From the NCBI GenBank assembly GCA_002721755.1, contig PBLL01000007.1, positions 1 through 42,395 of the forward strand: a stretch of 42,395 nucleotides of DNA, given 5' to 3'. This document shows, piece by piece, positions 1-42,395 of the stretch. Position numbers and translations under genes: made by a program. The notes under the pieces were generated by a model. That model was not told the origin of the DNA. It saw only the letters and a list, made by a program, of their open reading frames with translations, and ran no database searches. The first letter of the stretch is position 1. The number at the start of each line of letters is the position of its first letter. This DNA is from Actinomycetota bacterium. GTDB taxonomy: Bacteria > Actinomycetota > Acidimicrobiia > Acidimicrobiales > MedAcidi-G1.

Positions 1-422
1 CACCTCCGATGATGGGTCCGATGATGGGTCCGATGATGGGTCCGATGATGGGTCCGATGATGGGTCCGATGATGGGTGAGGGTTTTATGCCGCCGATGAT
101 GCGTGAGAACTTAGACGGAATAGAAATTGAGATATTCGAAGAAATTGAACAGATTTTTGATTCAGTTATTGATTCACTTGGATCTATAACCGAATTAGAT
201 CCATCTAGTTTTCAATCTCCGGAAGAGGTGATTTCTCAATCAGAAGAGCTAACTGTAAGTCTTATCAAAGATTTGGTCAAAGAAATCTTTGATGAACGGT
301 TTGAAGAAGAGATTTCTGGATTGGTTAACCGTGTAGCTAGAGATGCACTAACTCAAATTATTGAAGGTTTAAATCAAGAAACCGTTGAGCAACCATTAGA
401 GGCAAGTACTGAAAGTAATTAA
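1..422 (+). CDS. Partial acidic protein with N-terminal MMGP tandem repeat
   Basis: This is the 3' part of a gene whose start lies before the window. The frame is open to the left edge, and two proline codons precede the first visible ATG at 9, so that ATG need not be the true start. The visible protein opens with five MMGP units plus a partial MMG (codons 9-77). A hinge follows with further Met/Pro residues, then about 100 residues of acidic, probably helical sequence rich in Glu, Ile and Leu. There is no catalytic motif, and I do not recognise a family. It ends 24 bases before nadE on the same strand, so the two may be cotranscribed. The Met/Gly/Pro stretch is probably disordered. Confidence 0.6.
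   Translation, partial: PPMMGPMMGPMMGPMMGPMMGPMMGEGFMPPMMRENLDGIEIEIFEEIEQIFDSVIDSLGSITELDPSSFQSPEEVISQSEELTVSLIKDLVKEIFDERFEEEISGLVNRVARDALTQIIEGLNQETVEQPLEASTESN
9..77 (+). repeat. 12-bp tandem repeat encoding MMGP
   Basis: Five exact copies of the 12-base unit ATGATGGGTCCG run from 9 to 68, followed by a 9-base partial copy to 77. The unit length is a multiple of three, so gain or loss of copies keeps the reading frame. The copies are identical at the nucleotide level, which suggests recent expansion or slippage. Confidence 0.9.
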
Positions 423-446
423 ATCTGCTTTCTGTACGCTGATTGT

Positions 447-2123
447 ATGAACACGATACGGCTAGCTCTTGCACAGATAAATCCAGTTGTAGGTGATCTA
501 GAAGGGAATGTTGAACTAATCGGCGATCTCATAGACAAAGTTGATCATTGCGACCTAGCAGTATTTGGTGAGATGTCATTAACAGGCTATCCACTTGAGG
601 ATTTAGTTCTAAAACCTGGGTTTATTGCGGATAATCAAAGTGCTCTAAAGACTCTCGCTTCTATGTCTGGCAACTGTGCATTAGTTATCGGGTTTGCTGA
701 TTCAGATGGCATAAACGTATACAACTCAATAGCGATTTGCCATCAGGGTGAGATCATAGGGAGTTATAGAAAACAAAATCTTCCAAACGTTGAGGTCTTT
801 GACGAGGTTAGAAACTTTTCTCCGGGATCAGATCCGTTGAATCTTTTCTCAATAGGGGGAACGAGTATTGGTTTCGTAATTTGTGAAGATTTGTGGGTCC
901 CAAATGGCCCAGTTGAGATGCTTGTTGAAGGAGGCGCCCAACTTATTGTTGCTACCAATGGTTCCCCATTCCACCAAGGAAAACAACAAGAAAGAGAGAT
1001 TCTTGTAAATGAAATCGCGCGAAAAAGTGAAATCCCGATCGCATATGTGAATTTAGTTGGAGGTCAAGATGAGCTTGTTTTTGACGGCGGTTCTTTTATA
1101 ACTGATTCATCAGGTGAAATAGTTTTAAGGTTGCCGAGTTTTTATGAGTCAGTGGCAGTGTCAGATATTTTTGTTGATCAAAGAAAAAAAGTCGAAAATT
1201 TTTTTCCGGTTATAGATGTTTCTCCCAACAGAGATCATGAAGGAGAACTTAAACCCTCAATTGCACCCGTCCTAGAAAATATAGAGGAACTTTATTTGGC
1301 CTTAGTTACTGCTACTCGAGACTACGTTTTGAAAAGTGGATTTAAAAATGTTTGTTTAGGCCTTTCTGGAGGCATTGACTCAGCTTTAGTAGCAGCTATT
1401 GCTTCTGATTCTTTGGGTTCGGAGAATGTAACTGCTGTGATGATGCCTTCACGTTATTCGAGTGACCATTCATTAATAGATGCCGAACAATTGGTTGAAA
1501 ACATTGGAATATCATCGATTAATTTTCCAATTAGTCAAATTCATTCAGTATTTTCAGAACAGTGGAAACGAAATCTTGACGATGAGATTACTGGAATCAC
1601 GGATGAGAATTTACAATCAAGGATTCGTGGAGTTTTATTGATGGCGTTTGCAAATCAACATGACTGGTTAGTTCTAACTACGGGAAATAAAAGCGAGGCT
1701 GCAGTGGGTTATTCGACTCTGTACGGGGATACAGCTGGCGCATATGCAGTTATTAAAGATGTTTACAAAACCAAAGTATACGAGTTAGCTCGTTGGAGAA
1801 ATGAAACTGGAGAGAGTGAAGTTATTCCGATTTCAATTATTAACAAACCTCCTTCGGCAGAATTGCGACCAGATCAACGTGATGATCAAAGCTTGCCTCC
1901 TTATGAGATTTTAGATCCACTTTTGGAGTCTTACATTGAAGGTGATCGAACAAGAGCCGAATTAATAGAAGATGGATTTGACGCTGAAATGGTCGATAAG
2001 ATTGTTCAACTGGTTGACCGATCCGAATATAAGAGACGACAGAATCCCCCTGGAGTCAGAGTTACACAAAAAGGCTTTGGCAGGGATCGTCGTCTACCGC
2101 TTATAAATCGCTACAGAGGTTAA
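447..2123 (+). CDS. nadE: Glutamine-dependent NAD+ synthetase
   Basis: The enzyme makes NAD+ from nicotinic acid adenine dinucleotide, using ATP and ammonia released from glutamine. It is the last step of NAD biosynthesis and is cytosolic. At 558 aa it has the usual two-domain bacterial form. The N-terminal nitrilase-type amidase shows the Glu-Lys-Cys triad: E42 in FGEMSLTGYP, K109 in YRKQNLPN and C146 in VICEDLW. The C-terminal synthetase carries the PP-loop SGGIDS at about 307-312. ATG 447 follows the preceding stop by 24 bases and gives a standard N-terminus (NTIRLALAQINPVVGDL). A gap of about 100 bases to the sigma gene suggests a separate transcript downstream. Confidence 0.96.
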   Translation: MNTIRLALAQINPVVGDLEGNVELIGDLIDKVDHCDLAVFGEMSLTGYPLEDLVLKPGFIADNQSALKTLASMSGNCALVIGFADSDGINVYNSIAICHQGEIIGSYRKQNLPNVEVFDEVRNFSPGSDPLNLFSIGGTSIGFVICEDLWVPNGPVEMLVEGGAQLIVATNGSPFHQGKQQEREILVNEIARKSEIPIAYVNLVGGQDELVFDGGSFITDSSGEIVLRLPSFYESVAVSDIFVDQRKKVENFFPVIDVSPNRDHEGELKPSIAPVLENIEELYLALVTATRDYVLKSGFKNVCLGLSGGIDSALVAAIASDSLGSENVTAVMMPSRYSSDHSLIDAEQLVENIGISSINFPISQIHSVFSEQWKRNLDDEITGITDENLQSRIRGVLLMAFANQHDWLVLTTGNKSEAAVGYSTLYGDTAGAYAVIKDVYKTKVYELARWRNETGESEVIPISIINKPPSAELRPDQRDDQSLPPYEILDPLLESYIEGDRTRAELIEDGFDAEMVDKIVQLVDRSEYKRRQNPPGVRVTQKGFGRDRRLPLINRYRG

Positions 2124-2230
2124 TTTTTTTCAATTTTTGCGTAACCATCTGATTTTTTTGTTTGTTGTTCGCCGGAGCATCGATAAGGTGACGCGCGACA
2201 AGCTTGCATTTATTTTTTGGGGGATTGGAC

Positions 2231-3169
2231 GTGGCCAAAGAAAGAGTCGATAGAGATGAGGAAGATTTAGTTCGACTTTATCTAACAGACATTGGTCAGT
2301 ATCCATTATTAACCAAAGAAGGCGAAGTAGAACTAGCTAAAAAAATTGAAGAAGGTGTTAAAGCTGAAGCTGAGAAAGAGGCTAATGGGTCAAAATTAAC
2401 TCCAGCCGAACTCAGAAAATTAAAGGTTACGATTCGACGTGGTTCGAAAGCAGAGCGAACTTTTGTGCAATCTAATTTGAGACTTGTTGTTTCTATAGCT
2501 AAAAAATATCAAGCTTCAGGTTTACCCCTTTTAGATTTGATCCAGGAGGGAAATCTCGGCTTAATGCATGCTGTGGAGAAATTTGATTGGCGCAAAGGTT
2601 TCAAATTCTCGACCTATGCGACTTGGTGGATAAGACAGGCAATAACAAGAGGTATCGCTAATACAGGGCGAACAATTCGTTTGCCTGTCCACGCAGGAGA
2701 CACACTTGCTCGTCTTCAAAAGGCTCGTTCACGTCTTGAAATAAAATTCGGTCGACAAGCAACTTTGGCAGAACTATCAGCTGAGGTTGAAATGCCAGAA
2801 GATAAAGTTACGGAAGCTCTTAGATTTGCTGCTGAACCACTCTCTCTAAGCGAACCATTACGTGAAGATGGGGATGCTGAATTGGGCGATGTAGTAGAAG
2901 ACCGCTCAGCTGAATCACCTTTTGAAACTGCTGCTACTGCACTTTTACCTGAGGAAATTTCTCGTCTTCTTTCTCCTTTGGATGAAAGAGAAAGAGAAAT
3001 TTTAAAGTTGCGCTTCGGCCTTGATCGAGGGGAACCACGGACCCTTGAAGAAGTCGGAGAACATTTTGATTTGACCAGGGAAAGAATTCGCCAAATTGAA
3101 GCTCGTGCTATGTCTAAATTACGGCATCCAAGTAGTGACACGGGCGCCCGAGACCTTTTGGCTGTTTGA
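2231..3169 (+). CDS. RNA polymerase sigma-70 family factor (group 1/2, RpoD/HrdB-like)
   Basis: This sigma factor directs RNA polymerase to promoters. I chose GTG 2231 because GGGGGA lies six bases upstream. A TTG at 2204 in the same frame would only add a non-conserved leader. The 312-aa product has region 1.2 ([15 protein letters not shown], 13-27), region 2 with [13 protein letters not shown] (81-93), [11 protein letters not shown] and [16 protein letters not shown] (about 126-141), region 3, and region 4 ending in the helix-turn-helix [20 protein letters not shown] (281-300). It lacks region 1.1 and has a short linker after 1.2. In region 2.3-2.4 it reads [15 protein letters not shown] instead of the primary-sigma ADQARTIRIPVHMVE. 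That favours a group 2 (non-essential housekeeping-like) sigma over the principal one, but this cannot be settled without the rest of the genome. Confidence 0.9.
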
Positions 3170-3177
3170 AAATAATT

Positions 3178-3273
3178 TGGCGGAGGTGGACGGGAATCGA
3201 ACCCGCCGGACGGGGATCGCCCGTCCCGCCCGCTTTGAAGGCGGGGGAGCCCACCAGGTACTCGGACACCTCC
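3178..3273 (-). tRNA. selC: tRNA-Sec (UCA anticodon), selenocysteine tRNA
   Basis: Read on the minus strand, this is a 96-base tRNA with encoded CCA (3178-3180) and discriminator G. The acceptor strand GGAGGTG pairs with CACCTCC. The anticodon stem CCCGC/GCGGG closes a 7-base loop CTTCAAA whose anticodon is TCA (3236-3238), which reads UGA. A long variable arm (GGACGGG pairing with CCCGTCC) and a T arm with loop TTCGATT follow. Length, long variable arm, extended D arm, G73 and UCA together identify selenocysteine tRNA, the adaptor for SelB-dependent UGA recoding. The eighth acceptor pair expected in bacterial tRNA-Sec looks like a T/C mismatch. A UGA suppressor derived from tRNA-Ser is the less likely alternative. 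It lies 8 bases after the sigma gene, in the opposite orientation. Confidence 0.92.
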
Positions 3274-3386
3274 ATAAATGACCGTATTCGGTGAGAGTCA
3301 AAATACTATCTATTGATCAAAAATAGTAAAAACAATTTGATTCTTTGCGTATGTAATTAACCTTCATACTCACGTATCATTCATTT

Positions 3387-3461
3387 ATGAAAAAGTTTTT
3401 AATACTTTTGGCACTAGGGGCACTTATTTCAGTGGCGATTCGTAAGGTTCGTTCTATTTGA
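3387..3461 (+). CDS. Possible 24-aa membrane peptide (DLW-39-like N-terminus)
   Basis: A short frame encodes MKKFLILLALGALISVAIRK followed by VRSI and a stop. It is one hydrophobic helix with a basic Lys-Lys start and a basic tail. The start resembles the small actinobacterial DLW-39 family proteins (MKK, hydrophobic stretch, RKV), but the peptide stops before the Asp-Leu-Trp segment that names that family. There is no clear ribosome binding site; a CATACT-like -10 lies close upstream, so translation could be leaderless. It ends 2 bases before the converging HAD gene. It could also be a chance frame. Confidence 0.4.
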   Translation: MKKFLILLALGALISVAIRKVRSI

Positions 3462-3463
3462 TA

Positions 3464-4243
3464 TCAATTGATTGAACGAAAACGTTTAAATGTCTTAACG
3501 ATTCCTGCACCTAAAAGAAAAGTTAGAATTGTGACAGCGATCCATTTACGGTTTAGAGGTACACGGTCTCCTAAAGCAATGGGTCTTACAAATTCTAAAA
3601 TCGGCCAGTTTTTCTCTTCTGCTTGTTTTTTAAGCTCTCGATCCGGATTTACAGCTACTGGGTTACCCACTAATTCCAACATTGGAATATCAGTTGAAGA
3701 ATCAGAGTATGCCCAAGAATTTTCAAGTGAGATATCTTTTCTTAAAGCCAAATCAATTATTGCTTCTGCTTTATGAGACCCTTCAGCATAAAATTCTACC
3801 TCCCCTGTATAGCGACCTTCAGAGTCAACAACAGGTGTGGTAGCTATAAAATCATCAATATCTAGATGTTCTGCTAAGGGTTCAACGATTTCTGTTGGGC
3901 TTGCTGAAACAAGTACCAGTAATCGACCTTCTTGTCTGTGTTCCTCGATTAGGTCAAGTGCATCATCGTAAACAATCGGTTCGATTACTTCAGTTAAATT
4001 ATCTCTCACAAGTCGTTTCATCGCCTGTTGGTTCATACCTGTTGCTAAACGAAGCGCTGTTTTTCTTGCCTTTTCAAGACTTTCTTCATCAGCTCCAAAA
4101 AATTTAAACAATAAATGACCCCATGCTGTTCGTAAAGCCATTGGAAAACTTAAATAGCCCGTTTTTCTCAAAGTAGGTGCGTAGGCAATTAATGAAGTCT
4201 TAGCAATAACTGTTTTATCTAAGTCAAAAAAAGCAGCTTCCAC
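3464..4243 (-). CDS. HAD-IB family phosphatase with C-terminal membrane helix
   Basis: This is a haloacid-dehalogenase superfamily hydrolase of the SerB-like IB subfamily, acting on phosphomonoesters. Motif I is FDLDKT (D7 nucleophile, D9), motif II is VSASP at 112-116, motif III is the lysine in SHKAE (K158), and motif IV is YSDSSTDIPML with D181 and D185. A helical cap occupies about 20-100. A hydrophobic segment at about 232-250, after the catalytic domain, ends in a basic tail (KTFKRFRSIN) and suggests a membrane-tethered enzyme. In actinobacteria such HAD-IB proteins are often linked to phospholipid or acyltransferase functions, but the substrate cannot be read here. Confidence 0.88.
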   Translation of the reverse strand: MEAAFFDLDKTVIAKTSLIAYAPTLRKTGYLSFPMALRTAWGHLLFKFFGADEESLEKARKTALRLATGMNQQAMKRLVRDNLTEVIEPIVYDDALDLIEEHRQEGRLLVLVSASPTEIVEPLAEHLDIDDFIATTPVVDSEGRYTGEVEFYAEGSHKAEAIIDLALRKDISLENSWAYSDSSTDIPMLELVGNPVAVNPDRELKKQAEEKNWPILEFVRPIALGDRVPLNRKWIAVTILTFLLGAGIVKTFKRFRSIN

Positions 4244-4344
4244 AAAATGATCTTAGATCCTTAAAAAGGAATTTTGAAGAGTGACACAAATAAAACGATT
4301 AATGGGCTCTAGCGTGTTATAAGGAAGAATTTTTTGGGAGAAAA

Positions 4345-4677
4345 ATGAATCTTGAAATTCATCGTTCTAAAACAGGAAAAAATGTTTTTCTTGATCTAAT
4401 TGGAGATTTAGATATGGGTGGTGCACCTATCCTTCGACAGTCAGTTGTGCAAGAGGTTTCAAAAGGAAACTTTTTTATAGTTCTTGATTTTTCGGGTATT
4501 AATTTTTTAGATTCCGCAGGCCTAGGTGCAATAATTGGAGGATTAAGGCGCGCACGTTCTCATGAGGGAGATTTAGTTTTAATCGGTCTTGATGATGAAT
4601 TACAAAAGATTTTCAAGCTTTGCGAATTAGATCAGATTTTCAAGATGAATCTCAGTCGTGAGATTCTTTCGGAGTAG
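4345..4677 (+). CDS. STAS-domain anti-sigma factor antagonist (SpoIIAA/RsbV-like)
   Basis: This is a 110-aa single STAS domain. The phosphorylatable serine is in DFSGINFLDSAGLGAI (S57), the normal site at which a partner kinase inactivates the antagonist. In partner switching the unphosphorylated form binds the anti-sigma kinase and frees the sigma factor. An RBS-like GGGAG precedes ATG 4345. The gene abuts the kinase gene that follows, which is the standard order for such pairs. Confidence 0.9.
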   Translation: MNLEIHRSKTGKNVFLDLIGDLDMGGAPILRQSVVQEVSKGNFFIVLDFSGINFLDSAGLGAIIGGLRRARSHEGDLVLIGLDDELQKIFKLCELDQIFKMNLSREILSE

Positions 4678-4689
4678 TTGGGATTTAAA

Positions 4690-5127
4690 GTGACTCAAGA
4701 AATCGAGTTAAACATTCCCGTTAGAGTTGATTATGTCCAACTAGTAAGAGCGGTGGTTGGTTCACTAGCAACGACAAACCAAGAACTGAGTGCGGCACGC
4801 ATTTCAGATTTACGCCTTGTTGTTTCAGAGGCTTTAACGAATGCGATTCGTGCGCAAGAAAAGAATTCTATTTCAGAACGACTTACTGTTTTATGTAAAT
4901 TAACTGATTCTGCAATTGAGGTGAAAGTCATAGATAAAGCAAAAGGGTTTGAAATTGATTTAGTGCCAGATTTACCACCTACAGAAAGTCCAGAAAGGTT
5001 GGAGCACGAAAGAGGTTTAGGTCTGTCAATAATGCGTGCGATGTCAGATGGGTTAGAAATTAAATCCGGGCCAGAAGGCACGTTGGTTCAGATGACTATT
5101 AATAGTCAGAGTGGTAATAATTCTTAA
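4690..5127 (+). CDS. Anti-sigma regulatory factor, serine kinase (RsbW/SpoIIAB-like)
   Basis: This is a GHKL-type ATPase domain of about 145 aa. It shows the N box LRLVVSEALTNAI (E47, N51), a G1-like VIDKAKGFEID (80-90) and the G2 box ERGLGLSIMRAM (107-118). Such proteins bind a sigma factor, or act as a switch kinase that phosphorylates a STAS antagonist. I prefer GTG 4690 (giving TQEIELNIPV), with GGGAT five bases upstream. A TTG at 4678, directly after the stop of the STAS gene, is the alternative. It forms one transcription unit with the STAS gene. The target sigma factor is not shown by the sequence; the sigma gene at 2231 is the nearest candidate. Confidence 0.88.
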   Translation: MTQEIELNIPVRVDYVQLVRAVVGSLATTNQELSAARISDLRLVVSEALTNAIRAQEKNSISERLTVLCKLTDSAIEVKVIDKAKGFEIDLVPDLPPTESPERLEHERGLGLSIMRAMSDGLEIKSGPEGTLVQMTINSQSGNNS

Positions 5128-5214
5128 TCGTAAAGACTGTAGTAAAATAGTTTCGTGTCAGAGTTTTCAAGATGAATTTGTGACATTAATTACCAAAGTT
5201 TTATTGGAAAAAGT

Positions 5215-6600
5215 ATGAAAAATGAGAAAATCATTTCCGAAAATACATGGCTCGGGAGTGACCGGCGTTTAGCTAAAACTATCGGACGCCCAGTTAGAAA
5301 ATTCTTAGGGATCGAGGCCTCAAGTGGCATCCTGTTGGTTTTTGCTGCACTCGTTGCTCTTGTTTGGGCGAACTCTCCCTGGTCAGATAGTTATCACGAA
5401 CTTTGGGGGACCGAGATCAATATTTCCTTAGGGGATTCGATTTCCCTAGAACATCATGATCACCCTCTCACATTAGGTCAGTTTGTGAATGACGTATTAA
5501 TGGTTCTTTTCTTTTTTGTCGTCGGACTTGAAATAAAGCGTGAATTGGTAACAGGGCACCTCAAAAAATTCCGTGATGCTTTATTACCAATTATCGCTGC
5601 AGTGGGAGGAATGGTTGTACCAGCATTTATCTTTTATTCATTTAACTCTTCTGGAGAAGCTTCCGATGGATGGGGTATCCCAATGGCAACAGATATTGCA
5701 TTTGCAATCGGTGTGGTTTCTCTTTTAGGTAACAGGGTTCCAGGTGCGATGAAGGTTTTCTTATTGACTGTTGCGATAGTTGACGACATAGGTGGAATAT
5801 TAGTAATAGCATTTTTTTACACCGAAGATCTTGCTGCTGAGTGGTTGTTAGTCGCTGTATTATCAGTTTTTGGGGTCATGATTCTTAAAAAACTGAATGT
5901 CAGATACACACCCGCGTATATCGCTTTGGGGGTTGTTCTCTGGTATTCGCTTTTTGAGTCCGGAGTTCATTCCACGATCGCAGGTGTCATAATGGGACTT
6001 TTAGCTCCAGCCACTGCTTTAATCAGTGACAAAAATGCTTTGTCTCAAGCAGTTCAACCAGCCATGCAGGAGCAGTCAGATTTCTCAGGATTAAGAAAAG
6101 CCACTTTTCATCTAAATGAGTCAGTACCGATTACAGAACGGTTCGAGAATCTACTTCATCCACTTACCGGTTTCTTAATAGTTCCTATTTTTGCCTTAGC
6201 AAATGCGGGTGTTGAAATAAGCTACGATTCTTTGTCAGACGCCGCATCCTCTGGTGTTACTAGAGGAGTTTTAATCGGTTTAGTTGTTGGAAAAATAGTT
6301 GGTGTTTCATTATTTACTTTTGCAGCAGTTAAATTTAGAGTTTCAAAGTTGCCTATAGGTTCAAATTTTCGTCATATTTTGGGTATTTCAGCTATCTCGG
6401 GTATTGGATTCACTGTTTCTATGTTTATTACTTCCCTTGCTTATGACAATGTTATTTTGCAAGATGAATCAAAGATAGGAATTCTTTTAGCTTCAGCATT
6501 AGCTGCAATTGTGGGATTATTCCTTTTGAAAAGTGTCAAAGTCGTCCAACATGAGGCTAGTTTTTTTGAGGAAAATAAAGAGGTTGATCAATCCAATTAA
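5215..6600 (+). CDS. nhaA: Na+/H+ antiporter NhaA
   Basis: This inner-membrane antiporter exchanges Na+ for protons for pH and sodium homeostasis. The 461-aa protein has about a dozen hydrophobic segments. It carries the family signatures NDVLMVLFFFVVGLEIKREL, ATDIAFAIGVVSLLG and LLTVAIVDDIGG. D190 and D191 in the last motif match the ion-binding aspartate pair of E. coli NhaA. A loop of about 30 extra residues (STYHELWGTEIN to HHDHPL region) follows the first helix, and the tail is longer than in E. coli. ATG 5215 is the first start of the frame. Sodium-linked transport fits a marine habitat. Confidence 0.95.
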   Translation: MKNEKIISENTWLGSDRRLAKTIGRPVRKFLGIEASSGILLVFAALVALVWANSPWSDSYHELWGTEINISLGDSISLEHHDHPLTLGQFVNDVLMVLFFFVVGLEIKRELVTGHLKKFRDALLPIIAAVGGMVVPAFIFYSFNSSGEASDGWGIPMATDIAFAIGVVSLLGNRVPGAMKVFLLTVAIVDDIGGILVIAFFYTEDLAAEWLLVAVLSVFGVMILKKLNVRYTPAYIALGVVLWYSLFESGVHSTIAGVIMGLLAPATALISDKNALSQAVQPAMQEQSDFSGLRKATFHLNESVPITERFENLLHPLTGFLIVPIFALANAGVEISYDSLSDAASSGVTRGVLIGLVVGKIVGVSLFTFAAVKFRVSKLPIGSNFRHILGISAISGIGFTVSMFITSLAYDNVILQDESKIGILLASALAAIVGLFLLKSVKVVQHEASFFEENKEVDQSN

Positions 6601-6624
6601 CTGGAATTACTTGACAACCGGTGT

Positions 6625-9600
6625 TTGAATGTGAACAAAGTAGATGTCGTGACTGCATTAGTAATAGTTGAATCCCCAGCGAAGGCGAAAACCATCGAAA
6701 AGTATTTGGGCGATGGTTATGTTGTCGATTCTTCTGTGGGGCATATACGTGATTTGGTAAGTCCTAAAGATGTACCAGATGACAAAAAAGAATGTTTTGG
6801 AAAATTGGGAATCGATGTGTGTCACGATTTTGAACCTCTTTACGCAGTTAGCTCAAATAGTAAAAAACAAGTGGCGCAATTAAAAAAGGCTCTTAAAAAA
6901 GTAGATGAACTTTATCTTGCAACTGATGAAGATCGCGAAGGTGAAGCTATTGCATGGCATTTGCTTGAAGTTTTGAATCCGTCAGTACCGGTAAAAAGAA
7001 TGGTTTTCAATGAAATTACTAAGGAAGCTATTACTGAAGCTTTAGAGAATACACGTGATTTAAGTGACGACTTAGTCGAAGCACAAGAGACACGTAGAAT
7101 TCTGGATCGAATTTATGGATTTGAACTTTCAAACGTAACCCGCAAAAAAGTAGGTGGAGGTGCATCTGCCGGAAGAGTCCAGAGTCCTGCTACGAGACTT
7201 GTTATCGAACGAGAACGTGAACGAATGAGATATGTAACTGCTGGCTATTGGGGATTGAAAACAGAAGCAATTACAGATAGTGGCGAGTCTTTTTCAGCTC
7301 GGCTATTAGAAATAGATGGTCTCCGGATAGCAACTGGTAAAGATTTTAATGAAAAAGGAAATTGGGATTCTGACTTAGTAAGTGTTCTTGATGAAAATGC
7401 TGCTAATGACTTGTCTTCTTTATTAGAACAAAAAACTTTACAAGTTGTTTCTGTTGAGCCAAAACCTTATAGAAGGCGTCCGGCGTCACCATTTACAACA
7501 TCTACTTTTCAACAAGAAGCTGGAAGAAAACTTCGTTTTTCAGCTAGTCGTGCAATGGGGATAGCTCAGAGTCTTTACCAAAATGGTCACATAACTTATA
7601 TGAGAACCGATAGTACAACTCTTTCAGATACAGCGATTTCTGCTGCACGTAAGACTATAGAGAGTTCTTTTGGTGTTAATTATCTGCCAAGCGAGGCGCG
7701 TTTATATAAAAACAAGACACGGAATGCTCAAGAAGCTCACGAAGCCATTCGTCCGGCGGGTGAAACTTTTAAATTGCCTGATGAATTATCAAAAGAACTG
7801 TCAAAAGACGAGTTTTTAATTTATGAAATGATTTGGCAGAGGACAATAGCTTCACAGATGACAGATGCTGTAGGTGAAACCGTAAGTGTAAAACTTGAAG
7901 GAGCAGTTAAAAATGATAAAAGCGATCAGGAAAAGTCTTTAGTCTTTTCTTTGTCAGGTACCGTGATTAGTCATCAGGGTTTTCGTCAGGTTTATATTGA
8001 GGATGTCGATGAAAATGAATCCGATGAAGAAAATTCTTCGGGAGAAGAGCAAGTTTTGCCTGAGGTAAAAGTAGGGCAAATAGTTAGTGTTACTAACTCA
8101 ATCCCAGAGGGTCATGAAACCAAACCTCCAGCAAGATATACAGAAGCATCGCTAGTAAAAAGACTTGAAGAAGAAGGTATTGGTAGACCAAGCACATATG
8201 CAGCCATTCTTGGGAGAATTATTGAACGCGGATATGCATGGAAAAAAGGCACAGCTTTAATTCCGACTGTTAAAGGATTTGCAGTAACGCAACTTTTGGA
8301 AGCCCATTTTCCTAAGTTGGTTGATTATAAATTCACAGCAGAAATGGAAGTCGCACTCGATGATATTTCAAACGGCATGTGGGAAAAGACTGCATATTTG
8401 AAGGCTTTTTATTTTGATGGACTTGACGGAGATATAGGACTTCATACAAAAGTAGTCGAAAGAGAAGATGAAATTGACCCGAGGGCAGTTTGTGGTGTTT
8501 CTTTAGGAGAAACACCAGAAGGGCATGCAGTCTATGCAAGATACGCAAGGTCTCCTTATGTTGAGTACCGAGATGACACTGCTGGAGTTCCAGAAGATTT
8601 ACCTCTTGATCAGCTAACAGTTGAAAAAGCGCTTGAGTATATCAATGCTCCTCCTGATAGAGAGTTGGGTATTGACCCAGAAACAGGATTACCAGTTGTT
8701 GCAAAGCAAGGGAGATTTGGACCTTATGTGTCACTGGGAAGGTTTCCGCAATGGCCCAAAGCTTCATCACGTGAAGGAAAGTTGTATCGATTACCTCACC
8801 ATTTAAAGGTCATGAAGGTAGCTATTGCGTACTTAAAAATTTCTATTTCACCGGAAGATGATGATTCGGTTTTACGAGTCATTAATTCTCCTAAACGAGG
8901 AATAGGCAAAAGTTCTTTGGATAAAGCAAAGTCATTTGCAGAAAGTAACAGGGTAAGTCTTTTTGATGCATTAGAGCAAAATGAGAAATTAGAAATAAAA
9001 GGCGCAGTGTTGAAAAGTATTCAGAGTTTTACAGATTTCTGCCGATCTTTGTCAACATTAGATTCCCTTATACCAGCCGATCTATTAATCCGTATTTTTG
9101 AAGATTCTGGTTATAAGAAGGAAATATTAGGTGCTAAGAATTCTGAATCACAATTGAAAGTTTTTGAAGAGCTAATTGAAGTTTTGAAAGAATTTGAAAC
9201 CATCGAACAAGTGGTTGCAGAGTTAGATCGTTTTGAGGAACTAAAACAGCAACCGAAACCGAAGACCTCCTCTCTTTTTGACACTATGACTTTGGAAAGA
9301 GTCACTTTTGCGGATGCTATGCAACTTCTCAGCCTTCCTAGAACAGTAGGAAAGGATCCCTCTGATGATCTAGAAATAACAGTTCAGAATGGTCCGTATG
9401 GTCCTTACTTAAAGAAAGGTTCGGAGACGAGGAATATTGCGACTGAAGAAGAATTATTAACAATTTCTTTAGAACAGTGTTTAGATCTACTTGCTCAACC
9501 CAAGAAATTCGGTAGAAGAGCAGCTAAACCTCCTTTAAAGGAATTGGGCGTAGATCCAGTTTCAGAAAAACCTATTCTTTTGAAGGATGGCCAATGGGGA

Positions 9601-9714
9601 CCTTATGTGACCGACGGTTCAACCAATGCGAGCCTCCAGTTAGGCGATTCAGTTGAGGAAATTACTGATGAGAGAGCCGTTGAGCTGTTAGCTGAGAGAA
9701 GAGCAAAAGTTTGA
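6625..9714 (+). CDS. topA: DNA topoisomerase I with an inserted UvrD/PcrA 2B-like domain
   Basis: This type IA topoisomerase relaxes negative supercoils through a 5'-phosphotyrosine intermediate. The Toprim domain begins LVIVESPAKAKTIEKYLG (12-29) and includes the acidic DEDREGEAIAWH (101-112). The active-site tyrosine is Y325 in GHITYMRTDSTTLS. The C-terminal repeats are actinobacterial in type: QGRFGPYVSLG (695-705), NGPYGPYLKKG and DGQWGPYVTDG, with LLSLPRTVG between them. Between YVSLG and KTSSLFDTMTLERVTF, where relatives have a short linker, there are about 160 additional residues (718-876) resembling the UvrD/PcrA 2B subdomain. Total length is 1029 aa against roughly 850-950 for relatives. 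The start is ambiguous: TTG 6625, GTG 6631 and GTG 6649 are in frame and none has a strong RBS. Confidence 0.95.
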   Translation: MNVNKVDVVTALVIVESPAKAKTIEKYLGDGYVVDSSVGHIRDLVSPKDVPDDKKECFGKLGIDVCHDFEPLYAVSSNSKKQVAQLKKALKKVDELYLATDEDREGEAIAWHLLEVLNPSVPVKRMVFNEITKEAITEALENTRDLSDDLVEAQETRRILDRIYGFELSNVTRKKVGGGASAGRVQSPATRLVIERERERMRYVTAGYWGLKTEAITDSGESFSARLLEIDGLRIATGKDFNEKGNWDSDLVSVLDENAANDLSSLLEQKTLQVVSVEPKPYRRRPASPFTTSTFQQEAGRKLRFSASRAMGIAQSLYQNGHITYMRTDSTTLSDTAISAARKTIESSFGVNYLPSEARLYKNKTRNAQEAHEAIRPAGETFKLPDELSKELSKDEFLIYEMIWQRTIASQMTDAVGETVSVKLEGAVKNDKSDQEKSLVFSLSGTVISHQGFRQVYIEDVDENESDEENSSGEEQVLPEVKVGQIVSVTNSIPEGHETKPPARYTEASLVKRLEEEGIGRPSTYAAILGRIIERGYAWKKGTALIPTVKGFAVTQLLEAHFPKLVDYKFTAEMEVALDDISNGMWEKTAYLKAFYFDGLDGDIGLHTKVVEREDEIDPRAVCGVSLGETPEGHAVYARYARSPYVEYRDDTAGVPEDLPLDQLTVEKALEYINAPPDRELGIDPETGLPVVAKQGRFGPYVSLGRFPQWPKASSREGKLYRLPHHLKVMKVAIAYLKISISPEDDDSVLRVINSPKRGIGKSSLDKAKSFAESNRVSLFDALEQNEKLEIKGAVLKSIQSFTDFCRSLSTLDSLIPADLLIRIFEDSGYKKEILGAKNSESQLKVFEELIEVLKEFETIEQVVAELDRFEELKQQPKPKTSSLFDTMTLERVTFADAMQLLSLPRTVGKDPSDDLEITVQNGPYGPYLKKGSETRNIATEEELLTISLEQCLDLLAQPKKFGRRAAKPPLKELGVDPVSEKPILLKDGQWGPYVTDGSTNASLQLGDSVEEITDERAVELLAERRAKV
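8776..9252 (+). other. UvrD/PcrA helicase 2B-like segment inserted in TopA
   Basis: TopA residues about 718-876 match the helicase consensus in order. KVAIAYLKISISPEDDDS (731-748) corresponds to the helicase AYLR..NPxDDxS. VLRVINSPKRGIGKSSLDKA follows the highly characteristic RIINxPKRGIG.xSL.K. Then come SLFDAL, GYKKEILGAKNSESQL and EELIEVLKEFE, matching helicase GYREML..E..EAQ and ELL.VAKEFE. The match stops just before where helicase motif V (TLHAAKG) would begin. No Walker A, Walker B or other ATPase motif is present, so it cannot act as a helicase motor. Frame is kept on both sides. This is alignment from memory of family motifs, not a database search. Confidence 0.82.
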
Positions 9715-9765
9715 TGATCAATAGAAAAGGAATTATTTAGATTTCGGTTTTAAATAGGGGCAACT

Positions 9766-11181
9766 GTGAGTCTTGAAAATAAAGAAAATGACGAGAAACG
9801 TTTTTCCTCCAAAGTTGCTTATTTCACAAATAAAGCATTTGACTCACCGAGTTTTTTCAGACTTTGGATTGCTCAGGTTGTATCAGCGACAGGCGATTGG
9901 CTTGGTCTATTAGCCATAAGTATTTTGGCTATAAGGGTTGGCTCTGGGAATGAAGGAGCAGCTTTAAGTCTCGTATTAGGGGCTCGGATTGCACCAGGTT
10001 TTTTCTTCGGTCCTTTAGCAGGTGTTTTTGTTGATCGGTGGGATCGTAAGAGGGTCATGATTTTTTGTGATATTGGAAGAGCGATAGTGATGATGATTCT
10101 TCCATTTGTTAACAATTTAATAGGACTTTTTATCGCTTCTTTAATACTTGAAGCTTTAACTATGTTGTGGTCTCCAGCGAAAGAAGCTTCTGTCCCAAAT
10201 TTGGTTTCTGAAAAATTTCTAACAAGTGCAAACTCTTTATCGCTTGTCGCAGCTTATGGAACATTCCCTTTGGGGGCAGGTCTAATGGCCTTATTTGGTC
10301 GTCTTTCAACTGCGTTATTTGATTCGAGTTGGGCAGACAACATAAGACTTGATGATATGGGTTTGGCGTTTTACGCTAACGCAGTTTCATTTTTGTTGAC
10401 AGCTCTACTTATTTCGACACTTGATCTACCAAAAAATCGGAATGTGGAAAAGACAGACAGTCAAGGAGTGAAAAAATATTTGGCTGATCCAATTAATGAA
10501 TTAAAGCATGGTTGGCAATTCGCTTTTATAAATCCTGTTGTCAGAACCGTTAATGCAGGATTAGCCACAGCCATGCTAGGAGCTGGAATGGTTATTCCTT
10601 TAGGGGTTATCTACGCTGATGAATTACTGGGCGCAGGTAAATCAGGTTTCGGTGTTTTATTGACCGCTTTGGGTTTTGGTGTTGGCGCGGGTGTTCTTCT
10701 TGTTTTCTTTTTCAGAAAAAATATAGACAAAGAAAGAACATTCACGCGAGTTCTTTTCGGAGCAGGAATTTCTTTATTTGCAACTGTTTCTACTGGTCAA
10801 ATCCATTTTGCGATGACAATGTTATTTATCGGAGGCATCTGTCTCGGCGTGGTTTATGTGGTCGGATTTACTCTCTTGCATGAAAATGTTGAAGACAATA
10901 TGCGTGGACGTATTTTCGCAACTTTTTATTTACTTGTTCGAGCATGTGTTTTGTTGGCACTAGTAGTCGGTCCACTAATAGAAGATGGTTTAGACAGACT
11001 CTCAAGTGTTCTATGGGATCGTAATATCGAGGTAGCCGGATTGGAAATAGCTTTGCCCGGTGTGAGAATAAGTTTGTGGCTCGCAGCCTTAATTGTCTTT
11101 TCTGCTGGAGTTTTATCTAAGGTTTCATTAAGAGCTGGTGAGACAAAGAGTTTGCCTGAAATTAATGGGGAGAGGAATTAG
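9766..11181 (+). CDS. Major facilitator superfamily transporter (MFS_3 / EntS-like)
   Basis: This 471-aa integral membrane protein has about twelve hydrophobic segments. It shows the MFS loop 2-3 signature PLAGVFVDRWDRKRVMIFCDIGRA and an N-terminal FFRLWIAQVVSATGDWLG, typical of the group containing enterobactin exporter EntS and macrolide efflux proteins. A central soluble stretch (NRNVEKTDSQGVKKY) joins the two halves. The substrate is unknown. GTG 9766 has AGGGG about five bases upstream. Its stop codon TAG shares a base with the GTG start of tmk, so translation of the two is probably coupled. Confidence 0.88.
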   Translation: MSLENKENDEKRFSSKVAYFTNKAFDSPSFFRLWIAQVVSATGDWLGLLAISILAIRVGSGNEGAALSLVLGARIAPGFFFGPLAGVFVDRWDRKRVMIFCDIGRAIVMMILPFVNNLIGLFIASLILEALTMLWSPAKEASVPNLVSEKFLTSANSLSLVAAYGTFPLGAGLMALFGRLSTALFDSSWADNIRLDDMGLAFYANAVSFLLTALLISTLDLPKNRNVEKTDSQGVKKYLADPINELKHGWQFAFINPVVRTVNAGLATAMLGAGMVIPLGVIYADELLGAGKSGFGVLLTALGFGVGAGVLLVFFFRKNIDKERTFTRVLFGAGISLFATVSTGQIHFAMTMLFIGGICLGVVYVVGFTLLHENVEDNMRGRIFATFYLLVRACVLLALVVGPLIEDGLDRLSSVLWDRNIEVAGLEIALPGVRISLWLAALIVFSAGVLSKVSLRAGETKSLPEINGERN

Positions 11182-11795
11182 TGCCGGGACATTTCATCAC
11201 AGTAGAAGGCCCTGATGGTTCAGGAAAATCAACTCAGGCTCGTCTTCTAGCGGAACATCTTGGTGCTATATACACAAGAGAACCAGGCGGAACCAAACTT
11301 GGAGAAAAACTTCGGAACATGGTGCTAGACCCTAACAGCGAAGCGCTTTCAGATCATGCTGAAGCTTTAATGATTGCAGCTGCAAGAGCTCAACATGTCG
11401 AAGAAGTTGTGATACCGGCAATAGAACAAGACAAAAATGTCGTAAGTGATAGGTTTATCGAATCTTCAGTTGCTTATCAGGGTTATGGTCGTGGATTAGG
11501 TCCAGAAAAAATTTTAGAGATTTCATTATTCGCGACACAAAACTTGCAGGCAGATTTAATTGTTTTAATTGATATTGATGCTCCACTTGCGGCAAATAGG
11601 CGCGGTAAAAATTTAGATCGTATTGAAAAAGCTGGTGACGATTTCCATTCTCGTGTTATGGATGCATACAGAATGATGGCTTCTGATGATCCGGGGCGTT
11701 GGGTAGTAATCGATGGTTCAGGGACAGTTAATGAAGTATCTAGAAAAGTTATAGCTGGAGTTGAATCACGACTAGGAAAGCATGCAAGAGACTGA
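11181..11795 (+). CDS. tmk: Thymidylate kinase (dTMP kinase)
   Basis: The enzyme phosphorylates dTMP to dTDP with ATP for DNA synthesis. The 204-aa protein has the P-loop EGPDGSGKST near residues 9-18, the YTREPGGTKLGEKLR segment, and the DRFIESSVAYQGYGRGLG motif that contacts dTMP. A lid region with arginines (ANRRGKNLDRIEKAG) follows. The GTG start overlaps the stop of the MFS gene by one base, and the 3' end overlaps holB by 14 bases. The tmk-holB pairing is common in bacteria and supports both calls. Confidence 0.96.
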   Translation: MPGHFITVEGPDGSGKSTQARLLAEHLGAIYTREPGGTKLGEKLRNMVLDPNSEALSDHAEALMIAAARAQHVEEVVIPAIEQDKNVVSDRFIESSVAYQGYGRGLGPEKILEISLFATQNLQADLIVLIDIDAPLAANRRGKNLDRIEKAGDDFHSRVMDAYRMMASDDPGRWVVIDGSGTVNEVSRKVIAGVESRLGKHARD

Positions 11796-12837
11796 TCTTT
11801 GGACTTTTGTAAAAGGACAGGGACAAGCTGTCGATTTTTTAAAAAAAGCTGTAAATGCACCTGTACATGCCTATCTTTTTGTTGGTCCGGAAGGTGCAGG
11901 TAGAGAGGAAATAGCAAGAGTTTTTTCAGGTTCTATTTTTGCTGAATATGAAGAAGGCAACAATCTTGATAGATGTAAAGATTTGGCTTGGAGAGGTATT
12001 CATCCTGATTTGTCAATAATTGAACCTGAAGGCCGAGGTTTAAGAGTTTCTGATGCACAGAGAATAATTACTGAAAGTTCACGCTCTCCAGTTGAATCTC
12101 AAAAGAAAATTTTGATTGTAAATCGCTTTGATACTGCTGAACCTGAAGCAGTCGCGAGCTTGCTAAAAACTATAGAAGAACCATCACCAACCACAATTTT
12201 TATACTTTTAGCAGAGACTATTCCAGATTCACATATCACAATTTCTTCTAGATGTGTCAGGGTTGATGTGCCTGCTATGACAGTTGAAGCACTTGCTGAT
12301 CTATTGAAAAATGAAGGGATTCCAACAGAAGAAGCAGTTCTTTTATCAGAAGCTTCTGCAGGTAATCTCGGCAGAGCGCGTTTACTGCAAGAGGATGCTT
12401 CATTTACTATTCGACAAGAAGCATGGAGAACTTTGCCGGATCGTTTAGACGGAAGCGGAGCTGCGGTATCTATTGCTGTTGAAGAATTGCAGAAAATGAT
12501 TGATGATGCTCAATCTCCGCTTACTGACCGTCATAATCAAGAATTAGAACATCTTGTTGCACAAGAAGAGGTTTTTGGAAGTCGCGGTTCGGGGCGACAA
12601 GAAGTTATTGAACGTCACAGACGCGAAATTCGTCGTTTACGTGATGATGAACTGCGATTCGGCTTAGCCACACTTAGCAGAAGGTATAGAGATTTAGGTA
12701 TTGAAAATAAAAATTCTGGTGGTTTAGATGCTGTTGGAGTAATTACTGGAGCGGCATCAGAGTTAATGAGAAATCCAAATGAACGGTTATTTTTACAGGC
12801 CCTTTTTTTGAATTTATCAGTAAAGATTGAGGCTTAA
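11782..12837 (+). CDS. holB: DNA polymerase III delta' subunit
   Basis: This is a clamp-loader subunit that helps place the sliding clamp on primed DNA. The 351-aa AAA+ fold has a P-loop-like FVGPEGAGREE in which the usual lysine is R41, as expected for the non-hydrolysing delta' subunit. The conserved SSRC (155-158) serves as the arginine-finger region, and IEEPSPTTIFIL is typical of the family. The zinc-binding module normally present near residue 65 has been reduced: only C65 and C158 are visible. It starts inside tmk and overlaps the convergent PEP-utiliser gene by 4 bases. Confidence 0.92.
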   Translation: MQETDLWTFVKGQGQAVDFLKKAVNAPVHAYLFVGPEGAGREEIARVFSGSIFAEYEEGNNLDRCKDLAWRGIHPDLSIIEPEGRGLRVSDAQRIITESSRSPVESQKKILIVNRFDTAEPEAVASLLKTIEEPSPTTIFILLAETIPDSHITISSRCVRVDVPAMTVEALADLLKNEGIPTEEAVLLSEASAGNLGRARLLQEDASFTIRQEAWRTLPDRLDGSGAAVSIAVEELQKMIDDAQSPLTDRHNQELEHLVAQEEVFGSRGSGRQEVIERHRREIRRLRDDELRFGLATLSRRYRDLGIENKNSGGLDAVGVITGAASELMRNPNERLFLQALFLNLSVKIEA

Positions 12838-14489
12838 GGAAGTTCAATAATTGTCACAGTTCCATTATTGCCATCTACTTGAATCAAAGCTCCGTCAGGT
12901 ATCCTTTCAGCAGCTTGATGCACGCTAACCACACAAGGAATTCCAAATTCTCTACTGACTATTACCGAATGACTCATAGGAGCCCCCACATCGACTACAA
13001 CTCCAGCAGCAGGAATGAAAAGTGGCGTCCAAGCTGGATCTGTAATTGGAGCTACCAGAATTTCACCTTGTTCCAATCCGCGAGGATCTCCCGGATCAGT
13101 TACTATTTTTGCTCTACCGGTTATTTCACCAGGACTACCTGAAAGTCCAGTTAAGGTTTCACCGATTTGAACAGGCTTAACGGAACTAGTTTTCTTATTC
13201 CATTCAGAAATAGGAGGAACTTCCCCATTTACTATGAACGGTTCTTCGAGAGAGGAGAGTAATTCGAAATCTTTCCGTCTTTGAGCGATGGTTTTTTTAA
13301 AGGAGTTTGGATCTTCTAGAAAATCATCGAGTTCATCATTTAAAAGAAGAAAAATATCATTCGCCTCTTCTAAGTAACCTTCGTTAGTCATTCGTTCACC
13401 CAATTCATAAATCGGCAATCTAACTTCGTGGATAGCCATCATTTGAGTTAGTTTCGTTCTTTCGCGTGTTGGCACAAATATTTTAGAAACTCTTAAACCT
13501 GTTTCTAACAATTCCAGTGCTTCATCATTGCCGGCTAAAGCTTCTCGTGCTTGTTTTTCGGCGGCTAAACGGTCAGCAGCTGCTTGTGCTTGTTTTGAAG
13601 ATGGTGAAAAATTGTCGTCAACTTTTCTCATTGCATCTATGGCTGCAGTAACCGGATTTGGGTCAACTTCCCAAGTGGGGTTTGCAGCATCCCATTCTCC
13701 TGGTCCGCGGCATCCATGTTCTTTTAGAAAAGATTCGAATTTATTTGCGAATTCCGAAGAATTTTTTTCTAGACGACTTAGTTCCCAAATATCAACTGTC
13801 ATAGGTACAGAGTCAATCCCATCAAGACCTGAAATAAGTCGTCCGGACAAACTAGGATCTATTTCTGCACATACCTGACTTAGCAACCCTGGTCCAACCG
13901 CTGATGCAGTTCCATAGACATAATATGGTTCAAAAAATTCACGGATATATGAAGTGACAGAACGAGCTCTATTAATCAAATCTTCGTTTGAAAGGGTTTT
14001 CAGATCTGGTCTATTTTCACGGAGTTCAAGAATTGTTTTCCTGTCCTCCATTAGTTCCTGAGGTTCTTCAGCAATTGTCATAATCCACCCCATAGTGGCT
14101 TCAATTTGTTCTTCTAATTCAGGTCTTTTGTCATCCGGGTGAGGAGTATGAGGAACAACATCAGGATGAGAACCCAACAAAATGTCATCCATTTGTTGAG
14201 CAGACATTCCTGGACTACGTTCCCCCACTAATCTGATTAATGACATGTTGAGATATACATAACCACCGAAACAAGCAATGAAATCGGGTTGATCATGATT
14301 TATTTCATCAGGTGCAGAAGATCCCCATCTAAAGTGACCATTCATCCAACCAAAAGCAACGCCGGCTCCCCAAACTAAATCCCATCCAAGAGGACTACAT
14401 GGGTTAGGCATAATCTCACCAACATTTGACCTTGTGTACATAGGGAAACGTTCGCTTGGCGCCCAATCGGTTATCCATTTTTCATCCAT
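12834..14489 (-). CDS. PEP-utilising enzyme, swivel (mobile) domain protein without ATP-grasp
   Basis: The C-terminus (about 440-551) is a phosphohistidine swivel domain of the PEP synthase, PPDK and rifampin phosphotransferase type. The phosphorylatable histidine is H507 in GAPMSHSVIVSREFGIPCV. The N-terminal 430 residues begin with a TRSNVGEIMPNPCSPLGWD motif like that found in rifampin-phosphotransferase relatives; they are helical and charged. No ATP-grasp nucleotide-binding domain is present, so a complete phosphotransfer cycle would need a separate partner, and none is encoded nearby. The product is 551 aa. The gene may share a transcript with the AlaX gene upstream, with a 9-base gap. 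The substrate is unknown. Confidence 0.85.
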   Translation of the reverse strand: MDEKWITDWAPSERFPMYTRSNVGEIMPNPCSPLGWDLVWGAGVAFGWMNGHFRWGSSAPDEINHDQPDFIACFGGYVYLNMSLIRLVGERSPGMSAQQMDDILLGSHPDVVPHTPHPDDKRPELEEQIEATMGWIMTIAEEPQELMEDRKTILELRENRPDLKTLSNEDLINRARSVTSYIREFFEPYYVYGTASAVGPGLLSQVCAEIDPSLSGRLISGLDGIDSVPMTVDIWELSRLEKNSSEFANKFESFLKEHGCRGPGEWDAANPTWEVDPNPVTAAIDAMRKVDDNFSPSSKQAQAAADRLAAEKQAREALAGNDEALELLETGLRVSKIFVPTRERTKLTQMMAIHEVRLPIYELGERMTNEGYLEEANDIFLLLNDELDDFLEDPNSFKKTIAQRRKDFELLSSLEEPFIVNGEVPPISEWNKKTSSVKPVQIGETLTGLSGSPGEITGRAKIVTDPGDPRGLEQGEILVAPITDPAWTPLFIPAAGVVVDVGAPMSHSVIVSREFGIPCVVSVHQAAERIPDGALIQVDGNNGTVTIIELP

Positions 14490-14498
14490 ATTTGCCTT

Positions 14499-15221
14499 TC
14501 AGGAATCATGCACGACAAAACGGATTCTTTTGAACCCCTTGCCTTTTGATTCAGTCTTTACAACCTCTATCCGTCCTACTTGCGATGTCGAAGAGACGTG
14601 GGTTCCTCCATCAGCTTGCTTATCAAGACCAACAATATCGACAATTCTAATTTCTTTAACAGATTCAGGAACGAGATTAATTTTTGTTCTAATTAGATCA
14701 CGGTCAAGAATAGCGTTTTCTCTAGCTAAAAAAGAAACTTCAATTGGTCTGTCTTTGGCAATTTCCTCATTACATAAATGTTCTACTTCAGAACCAAAAT
14801 CTGATGAAATTTCGTCCATTTCGAAGTCCATTCTCCCAGTCAGTGCATCCATATTCCCGCCAGTAACAACACGCTTCCATTTTTTCCACATAACACCGCA
14901 AAGAATGTGCATTGCCGTATGGGTACGCATCATTTGACGTCTTCTTTCTTCATCTACTTCACCAGTGATGTGTGTCCCAATTGTTGGTATTGGGCCAGCT
15001 AATATGTGCCAAATTTTTTCATCAACAGTCCTTACATCAATAACGGAAGCAGCTCCGTCTTTCCACAGCAAATGACCAGTGTCATGGGGTTGTCCACCGC
15101 TTGTTGCATAAAAGGCAGTCCGATCGAGTTGAATCCTAGATTCATCCACTTCTGTGACCACAGCTTCGAAGGAACGGAGTTCAGCATCGCGTAAATATAG
15201 TTTTTCTGTTATTTCATTCAT
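14499..15221 (-). CDS. AlaX-like alanyl-tRNA editing hydrolase
   Basis: This free-standing editing-domain protein (240 aa) is related to the second half of alanyl-tRNA synthetase. Such proteins remove mis-attached Ser or Gly from tRNA-Ala. The N-terminal barrel shows DRTAFYATSGGQPHDTGHL (33-51). The metal-binding pair is HTAMH (H101, H105), and the second half-site is ADGGTHV (D204, H208). In the usual CGGTH motif the first ligand is cysteine; here it is aspartate. Its start overlaps the 3' end of the membrane-anchored hypothetical gene by 8 bases, so the two are probably coupled. Confidence 0.87.
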   Translation of the reverse strand: MNEITEKLYLRDAELRSFEAVVTEVDESRIQLDRTAFYATSGGQPHDTGHLLWKDGAASVIDVRTVDEKIWHILAGPIPTIGTHITGEVDEERRRQMMRTHTAMHILCGVMWKKWKRVVTGGNMDALTGRMDFEMDEISSDFGSEVEHLCNEEIAKDRPIEVSFLARENAILDRDLIRTKINLVPESVKEIRIVDIVGLDKQADGGTHVSSTSQVGRIEVVKTESKGKGFKRIRFVVHDS

Positions 15222-15690
15222 TTTTTTCCGTATTAATTAAGATTCTTAATTCTCCTTTAACAACTTGCCATGTAAGTTGTTCAAGGTCAGTACCATCCGG
15301 AGGAAATTTATTTGTAGGATCACATGAATTAAAAAAATTTGAATTGTCATAATCCCACTGTGTTAAACATGAATCAGCTTGTTTTGGCACCTGAGCTAAG
15401 AATGTAAACCATCCGGTTTGAGGGTCAGTGCCCGTGTGGGTGACCCATATTGGCCTATCACGACCAAGCAGATCTGGGAAAAGAACCGGACCATTCGAAG
15501 AGATTTCATTAGATAGATTGAGCGCATCGATACCACGAAAATCATCATCGCCTAAGCGAATTTCTATTGAATCTGAAGATTTTGATATTGAAAGAAGGAT
15601 AAACAAACATGCTAGAGCAGCAACTATTCCAGCAATGCCGACAACAGTTGCTTTTACAACGTTTATGCGAATTCCGTGGGCTCGTGCCAA
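15214..15690 (-). CDS. Hypothetical membrane-anchored protein
   Basis: The product is 158 aa. A basic start (MARAHGIRINVVK) leads into one membrane helix at about 14-34, followed by an extracytoplasmic domain of about 120 residues. That domain contains FPDLLGRDRPIWVTHTGTDP, two cysteines (CLTQWDYD and SCDPTNKFPPDG) that could form a disulfide, and a Trp-rich strand pattern. The single-helix anchor, length and motif spacing are loosely reminiscent of Rieske-type subunits, but the CxH cluster-binding motifs are absent. I do not recognise the family. It is the first gene of a minus-strand unit with AlaX and the PEP-utiliser protein, divergent from sucC. Confidence 0.7.
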   Translation of the reverse strand: MARAHGIRINVVKATVVGIAGIVAALACLFILLSISKSSDSIEIRLGDDDFRGIDALNLSNEISSNGPVLFPDLLGRDRPIWVTHTGTDPQTGWFTFLAQVPKQADSCLTQWDYDNSNFFNSCDPTNKFPPDGTDLEQLTWQVVKGELRILINTEKNE

Positions 15691-15806
15691 TTTTTCCTTC
15701 CCTAGTTTGGGTCTTTTCTATACTTTGCCTAGTATCACGGCCGTTTGCTATTGCAATAAATAATAATGAAGTAACAATTTTTCGGAATATACAGGAGACG
15801 AAATAA

Positions 15807-16958
15807 ATGGATCTTTTCGAGTATCAAGGGAAAGAATTTTTCGCTGAATATGGTATGCCTGTTTCACCAGGTGGACTAGCCTTTTCGGTAGAAGAAGCAG
15901 TGGGTGTGGCTGAAAATCTAGGTTGCCCAGTGATGGTAAAAGCTCAGGTTCATACTGGGGGAAGAGGCAAAGCCGGTGGAGTTAAATTTGCTGCTGATAT
16001 TAATGATGTTGCAGAATATGCAGAAAAAATTCTTGGACTTGATATCAGTGGGCATGTAGTTGAACGACTTTGGATAGAGAAGGCCTCAGATATAGCGGAT
16101 GAATACTATGTTTCGTTTACTTTAGACCGGTCTGCAAAAAAACATTTGGGGATGCTTTCTGCAGAAGGAGGTGTAGAAATAGAAAAAGTCGCTGAAGAGA
16201 ATCCAGATGCAATAGCGCGAATCTGGGTTGATCCGGTCGAAGGATTGTCTGAAGGGAATTGTAGAAATTGGGTAAAAGAAGCAGCCTTACCAGAACAAGC
16301 AATCGAAGGGACAGTAGAAATACTTTTAAAACTTTATAAAGCTTATGTAGATGGAGATGCAGATTTAGTTGAAATAAATCCCTTAATACTTACTGACGAT
16401 GGAAGAGTCCACGTTTTGGATGCAAAAGTTACTTTGGATGGTAATTCAGTTTTCCGTCATGAAACGTATAAAGAGTTTGATGAAACACAAACGAGAGATG
16501 AGCGTGAAAAGGCCGCTCATTCAAAGGGTCTGCAATACGTAGGTTTAGAAGGTGAAGTGGGAGTCATTGCAAACGGTGCAGGTTTGGCTATGTCAACTGT
16601 CGATGTTGTTAATCAAGTGGGTGGTCGTCCAGCAAACTTTTTAGATATCGGAGGAGGTGCTAATGCTGATGTTATGACCGCAGCGTTGGAAGTAATTAAT
16701 AACGATCCAGATGTAAAGTCAATTTTCATAAATATTTTTGGTGGTATAACCCGAGGTGAAGAAATAGCTAACGGAATAATTGACGCTTTGGACAGAGTGG
16801 AAATGCGTTCGCCTATTGTTATTAGGTTGGACGGTACAAATGCAGATGAGGGTAGAGAAATTCTTGAACCACACCTATCACAAGCATTGCAGTTAGCGCC
16901 CACAATGTTGACTGGCGCTGAGCAGGCTGTCGCTTTAGCGAAAGGAACAAAAAATTAA
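15807..16958 (+). CDS. sucC: Succinyl-CoA synthetase beta subunit (ADP-forming)
   Basis: With SucD this TCA enzyme converts succinyl-CoA to succinate with phosphorylation of ADP or GDP. The 383-aa protein has the ATP-grasp fold, beginning MDLFEYQGKEFFAEYGMPVS. It contains the typical VKAQVHTGGRGKAGGVK (45-61), DLVEINPLI and the C-terminal CoA-ligase part with FLDIGGGAN and NIFGGITRGEEIA. AGGAG stands 10 bases before ATG 15807. Its stop overlaps the start of sucD (ATGA-type junction at 16958), which indicates coupled translation of the heterodimer. Confidence 0.97.
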   Translation: MDLFEYQGKEFFAEYGMPVSPGGLAFSVEEAVGVAENLGCPVMVKAQVHTGGRGKAGGVKFAADINDVAEYAEKILGLDISGHVVERLWIEKASDIADEYYVSFTLDRSAKKHLGMLSAEGGVEIEKVAEENPDAIARIWVDPVEGLSEGNCRNWVKEAALPEQAIEGTVEILLKLYKAYVDGDADLVEINPLILTDDGRVHVLDAKVTLDGNSVFRHETYKEFDETQTRDEREKAAHSKGLQYVGLEGEVGVIANGAGLAMSTVDVVNQVGGRPANFLDIGGGANADVMTAALEVINNDPDVKSIFINIFGGITRGEEIANGIIDALDRVEMRSPIVIRLDGTNADEGREILEPHLSQALQLAPTMLTGAEQAVALAKGTKN

Positions 16959-17842
16959 TGAGTATTTTTGTAAATGCAGAGACGAAAGTTATTTATCAGG
17001 GTTTAACTGGGAGTCAAGGTAGATATTACGGTTTGCTGAATAGGGATTACGGAACGAAAGTAGTAGCTGGCACTAATCCTAAAAAAGCAGGAACAGACGT
17101 TGAAGGAATCCCAATTTTTGCAAGTGTCGCTGAAGCAGTTGAGGAAACAGGTGCGACAGCATCATGTATTTTTATACCCGCTCCAGGGGTAAGAAGTGCG
17201 GTTTTAGAAGCGGCTCAAGGGGGGGTAGATTTCATAGTTGCAATTACAGAAGGGGTTCCAGCACACGACGAGGCTCTTTTTTACAATCAACTACGTAAAG
17301 ATTTTCCTAATGTTCAATTACTAGGACCTAACTGCCCTGGGATTATTTCTCCGGGTGAATGCAACATTGGTATCACTGCTGGTCACATCGCTCTTCCGGG
17401 TGGACCTGTAGGAATAGTCAGCAGGTCAGGGACACTTACCTATCAGGCTTTATATGAACTAAAAGAAAAAGGGATTGGCTGTACAACTTGTGTAGGAATT
17501 GGTGGAGATCCAGTTCCTGGCACTTCGTTTATTGATTGTTTAGCTGCTTTTGAAGCCGATCCTGACACCAAGGCGGTGATGATGATTGGAGAAATTGGAG
17601 GAAGTGCTGAAGAAGAAGCAGCAGAATTTATTTCGAACAACATGACTAAACCAATTTCTGCATATGTAGCTGGAGTAACAGCTCCAGCTGGTAAAAAGAT
17701 GGGTCATGCAGGCGCAATAGTTTCGGGAGGTAGAGGAACGGCTCAGGCTAAAATGGAAGCTCTTGAAGCTGCAGGAGTAAGAGTCGGAAATAACCCCACC
17801 GAAGCTGGAGAATTAATGGCAGAGATAGTTTCTCAACTTTAA
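16958..17842 (+). CDS. sucD: Succinyl-CoA synthetase alpha subunit
   Basis: This is the CoA-binding and phosphohistidine subunit of succinyl-CoA synthetase, 294 aa. It shows the N-terminal Rossmann motif QGLTGSQGRYYGLL (usually TGxxGxxH), GPNCPGIISPGECNIGI and SRSGTLTYQALYEL. The active-site histidine is H250 in KKMGHAGAIVSGGRGTA. It overlaps sucC at the start. The gap of 153 bases to purH holds no convincing gene, so purH probably has its own promoter. Confidence 0.97.
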   Translation: MSIFVNAETKVIYQGLTGSQGRYYGLLNRDYGTKVVAGTNPKKAGTDVEGIPIFASVAEAVEETGATASCIFIPAPGVRSAVLEAAQGGVDFIVAITEGVPAHDEALFYNQLRKDFPNVQLLGPNCPGIISPGECNIGITAGHIALPGGPVGIVSRSGTLTYQALYELKEKGIGCTTCVGIGGDPVPGTSFIDCLAAFEADPDTKAVMMIGEIGGSAEEEAAEFISNNMTKPISAYVAGVTAPAGKKMGHAGAIVSGGRGTAQAKMEALEAAGVRVGNNPTEAGELMAEIVSQL

Positions 17843-17995
17843 AGATTCGAATGTTATTGTTCTGACATATTCTTAAAAGAGATAGTGCATCCGATTTGCA
17901 AGAGAATAAAAGTAGTGGAACGCAAATTGTATGTAAGTGTTCTTGAAGAAATATTGAAAGAGTCAGAGAAAGGTTCTTAGCATGAAGGGAGAAAT

Positions 17996-19498
17996 ATGAA
18001 TTCATCTCGTGCTTTGTTATCTGTTTATGACAAAACTGGAATAGTTGATTTTGCAACAAACCTTATTGATCTTGGATGGGAAATTGTCTCATCAGGAGGT
18101 ACAGCAAGTCATTTAATTGAGTCTGGGATTGAAGTGATTGAAGTTGCAGAACTCACAGGAGCGCAAGAAATGCTCGACGGTCGTGTAAAAACACTTCATC
18201 CAAACATTCATGGTGGCATTTTGGCTGATCGTTCAAATCATGAACATCTTAAAGAGTTAGAAAACAGAGGGATTCAAACTATCGACTTGGTGGTAGTAAA
18301 TCTTTACCCATTTTCACAGGATCCGGGAATTGAGCTAATGGATATAGGTGGTCCAGCGATGGTTAGAGCAGCAGCGAAAAATTTCCATTCTGTAGGAGTA
18401 GTTGTAGATCCTTTAAAATATGGGTCGATAATTGATGAGATTCGAGAAAAAGGAAATCTTACTTTAGAAACTCGTCAAGATTTAGCTAGGGATGCTTTTG
18501 CTCATACAGCAAGTTACGACGCGGAGATTGTTTCATGGTTCGATGACAAGCAAGAAGAATTGCCAAAAAGTATTCATATATCGATTGAAAGAGTCGGAGA
18601 ACTCAGGTACGGAGAGAACCCTCATCAGGTTGGAGCTAGATACCGCTTTTCAAATGAAACTAGTTGGTGGGATGAAGCGATCGTTCATGGTGGCAAACCA
18701 ATGTCATATTTGAACGTTTTCGATGCTGAAGCCGCGTGGAGAATTGTTAATAAACTCGGCGATGAACCATCTGCGGTAGTTGTGAAGCACGCGAATCCTT
18801 GTGGAGCAGCGACAGCGAAAACAATTGAAGCTGCTTATATTGCTGCACATGAGTGTGATCCGGTATCTGCATTTGGTGGAATAGTCGCTTTAAATTGTCC
18901 AGTTAATGTTGAAATTAGCGAGAAAATTAGTGAAATTTTTACTGAAGTAATCATTGCACCTTCTTATGAACAAGAAGCACTTAAAAAACTTCAAGAAAAT
19001 TCAAATTTGAGAATCGTAGAGGCTGGATTGCCCACGATTCAAAAATTTGATTTTCGAAATGTTGATGGGGGCTTATTGGTCCAAACTCCTGATACGGAAC
19101 CAGGTGATCGAACTAAGTGGGAAATTGTAACGAAACGAGAGCCAACCGATTCAGAGTGGAGTGATCTTGAATTTGCATGGAAAATAGTCTCCAGCGTTTC
19201 TTCAAATGGAATAGTTCTTTCAAAGAATAGGCAATCAGTGGGTATTGGGGTTGGGCAACCTAATAGAAGAGATTCTGCTCGAATAGCAACTGAAAAAGCT
19301 GCAGGTCGAGCTTCTGGCGGAGCATGTGCTAGCGATGCTTTTTTCCCTTTCAGGGACGGTTTGGATGTTGCGATTGAAGCTTCGGCTACTGCTGTTATAC
19401 AGCCGGGAGGATCTGTTAGAGATGAAGAGGTAATAGAAGCGGCTAACGACGCGCATCTAACGATGGTTTTTACAGGCACAAGACATTTCAGACATTAG
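17996..19498 (+). CDS. purH: Bifunctional AICAR formyltransferase / IMP cyclohydrolase
   Basis: It catalyses the last two steps of IMP synthesis, using 10-formyl-THF. The 500-aa protein has an N-terminal methylglyoxal-synthase-like cyclohydrolase domain (ALLSVYDKTGIVDFA, SSGGTASHL, MLDGRVKTLHPNIHGGIL). The C-terminal transformylase contains LRYGENPHQ, VVKHANPCGAA, SAFGGIVA and ASDAFFPFRDG. GAAGGGAG lies 6-7 bases upstream of ATG 17996, a strong ribosome binding site. The purN gene often found before purH is not here. The next gene, folD, makes the one-carbon pool that purH consumes. Confidence 0.97.
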   Translation: MNSSRALLSVYDKTGIVDFATNLIDLGWEIVSSGGTASHLIESGIEVIEVAELTGAQEMLDGRVKTLHPNIHGGILADRSNHEHLKELENRGIQTIDLVVVNLYPFSQDPGIELMDIGGPAMVRAAAKNFHSVGVVVDPLKYGSIIDEIREKGNLTLETRQDLARDAFAHTASYDAEIVSWFDDKQEELPKSIHISIERVGELRYGENPHQVGARYRFSNETSWWDEAIVHGGKPMSYLNVFDAEAAWRIVNKLGDEPSAVVVKHANPCGAATAKTIEAAYIAAHECDPVSAFGGIVALNCPVNVEISEKISEIFTEVIIAPSYEQEALKKLQENSNLRIVEAGLPTIQKFDFRNVDGGLLVQTPDTEPGDRTKWEIVTKREPTDSEWSDLEFAWKIVSSVSSNGIVLSKNRQSVGIGVGQPNRRDSARIATEKAAGRASGGACASDAFFPFRDGLDVAIEASATAVIQPGGSVRDEEVIEAANDAHLTMVFTGTRHFRH

Positions 19499-19531
19499 GA
19501 CCAGTGCTTTAAATCCGATATCGTTTGTCAA

Positions 19532-20389
19532 ATGACAGCAGAATTATTGTCGGGCGGACCGGTTGCGGATTCAGTTTTGGAAGATGTTAAAACACGCACC
19601 CGTTCTCTAATTGAAAAAGGAATTAAGCCAGGGCTCGGAACAATATTGGTCGGTGAAGATTCAGCAAGCGCTGGGTATGTAAGAAAAAAACATGAAACAT
19701 GTGAAGAGGTAGGTCTTACGTCCCAACACATAGAGATTCCAAGTGAAGCTTCTCCCGAGACTTTGGTTGAAGCTGTAAATAATTTCAACAACGATCCTGA
19801 AGTTCACGCATATATCATTCAACATCCGGTTCCAGACGGTTTTGATTTCAATAAAGCTTTGTCTCTAATGGACCCTGAAAAAGATGCAGATGGTCTTCAT
19901 CCTGCAAATTTAGGAAAATTAGTACTTCAGGAAGAAGGTCCAGTTCCATGTACACCCGCTGGGATACAGGCAATGCTTGTGTATTATGGAATTGAGACTA
20001 GGGGCAAGCATGTAGTTGTCATCGGCAGAGGACCGACACTTGGTCGTCCCATGGCGTTGTTAATGTCTTCTAAAGGGCCAGGTGCAGATGCTGCAGTAAC
20101 TGTTGTGCATTCAGCAGTTCCAGATCTTGCCGAAATTACAAAAAAAGCAGACATTGTCATAGCAGCAGTTGGCATTCCCTCTTTTGTTACTCCTGAAATG
20201 ATCAGTCCGGGTTCTGTTGTTATTAGTGGAGGGATTTCTTGGGAGGGGAAAAAACTGTTACCAGATGTGGATGAAACTGTCGCAGAAGTAGCATCTTGGA
20301 TCACCCCACGACTTGGTGGAGTTGGGCCTACAACAGTTGCTATGTTGCTTCGTAACACAGTAGAGGCTGCAGAACGAAAAATTATTTAA
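19532..20389 (+). CDS. folD: Methylenetetrahydrofolate dehydrogenase / cyclohydrolase
   Basis: This bifunctional enzyme interconverts 5,10-methylene-, methenyl- and 10-formyl-tetrahydrofolate with NADP(H). The 285-aa protein has the catalytic segment AGYVRKKHETCEEVG (Tyr and Lys of the YxxxK type), HPVPDGFD, the substrate motif DPEKDADGLHP and the cofactor loop VVVIGRGPTLGRPMA. It ends with the conserved TPRLGGVGPTTVAMLL. It follows purH by 33 bases on the same strand, a sensible operon because it supplies formyl-THF to PurH. Confidence 0.96.
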   Translation: MTAELLSGGPVADSVLEDVKTRTRSLIEKGIKPGLGTILVGEDSASAGYVRKKHETCEEVGLTSQHIEIPSEASPETLVEAVNNFNNDPEVHAYIIQHPVPDGFDFNKALSLMDPEKDADGLHPANLGKLVLQEEGPVPCTPAGIQAMLVYYGIETRGKHVVVIGRGPTLGRPMALLMSSKGPGADAAVTVVHSAVPDLAEITKKADIVIAAVGIPSFVTPEMISPGSVVISGGISWEGKKLLPDVDETVAEVASWITPRLGGVGPTTVAMLLRNTVEAAERKII

Positions 20390-20451
20390 ATTTTTTTTAA
20401 ATCCAACTTTTTAGATTCGAAAGAAGCCTTTGATCTAGATAAGGTCAAGGT

Positions 20452-21648
20452 ATGGCTGAAAAAATAAAGATGGGTTCAAATGGAACCCTAGAAGTACCTG
20501 ATGAACCAATTATCCCTTTTATCGAAGGCGATGGAACTGGAGTGGATATTTGGCCAGCTGCAAGACATGTATTAGATGCAGCAGCTGAGAGACACGGAAG
20601 AAAAGTCGAATGGATGGAAGTTCTCGCTGGTCAAAAAGCTTATGACGAAACAGGTGAGTGGTTACCCCAGGACACTATTGATGTTTTCAATGAGTATCTG
20701 ATTGGCATAAAAGGACCACTAACCACCCCTATTGGAGGTGGTTTCAGAAGTTTGAATGTGGCTTTGAGGCAAATACTTGATTTGTACGTTTGTCTGAGAC
20801 CAGTTAGATGGTTTCCGGGAGTTCCATCTCCTGTTAAAGCACCTCACTTGGTAGACATGGTAATTTTCAGAGAGAATACCGAAGATATTTACGCGGGTCT
20901 TGAAGCTGAGGCTTTTTCACCAGAAGCCAAAAGGTTAAGAGAATTATTGTCCGAGAATTTCGGTTGGGAAATTCGAGAAGACTCTGGAATTGGTATAAAG
21001 CCTGTTTCAAAGACAGGTTCACAACGACTACAAAGAGCCGCTCTTCAATATGCAGTTGATAGAGGAAGAAGTAGAGTTCATTGGGTTCATAAAGGAAACA
21101 TTATGAAATTCACAGAGGGTGCTTTTCAAAAATGGGGGTATGAACTTGTTAAGGAAGAATTTAGTGATGAAGCAGTGGCTTGGGAAGATTGTGGGGGTGA
21201 CTCTGGAGATAAAATACTTGTGCAGGATGCCATTGCAGACATTGCTTTACAGCAGGTACTTACGCGTCCCGACGAGTTTGATGTCATAGCGACAATGAAC
21301 CTTAATGGTGACTACCTTTCAGATGCGTTAGCAGCTCAGGTTGGTGGTATCGGTATAGCTCCCGGAGCTAATGCGAATTATGTAACTGGACACGGAATTT
21401 TTGAAGCTACACATGGAACGGCTCCAAAATATGCTGGGCAAGACAAAGTTAACCCATCTTCGGTTCTTCTTTCGGGAGTTCTAATGTTTGAACACATCGG
21501 TTGGAGAGACGTTGCAGATGACATTGTGAAAGCACTAGAAGCAACAATTGCCGACAAAGTTGTGACCTATGATTTCGCACGTCAGATGGAAGGCGCAACT
21601 GAAGTTAAGTGTTCAGAATTCGCGCAAGCAATTGTCGATCGATTCTGA
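20452..21648 (+). CDS. icd: Isocitrate dehydrogenase (NADP+, E. coli type)
   Basis: This is the TCA enzyme that oxidatively decarboxylates isocitrate to 2-oxoglutarate. The 398-aa protein follows the E. coli Icd pattern: [14 protein letters not shown], the isocitrate-binding [39 protein letters not shown], and the cofactor region [18 protein letters not shown], in which Lys and Tyr follow the NADP-type pattern. An AAGGTCAAGG-like RBS lies just before ATG 20452. The 3' end probably overlaps the start of the ABC exporter gene. Confidence 0.96.
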
Positions 21649-23446
21649 ATCTGAACGTACAACCTTAGAAGTCGGAGAAAATTCTGACGAAGGTGGGGTT
21701 GCAAAACGTTGGTTTAGGTTGGTTTTCCGATCAATAAAAGCTCACCCATTACCGCACATAATTGGAATTTCAGCAGGAAATGTTTTTTCTCTAGTAGTCG
21801 TAGGTTTCACAATTGTTTTAGGTCGAGTCACTGATGAGGTGATAATTCCAGGTTTAGACGGTGAAGGTGTTGAAGGAAGAACTATTCTGGGTGGGTTTAT
21901 CGCCATAGTAATTGTTGGTCTTATAAGAGGTTTTTCAGTAATGCTGAGAAGGTTTTTTAACTTCACAGCAGTAGAGAAAACTAAACAAACTTGGAGATTA
22001 TCCATAATTGATCATCTTTTAGATGCTCCAAGAGCTAACTACTGGTCGAGATCCACTGGAGAATTGTTAGCAAGAGTAGACACCGATGTTGAAACGGCCA
22101 CTTCGGTTCTAATGCCGTTAGCTTTTTCAGTGTCTGTGATTTCACTTATTTTGGTTTCATTGATAAGTCTTTTAATAATTCACCCTTTCTTTTTTCTAGT
22201 CGCATTGCTACTTTTCCCTGCGCTTGCAGTGCTCCAAAGGTTTTTTGTTCGCGCAGTTGAGGGTCCTGCAAGAAGGGCTCAAGCTCTCATAGGTGAAGTC
22301 TCAGAAATCGCACATGAAAGTCTTGATGGAATAATGGTTGTAAAGACAATCGGGCGACATGAGCAAGAGTTAGAGAGATTAACTAAGAGTTCAGAACGAT
22401 TACGAGAAGAACGATTAAAAATTGGATGGCAGAGGTCTGTTTTTTCTCCACTTTTATATCACCTTCCGAATTTTGGAATTTTAGTTTTATTGATGGTTGG
22501 TGCGCTTTTAGTTGAGAATGGTTCAGCAACTGTTGGTGACACAGTTCAATCAATGGCTCTATTCATGATACTTACGCTTCCGGTTCAAATACTTGGTTTT
22601 ATGTTCCAAGAAATGCCCCGGTCGGTAGTAGCTATGGACCGTGTAGATGAAATTTTTTCTATCGAAAAAGTTCAGTACCCTAAAGAGGGAGAAGTAGAAA
22701 AACCGGTAGATGTAATTTTTGACAAAGTTGGATTTTCGTATCCTGCTGAAAATGAAGAACATCTTAAACAAATTGTTTTAGAAGACTTCTCGGAAAAGAT
22801 CGTTGAAGGTGAATCTGTAGCTCTTGTAGGTTCTACGGGCTCCGGTAAGAGTACGCTCGTAATGCTCATGTCTGGTTTGGTGGAACCAACATCAGGAAAC
22901 ATAACTTTAGGAAATGCAAATATAGGATTGCTAGGACCAGATTTTGTTTCTGATTATATTGCTCCTGTTTTTCAAGAGACGTTTCTTTTCGCTTCAAGTC
23001 TTCGTGAAAATTTAACTCTGGATAGTAATGTTTCAGACTCGGAGATTCTATTAGCACTTAAAGTCGCGTCGGCCGATGAGTTCGTTTCTCAACTTCCTAA
23101 AGGGATAGAAACAATAATTGGTGAACGTGGTGTAACACTGTCAGGTGGTCAACGTCAACGTATAGCGATTGCGCGTGCATTGTTAAGAAAACCTTCTGTA
23201 TTGGTTCTAGATGATGCTACATCAGCCGTAGATCCAAAAGTTGAAGCAAAAATCTTACAAAATATCAAAACAGAAACTAGTTGCTCTTTGCTCGTAGTAG
23301 CCCACCGTTTAGCAACAATTCGACTAGCAGAAAGAGTCATTTTTCTTGATGATGGGAAAGTTGTAGATTCCGGTTCTCACGAAGAGTTATTACAAATAGA
23401 AGATTACGCCAATCTTGTAAGTGCCTATGAGGAAGTAACGCTATGA
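21632..23446 (+). CDS. ABC exporter half-transporter, subunit A (degenerate Walker B)
   Basis: This is a type IV ABC exporter half: an N-terminal membrane domain with six helices followed by a nucleotide-binding domain. The NBD has Walker [10 protein letters not shown] at about 400, a canonical [14 protein letters not shown] signature at about 503, and Walker [13 protein letters not shown], in which the catalytic glutamate is D528; the H-loop is VAHR. An LAR.D.DVETA motif occurs in the membrane part. I prefer TTG 21632, which overlaps the icd end by 17 bases. An in-frame ATG at 21569 would read 80 bases of icd out of frame, and its N-terminus looks like a shadow. The next gene starts within its stop (ATGA), and the two form a heterodimer. 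Confidence 0.9.
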
Positions 23447-25269
23447 CTTTCTTAGATGGACATGACGCTATGGGAAAAGAATTCCAAGTTGAACCCCAAG
23501 ATTTGGAAGGAATTGAAGGAGTAGGTGCCCTAAATGTCTTGAAGAGAGGCTTAAATGCGTCTCCAGAATTGAAAGCAGGTGTTTCGCTAACAGCTTTGAT
23601 GGCATTAGCAGTAGCAGGTGGAAAATTACTAGTACCACTAACAATTAAAGAAGTCCTTGACCGAGGCATTACAACAAATGGTGTGAATGTGAATTCAGTT
23701 CTGCTTTTTTCTCTAGCAGCTATGTTTCTTTCAATTGCTGGAATGGTTTTAGGCAAGGCAACTTACTATCGATTAGCCAAAACAGCAGAAAACGTTTTAA
23801 TGGGTTTAAGAATAAGAACTTTTGAACACCTGCATAAATTAAGTATCGCTGATCACGTAGAAGCCAGAAAAGGTGCCCATACTGCAAGAGTCACAAGTGA
23901 CGTTGAAACTCTTACACAATTTGCACAATGGGGAGCAATAGCTTGGATAATCAATTCCATACAAATATTTGCTGTCTTAATAATTATGTTTATCTACTCC
24001 TGGCATCTTTCCATAGTGACACTATTGGTCCATGCACCTTTATTCCCGGTTCTTAGATGGATGCAACGTAAACAACTACAGGCCCATGATCGAGTCAGAA
24101 GCCGTGTGTCAGACACACTTTCAGTAGTTTCAGAATCTATTCAAGGAGTTGATGTTGTCAGATCTTACGGCTATCGCCGTAAAACGAGGTTTAAATTACA
24201 TAAAGCTATTAATGATCAGTACAAAGAACAAATGGTAGCTCAAAAGTATTTTTCCTTTGTTCTCCCAATTACTGACATTATTGGAGTTGCAGCTATTGCA
24301 GCAGTTGTAGGCGTAGGAGTTTACTGGGGTCCGGATTGGGGAGTCACTTCCGGTGAGCTGATCGCCTTTGTGTTTTTATCCAACTTATTAGTAATGCCGA
24401 TATCTGAGTTAGGAGAAGTTCTTAATCAAACTCAAACAGCACTCGCGGGGTGGTGGAAAGTTTTGGACGTGTTAGATAAAGAAATTGAAGTTAAAGAACC
24501 ATGCGAAGGTTTGACTCTCCCCGGAAGCCCACTTGATGTGAAAGTAGAAGATGTTGATTTTTCATATAGAACTGGAGGATTAGTTCTCAATAATATAAAT
24601 GTCTACATTCCAGCTGGAATTTCAGTTGCTGTTGTCGGTGAAACAGGTTCTGGAAAGACAACTTTTGCTAAATTACTTACCCGACTAGCAGATCCAACAA
24701 ACGGACGAATACTTCTGAATGGTAAAGACCTTTCAGAAATAGACCCTGACCATCGACATAGATCTATACGGATGGTCCCACAAGATGGCTTTTTATTCGA
24801 TACAAGTGTGATTGAAAATGTTCGTTATGGTCGCAACGATGCGAAAAGAAGTGACGCAGAAGAATCAATTGATGCTTTGGGTTTATGGTCCTGGGTGGAT
24901 CAACTCCCGGACGGGTTAGAAACAAGAGTCGGAGAAAGAGGCGAATCTTTATCTGTGGGAGAGCGACAGTTAGTAGCACTTGCTAGAGCACAAGTAGCCG
25001 ATCCTGGTTTATTGATTCTAGATGAAGCTACTTCAGCAATTGATCCTGAAACTGAACAGATGCTTGAGAACACCTTGGAACGTTTAGCGCAAGGTCGCAC
25101 TACTGTAAGTATTGCTCATCGGATTTCAACTGCTGAACGCTCAGATCTGATATTAGTTTTTGATAGAGGAGAGATAGTCGAGAAGGGAGAACACTCTGAT
25201 TTAATAGATTCAAAGGGTATTTATTCAAAGCTCTATGAATCTTGGATTGGCAATACAAGGGAACTGTGA
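23443..25269 (+). CDS. ABC exporter half-transporter, subunit B (degenerate signature)
   Basis: This is the second half-transporter, 608 aa, with a six-helix membrane domain and a nucleotide-binding domain. Walker A is GETGSGKTT at 399, Walker B is LLILDEATSAID with the catalytic E528, and the H-loop is IAHR. The signature reads LSVGERQLVALARA (503) in place of LSGGQ. The consensus ATP site is thus built from this subunit's Walker motifs and subunit A's LSGGQ. The other site pairs subunit A's Asp-bearing Walker B with this altered signature and should be hydrolytically weak, the pattern of TM287/288-type heterodimers. The substrate cannot be inferred. The start overlaps the end of subunit A by 4 bases. 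Confidence 0.91.
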   Translation: MTFLDGHDAMGKEFQVEPQDLEGIEGVGALNVLKRGLNASPELKAGVSLTALMALAVAGGKLLVPLTIKEVLDRGITTNGVNVNSVLLFSLAAMFLSIAGMVLGKATYYRLAKTAENVLMGLRIRTFEHLHKLSIADHVEARKGAHTARVTSDVETLTQFAQWGAIAWIINSIQIFAVLIIMFIYSWHLSIVTLLVHAPLFPVLRWMQRKQLQAHDRVRSRVSDTLSVVSESIQGVDVVRSYGYRRKTRFKLHKAINDQYKEQMVAQKYFSFVLPITDIIGVAAIAAVVGVGVYWGPDWGVTSGELIAFVFLSNLLVMPISELGEVLNQTQTALAGWWKVLDVLDKEIEVKEPCEGLTLPGSPLDVKVEDVDFSYRTGGLVLNNINVYIPAGISVAVVGETGSGKTTFAKLLTRLADPTNGRILLNGKDLSEIDPDHRHRSIRMVPQDGFLFDTSVIENVRYGRNDAKRSDAEESIDALGLWSWVDQLPDGLETRVGERGESLSVGERQLVALARAQVADPGLLILDEATSAIDPETEQMLENTLERLAQGRTTVSIAHRISTAERSDLILVFDRGEIVEKGEHSDLIDSKGIYSKLYESWIGNTREL

Positions 25270-25313
25270 AAAAAGTAACAAATTTGTTGATCATGAAGTT
25301 TTTGTAACCGATT

Positions 25314-25319
25314 TATAAT
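25314..25319 (+). promoter_or_regulatory. Putative -10 element for mdh
   Basis: A perfect TATAAT lies 37 bases before ATG 25356 of mdh. A TTGATC at 25288-25293 is spaced 20 bases away, longer than ideal, so the -35 is uncertain. mdh has no clear ribosome binding site. Confidence 0.45.
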
Positions 25320-25355
25320 TTAGAAAGTATTCTCAGTGAAAGTAAAAACATTTAT

Positions 25356-26357
25356 ATGGAGTCAATTTTGAATCAGAATCCAATTCGAATAGCCGTAACA
25401 GGAGCAGCAGGTCAGATTGGCTATAGTCTTGTCTTTCGCATTGCTAGCGGTCAACTTTGTGGTCCCGATCGCCCTGTAATACTCCAGTTATTGGAGATAC
25501 CACCCGCAATGGGAGCATTGGAAGGCGTTGCGATGGAACTTGATGATTGCGCTTTTCCTTTACTGGAGAAAATAGAACTTTCAGACCAAGCAGAAACAGC
25601 TTTTGAAGGAGCCAATGTAGCTCTTTTAGTTGGATCTAGGCCAAGAAGTCAAGGAATGGAACGCAAAGACCTTTTGGAGGCAAATGGTGAAATATTTACT
25701 GTTCAAGGGTCAGCGTTGAATGAGAAAGCTGCAGAAGATTTACGTGTTCTAGTGGTTGGGAATCCGGCTAATACCAACTGCCTCATAGCAATGAACAATG
25801 CACCAGATATACCCAAGCAAAGATTTTCAGCTATGACTCGTTTAGACCACAACAGGGCAATAACTCAAGTTGCTCAAAGGTTAGAAATATCGACAACAGA
25901 AATAAAGAATATGACAATTTGGGGCAACCATTCTGCAACTCAATATCCCGATCTTTTTAACTGCAAGGTTTCTGATAAATCTGCTGCTGAAGTTATAGAT
26001 GATCGAGATTGGATAGAAAATATTTTTATTCCTTCAGTTCAACAAAGAGGCGCATCCATAATCGAAGCACGTGGTGCCTCTAGTGCTGCTTCTGCTGCAA
26101 ATGCTGCAATTGATCATGTCCGAGATTGGATTAGTGAAACTCCTGAAAACGATTGGGTTTCCATGGCCATATGTTCAGATGGAAGTTACGGAGTAGAAGA
26201 AGGCTTAATTTCATCTTTTCCCGTCACATGTTCAAAAGGTGATTGGGAAATCGTAAAGGATCTTGAACTAGAAGACTTTTCCAGAATAAAAATAGATACT
26301 TCTGTTAAAGAACTTTCTGAAGAGCGAGATACTGTCTCTGACTTAGGTTTAATTTAA
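25356..26357 (+). CDS. mdh: Malate dehydrogenase (group 2 type)
   Basis: This TCA enzyme oxidises malate to oxaloacetate with NAD+. The 333-aa protein has the Rossmann loop [12 protein letters not shown] (14-25). It also has the substrate-binding arginine segment [15 protein letters not shown] (93-107), [13 protein letters not shown], the catalytic aspartate in RLDHNRA (D164) and the catalytic histidine in [13 protein letters not shown] (H192). The extended arginine loop and [11 protein letters not shown] near the C-terminus are typical of the long, cytosolic-type group. It has a probable promoter of its own, after the ABC exporter operon. Confidence 0.96.
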
Positions 26358-26366
26358 GAATTGTTT

Positions 26367-26801
26367 TTATAACCACTCAACAGAGTCACCCTTTTTTACC
26401 GAGCAATTATTAATTACAGCCCCTGTGATTCCACCTCTCCATTCAGGTTTTAATGCGTCTCTAAGTCCTTCAGAGACTTCATTCATTAGTCTGCAAGGAA
26501 CTGTTTCACCAGTTACTTCAATTTTTAGTTCACCGATTTGAAGGATTTTTCCGATAGTTTTTTCCAAATTCACTCCACTAACTATGAAATTCGCCCTTCT
26601 TTCTTTAGGCTCTACAAATTTGCTGATACTTTCAGTAGCTGCTTCCCAGCTTTCTTTTGAAAGAACAGTTACTTGACGGTTCGTGTGAGGTTCTTTTGCC
26701 GAACCTTTAATTCCCTCACCTGCAATCATTTCTGTTTCTGAAAGAGAAATCATTGGCTCACCATGAGATCTTTTCAACCAAATTTCTAATAATTCGCCCA
26801 T
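26367..26801 (-). CDS. MOSC-domain protein
   Basis: This is a 144-aa stand-alone MOSC domain (molybdenum-cofactor sulfurase C-terminal fold). The invariant cysteine lies in GETVPCRLMNEVSEGLRDAL. An AGEGIKGSAK-like segment near the N-terminus and RRANFIVSGVNLE match the family pattern. MOSC proteins deliver or bind sulfur for molybdenum enzymes, or act in small reductive systems such as YiiM; the specific role here is unknown. It lies 18 bases downstream of the SCP2 gene on the minus strand and is probably cotranscribed with it. Confidence 0.85.
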   Translation of the reverse strand: MGELLEIWLKRSHGEPMISLSETEMIAGEGIKGSAKEPHTNRQVTVLSKESWEAATESISKFVEPKERRANFIVSGVNLEKTIGKILQIGELKIEVTGETVPCRLMNEVSEGLRDALKPEWRGGITGAVINNCSVKKGDSVEWL

Positions 26802-26819
26802 TTCTAGAAGTTACTCGCT

Positions 26820-27218
26820 TTATCGAACATTGATACCAGTTACAGGTCGGATTGTTTCGAAAAGATTATCTAGTTGTTCAAAAACTATTGATTTCTCAAG
26901 AAGTTTTCTTGGGTCACCACCTATATCCATTGTTCCTTCGATGATCGCAGTTAAAGGATTTATCTTTCCTTCAAATAAAGAAACTGCAGTAGATAGGTTG
27001 GTTTCGAACCAAACATCGGGTTCAGAGTCACCTCGAAAAGAAATATCTATGTCACCTTTATTGATTTTTATTTGCCAAGCAATAATTGTTTCACCAATAA
27101 CTCTGTACTCGATAACAAGCTCAATATCATTTGTTGCTTCAGATAAACCTTTATGAGATTGTGCGACAGAATTCAATTTCTCTATCCACTCATCAGAAAG
27201 GTATTTGATTTTTTTCAC
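26820..27218 (-). CDS. SCP2-like sterol/lipid-binding protein
   Basis: The 132-aa protein resembles single-domain SCP2-like proteins. It has alternating strands (IEYRVIGETIIAWQIKINKGDIDISF) and then PDVWFETNLSTAVSLFEGKINPLTAIIEGTMDIGGDPRKLL, the loop and helix typical of the SCP2 sterol-carrier family. SCP2 domains bind acyl-CoA or sterol-like ligands. The divergent operon beyond it contains a DUF7064-like protein, so a lipid or isoprenoid role is plausible but unproven. Confidence 0.75.
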   Translation of the reverse strand: MKKIKYLSDEWIEKLNSVAQSHKGLSEATNDIELVIEYRVIGETIIAWQIKINKGDIDISFRGDSEPDVWFETNLSTAVSLFEGKINPLTAIIEGTMDIGGDPRKLLEKSIVFEQLDNLFETIRPVTGINVR

Positions 27219-27277
27219 AATTTAATCTTACGTCCCTCCGTAACAGATCTTCCTACTCTTCCTAGTACTGTAAAACA

Positions 27278-27625
27278 GTGGAGAAGATTGGAAATGGTCA
27301 AAAAACCTTTGATTACAAACTTGTTCGAGGCATCTGGACACGTCTAGAAGGACCAGAAAACGTTCTAGATTTAATGGACACAGGAATAGAAGGTGTAATT
27401 GCAGTCATTAGAGATGCTGGAGCTACGTTCCTATCACCAATTTTCGATGAGTTATCTGGAGTGATTTGCACAGAGGGTACTATCAGAAGCCATATCGGAA
27501 TAGTAAGTCGAGAATTTCAAATTCCGGGCATCATTGCAGCCGAGCTATTTAATGAGCCTGAAAACGGCACTGAGATAATTCTTGATGGCACAGGACCAGA
27601 CGGTCAAATTTATTTAGCTGATTAA
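27278..27625 (+). CDS. Stand-alone PEP-utiliser phosphohistidine swivel domain
   Basis: This 115-aa protein consists almost entirely of the swivelling domain that carries phosphoryl groups in PEP synthase and PPDK-type enzymes. The histidine is H72 in EGTIRSHIGIVSREFQIPGI. The following glycines and ENGTEIILDGTGPDGQIYL close the barrel as in other members. It has neither an ATP-grasp nor a PEP/pyruvate domain. GTG 27278 is the first start of the frame, and ATG 27294 is out of frame. It ends one base before the next gene, so the two are tightly coupled. The phosphate donor and acceptor are unknown. The domain is shared with the gene at 12834, but the proteins are not otherwise alike. Confidence 0.8.
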   Translation: MEKIGNGQKTFDYKLVRGIWTRLEGPENVLDLMDTGIEGVIAVIRDAGATFLSPIFDELSGVICTEGTIRSHIGIVSREFQIPGIIAAELFNEPENGTEIILDGTGPDGQIYLAD

Positions 27626-27626
27626 C

Positions 27627-28739
27627 ATGAATGCAACCACAGAAGTAAATAACTATTTGAAAGCAATTAATCCAATTTCAGCTCACCTAATGGCTGAAAG
27701 AACTGGCTACTCATCTCAGTTGATACCAGTAACTTCTTACGTAACCGTCTCAGCTATTGAAGCTTTTCTAAGATACCCAGAAGTTATAGGAGTGATAACA
27801 CAATCCATGGAACCTGAAGAGATCGGGACCCTAGCTAGAAGACCTGCTTGCCAAGCTAATTCAGTTTTTCTTTGGGGGGTGGCAAACTTTTGGTTGCTTG
27901 GACGAAACATAATGTCTTTAATCGATCCATCACTAGACGATGTTTCAAGTGCATACAAAGTTTTAGATTTTTGGGGTCGCGTATCGCGTTCATACAGAGG
28001 TGGTGATTTTTTACATTCAGCTGATAATGGAAACAGGATAGATGTTTTGAAACCATCTCAATTGGACTTTTTAATGCAATCTGCTAGTCCGGTCGATGAT
28101 GATAGAAAAGCTTTAATAAGAAATTTGAATGCGACTTTAATCAATTACCTTTTTTTGCTTTATTTCGATACTCGTGTCGGACATGGAGACACTGGACCTT
28201 ACAAACTAGAAGATGGTCGAACAATAATTGTTCGAGACTATTACCGGCTTAGTAAAAGTGATTTCTGGTGGTCAGAAGTTGCTGCTGAATTACCTTATGA
28301 AAATCTGACAGCAATTTTTGTTTTAGATCCAACAGTCGAAGTAACAGTTACTGATTTTGGAACTTCAGTGACAACACCTGAAGACTATTTGAATAATTTA
28401 GAGTCGTTTGCGATTTTTGCAAGCAAAAATGGTCATCTAGAACCAATAGATGATGATCAATTTGAAAATTTTGTTTCGGAAATAAAACAAGTTCAAAAAA
28501 TTCACTATAGAAATATCGTTGCTATGGACAGAGATGAACGCATCAAATGCGGGGCGTATGTTTATTTCACTTTCCTAAGACCTTTTGCTCAAATAGCAGG
28601 AGTTGAAAAAGAAATTGACTGGGAATGCCCGCGTGACATCCCAAAAGACATTTACCCTCTTGTCACAGCTGAAGTCGAGCCACCCCAACAGGATCCCAAT
28701 AGTGATCCATACCCCTACTATGAGGAGATTAACAAATGA
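27627..28739 (+). CDS. Protein of unknown function, 370 aa
   Basis: I do not recognise this protein. It is soluble and mixed alpha/beta, with no signal peptide and no obvious ATPase or metal motif. Notable segments are an acidic and aromatic middle (FDTRVGHGDTGPYKLEDGR, then a run with RDYYRLSKSDFWWSEV) and a proline-rich acidic tail (VEPPQQDPNSDPYPYYEE). It sits between a swivel-domain protein (1-base gap) and a DUF7064-like protein (4-base overlap), so it almost certainly acts with them. The swivel-domain neighbour could make it a phosphoryl-transfer partner, but nothing in its sequence proves this. Confidence 0.75.
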   Translation: MNATTEVNNYLKAINPISAHLMAERTGYSSQLIPVTSYVTVSAIEAFLRYPEVIGVITQSMEPEEIGTLARRPACQANSVFLWGVANFWLLGRNIMSLIDPSLDDVSSAYKVLDFWGRVSRSYRGGDFLHSADNGNRIDVLKPSQLDFLMQSASPVDDDRKALIRNLNATLINYLFLLYFDTRVGHGDTGPYKLEDGRTIIVRDYYRLSKSDFWWSEVAAELPYENLTAIFVLDPTVEVTVTDFGTSVTTPEDYLNNLESFAIFASKNGHLEPIDDDQFENFVSEIKQVQKIHYRNIVAMDRDERIKCGAYVYFTFLRPFAQIAGVEKEIDWECPRDIPKDIYPLVTAEVEPPQQDPNSDPYPYYEEINK

Positions 28740-29668
28740 GTGTTCCTACACCAGCTGATGAAAAACGCCATAAAGAAGGACCAGAAAGACTCTGGAGTGA
28801 ATCATGGTATATGGATTGGTTTGATAATGAAGGAAAAAACGGAGGGTACGTACGGATGGCGGTGTGCCCCAACTTAAATGAATGTTGGTTTTGGTGCTGT
28901 ATAGTCGGTCAAGATCAGAAGCCTATTTTTATTATTGATCATGAAGTCGATATACCTGAACCGCCAGGATTAGAAATCAGATCTTCCGGTTTATGGGCAG
29001 ACTTAGTAGTTGAAAGCCCACTGGAATATTTCAGTGTTGGTGTAGAAGCGTTTGGAATTGTTTTAGACGACCCGATGGAAGCTTACGGGGACATGAGAGG
29101 TGAAAGGATCCCCGTTGGTATTGACTTGGGTTGGGCAACTGATTCTTACTCAGAACAATCTGATGATTCAGAGCTCTGGGCTTTTCATTATGAGGTGACC
29201 ACCAGATACGAAATTCCATGTCGAGTATCAGGTGAAATTCAAATCGGTGAAAATAAGTCTCAAGTTGATGGCTGGGGTCAACGAGACCATTCATGGGCAG
29301 AAAGAGACTGGTGGGATAAAGGATGGACCTGGTTTTCAGGACGTTTGAATGATGGATCACGTTTTCATGCAGTTTCTGTCGAAGGTCATCATTTAGGTAT
29401 TGGATATCACTCTTCTCCAGAGGGATTAATTGGAGAAAACAGAGTTGTTTCTGAACCACTAATAGGACATGAAGGAATTCCAACTAGCGGGCATGTAAAA
29501 CTTGGAGACACAATCATTGAATTCGAACCGGTCGCGTGGGCTCCAGTGCTTTTAACAGATCCTGATAATGGTTCTATTTCACGTTTTCCGCGCGGTTTAG
29601 TTTCTATACAAACTGATGATGGCAGAACAGGCCACGCATGGATCGAATTCAATCAACCGCAGAGGTGA
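28736..29668 (+). CDS. DUF7064/AttH-like beta-rich protein
   Basis: This 310-aa protein is rich in Trp, Asp and Gly and beta-strands. It has patterns like SGEIQIGENKSQVDGWGQRDHSWAERDWWDKGWTWFSG, matching the lipocalin-like CrtC/AttH/DUF7064 superfamily common in actinobacterial lipid and steroid gene neighbourhoods. The GQRDHSWG-like motif is a hallmark of that group. Members include hydratases of carotenoid-like substrates (CrtC), but many have no known reaction. It overlaps the preceding unknown gene by 4 bases and ends the three-gene operon. Confidence 0.78.
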   Translation: MSVPTPADEKRHKEGPERLWSESWYMDWFDNEGKNGGYVRMAVCPNLNECWFWCCIVGQDQKPIFIIDHEVDIPEPPGLEIRSSGLWADLVVESPLEYFSVGVEAFGIVLDDPMEAYGDMRGERIPVGIDLGWATDSYSEQSDDSELWAFHYEVTTRYEIPCRVSGEIQIGENKSQVDGWGQRDHSWAERDWWDKGWTWFSGRLNDGSRFHAVSVEGHHLGIGYHSSPEGLIGENRVVSEPLIGHEGIPTSGHVKLGDTIIEFEPVAWAPVLLTDPDNGSISRFPRGLVSIQTDDGRTGHAWIEFNQPQR

Positions 29669-29675
29669 AGTTAAG

Positions 29676-30620
29676 TCATTGATTCTTTCGATGGGGGTTT
29701 TTAGAAATTGAGTCAATTACCAGAACAAGTCCAAAAGCAAAAAAACCTAAAATTAGAGGAATTAGAAGATTATTCGAACTAGGCCAATCGAGAGCTGTCC
29801 CAGAAACTAGTTCATTCCCATCGTCATTAATAACACCTACTCCATTTGGCCAAGGCCAAAGAACTCTAGAAGATCCAAGCATCAAACCGATTAAACAAGA
29901 CAGAACAAAGTCACGATGTTTATCCAACAAGGTTTTTAGAAAAGTGGAAAATAATGCAAGCCCAAGGATTGCACCAATCGAAAGAGCAGAAAGTTCTGCA
30001 AATTCCTGGTCATCAATCGCTCCTAACACAGCAGCATAATTTCCCATAATCAGTAATAAGAATGCACCGGAAACACCCGGGAGTATCCAAGCGCAGATAG
30101 CAATGAACCCTGAAAAAAAGAAAATCCATAAAGACGAGTTTTCAAAAGCAGTTGAGCGAAGACCAAGAAGAGTAAAAAAAATACCTGCAGTAACTAATGA
30201 AACAAAAGCTTTCTGTAGATTCCAAGAATTAAGTAATGAATAAGCAATAACTGTAGAACCTGCAACCAAACCAAAAAAAAGACCCGACATCGGTTCAGGG
30301 TGTTTCTCAAGAAGATCTACCATGATCCCTGAAATAGAAACAATAGTTACGAGCATTCCAAAAATAATCGGAAGCAAAAAAGAAAAATCAACCTTCCGCA
30401 AAGATTGACGAAAACCCAGAAAATCTGCTTTTAAAATTTTTCCCAAACTAAAAGCACAGTTACTTATATTTTCCAGAAGTTTTTCATAGATGCCAAAAAC
30501 CAGAGCTATCGTCCCACCAGAAACCCCAGGGACCACATCTGCTACACCCATACCAATTCCTCTAGAGAAATTAGTCACGATTTTTTTCATCTGAAAAATA
30601 ATCGAAAGAGGTTTATTCAT
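29676..30620 (-). CDS. DUF368 family undecaprenyl-phosphate translocase (PopT-like)
   Basis: This 314-aa polytopic membrane protein begins with the DUF368 signature GIGMGVADVVPGVSGGTIALVFGIYEKLL. It carries a second internal copy of the motif around CAWILPGVSGAFLLLIMGNYA, an inverted-repeat architecture. Members of this family (PopT) have been shown to move undecaprenyl phosphate back across the cytoplasmic membrane for cell-wall polymer synthesis. The start overlaps the end of the thioesterase gene by 8 bases; an alternative start is the Met at residue 11. It converges with the DUF7064 gene. Confidence 0.9.
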   Translation of the reverse strand: MNKPLSIIFQMKKIVTNFSRGIGMGVADVVPGVSGGTIALVFGIYEKLLENISNCAFSLGKILKADFLGFRQSLRKVDFSFLLPIIFGMLVTIVSISGIMVDLLEKHPEPMSGLFFGLVAGSTVIAYSLLNSWNLQKAFVSLVTAGIFFTLLGLRSTAFENSSLWIFFFSGFIAICAWILPGVSGAFLLLIMGNYAAVLGAIDDQEFAELSALSIGAILGLALFSTFLKTLLDKHRDFVLSCLIGLMLGSSRVLWPWPNGVGVINDDGNELVSGTALDWPSSNNLLIPLILGFFAFGLVLVIDSISKNPHRKNQ

Positions 30621-31029
30621 CAGTTTTGATCCCAGACAAAAAAGGAGTGATTGCTTCTATTATCTCTCGTGGAGCACGAATTGGTTTCCCGGAACTATTT
30701 GTAATCGCAATTCTGGCACGTTGAGTAGCAACTACATCTGATTCATCGATGATTTGCTGCCACCACAAAGAAGAAGCTCTTCGGATTTCTAATACCTCAG
30801 TTAGGACTATTAGATGGGCACCTGCTTCTACAGATTTAAGAAAACTGGTCTCTATCTGTGACACAACAAATCTGAAATCATTTTTTTCAATCTCGTGTAG
30901 TGCCACACCAGCTTGCTCAAGCATTTCGATACGACCGGTTTCAAATAGCTGAATATAAGCAGAATGATTTAAATGCCCATAAGGGTCGAGCTCATAAAAA
31001 CGAACTTTTACTTCATGACGATGAGGCAC
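30613..31029 (-). CDS. Acyl-CoA thioesterase, hot-dog fold (YbgC/4HBT-like)
   Basis: This is a 138-aa single hot-dog domain. The active-site aspartate lies in YELDPYGHLNHSAYIQLFETGRIEML (D15, within the first 30 residues), the typical 4-hydroxybenzoyl-CoA thioesterase motif DxxGHxNNxxY. It probably hydrolyses short-chain or aromatic acyl-CoA esters; the substrate is not defined. It is cotranscribed with the DUF368 gene downstream (8-base overlap). Confidence 0.88.
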   Translation of the reverse strand: MPHRHEVKVRFYELDPYGHLNHSAYIQLFETGRIEMLEQAGVALHEIEKNDFRFVVSQIETSFLKSVEAGAHLIVLTEVLEIRRASSLWWQQIIDESDVVATQRARIAITNSSGKPIRAPREIIEAITPFLSGIKTDE

Positions 31030-31102
31030 AGCATTGACGTTAGTCGGACATATAGCTTTTGTGGCGACGCCCTCAACAACAATGAGAAATTATCACAATT
31101 GC

Positions 31103-31330
31103 TTAATTAAAAGGGTTGCTATTTTCAGCCCCGTCAGCGGGGGGCATCCTTCCGGCTTTATACCAATAGACCCCGCTTAAAACCAAAAGTCCCGGCCAGA
31201 AAATCACTGAGCATATAAGACCGATCACAAAAAACGGCCAGAACCAAGTTTTTTGATGGTCAGGTCTTTTTCTGATATCCCAAAGAAACTTTATCCAAAG
31301 AGCTACACAGATTAAATAGATAAAAAGCAC
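31103..31330 (-). CDS. Small membrane protein, two helices
   Basis: The product is a 75-aa protein with two hydrophobic segments (about 2-16 and 29-50). They are separated by a basic loop (DIRKRPDHQKTWFW), and a short polar tail with PPADGAENSNPF follows. GTG 31330 has AGGAGG about 12 bases upstream. The function is unknown. It lies between sdhB and the thioesterase gene on the same strand. Confidence 0.65.
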   Translation of the reverse strand: MLFIYLICVALWIKFLWDIRKRPDHQKTWFWPFFVIGLICSVIFWPGLLVLSGVYWYKAGRMPPADGAENSNPFN

Positions 31331-31394
31331 TACTCAGATACCTCCTGCATAAGAATCACATTAATCACGTCACTCGATACTAACTGTTATTTAG

Positions 31395-32165
31395 TTAACG
31401 CTGCCCAGACAGGGCACGGTTTTTGACTTTTGCTTTCATGTAGTCACGATTCATAAATGCAATAAAGTCGAGACTTATTTCTTTAGGGCACGCTTCATGG
31501 CACTCTCCATGATTTGTACATGAACCAAAAAACTCTTCCATAGTTCCAACCATTGATTCTGTTCTTTTCCATCTTTCTGCCTGTCCTTGGGGCAATAATG
31601 CCATGTGTGCAAGTTTTGCAGATGTGAAAAGCTGTGCAGCAGAGTTAGGACAAGCAGCTACGCAGGCACCACATCCAATGCACGCAGCAGCATCAAAAGC
31701 TTGATCAGCAGCTTCTTTTGGAACTGGAGTTAGATTTGCATCAGAAGCGGCACCAGTATTTACAGAAATGTAGCCTCCAGACTCGATGATCTGATCAAAA
31801 GGAGATCTATCAACTACCAGATCACGAATGACTGGGAATGAACCAGCTCTAAACGGTTCAATAACAATTTCATCACCATCAGAAAATTCACGCATGTGCA
31901 ATTGGCAGGTTGTTGTTGCTTTCCTTGGTCCGTGAGCCTGTCCATTTATCATCACACCACAAGTACCGCAAATTCCTTCCCGGCAGTCACTTTCAATAGA
32001 TATAGGTTCGAGTCCTTGATTATTCAACTCTTCATTAAGGAGGTCAATCATTTCTAGAAAAGAAGCCTCAGTTGTGACTTTCTGAGTGTATTTTTCGAAG
32101 ACGCCTTTGGTATCGGGACCTTCTTGTCTCCAGATTTTTAGATTTACTGTGATCATTTCTGACAT
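31395..32165 (-). CDS. sdhB: Succinate dehydrogenase iron-sulfur subunit
   Basis: This is the electron-transfer subunit of complex II, 256 aa. The N-terminal [2Fe-2S] domain has C61, C66, C69 and C87 (CREGICGTCG, TTCQL). The C-terminal part has CIGCGACVAACPNSA and CTNHGECHEACPK, which hold the 4Fe and 3Fe clusters. Length and motif order fit B-type enzymes that pair with one di-haem membrane subunit. It follows sdhA by 7 bases in the operon order C-A-B. Confidence 0.96.
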   Translation of the reverse strand: MSEMITVNLKIWRQEGPDTKGVFEKYTQKVTTEASFLEMIDLLNEELNNQGLEPISIESDCREGICGTCGVMINGQAHGPRKATTTCQLHMREFSDGDEIVIEPFRAGSFPVIRDLVVDRSPFDQIIESGGYISVNTGAASDANLTPVPKEAADQAFDAAACIGCGACVAACPNSAAQLFTSAKLAHMALLPQGQAERWKRTESMVGTMEEFFGSCTNHGECHEACPKEISLDFIAFMNRDYMKAKVKNRALSGQR

Positions 32166-32172
32166 TTTGTTC

Positions 32173-34107
32173 TCACTTATAGCTTCTCTGAGTAAGGGTT
32201 ACATTTTCGAAATCAAGTTCTTCGACATGCCTAGTTTGTAAAACATTCTGTTCGTTCCATTCCCAAGCTGCAACGTGAGCGAAATTCTCATCATCTCTCT
32301 GTGCTTCGCCTTCAGGAGTTTGGTGTTCTTCTCGGAAGTGACCACCACAAGATTCTTCTCGTTTCAAAGCGTCTTGTGCCATCAGTTCTGCTAATTCGAA
32401 GAAATCAGACACTCTCCCAGCTTTCTCCAAAGAGAGATTTAGAGTGTCAGCACTCCCCAAAACCCGAACGTCATTAAAAAATTCTTCTTTCAAAGCAGCG
32501 ATTTCAGAGACAGCCTTTTCAAGTCCCTCTTTATTCCTGCTCATTCCAATGTAATCCCATACGAGTCTTCCAAGTTCTCTGTGGAAATAGTCAACTGAAC
32601 GGGTTCCATTAATTGAAAGCCATCTTGAGGTTTCATCTTCGATGCCTTTTACAGCATTTGTGAAAACCGGATCATCAGTTGAAATTGCCGGCTCACCGAG
32701 TTGATCTGCCAGTCCATCACCAATTGTGTATGGAAGAACAAAATACCCATCAGCCAAGCCCTGCATCAAAGCACTCGCACCCAAACGGTTCGCACCATGA
32801 TCAGAAAAGTTGGCCTCACCTATAGCGTAAAGACCCGGTATGGTAGTCATCAGGTTGTAGTCAACCCATACGCCACCCATCGTGTAGTGAATCGCGGGAT
32901 AGATGCGCATAGGAACTTCATAAGGGTTTTCCCCAGTAATGCTTTCATACATATCAAAAAGATTTCCGTATTTAGCAGAAATAGCAGAATGCCCATCTCT
33001 TTGAATAGCTGCAGAAAAATCTAAGTAAACACCGTTTTTTAAAGGCCCAACACCATGTCCTTGATCAACGACGTTTTTAGCGTTTCGTGATGCAACATCT
33101 CTAGGTACTAAATTTCCGAAAGCCGGATATTTAGTTTCTAAGTAATAGTCTCTTTCGCTTTCCGGAATTTCGTGTGCAGGTCTAGAGTCATCAAAAGCCT
33201 CAGGTACCCAGATTCGGCCATCATTTCGGAGCGATTCAGACATCAAAGTCAACTTTGATTGAAAATCATCACTAGCTGGAATACAAGTCGGATGTATCTG
33301 TGTGTAACAAGGGTTAGCGAAAAAAGCTCCACGCCTATGTGCTCTCCACGCTGCTGTAACATTACTCATCATTGCGTTAGTTGAAAGAAAATAAACATTT
33401 CCATAGCCACCTGTTGCTAAAACAACTGCGTGAGCGGAATGAGCAACAATCTCACCGGAAAGCAAGTCTCGCGTGACAATTCCACAAGCTTTTCCATCTT
33501 TTGTAACTACATCAAGCAATTCTGAGCGTGTGTGTAATTCAACACTGCCAGCAGCTACCTGACGCATCATCGCCGAGTAAGCACCAAGTAAAAGTTGTTG
33601 TCCGGTCTGACCTCTCGCATAAAAAGTTCTGGAAACTTGAGCACCACCAAAAGAACGGTTATCTAAAAGACCTCCGTACTCTCTAGCGAAAGGAACCCCC
33701 TGAGCTGTTGCTTGATCAATGATGTTTGTTGAAACTTCAGCAAGACGATGAACGTTGGCTTCTCTAGATCGGTAGTCGCCACCTTTTATTGTGTCGTAAA
33801 AAAGTCTGTATACAGAATCTCCGTCATTTTTGTAATTCTTGGCTGCATTGATTCCCCCTTGGGCCGCGATGCTGTGAGCTCTGCGTGGACTGTCATGGAA
33901 AGTAAAAGCTTTAACCTTATATCCCAGTTCCCCTAAAGATGCTGCAGCAGACGCACCAGCGAGACCAGTTCCGACAACAATAACGTCGAACTTTCTCTTA
34001 TTGTTAGGATTAACCAATTTCATTGAGAACTTATGGTTTTCCCATTTTTCGTCTAATGAACCGGAAGGTACTCGTGGGTCAAGCACTGGATTATTATTAG
34101 TTCCCAT
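32173..34107 (-). CDS. sdhA: Succinate dehydrogenase flavoprotein subunit
   Basis: This is the catalytic flavoprotein of complex II, 644 aa. It shows the FAD Rossmann motif [19 protein letters not shown], the covalent-FAD histidine region [13 protein letters not shown], the active-site segments [15 protein letters not shown] and [13 protein letters not shown], and the FAD-binding [14 protein letters not shown]. The length fits the B-type group of actinobacteria and Bacillus rather than the shorter E. coli type. The gap to sdhC is 3 bases and to sdhB 7 bases, so the three form one operon. Confidence 0.96.
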
Positions 34108-34110
34108 GGT

Positions 34111-34962
34111 TTAGTGGTCCTCTAGTTGTTTTGTCAGACACGCCAAAATTTCGTCAGTACCTTCAAGATCATCTACTTGGCATAAACGCTCATCTTCATC
34201 GATCAGATTGGCTTGGGTCATAATCGGAAAACTCAGGTTCCCTAGAAGAATTAAACCTGCGAAACTTGCAGCAAAACCTTTACGCAAATGGTTGTACTTA
34301 GGGTTGTTTATTCCGAGGCTTTGAAACATTGACCAAGCTCCATGAAAGATGTGCCAAGCTAAAGCCATATTCGCAATTACGTAAAAAATGGCTACCGGAA
34401 TTCTAGAAAGTGAAGAATATAGATTGTGATATGGATCGCCTGCGACAAAATCGTCACCTAACCACCACCCCCACGTCAGATCTGCAAGGTGATAAAAGAG
34501 AAACAAAGCAATTATCGGACCAGTCCAACGCATCGTACGACTCGCATAATTAGCAGCTATGTATTCGCGTCCACCTTCATATTTTTTCTCACCACCCTGA
34601 AAAGTGGCATTTAAGCTGGATTTGCGACTCATTTCTTTCAGCGTGATAGCTGAATGGAGATGCAGAGCAAACATTACCATTAGCCCCAATCTCAATAGCC
34701 AAAGAATTAGTGATCTTGGCATTATTCCACTACCTAGATTTCTTAAAGATTCTGCATACTCGTGCATTTTCGCAGGACCTTCATAAACATGAAGATTTCC
34801 GATCATATGAATTAAAACAAAACCTAAAAGCCCTATTCCAGTTACAGCCATTACCCATTTCCTGCCAACTGCTGTTTGATAAAGATTAAAGGGGAAAGGC
34901 CATTCGCGACGTCGTTCTCGAATGGGTCTCACTCGGTATCGTTCGCTAGTTGTTTGAGTCAT
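34111..34962 (-). CDS. sdhC: Succinate dehydrogenase cytochrome b558 subunit (single-subunit anchor)
   Basis: This membrane anchor of complex II (283 aa) has five hydrophobic helices and several histidines that could ligate two haems, including those in LGFVLIHMIGNLHVYEG, MFALHLHSAITL and LAWHIFHGAWSMFQSLG. No separate sdhD gene follows. That arrangement is the B-type architecture, which in Bacillus reduces menaquinone. A clear Shine-Dalgarno (CCGGAGAAACC) precedes the ATG. It is the first gene of sdhCAB. Confidence 0.93.
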   Translation of the reverse strand: MTQTTSERYRVRPIRERRREWPFPFNLYQTAVGRKWVMAVTGIGLLGFVLIHMIGNLHVYEGPAKMHEYAESLRNLGSGIMPRSLILWLLRLGLMVMFALHLHSAITLKEMSRKSSLNATFQGGEKKYEGGREYIAANYASRTMRWTGPIIALFLFYHLADLTWGWWLGDDFVAGDPYHNLYSSLSRIPVAIFYVIANMALAWHIFHGAWSMFQSLGINNPKYNHLRKGFAASFAGLILLGNLSFPIMTQANLIDEDERLCQVDDLEGTDEILACLTKQLEDH

Positions 34963-35019
34963 GGTTTCTCCGGATCAAGCCGGTCTATCTGGGCAAAATG
35001 ACACTACTTTAAACGCTAC

Positions 35020-35053
35020 CTGAGAGTATCTCTCAGTACATGTATCCATGCAA
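35020..35053 (-). promoter_or_regulatory. Putative sdhCAB promoter with overlapping inverted repeat
   Basis: Read toward sdhC, TTGCAT (35048-35053) and GATACT (35025-35030) stand 17 bases apart. The -10 element lies inside a perfect 7-base inverted repeat, CTGAGAG-TAT-CTCTCAG (35020-35036). A palindrome over a -10 element is a common operator layout, but the regulator is unknown and the -35 match is weak. The untranslated leader would be about 56 bases. Confidence 0.4.
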
Positions 35054-35140
35054 AAGGTCACACTATATTTTTTTCTTCCTTAAAAAACAGGCTTAGTAAC
35101 AAAATGTTTTTAACTTACATAGGTAATTGATTGAAAAATT

Positions 35141-35146
35141 TATAAT
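35141..35146 (+). promoter_or_regulatory. Putative -10 element for the AAA ATPase gene
   Basis: TATAAT lies about 50 bases before ATG 35197, in the divergent sdh/AAA intergenic region. No good -35 is at the standard spacing, so confidence is limited. Confidence 0.4.
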
Positions 35147-35196
35147 CACTTTGCTCCGGTATTTAAATGAGGCAAAAGGATCGGTAGGGTGCCGCC

Positions 35197-36639
35197 ATGG
35201 GTATTTTGTTCTCGAGAAATAGAAATTTCCAAAGACCAGCCACTTTGGGTGAGCTTGAATCCAGTGGTTGGCAATCGGTACCAGTAAAAGAAGAACTTCG
35301 AAGAAACCTGGTGACAAGAATACGTAGCGGAGATTCACTTTTCTCAGGAGTTCATGGTTACGAAGAAACTGTTATGCCGCAGTTGGAAAATGCAATACTA
35401 GCAGGTCATGACATAATTTTTCTTGGAGAGAGAGGTCAAGCCAAGACACGTTTGATTAGAGGTTTAGTTGAGCTATTAGATGAGTGGATGCCGGTAGTAG
35501 CCGGATCAGAGATCAATGACGATCCTTTCGCACCAGTATCTAAACACGCCAAAGATCTGATATCCCAACTAGGTCAAAACACTCCAATCGAATGGGTGCA
35601 TAGAGATCTCCGTTACGGGGAAAAACTAGCAACTCCAGACACATCGATAGCTGATCTAATAGGTGAAGTTGATCCAATAAAAGTAGCTGAAGGTAGGTAT
35701 CTCTCAGATGAATTAACTCTTCACTATGGATTAGTACCACGAACGAACAGAGGCTTATTTGCTATTAATGAGCTTCCAGACTTAGCAGAGAGAATCCAAG
35801 TAGGACTTTTAAATGTTTTAGAAGAAAGAGATATCCAGATAAGGGGTTACAAAATTCGCCTTCCTCTTGATGTCGTTCTTTTCGCTTCGGCCAATCCTGA
35901 GGATTACACCAATAGAGGTCGGATAATCACACCTTTAAAAGATCGTTTCGGTTCACAAATCAGAACCCATTATCCAACTGAACCGGAAATTGAAATGGAC
36001 ATAGTTAAACAAGAAGCATCAATCCCTTCAATAGGTGAACTAGAAGTCAATGTTCCAAATTTTATGACCAGGGTTATAGCAGTTTTAACACAACAAGCGC
36101 GTAACAGCCCTCATCTAAATCAAAGATCCGGAGTTTCAGTTCGAATGAGTGTCACCAATCAAGAAGCTATGATTGCTAATTCCGTGAGGAGAGCACTGCG
36201 TAACAAAGAGAACGAAGCGGTGCCAAGGATTTCAGATTTGAATGCATTGATTGCTGCAACTGCCGGAAAAGTAGAAATAGAAAGCTTGGACGAGGAGCGT
36301 GATTCTGAAATCGTCAACCAATTGTTAAACGAAGCTGTATTAAATGTGTTTCGAGAGCTTGTTCCCACTCAACTACATCAGCCGATAATTGAAGCTTTTG
36401 AAAATCTGGAAGGGGTTTCAACAGGCGAAGATATCAAATCTGATGATTATCAAGATGTAGTTGATTCAAAGATGCCGGCCCTTCAACCTGCAGTCCAAAA
36501 GGTTCTAGAAGGAAACAATTCAAACGGTTCCGCCATAACCGCTAGTGCTGTTGAACTGATCCTAGAAGGGCTGCATCTGTCAAAGAGGCTAAATAAATAC
36601 TCTTCAGGTGCTAGAGCAAATTACGCTGTTCGGCAGTAA
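35197..36639 (+). CDS. MoxR / magnesium-chelatase-like AAA+ ATPase
   Basis: This 480-aa AAA+ protein is related to ChlI/BchI and MoxR. Walker A is LGERGQAKTRL (77-86). The Walker B region reads GLFAINELPDL, with N191 where Asp is usual, a variant seen across this subfamily. FASANPEDYTNRGRIITPLKDRFGS carries the sensor and arginine-finger segment. These ATPases work with VWA-domain proteins to insert metals or remodel protein complexes. A VWA protein is encoded 2 kb downstream (38693) on the same strand and is the likely partner. No porphyrin-pathway genes are in the window, so true magnesium chelation is not implied. Confidence 0.88.
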   Translation: MGILFSRNRNFQRPATLGELESSGWQSVPVKEELRRNLVTRIRSGDSLFSGVHGYEETVMPQLENAILAGHDIIFLGERGQAKTRLIRGLVELLDEWMPVVAGSEINDDPFAPVSKHAKDLISQLGQNTPIEWVHRDLRYGEKLATPDTSIADLIGEVDPIKVAEGRYLSDELTLHYGLVPRTNRGLFAINELPDLAERIQVGLLNVLEERDIQIRGYKIRLPLDVVLFASANPEDYTNRGRIITPLKDRFGSQIRTHYPTEPEIEMDIVKQEASIPSIGELEVNVPNFMTRVIAVLTQQARNSPHLNQRSGVSVRMSVTNQEAMIANSVRRALRNKENEAVPRISDLNALIAATAGKVEIESLDEERDSEIVNQLLNEAVLNVFRELVPTQLHQPIIEAFENLEGVSTGEDIKSDDYQDVVDSKMPALQPAVQKVLEGNNSNGSAITASAVELILEGLHLSKRLNKYSSGARANYAVRQ

Positions 36640-36652
36640 ACATTTCGACAAA

Positions 36653-37492
36653 CTAATTTCTTGTCATGACTCCGTTATCAAAAACAACTCTTTCCCCGAC
36701 ACGCGTCTGAAATAAAATCTGATCAGATTCTTCCCAAGCATGAACCTCTAATACCTCACCAGGCATAACAGGTGATTTGAATCTTCCACCCATACTTCCG
36801 AAACGTGCAGGGTCGGAATCACACAATGCATGCAATAATGCACGTCCAGTGAATCCATAGGTGCAGAGACCATGAAGAATTGGTTTTTCGAAACCAGCTG
36901 CTGAAGCGAAAGAAGGGTCTGAATGTAAAGGATTCCGATCACCATTTAATCTGTAAAGCAGAGCTTGGTCAGTTCTTGTTTCATACGACACTTGATGGTC
37001 AGCGTCACGACTAGGCAAGTTCCATTCGGTTGCTGGACCACGATCTCCACCCCAACCTCCTTCGCCTCCAATAAAGAGACCTGATTTTGTGCTCCACATT
37101 GGATTTCCTTGACTATCGGTAACATCCGTTTCTAGATAAACCAATGCAGCTTTACCTTTGTCATAAATCGGACCAATTTTTCCGGTTGACACAGCAGTTC
37201 CAGCTGCAGGGAGAGGTTGATGCAAAATGATTTCCTGTTCAGCGTGAAGAAGATTTACCGGATTGAAATCCCCGAAACTAGGAGTGCTCCCACCCCCCAT
37301 AACCACGACTTGAGTAGGAAAAGCAACTTGGTTGACTCCATTACTGTTTTCAGTTGTGAATTCGAGTTCGAAACCTGTTGGGTCAGAAACACCCGCTCCT
37401 ACACCAAGTGCGTATAACAAACTGTCTTTTGATGTCCATGAAAATTCTGCAGGTTCTCCGACGGATCCTGATGCATCTGGATTAATTGGCAT
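36653..37492 (-). CDS. MaoC-like double hot-dog enoyl-CoA hydratase
   Basis: The product is about 279 aa with two hot-dog halves. The second half has the hydratase-2 motif RLNGDRNPLHSDPSFASAAGFEKPILHGLCTYG, with the catalytic Asp and His. This group hydrates 2-enoyl-CoA thioesters in fatty acid or sterol side-chain degradation. I start at ATG 37492 because GGAGGGG lies six bases upstream; an upstream in-frame extension to 37549 looks non-coding. The gene converges with the AAA gene (13-base gap) and is divergent from the phosphotransferase gene. Confidence 0.9.
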   Translation of the reverse strand: MPINPDASGSVGEPAEFSWTSKDSLLYALGVGAGVSDPTGFELEFTTENSNGVNQVAFPTQVVVMGGGSTPSFGDFNPVNLLHAEQEIILHQPLPAAGTAVSTGKIGPIYDKGKAALVYLETDVTDSQGNPMWSTKSGLFIGGEGGWGGDRGPATEWNLPSRDADHQVSYETRTDQALLYRLNGDRNPLHSDPSFASAAGFEKPILHGLCTYGFTGRALLHALCDSDPARFGSMGGRFKSPVMPGEVLEVHAWEESDQILFQTRVGERVVFDNGVMTRN

Positions 37493-37596
37493 AATTCCCC
37501 TCCTACTTTCTAGATAAGAATCTACTACCTGAAAGCTCAGAGCCAACAAGGCGATAAATAGAATTGCAAGCAGACTCCATTAGAGTGCTGGTCATA

Positions 37597-38595
37597 ATGA
37601 ATTTGTTTCCAGAGTTAATTAATGAAAGCTCATTAAAAGAATGGTTTGACACTCAAGAGCTTGGACAAGGCGAAGACATTTCTTTTCAGCGTGTAAAAGC
37701 AGGAGAATCAAACGAAGTTTTTATAGTTAAACGCTCTACGAATTTTTGGGTGTTACGTAGACCTTCCTTGGTTCCTTTATCATTTGATGGTTCCAATAAA
37801 ATTATGGAAAGAGAATTCAGATTTCAATCCGCTTTAGAAGGAACAAAAGTACCTCACGCAAAAGCGATTTCTTTGTGTAAAGATATTTCGGTTACAGGAT
37901 CTTTTTTCTATGTGATGGAATGGATTGATGGTCTGGTTCCTACTGACCCGATTCCCGTTGAACTAGGTGGGGTTGATTCTTATCATCACATAGCGATTCA
38001 ACTTCTTGAAGCGTTAGGGGAATTGGCTTCAGTCGACTATAAGGCTGCTGGTTTGACTGACTTAGGTCGTCCAGAAGGTTTTCTTGAAAGACAAGTGGGT
38101 CGTTGGAAGGGTCAACTTGATTCGTATCGAAATAGAGAAATTCCTGGAATAGATGAAGTAGCAGAATGGTTGGAAAACAATAGACCAAAAAAAATTAACC
38201 CAGGAGTAATGCACGGTGATTATAACTTTCATAACATGCTTTTTTCTAAAGATAAAAAACCTCGTTTATTAGCTGTTTTGGATTGGGAAAATGCAACCAT
38301 TGGTGACCCGTTAATGGATTTGGGATATTTAATGGGAACACTTGATTTTGGTAAAAAAAATATGCCTAGTAAGACTAAAGCTATTTCTTTATGGTCTGAT
38401 CGGGCCGGAATCAAAGCGGAGTCACTTGGCTGGTATGTAGTGATGAGCAAGTTCAAACTTGCCTGCATGTTGGAAGGCGTTTATGTTCGTCAAGTTGAAA
38501 ATTCGACTAGAGAAACAACGACATATTTAGGAGAAATGGTGGTCAAACTTATTGATGAGGCACTCGAATTTATTCCTAAAGCTGCAGATTGGTAA
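37597..38595 (+). CDS. Phosphotransferase family protein (APH/ACAD10-like kinase fold)
   Basis: This is a protein-kinase-like phosphotransferase of about 332 aa. It has the N-lobe (VKAGESNEVFIVKR), the catalytic loop VMHGDYNFHNMLF, and the metal-binding LAVLDWENATIGDPLMDLGY. The closest relatives by motif are the acyl-CoA dehydrogenase-associated (ACAD10-like) kinases in actinobacteria, not antibiotic-resistance enzymes. A lipid-metabolism link fits the divergent MaoC neighbour. ATG 37597 is preferred over TTG 37564 and GTG 37585 in the same frame, although no strong RBS decides. Confidence 0.86.
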   Translation: MNLFPELINESSLKEWFDTQELGQGEDISFQRVKAGESNEVFIVKRSTNFWVLRRPSLVPLSFDGSNKIMEREFRFQSALEGTKVPHAKAISLCKDISVTGSFFYVMEWIDGLVPTDPIPVELGGVDSYHHIAIQLLEALGELASVDYKAAGLTDLGRPEGFLERQVGRWKGQLDSYRNREIPGIDEVAEWLENNRPKKINPGVMHGDYNFHNMLFSKDKKPRLLAVLDWENATIGDPLMDLGYLMGTLDFGKKNMPSKTKAISLWSDRAGIKAESLGWYVVMSKFKLACMLEGVYVRQVENSTRETTTYLGEMVVKLIDEALEFIPKAADW

Positions 38596-38692
38596 TCACT
38601 AATCGTTTTCTTTTGTTTATTTCGTTTTGTTTATTAGCTATTTTTAAACCCGAGAAGGTAAGTTTTAAAAGGTTTTAGGATATGGAGTTTTA

Positions 38693-40714
38693 GTGAGCGA
38701 GGAAATCAGACATTTCACTGGAGTTCGTCGTTTTATCTATTCGAAGTGGGATGGAACTCAACAAATAGCAGAGCTTGATGCCAACGCGTTAATGGAGGCT
38801 TTGGGTGATGAGTTAATCGAAAACGGAGACCCTAATTCAGCTTTAAGAAGGTTAATGCAAAGAGGTTTAAATTTTGAGGGTGGGCGGCTAGAAGGTCTTA
38901 GAGAAATACTTCAGAAACTAAGGCAAAAGAGGCAAGAAACAATTGATCAAAACAGTTTGGGTGGTATTTACGACGAAATTAATGAAGCACTTGAACAGGT
39001 AATTTCAACCGAGCGTGAATCACTCGAAGCAATAGAAAATCGTTTTAGAGATGATGAAAGAAATCAAGAAATCACCGACGAAGCTTTAAAGGCAAGATCC
39101 GATGAACTTGACATGTTGGAACATGAAAATCTTGCAAGTCGAGTTAAGGGGTTAAGCGATTATGATTTCACTTCAACCGTCGCAGCACAAAAATTTGAAG
39201 AACTTCTAGAGAGTTTACGGGAGCAGCTAATGCAACAGGCCATTGATCAAATGGCTGGTGAAATGAAAAACATGACCTCAGAAGATATGTCGAGAATGAA
39301 AGACATGTTGGCTGCTTTGAATGAGATGCTCAGTCAAAGACAGGAAGGTGAGACTCCAGATTTTGAAAAATTTATGGAGGAGTATGGTGATTTTTTCCCT
39401 GAAAACCCGAGAAGTTTAGAAGAACTTTTAGAAGTGATGGCGCAAAGAATGGCGAATATGTCGCAAATATTAAATTCCATGTCCCCTGAACAAAGAGCAC
39501 AACTTGAGGAACTATCGGAACAGCTTTTAGAAGATATGGATTTACGTTGGCAGATGGATCAGTTGTCTGAAAATTTAAGAGAAGCTTTTCCTGAGATGGG
39601 TTGGGAGCATTCAGTTGAATTTCAAGGAGACAATTCGTTAAACCTTCCTGAAGCAATACAGACTTTTGAAGATCTTGCTGATTTAGATCGTCTGGAACAG
39701 ATGTTGCGAAACGTTTCAAATCCTGGAGCATTATCAGAAGTTGATACTGATAGAGCAAGAGAACTTCTAGGAGATGAATCTGCAGAGAGTCTTGAACAAC
39801 TTGCTGAAATGAGCAGGATGCTTGAAGAGGCAGGACTAGTTGAAAATAAAGACGGTCAACTTAGTTTGACTCCAAAAGCAATAAGAAAGTTAGGTCAAAA
39901 TGCTTTAGCTGATCTTTACCGTCGTATCTCAAAAGATCGTGCAGGTAGGCATAATGCAGAAACAATTGGTGCTGGACATGAAAGAGATTATGCAACCAAA
40001 AGTTACGAATTTGGGGATCCGTTCAATTTGAATATAGAGCGGACAGTTAGAAATGGACTTGTTCGCAATGGTTCAGGAACACCGGTAGTTCTTGAACCAG
40101 AGGATTTTGAAATTGAACGCACAGAAGCAACAGTCCAAGCTTCGACTGTTTTGATGTTGGATCTTTCTCTCTCAATGCCGATGAGAGATAATTTTTTGCC
40201 TGCAAAAAAAGTAGCTATGGCGCTGAACTCTCTTATATCTGGACAGTTTCCCAGAGATTTCTTAGGCGTAGTTACGTTTAGTGAAATAGCTAGAGAGATA
40301 AGGCCGGAGAAACTTCCGGAGGTTTCATGGGATTACGTTTACGGAACAAATATGCAGCATGGTCTAATGCTTGCACGACGAATGTTGGCAAAACAGAGTG
40401 GGACAAAACAGATAATCATGGTTACTGATGGAGAACCGACAGCGCATATAACTGAAGAAGGTTTCCCTTTTTTCAATTACCCGCCTTCTTCAGAAACGAT
40501 TGAGAAAACTTTGATGGAAGTTAAACGGTGCACACGTGATGACATTCGAATAAATGTCTTTATGTTAGACGCGACTCCGTATTTAACTCGTTTTATAGAG
40601 CATGTAACCAAAATGAATGGTGGTAGAGCTTTTTTCACTACAAATCAGAGTTTGGGGGATTATTTGCTCGTTGATTTTGTTGAACAGCGTCGATCATTTG
40701 CTTCTTCAAGATAA
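38693..40714 (+). CDS. VWA-domain protein, probable partner of the AAA+ ATPase
   Basis: This is a 673-aa soluble protein. About 480 N-terminal residues are strongly helical and charged, rich in Glu, Gln, Met and Leu, with coiled-coil potential. A von Willebrand A domain follows. Its MIDAS residues are D490, S492 and S494 in LDLSLSMPM, a threonine in VVTFSE, and an aspartate in IIMVTDGEPT. VWA proteins of this size pair with ChlI/MoxR-like ATPases, such as the one at 35197. GTG 38693 has GGAG about eight bases upstream. The complex's client is unknown. Confidence 0.88.
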   Translation: MSEEIRHFTGVRRFIYSKWDGTQQIAELDANALMEALGDELIENGDPNSALRRLMQRGLNFEGGRLEGLREILQKLRQKRQETIDQNSLGGIYDEINEALEQVISTERESLEAIENRFRDDERNQEITDEALKARSDELDMLEHENLASRVKGLSDYDFTSTVAAQKFEELLESLREQLMQQAIDQMAGEMKNMTSEDMSRMKDMLAALNEMLSQRQEGETPDFEKFMEEYGDFFPENPRSLEELLEVMAQRMANMSQILNSMSPEQRAQLEELSEQLLEDMDLRWQMDQLSENLREAFPEMGWEHSVEFQGDNSLNLPEAIQTFEDLADLDRLEQMLRNVSNPGALSEVDTDRARELLGDESAESLEQLAEMSRMLEEAGLVENKDGQLSLTPKAIRKLGQNALADLYRRISKDRAGRHNAETIGAGHERDYATKSYEFGDPFNLNIERTVRNGLVRNGSGTPVVLEPEDFEIERTEATVQASTVLMLDLSLSMPMRDNFLPAKKVAMALNSLISGQFPRDFLGVVTFSEIAREIRPEKLPEVSWDYVYGTNMQHGLMLARRMLAKQSGTKQIIMVTDGEPTAHITEEGFPFFNYPPSSETIEKTLMEVKRCTRDDIRINVFMLDATPYLTRFIEHVTKMNGGRAFFTTNQSLGDYLLVDFVEQRRSFASSR

Positions 40715-40801
40715 GAAAAAACACTACCTTTTAAGCAAAATTTCTTATTTTTTATGTTTGCGGTATTGCTTTTTTGCTAATAACAATGGTGTAATTACAT
40801 A

Positions 40802-41113
40802 ATGGGAATCTATGCGAAAGCTGATTTAGATACTTCGTGGCAAGACGAAGCGAATTGTTTAGGTGTTGATCCTGACTTGTTTTTTCCTGAAAGAGGAGCC
40901 AGCACGCGTGAGGCCAAAGAAGTTTGTCAAGGGTGCGTAGTTAAAGATGACTGCCTCGAGTTTGCTTTGCAGAATGGTGAAAAATTTGGGATTTGGGGTG
41001 GTATGAGTGAGAGAGAAAGACGTCGAATAAGACGACAACGTGCTCTTGAACGTGCCGCTGCAGCTGAACGTTCCGCAGAAATTGAGCGATTAGTCGATCA
41101 TAGAAGTGCTTAA
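40802..41113 (+). CDS. WhiB-family iron-sulfur transcriptional regulator
   Basis: The 103-aa protein has the four cluster cysteines of WhiB proteins: one in ANCLGVDPDLFFPE and three in VCQGCVVKDDCLEFAL. The GIWGG turn (FGIWGGMSERERRRIRRQ) and a basic C-terminal DNA-binding segment follow. WhiB proteins are actinobacterial and act with the primary sigma factor. No Shine-Dalgarno is visible. A TGTAAT element ends about 9 bases before the ATG, so a leaderless message is possible. Confidence 0.95.
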   Translation: MGIYAKADLDTSWQDEANCLGVDPDLFFPERGASTREAKEVCQGCVVKDDCLEFALQNGEKFGIWGGMSERERRRIRRQRALERAAAAERSAEIERLVDHRSA

Positions 41114-41151
41114 GCACGACACATAGCGTTATACGCGGCTAACCTTATTTT

Positions 41152-41346
41152 ATGAACACACTTGCGTTTTTAAGCAGCAATGAATTAATTATCGTTCTGA
41201 TTGTGGCTGTCGTTCTTTTTGGAGGCAGTCAACTTCCTAAACTTGCTAGAAATCTTGGACGAGCACAACGTGAACTCCAGGAAGGGATGTCTGAAGGTTC
41301 GAAGGAAGTAAGTGACGAGAGCGAAAACAAAGACGAATCTTCTTAA
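41152..41346 (+). CDS. tatA: Twin-arginine translocase subunit TatA
   Basis: The 64-aa protein has one N-terminal membrane helix (SSNELIIVLIVAVVLFGG), the FGGSQLPKLARNLG hinge and amphipathic helix, and a charged acidic tail. It forms the pore component of the Tat pathway for folded proteins. tatB and tatC are not in the window. The gene lies 38 bases after the WhiB gene. Confidence 0.93.
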   Translation: MNTLAFLSSNELIIVLIVAVVLFGGSQLPKLARNLGRAQRELQEGMSEGSKEVSDESENKDESS

Positions 41347-41421
41347 CTCAATATTTTTCTCTCTTGAAGTGTTCTTATCGGTAGGCTTTTTTCTACGACC
41401 AAAAAGGGATTAGATGCTCTT

Positions 41422-41721
41422 ATGAGTGACATCAGTGAAGATCAAGTTGAAGACCAAGTTCAACAGGCACCAGTAGGTGAAGTTCAAGTTATTTATCTTG
41501 GACCTGCTGCTCCACATTGGGAAGTAAGGTCTGGATATGGTGATCCAAAGTTAGTTGAGTCTTTTCAAGACCGAATCAGCGCACGTTTGATGCTTCTCCC
41601 TCCTCATGACCCCCAGTTCAGGAGAAATCGCGAAAGAATAAATCGTGATGCAGAACGTGAAAACGTTCTAATCTCATGGGACTTAGGTTATGACGAGGAA
41701 GAAGAACTCGAAGAGTTCTAA
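41422..41721 (+). CDS. Small acidic protein of unknown function
   Basis: This is a 99-aa soluble protein. A polar acidic N-terminus leads to a central EVQVIYLGPAAPHWEVRSGYGDP, a Arg-rich helix (FRRNRERINRDAERE) and a very acidic end (YDEEEELEEF). I do not recognise a domain. Its spacing (75 bases after tatA, 3 bases before the converging WhiB gene) and codon use are like its neighbours, so it is probably real. Confidence 0.65.
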   Translation: MSDISEDQVEDQVQQAPVGEVQVIYLGPAAPHWEVRSGYGDPKLVESFQDRISARLMLLPPHDPQFRRNRERINRDAERENVLISWDLGYDEEEELEEF

Positions 41722-41724
41722 TTT

Positions 41725-41964
41725 TTACGCAGCCGGAACTAGTTGGCGACGTTCTTTTCTAATTCTGCGGCGTTGCCTTTCGGAACAACCGCCCCACACT
41801 CCGTGATCTATTCGGTAAGTTAAGGCGTATTCTAGGCAAAGACTCGCAACAGGGCAGTCTTCACAAATGCTTTTTGCTATTTCTACTCCTACACCATCAC
41901 TAGGAAAGAAAGCATCAGGATTGGTATCCGCACAATTACCACTTGACATCCATTTAGTGTTCAT
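41725..41964 (-). CDS. Second WhiB-family regulator
   Basis: The product is about 79 aa. It has cysteines in GNCADTNPDAFFPSD and SICEDCPVASLCLEYAL, then the HGVWGGCSERQRRRIRKERRQ turn and basic tail. It is shorter than the first WhiB and has an extra cysteine in WGGC. I start at ATG 41964, with AGGAG ten bases upstream; TTG 41973 in frame would sit too close to that RBS. It converges with the small acidic gene and is divergent from the Na/Pi transporter. Confidence 0.93.
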   Translation of the reverse strand: MNTKWMSSGNCADTNPDAFFPSDGVGVEIAKSICEDCPVASLCLEYALTYRIDHGVWGGCSERQRRRIRKERRQLVPAA

Positions 41965-42142
41965 CAAAATCAAACTCCTATTTTTTTGCTTGCAGATACA
42001 TTTCTCTCATAAATGACATAAAACTGGCGTAAAATTTCAAATTTTTTTAGAAATTTAAAAAGAAGTAGTCGTTGTTTTATTTCAAATTTTGTGTATTGTT
42101 TGCGTGGAAGATTGTCTTGTCATCTAGATTTAAAGGTTTAAA

Positions 42143-42395
42143 TTGAGTTCTTCACCCTCAGCTTTATCAGATAGATCTTTAGATAAGAGGCAAATTCCAA
42201 CTCTTCTAAGAGCATTTTTAGTACTAGCACTTCTTTATTTATTTCTAACAGGCGTTGAGTTATTAGGTGGAGGTTTCAAAAGCTTAGGGAAAGACCTGGT
42301 TGATGGCCTTTTTGAAGGTGTATCAAATCCTATAGGTGGACTTTTTGTCGGATTGTTAGCAACAGTACTTGTTCAATCTTCTTCTGTTTCAACAT
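42143..42395 (+). CDS. Na+/phosphate cotransporter family protein, 5' part
   Basis: The visible 84 residues, from TTG 42143 to the window end, comprise a short polar N-terminus (SSPSALSDRSLDKRQIP), a membrane helix, and NPIGGLFVGLLATVLVQSSSVSTS. The QSSS motif inside this segment is the hallmark of the SLC34/NptA sodium-phosphate family. An AAAGG lies six bases upstream. The rest of the gene is beyond the window. Sodium coupling would fit the NhaA antiporter also present. Confidence 0.8.
   Translation, partial: MSSSPSALSDRSLDKRQIPTLLRAFLVLALLYLFLTGVELLGGGFKSLGKDLVDGLFEGVSNPIGGLFVGLLATVLVQSSSVST

Follow-up and report, generated by a model that had tools for sequence, protein, structure and literature searches.

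In the bacterial selenocysteine (Sec) pathway, SelA converts serylated tRNA-Sec using selenophosphate from SelD, and SelB delivers the product to UGA codons with a bSECIS hairpin downstream. Organisms with six or more selenoprotein genes are regarded as selenoprotein-rich (PMC5029168), and those found in surveys are mainly Deltaproteobacteria and Clostridia, most of them described as anaerobes (PMC1794560, PMC5029168). The selenoproteome of the Global Ocean Sampling (PMC2398784) lists UGSC, PrdB (UxxC), AhpD-like (CxxU), FdhA, and SelD, as well as Prx (TxxU), Prx-like (UGC), and Trx-like proteins; 'actino' and 'acidimicrob' are absent from its main text. The marine Acidimicrobiales family MedAcidi-G1, whose genomes measure approximately 2–2.4 Mb, is described in a paper with no mention of selenium in its main text (PMC10205998); the source organism probably belongs to this family. 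A full-text literature search for selenoproteins in Acidimicrobiia, with most subscription journals outside its reach, returned no relevant paper. The genomes analyzed here contain the same selenoprotein families as the ocean survey; the survey set was derived from metagenome reads, whereas the present one can be assigned to a single actinobacterial family. Every selenoprotein family found in this study is already known.

The window, the whole stretch of 42,395 nucleotides that was analyzed (contig PBLL01000007.1 of assembly GCA_002721755.1), contains a tRNA-Sec gene with the following features:

3178–3273, minus strand: tRNA-Sec gene (selC), 96 nt (ARAGORN; Rfam RF01852; covariation)
3178–3180, minus strand: encoded CCA, within the 96 nt of selC
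3181, minus strand: discriminator G (G73), alignment column 93, invariant
3236–3238, minus strand: UCA anticodon, complementary to UGA (ARAGORN, tca; tRNA position 36)
3266, minus strand: U8 of the acceptor stem, facing C85 (3189) in a mismatched eighth pair (10 of 10 distinct actinobacterial sequences)

ARAGORN called tRNA-SeC(tca) at exactly 3178–3273 on the minus strand. RF01852 matched 3182–3273 over the whole model with 64.4 bits (E = 5.4e-11; gathering score 47), and it was the sole Rfam match within the window. Both give the Sec isotype, in agreement with the sequence-only reading of this DNA, which had described a complete tRNA-Sec with a UCA anticodon and a long variable arm. The 5' acceptor strand, read 5' to 3', is GGAGGUGU. 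The D-stem has six pairs and one bulged A, the anticodon stem has five pairs enclosing CUUCAAA, the long variable arm forms a stem of seven pairs, and the T-stem has five pairs with a G.U pair at its end. The gene thus shares with the bacterial tRNA-Sec of RF01852 the UCA anticodon, the type-II form with a long variable arm, the 8+5 acceptor/T-arm length, the six-pair D-stem, G73, and CCA. It differs in the non-standard eighth acceptor pair and the bulged D-stem, and both departures are common to other actinobacterial copies. By itself, the tRNA is ordinary and represents a further case of an already known bacterial tRNA-Sec.

The eighth acceptor pair, whose mismatch had already been noticed from the sequence, was confirmed as U.C. 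A hypothetical ninth pair would be mismatched as well, and the acceptor and T-arm together contain 12 standard pairs instead of 13. Bacterial departures from the 13-pair arm, including 7/5 forms, bulges, and 12-pair forms, have been reported (PMC5330540); therefore, 12 standard pairs do not bar membership in tRNA-Sec. A mismatched pair could also mark a decaying Sec trait, in which the tRNA would be a relic under relaxed selection and selenoproteins would no longer be made after the loss of selD. However, U.C occupies this position in all ten distinct tRNA-Sec sequences compared (eight from Acidimicrobiales, one from a Tsukamurella plasmid, and one from a Streptomyces plasmid), and the two plasmid copies adjoin annotated selA, selB, and selD. 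The mismatch is thus read from the alignment as a fixed trait of the actinobacterial branch compared, not as a sign of decay. The sequence-only reading had suggested that it could affect recognition by SelA or SelB; nothing suggests such impairment here, given that U.C is fixed in actinobacterial tRNA-Sec. Among the ten sequences, 13 stem pairs vary on both sides yet stay paired, a count reached by none of 500 shuffles, and slid controls fell far below the real alignment, in which 96.8% of stem cells are paired.

Within the family, 33 of 37 genomes carry a full tRNA-Sec above the cut-off; among genomes of the order's other families, 14 of 24 do, and 12 of 24 have selA above the cut-off. The Sec trait is therefore patchy across the order. 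This wide occurrence in relatives, together with the stem covariation, excludes a chance origin of the tRNA-Sec call. The genes around selC are arranged as follows:

447–2123, plus strand: NAD synthetase (NadE-like) gene; order as in relative G021 (ORF; tblastn to G021)
2204–3169, plus strand: RNA polymerase sigma factor gene, convergent with selC (ORF; tblastn to G021, 88% identity, same neighbor)
3464–4243, minus strand: HAD-like phosphatase gene, upstream of selC (ORF; tblastn to G021, 62% identity, same neighbor)

In G021, the HAD gene, tRNA-Sec, the sigma factor gene, and NadE all lie within a single stretch of 18 kb, which further on also includes selA-selB. The distance from tRNA-Sec to selA is approximately 12–13 kb in many family members. 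Contig C6, which holds the window, and contig C23 cover the two ends of the G021-type arrangement, so that the window probably adjoins C23 across an assembly gap. The contig start (window 1–86) lies inside a short tandem repeat encoding MMGP units, and contig C35 of congener G003 stops near the same place; the repeat is a probable cause of assembly breaks between selC and selA. The plasmids of Tsukamurella and Streptomyces (NZ_LR134459.1 and NZ_CP109276.1) have the same tRNA-Sec signature, including U.C, and selA beside selB, as here. They cluster selC, selD, selA, and selB, whereas in the marine family relatives selC lies approximately 12–13 kb from selA-selB and selD is located elsewhere.

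The sequence-only reading had implied SelA, SelB, SelD, and at least one selenoprotein elsewhere in the genome. The genome search located the first two on contig C23, adjacent and both intact:

C23, 6467–7780: selA (TIGR00474, 389.5 bits, over the cut-off; PF03841 also matched)
C23, 7799–9523: selB (TIGR00475, 289.3 bits, over the cut-off; C-terminal winged helix, SelB-wing_3, present)

The source organism is a member of Acidimicrobiales with marine genomes as its near relatives. The closest named SelA proteins, with 78–79% identity, are from Acidimicrobiales bacterium AG-414-N20, Candidatus Microthrix sp. UBA881 (label), and Acidimicrobiaceae bacterium SAT1608. The predicted SelD is the part that was missing: selD was not found in the 78%-complete assembly of the source genome. 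It is present in 34 of 37 family genomes, each time with one in-frame TGA, in the context HGAG-U-GCK in the relatives' genes read out; these were read by a readthrough scan after an initial SelD pattern had given none. Outside the genus, SelD fails the strict GU-loop test described below, and its SECIS may differ there or the strict pattern may be too narrow. The missing selD and the mismatched pair are what a decaying trait could draw on. On the other side, selA and selB are intact, the TGA codons and hairpins are conserved (see below), and the approximately 20-kb selD-bearing stretches of four congeners had no blastn match at all in the source assembly, indicating a gap there. From this comparison, selD most likely falls within the missing fifth of the genome, and its presence in the source strain would follow from its relatives; decay of the trait is highly improbable. 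The comparisons argue instead, with high confidence, that selC is a functional, conserved gene and an ordinary working part of a rich selenium-protein repertoire.

We scanned all 42 contigs (1,549,675 bases) for TGA codons flanked on both sides by coding sequence. The 1.55 Mb assembled at 78% completeness correspond to approximately 2 Mb in total, and at 42.5% GC the genome is only moderately AT-rich, a milder bias than the sequence-only reading had conveyed. Many high-scoring candidates turned out to be ordinary stops inside operons, with a new start after them. After the removal of such stops, 11 predicted selenoprotein genes remained (TGA position and protein-family match):

C30:25801: FdhA (TIGR01591, 649 bits, just under the cut-off)
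C21:52315: PrdB-like protein (TIGR04483, PF07355)
C17:38793: PrdB-like protein (TIGR04483, PF07355)
C9:1134: UGSC protein (PF24696)
C36:26914: UGSC protein (PF24696)
C35:1367: AhpD/CMD protein (PF02627)
C36:5843: AhpD/CMD protein (PF02627, TIGR01926)
C14:5730: AhpD/CMD protein (PF02627, NF041238)
C4:4627: Prx (PF00578)
C41:6280: ResA-like protein with UGC (NF041054, below the cut-off)
C4:34736: Trx-like protein (PF00085, weak)

In these genes, the TGA lies at redox-active or metal-ligand positions, and the protein-family matches mostly span it. Nine TGA candidates, eight of which were accepted, had a CxxU/UxxC context, versus two TAA and one TAG in the same scan. Both UGSC genes match PF24696 (E = 5e-42 and 2e-41) and contain the ADUGSC motif, and the one tested against NF041046 scored 156 bits (cut-off 125). 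The single important selenoenzyme of the sequence-only reading is thus replaced by a selenoprotein-rich set. A further candidate at C4:5454 (locus L176), which belongs to CoA-transferase family III, was rejected: it lacks the strict hairpin, and none of 40 homologs in relatives has a TGA, although a different stop occurs in two of them. Judged from these homologs, its TGA is a private nonsense mutation or a sequencing error.

Downstream hairpins were assessed with a strict bSECIS pattern (stem of at least five pairs, loop of 3–7 nt with GU, 14–22 nt after UGA), adopted because loose scoring of SECIS elements by energy alone discriminated poorly (−6 kcal/mol was reached by 24 of 80 Cys codons). 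Eight of the 11 genes have the strict hairpin; the controls gave 55 hits among 2479 Cys codons and 8 among 427 ordinary TGA stops (approximately 2%). The pattern was fixed once the first folds had been inspected, which makes orthologs the better test. The Trx-like gene and two AhpD-like genes fail it. Orthologs carry the hairpin in 29 of 29 cases for UGSC, 27 of 28 for PrdB-like, and 10 of 10 for FdhA, where the latter two sets include the source genome's own copy and close orthologs are non-independent. The loop in FdhA and one AhpD gene is GGUCU, a sequence that also forms the core of the fdhF loop in E. coli.

The in-frame TGA is kept in 36 of 37 family genomes for UGSC, 35 of 37 for PrdB-like, and 22 of 23 searched for FdhA, and also in CMD/AhpD, the four groups for which conservation was examined. 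Restricting the count to UGSC, PrdB-like, FdhA, and CMD/AhpD plus SelD, the well-completed family genomes G009–G011, G013–G016, and G019–G021 have six to nine selenoprotein genes each. The still less likely alternative that the tRNA or selenoprotein genes were wrongly binned could appeal to the fragmented assembly (42 contigs, with the genes spread over many of them), but contamination is estimated at 0.43%, and both congeners and the wider family have orthologs that share the TGA (FdhA with 86–90% identity inside the genus). In addition, the selC and selA-selB neighborhoods each align with congener G003 for more than 10 kb at 77–80% nucleotide identity.

We propose a Sec-decoding pathway for this organism based on the tRNA, SelA, SelB, conserved TGA codons, downstream hairpins, and conserved gene order read from the genomes. 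The selC tRNA would be charged with serine, and SelA would turn Ser-tRNA into Sec-tRNA with selenophosphate from SelD. SelB would then bring Sec-tRNA to in-frame UGA codons, where a bSECIS hairpin, in most cases one whose apical loop carries GU and lies approximately 17–21 nt downstream, would allow readthrough. About a dozen selenoproteins would be served: FdhA, paired with NADH-dehydrogenase-like subunits; SelD itself, as in relatives; and UGSC, AhpD, Prx, Trx/ResA, and PrdB-like proteins, with enzyme activities predicted from their families. The selenoproteins other than FdhA and SelD are likely thiol-redox proteins. A working selC serving this SelA/SelB/SelD-dependent set is very probably the best explanation of the data.

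The less expected part is that a selenoprotein-rich set, with PrdB-like selenoproteins but no PrdA, is conserved in a family of planktonic, probably aerobic actinobacteria with small genomes. The window encodes succinate dehydrogenase, and a 2-oxoglutarate-type dioxygenase gene adjoins fdhA; both fit a probably aerobic life of the source organism. Selenoproteins recorded largely in ocean reads gain a host in this planktonic actinobacterium of approximately 2 Mb, which has at least 11 selenoprotein genes, the majority of them conserved within the family. Its genome context makes the functions of the UGSC and orphan PrdB-like selenoproteins approachable. We see about even odds that the family is selenoprotein-rich and an important source of oceanic UGSC, PrdB-like, and AhpD-like proteins, with the PrdA-less PrdB-like proteins acting as a separate enzyme.

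The two PrdB-like genes, with a UPxC motif, are located as follows:

L147:11811–13016 (C21:51871–53013): PrdB-like selenoprotein
L141:18392–19291 (C17:38569–39171): PrdB-like selenoprotein

They match TIGR04483 (E = 4e-35 and 5e-41) with 121 and 141 bits, under the equivalog cut-off of 300, and a search of 23 family genomes gave no match to PrdA. With no PrdA found in these genomes, the pair cannot be an ordinary D-proline reductase. PrdB-like selenoproteins occur family-wide, and one precedes an amidase-like gene.

The FdhA locus is as follows:

L155:4131–6038 (C30:24149–26038): Sec-containing FdhA; also L262–L271

This FdhA is without the N-terminal region (TIGR01591 positions 1–50) where a [4Fe-4S] cluster is normally bound. 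In the source genome and most congeners, MTERLTVP is immediately preceded by a stop, with no upstream Cys motif seen. A NuoE/NuoF-like fusion gene follows fdhA and an FdhD gene is nearby, suggesting that FdhA probably oxidizes formate with NAD+. The neighbors of fdhA (L155:6078–10068, C30) encode gamma-butyrobetaine-hydroxylase-like, hydroxyacyl/carnitine-dehydrogenase-like, BKACE, and FdhD proteins, and the neighborhood is possibly a carnitine/betaine route in which methyl groups end as formate.

Follow-up and report, generated by a model that had tools for sequence, protein, structure and literature searches.

A free-standing phosphohistidine swivel and its conserved partner: a candidate split small-molecule phosphotransferase in Actinomycetota and on catabolic plasmids

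The operon and its two core proteins

The window, meaning the whole 42,395-nucleotide stretch analysed here, is contig C6 of a 1.55-Mb genome that is 78% complete, and whose close relatives are MedAcidi-G1 and other marine Acidimicrobiales or Acidimicrobiia. It carries a compact operon of three genes (Table 1), and the coordinates of the open reading frames bear out the first-pass annotation of this DNA, which had one base between the first and second genes and an overlap of 4 bases between the second and third. The single base 27626 separates the stop codon of the swivel gene from the ATG of the gene for P370, the end of which has an ATGA in common with the start of the DUF7064 gene. The swivel reading frame extends from a GTG start to a TAA stop, with ATG at the same place in several orthologues. 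The divergent SCP2 and MOSC genes recognised in the same annotation both had Pfam matches, although the lipid or redox flavour attributed to them stood only in part: the lipid connection is plausible for SCP2, which adjoins the swivel across the window's family and is present at six more loci outside it, whereas the MOSC gene, not found at many loci of the family, is incidental.

Table 1. Positions of the operon, its neighbours and related genes within the window.
Feature	Position	Strand	Evidence or proposed role
MOSC domain protein, variable neighbour	26367..26801	-	PF03473, Pfam E 9e-13
SCP2 sterol-carrier-like protein, divergent neighbour	26820..27218	-	PF02036, Pfam E 2.1e-9
Lone phosphohistidine swivel (PF00391), 115 aa	27278..27625	+	Proposed mobile phosphoryl carrier
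Codon of swivel His72	27491..27493	+	Proposed phosphorylation site, from sequence reading and residue conservation
P370, 370 aa, unnamed family	27627..28739	+	Proposed substrate-binding/acceptor partner of the swivel
P370 residues 176-216, most conserved block	28152..28274	+	Candidate active site, from invariant residues
DUF7064/DUF7065 protein, 310 aa	28736..29668	+	AttH/25-phosphosteroid-lyase-like; proposed phosphate-eliminating lyase, optional component
HpeH/PpsA-like protein, 551 aa, RPH-type substrate region and swivel	12834..14489	-	PF00391, E 3.2e-21
APH gene	37564-38595		37567-38592 matches PF01636 (9.6e-37), with EcKL match; 8 kb from the DUF7064 gene

The first protein of the operon matches PF00391 (PEP-utilizers; E 3e-10, 40 bits against a cut-off of 23.1) over residues 38-105, and this was the only domain that Pfam found, there being no ATP-grasp or PEP domain on it, in keeping with its earlier description as a free swivel. 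G67, S71, H72, I75, S77 and R78 are invariant in 40/40 family members, and His72 was also kept in all 21 rows of a second swivel alignment (A6). Hence His72, Ser71 and Arg78 are conserved as would be expected for catalysis. The protein also matches the swivel of the HpeH-like protein, with a profile-profile probability of 97.6.

The second protein, P370, had been noted as lacking a recognisable fold, and the searches agree with this, as it matched no Pfam family at E<=1, no PDB sequence at E<=10, and NCBIfam only at the level of chance. With no family match at all, there was none to a family unrelated to phosphotransfer. Two apparent relatives were judged to be chance: a GvpA-like match over ~30 residues in 10/24 P370 members (best NCBIfam E 0.001), and thioredoxin reductase, for which PDB profile searches with 27 and 24 sequences gave best E values of 1.2 and 0.56. 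Structure prediction, which the first-pass annotation had suggested as a check, did not supply a fold: the AF2 model, built from 8 sequences, had a pLDDT of 56 and Foldseek matched it to nothing at E<=0.001, and it was therefore set aside as evidence. No P370 was found in viral contigs.

Nevertheless, P370 is a conserved family. In an alignment of 24 rows, extending down to 23% identity, the invariant residues are P34, Y38 and P51; the block F176, D181, R183, G185, D188, G190, P191, R203 and W215; and P251, G309, Y313, P319 and W332. Several of the invariant residues are arginines and aspartates, of the sort that a phosphoryl-acceptor site would presumably require. Comparison with the HpeH-like, RPH-type substrate region detected no homology (hhalign probability 0.5), and across this region, the PPDK barrel, the helper protein described below and DUF7064, probabilities of 0.3-0.7 left homology unsupported. 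As P370 has neither a recognisable fold nor homology to the RPH or HpeH substrate region, its role is assigned by association.

Linkage of the swivel and P370 across genomes

P370 is present in 47/149 related genomes, in 6/396 genomes drawn across the phylum (by profile search), and on eight plasmid records identified with tblastn, from Rhodococcus (5), Paraburkholderia, Methylibium and Novosphingobium, six of which were examined in detail. A swivel is adjacent or fused to P370 in 50/52 copies (50 non-redundant loci), spanning Acidimicrobiales, other Actinomycetota, Rhodococcus, and plasmids of Paraburkholderia and Methylibium, with duplicate contigs found by two tools (e.g. L006/L035 and L009/L038) counted once. 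The pair is therefore not unique to this genome, answering the neighbourhood check put forward in the earlier annotation. The swivel, always of the same family, is fused to P370 in two cases; in the others it lies within 1.5 kb of it, upstream on the same strand (43), upstream on the opposite strand (2) or downstream (3). The two copies without a swivel are on a Novosphingobium plasmid (L072) and at a locus in which the start of P370 coincides with the end of the contig (L050).

These rearrangements, exemplified by L046, L049, L065 and L070, and the fusions, which are swivel-P370-helper on pROB02 of Rhodococcus opacus B4 and swivel-P370 on pA of R. pyridinivorans P23, suggest that the linkage has been selected, rather than being merely an inherited gene order. 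The phyletic distribution is in accord. A full-length match to the lone-swivel profile at E<=1e-47 was found in 11/11 P370-positive genomes and 0/24 P370-negative genomes, with a single intermediate match (7e-30) in G061, a P370-negative genome that keeps the swivel, DUF7064 and SCP2. Counting this exception as positive, the Fisher test gave p = 3e-8, a value that assumes independence of the genomes, an assumption that does not hold. Hence swivel and P370 go missing together even inside the family, as in G009, G013, G014 and G017, members that are 94-96% complete.

The core of the module is the swivel and P370, with DUF7064 and MOSC inconstant. Consequently, conservation of the three-gene operon as first described holds for its first two genes, but not for its third, since the DUF7064 profile matched 24/50 P370 loci, and 18/30 in the window's family, some loci being too short to exclude it; Pfam added DUF7064 at L064 and L070. 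DUF7064 is thus a frequent third part that reaches Betaproteobacteria, but a dispensable one. On plasmids, the genes around the module encode CoA ligases, alcohol and aldehyde dehydrogenases, a P450 and biotin carboxylase, alongside others annotated as B12-binding, AMP-binding and MeaB, which together fit the catabolism of alcohols or ketones.

Charging of the swivel

In HpeHI, CreHI, PpsAB and RPH, phosphate taken over from a nucleotide-binding protein is passed on by a swivel His to a small-molecule-binding protein or domain, and HpeHI, in which a His is essential, works through separate swivel and ATP-grasp proteins in trans (PMC12167813). The operon resembles these systems in its swivel, a proposed phosphate carrier, and its components would likewise work in trans. 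However, its 115-aa swivel is free-standing, rather than fused to an RPH-type substrate-binding region, P370 shows no homology to that region, and no PPDK_N ATP-grasp partner was found in the window's lineage, although one is present in some distant P370 clusters. As neither the fused substrate region nor the ATP-grasp partner of those systems is found, the operon is not placed within the HpeHI/PpsAB group. The window does encode an HpeH-like protein (Table 1), matching the RPH-type PDB chains 5fbs and 5hv1 (E 1e-34 over residues 236-548), from a family found in 34/41 relatives, and its ATP-grasp partner is lacking from the window's genome.

Of the 20 P370 loci that lie outside the family, five (L061, L064, L069, L071 and L073) also encode a PPDK-like ATP-grasp protein, and one more such gene is annotated about 8 kb from P370 at L068; at the other 14/20, none lies within the stretch examined. 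The PEP barrel of these proteins is weak in L061 and undetected in the other four, the 597-aa protein of L071 being ATP-grasp plus swivel without a PEP barrel. It is the invariance of the carrier His and the presence of PPDK-like genes in some distant clusters that support a phosphoryl-transfer module, and the swivel and P370 are probably a phosphotransfer pair.

In the window's lineage, the lone PPDK_N protein that the first-pass annotation proposed to look for did not materialise. PPDK_N was found neither in the window's own genome nor in 30/36 P370-positive family relatives, all 36 of which have PF00391 proteins, and genera g1, g2 and g4 have it in 0/28 genomes, including 12 of 91-98% completeness. 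This lineage-wide loss of PPDK_N, with several swivel proteins kept, poses the testable question of what charges their histidines. A lineage that needs no PPDK_N protein would be explained if the swivel no longer carried phosphate, acting instead as a structural or allosteric subunit of another kind of P370 enzyme, and the window's neighbourhood likewise holds no donor gene. Yet this is improbable given the invariance of His72, Ser71 and Arg78 and the ATP-grasp part present in some clusters elsewhere.

If the swivel is indeed a carrier, then a second protein of the family could bear on its donor. This half-PPDK, a 517-aa C-terminal half of PPDK encoded on contig C3 of the window's genome (L053, positions 2524-4077) between genes that we assigned from their sequence as glyS and dnaG, consists of PF00391 and PF02896 only, with no N-terminal HPr-binding (EI) domain. 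It has matches in 36/40 genomes tried; in genera g1, g2 and g4 the open frame is 515-625 aa long, while G015, G019, G021, G023, G029 and the four non-family genomes have one of about 890-1021 aa. The swivel His and the PEP-site positions, which we take to be R561, R617, E745, N768, D769 and C831 in the numbering of C. symbiosum PPDK, are kept in 31/31 aligned sequences, one E being read as X. Since the lineage has no PPDK_N and yet keeps a swivel with an intact PEP barrel, PEP may be the donor. Although half-PPDK with PEP is the sole charging candidate found for this lineage, we consider PEP unlikely to be its phosphoryl donor. The likeness to PTS enzyme I and PPDK extends to the swivel domain and to the barrel of the half-PPDK, but not to the EI N-terminal domain, and the lone swivel itself carries no barrel. 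A broader version would have every swivel-dependent small-molecule kinase of the lineage, including the lone swivel with P370 and the multi-copy HpeH-like proteins, lose its ATP-grasp partner and become PEP-driven, with half-PPDK as the common charging station of an EI-like relay without a PTS, P370 as acceptor and the 25-PSL-like protein as lyase; this is marginally less likely again.

The distant clusters also recall a regulatory system. M. tuberculosis VadK (Rv1127c) is a half-PPDK of ATP-grasp plus swivel that phosphorylates itself and modulates the methylcitrate cycle; its operonic partner is Rv1126c (PMC13400623). The PPDK-like proteins of those clusters similarly combine ATP-grasp and swivel, with the barrel lost or degenerate, beside a helper of ~200 aa whose N-terminus is HTH-like. 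This helper accompanies 8/20 out-of-family P370 loci, joins P370 together with a PPDK-like gene in several distant clusters, and lies beside genes of the ATP-grasp plus swivel type at 3/10 helper loci. It is likened to Rv1126c, itself about 200 aa, by layout and size. By this precedent, and with MDH a frequent neighbour of P370 (9/19 loci), the swivel and P370 might be a signalling or enzyme-modifying relay, in which P370 is the controlled protein or sensor and DUF7064 a passenger. Such a relay is unlikely, as the plasmid neighbours are catabolic and the many invariant Arg and Asp residues of P370 fit an enzyme. The window has no VadK-like protein, its swivel standing alone, and P370 does not figure in the VadK system as described in the available part of that source. 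Within the window's family, where the helper gene sits between SURF1 and dapA, it is unlinked to P370; though found in 31/31 P370 genomes first tried, it is kept in 9/11 P370-negative as well as 17/19 P370-positive genomes, and was rejected as a third component acting in trans.

The third protein and the proposed reaction

The third protein is of the DUF7064 type first assigned to it, exceeding the cut-offs for both PF23212 (DUF7064; 8e-16, 58.9 bits against 24.7) and PF23213 (DUF7065; 1.4e-15, 58.3 bits against 27). By sequence it matches AttH weakly (2ich, E 0.015), and a direct profile comparison with 25-phosphosteroid lyase (25-PSL; structures PDB 9fzn, 9g2i and 9g4c) gave E 0.98. Its AF2 model is poor (pLDDT 55.5), and in Foldseek this low-confidence model matched 19 chains at E<=0.001, all with probability 1.00, from AttH (2ich, E 1.2e-8), 25-PSL (9g4c, E 3.5e-8, TMq 0.53), kievitone hydratase and pericyclases, to all of which the matched fold is common. 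In the P370 clusters of R. opacus and R. pyridinivorans, the counterpart proteins have sequence matches to 25-PSL at E 1.4e-35 and 4.1e-25, respectively, and the window-type DUF7064 profile matches these two proteins (hhalign probability 72, E 3.3e-5; controls 0.1-0.2); the Methylibium protein in the DUF7064 position had no sequence match to 25-PSL.

Phosphorylation of a tertiary alcohol by a kinase, followed by elimination of the phosphate by 25-PSL, is a real catabolic route (PMC8449060 and PMC11061730). Its kinase, 25-hydroxysteroid kinase (25-HSK), is a one-protein 43-kDa enzyme that forms a ternary complex without a phosphoenzyme (PMC8449060). Here the swivel pair would instead be the kinase, and the window's protein is a distant relative of 25-PSL; it can be proposed as a phosphate lyase only tentatively.

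One competing account separates this protein from the swivel pair, and gives it an APH/EcKL-type alcohol kinase as partner, after the manner of 25-HSK and 25-PSL. In R. opacus, the 25-PSL-like gene is directly beside a kinase of the EcKL/APH type, which we take to be the class that includes 25-HSK, and hence it may be for this kinase, and not for the swivel, that the lyase works. The window's own APH gene, with its EcKL match, is the candidate partner, and DUF7064 was not found at 12/30 family loci where swivel and P370 stay. However, that gene is 8 kb away, while the DUF7064 gene overlaps that of P370; moreover, DUF7064 adjoins the swivel or P370 in several Acidimicrobiales families, lies one gene beyond the swivel in G143, and directly precedes P370 in Methylibium. 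A separate kinase is accordingly an unlikely explanation.

The preferred mechanism, in which the swivel pair is the kinase, combines the trans charging of HpeHI with the phosphorylation and elimination of 25-HSK and 25-PSL. The swivel would act as a free phosphohistidine carrier, charged on His72 in trans, by the PPDK-like ATP-grasp protein of the same cluster in some distant relatives, and possibly from PEP on the half-PPDK encoded elsewhere in the window's lineage. The charged swivel would then dock on P370, the dedicated partner most likely to hold the acceptor alcohol, and phosphorylate the hydrophobic alcohol bound there; the DUF7064 protein, where present, would eliminate the phosphate. 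The net result of the trio would be a hydrophobic alcohol that is dehydrated or otherwise activated. Phosphotransfer is a well-supported inference, while the acceptor role of P370, the alcohol substrate, the lyase step and the donor are what we infer beyond it. That the operon joins a split small-molecule phosphotransferase to a lyase is about as likely as not, and that P370 is the acceptor subunit is slightly less likely. The first-pass suggestion of an undescribed phosphoryl-transfer module acting on a lipid or isoprenoid is thus supported as regards phosphotransfer, whereas a lipid-like substrate is plausible, on account of the SCP2 neighbour and the AttH/25-phosphosteroid-lyase-like third protein.

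Among the components, swivel, PPDK-like protein and lyase fold all belong to known kinds. By contrast, neither P370 nor the pairing of a free swivel with a partner appeared in the open-licence PMC papers searched, which thus contain no description of a free swivel linked so nearly obligately to an unnamed family of partners. The pair would form a new branch of the swivel small-molecule phosphotransferases, comparable to HpeHI, PpsAB and RPH. Throughout Actinomycetota, and on proteobacterial catabolic plasmids, P370 is conserved and tied to a phosphohistidine carrier, and assigning it a function would give these enzymes a further kind of acceptor module. That it so often occurs together with 25-PSL-like proteins points to a second route, other than APH, by which alcohols may be activated for elimination, of relevance to the degradation of sterols, terpenoids and tertiary alcohols.

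The convergent neighbour of the locus is a PF04018, undecaprenyl-phosphate-translocase-like gene. A polyprenol-kinase idea was rejected, as this gene clusters with the locus not outside, but only within, the window's family.

Swivel-bearing proteins of the genome

The half-PPDK, flanked by glyS and dnaG, recurs across the window's own Acidimicrobiales family, and its truncation is opposite to that of VadK, the ATP-grasp and swivel half-PPDK of M. tuberculosis. HpeH/PpsA-like proteins are present in several copies per genome within this family, with further ones here at the start of contig C35 and the end of C41, and no PPDK_N (ATP-grasp) partner for them was found in the genome.

Features around the operon and at other loci
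Feature	Location	Strand	Remarks
Half-PPDK	L053, contig C3, 2524-4077		Swivel, intact PEP barrel, no ATP-grasp
HpeH/PpsA-like protein	window 12834-14489	-	RPH-type region, swivel
Malate dehydrogenase	window 25356-26357	+	Also at related loci
PF04018 undecaprenyl-phosphate-translocase-like	window 29676-30620	-	
APH/EcKL-type kinase	window 37564-38595	+	Adjoins MaoC-type hydratase
Helper (~200 aa)	L138, contig C39, 6795-7442		HTH-like N-terminus; C-terminal SxHxxWxxxHExL
Swivel-P370-helper triple fusion	L068, 7422-9851		Rhodococcus opacus B4 pROB02
Methylibium petroleiphilum PM1 RPME01 cluster	L070, 6402-17092		DUF7064, P370, swivel, helper genes

The operon and its neighbours

Within the family the PF04018 gene is convergent to the swivel-P370 operon. 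Malate dehydrogenase neighbours the P370 locus in 9 of 19 loci from several Acidimicrobiales families. The APH/EcKL-type kinase is a possible alternative kinase serving the lyase-like DUF7064 protein. In 10 of the 24 P370 sequences, residues 32-61 weakly resemble gas-vesicle GvpA models, with an E value of 0.001 at best, a match judged to be chance.

Helper genes and plasmid-borne clusters

The helper family, nameless in Pfam and NCBIfam, is single-copy in the window's lineage, where its gene lies between SURF1 and dapA; in other Actinomycetota, PPDK-like genes adjoin it at 3 of 10 loci. The R. opacus triple fusion, annotated solely as a PEP-utilizing enzyme, is adjoined by EcKL-type kinases and a 25-phosphosteroid lyase-like protein. 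M. petroleiphilum PM1 degrades tertiary alcohols, and its cluster is possibly linked to that degradation; there, DUF7064, P370, swivel and helper are followed directly by genes that carry the annotations B12-binding protein, AMP-binding protein and MeaB.
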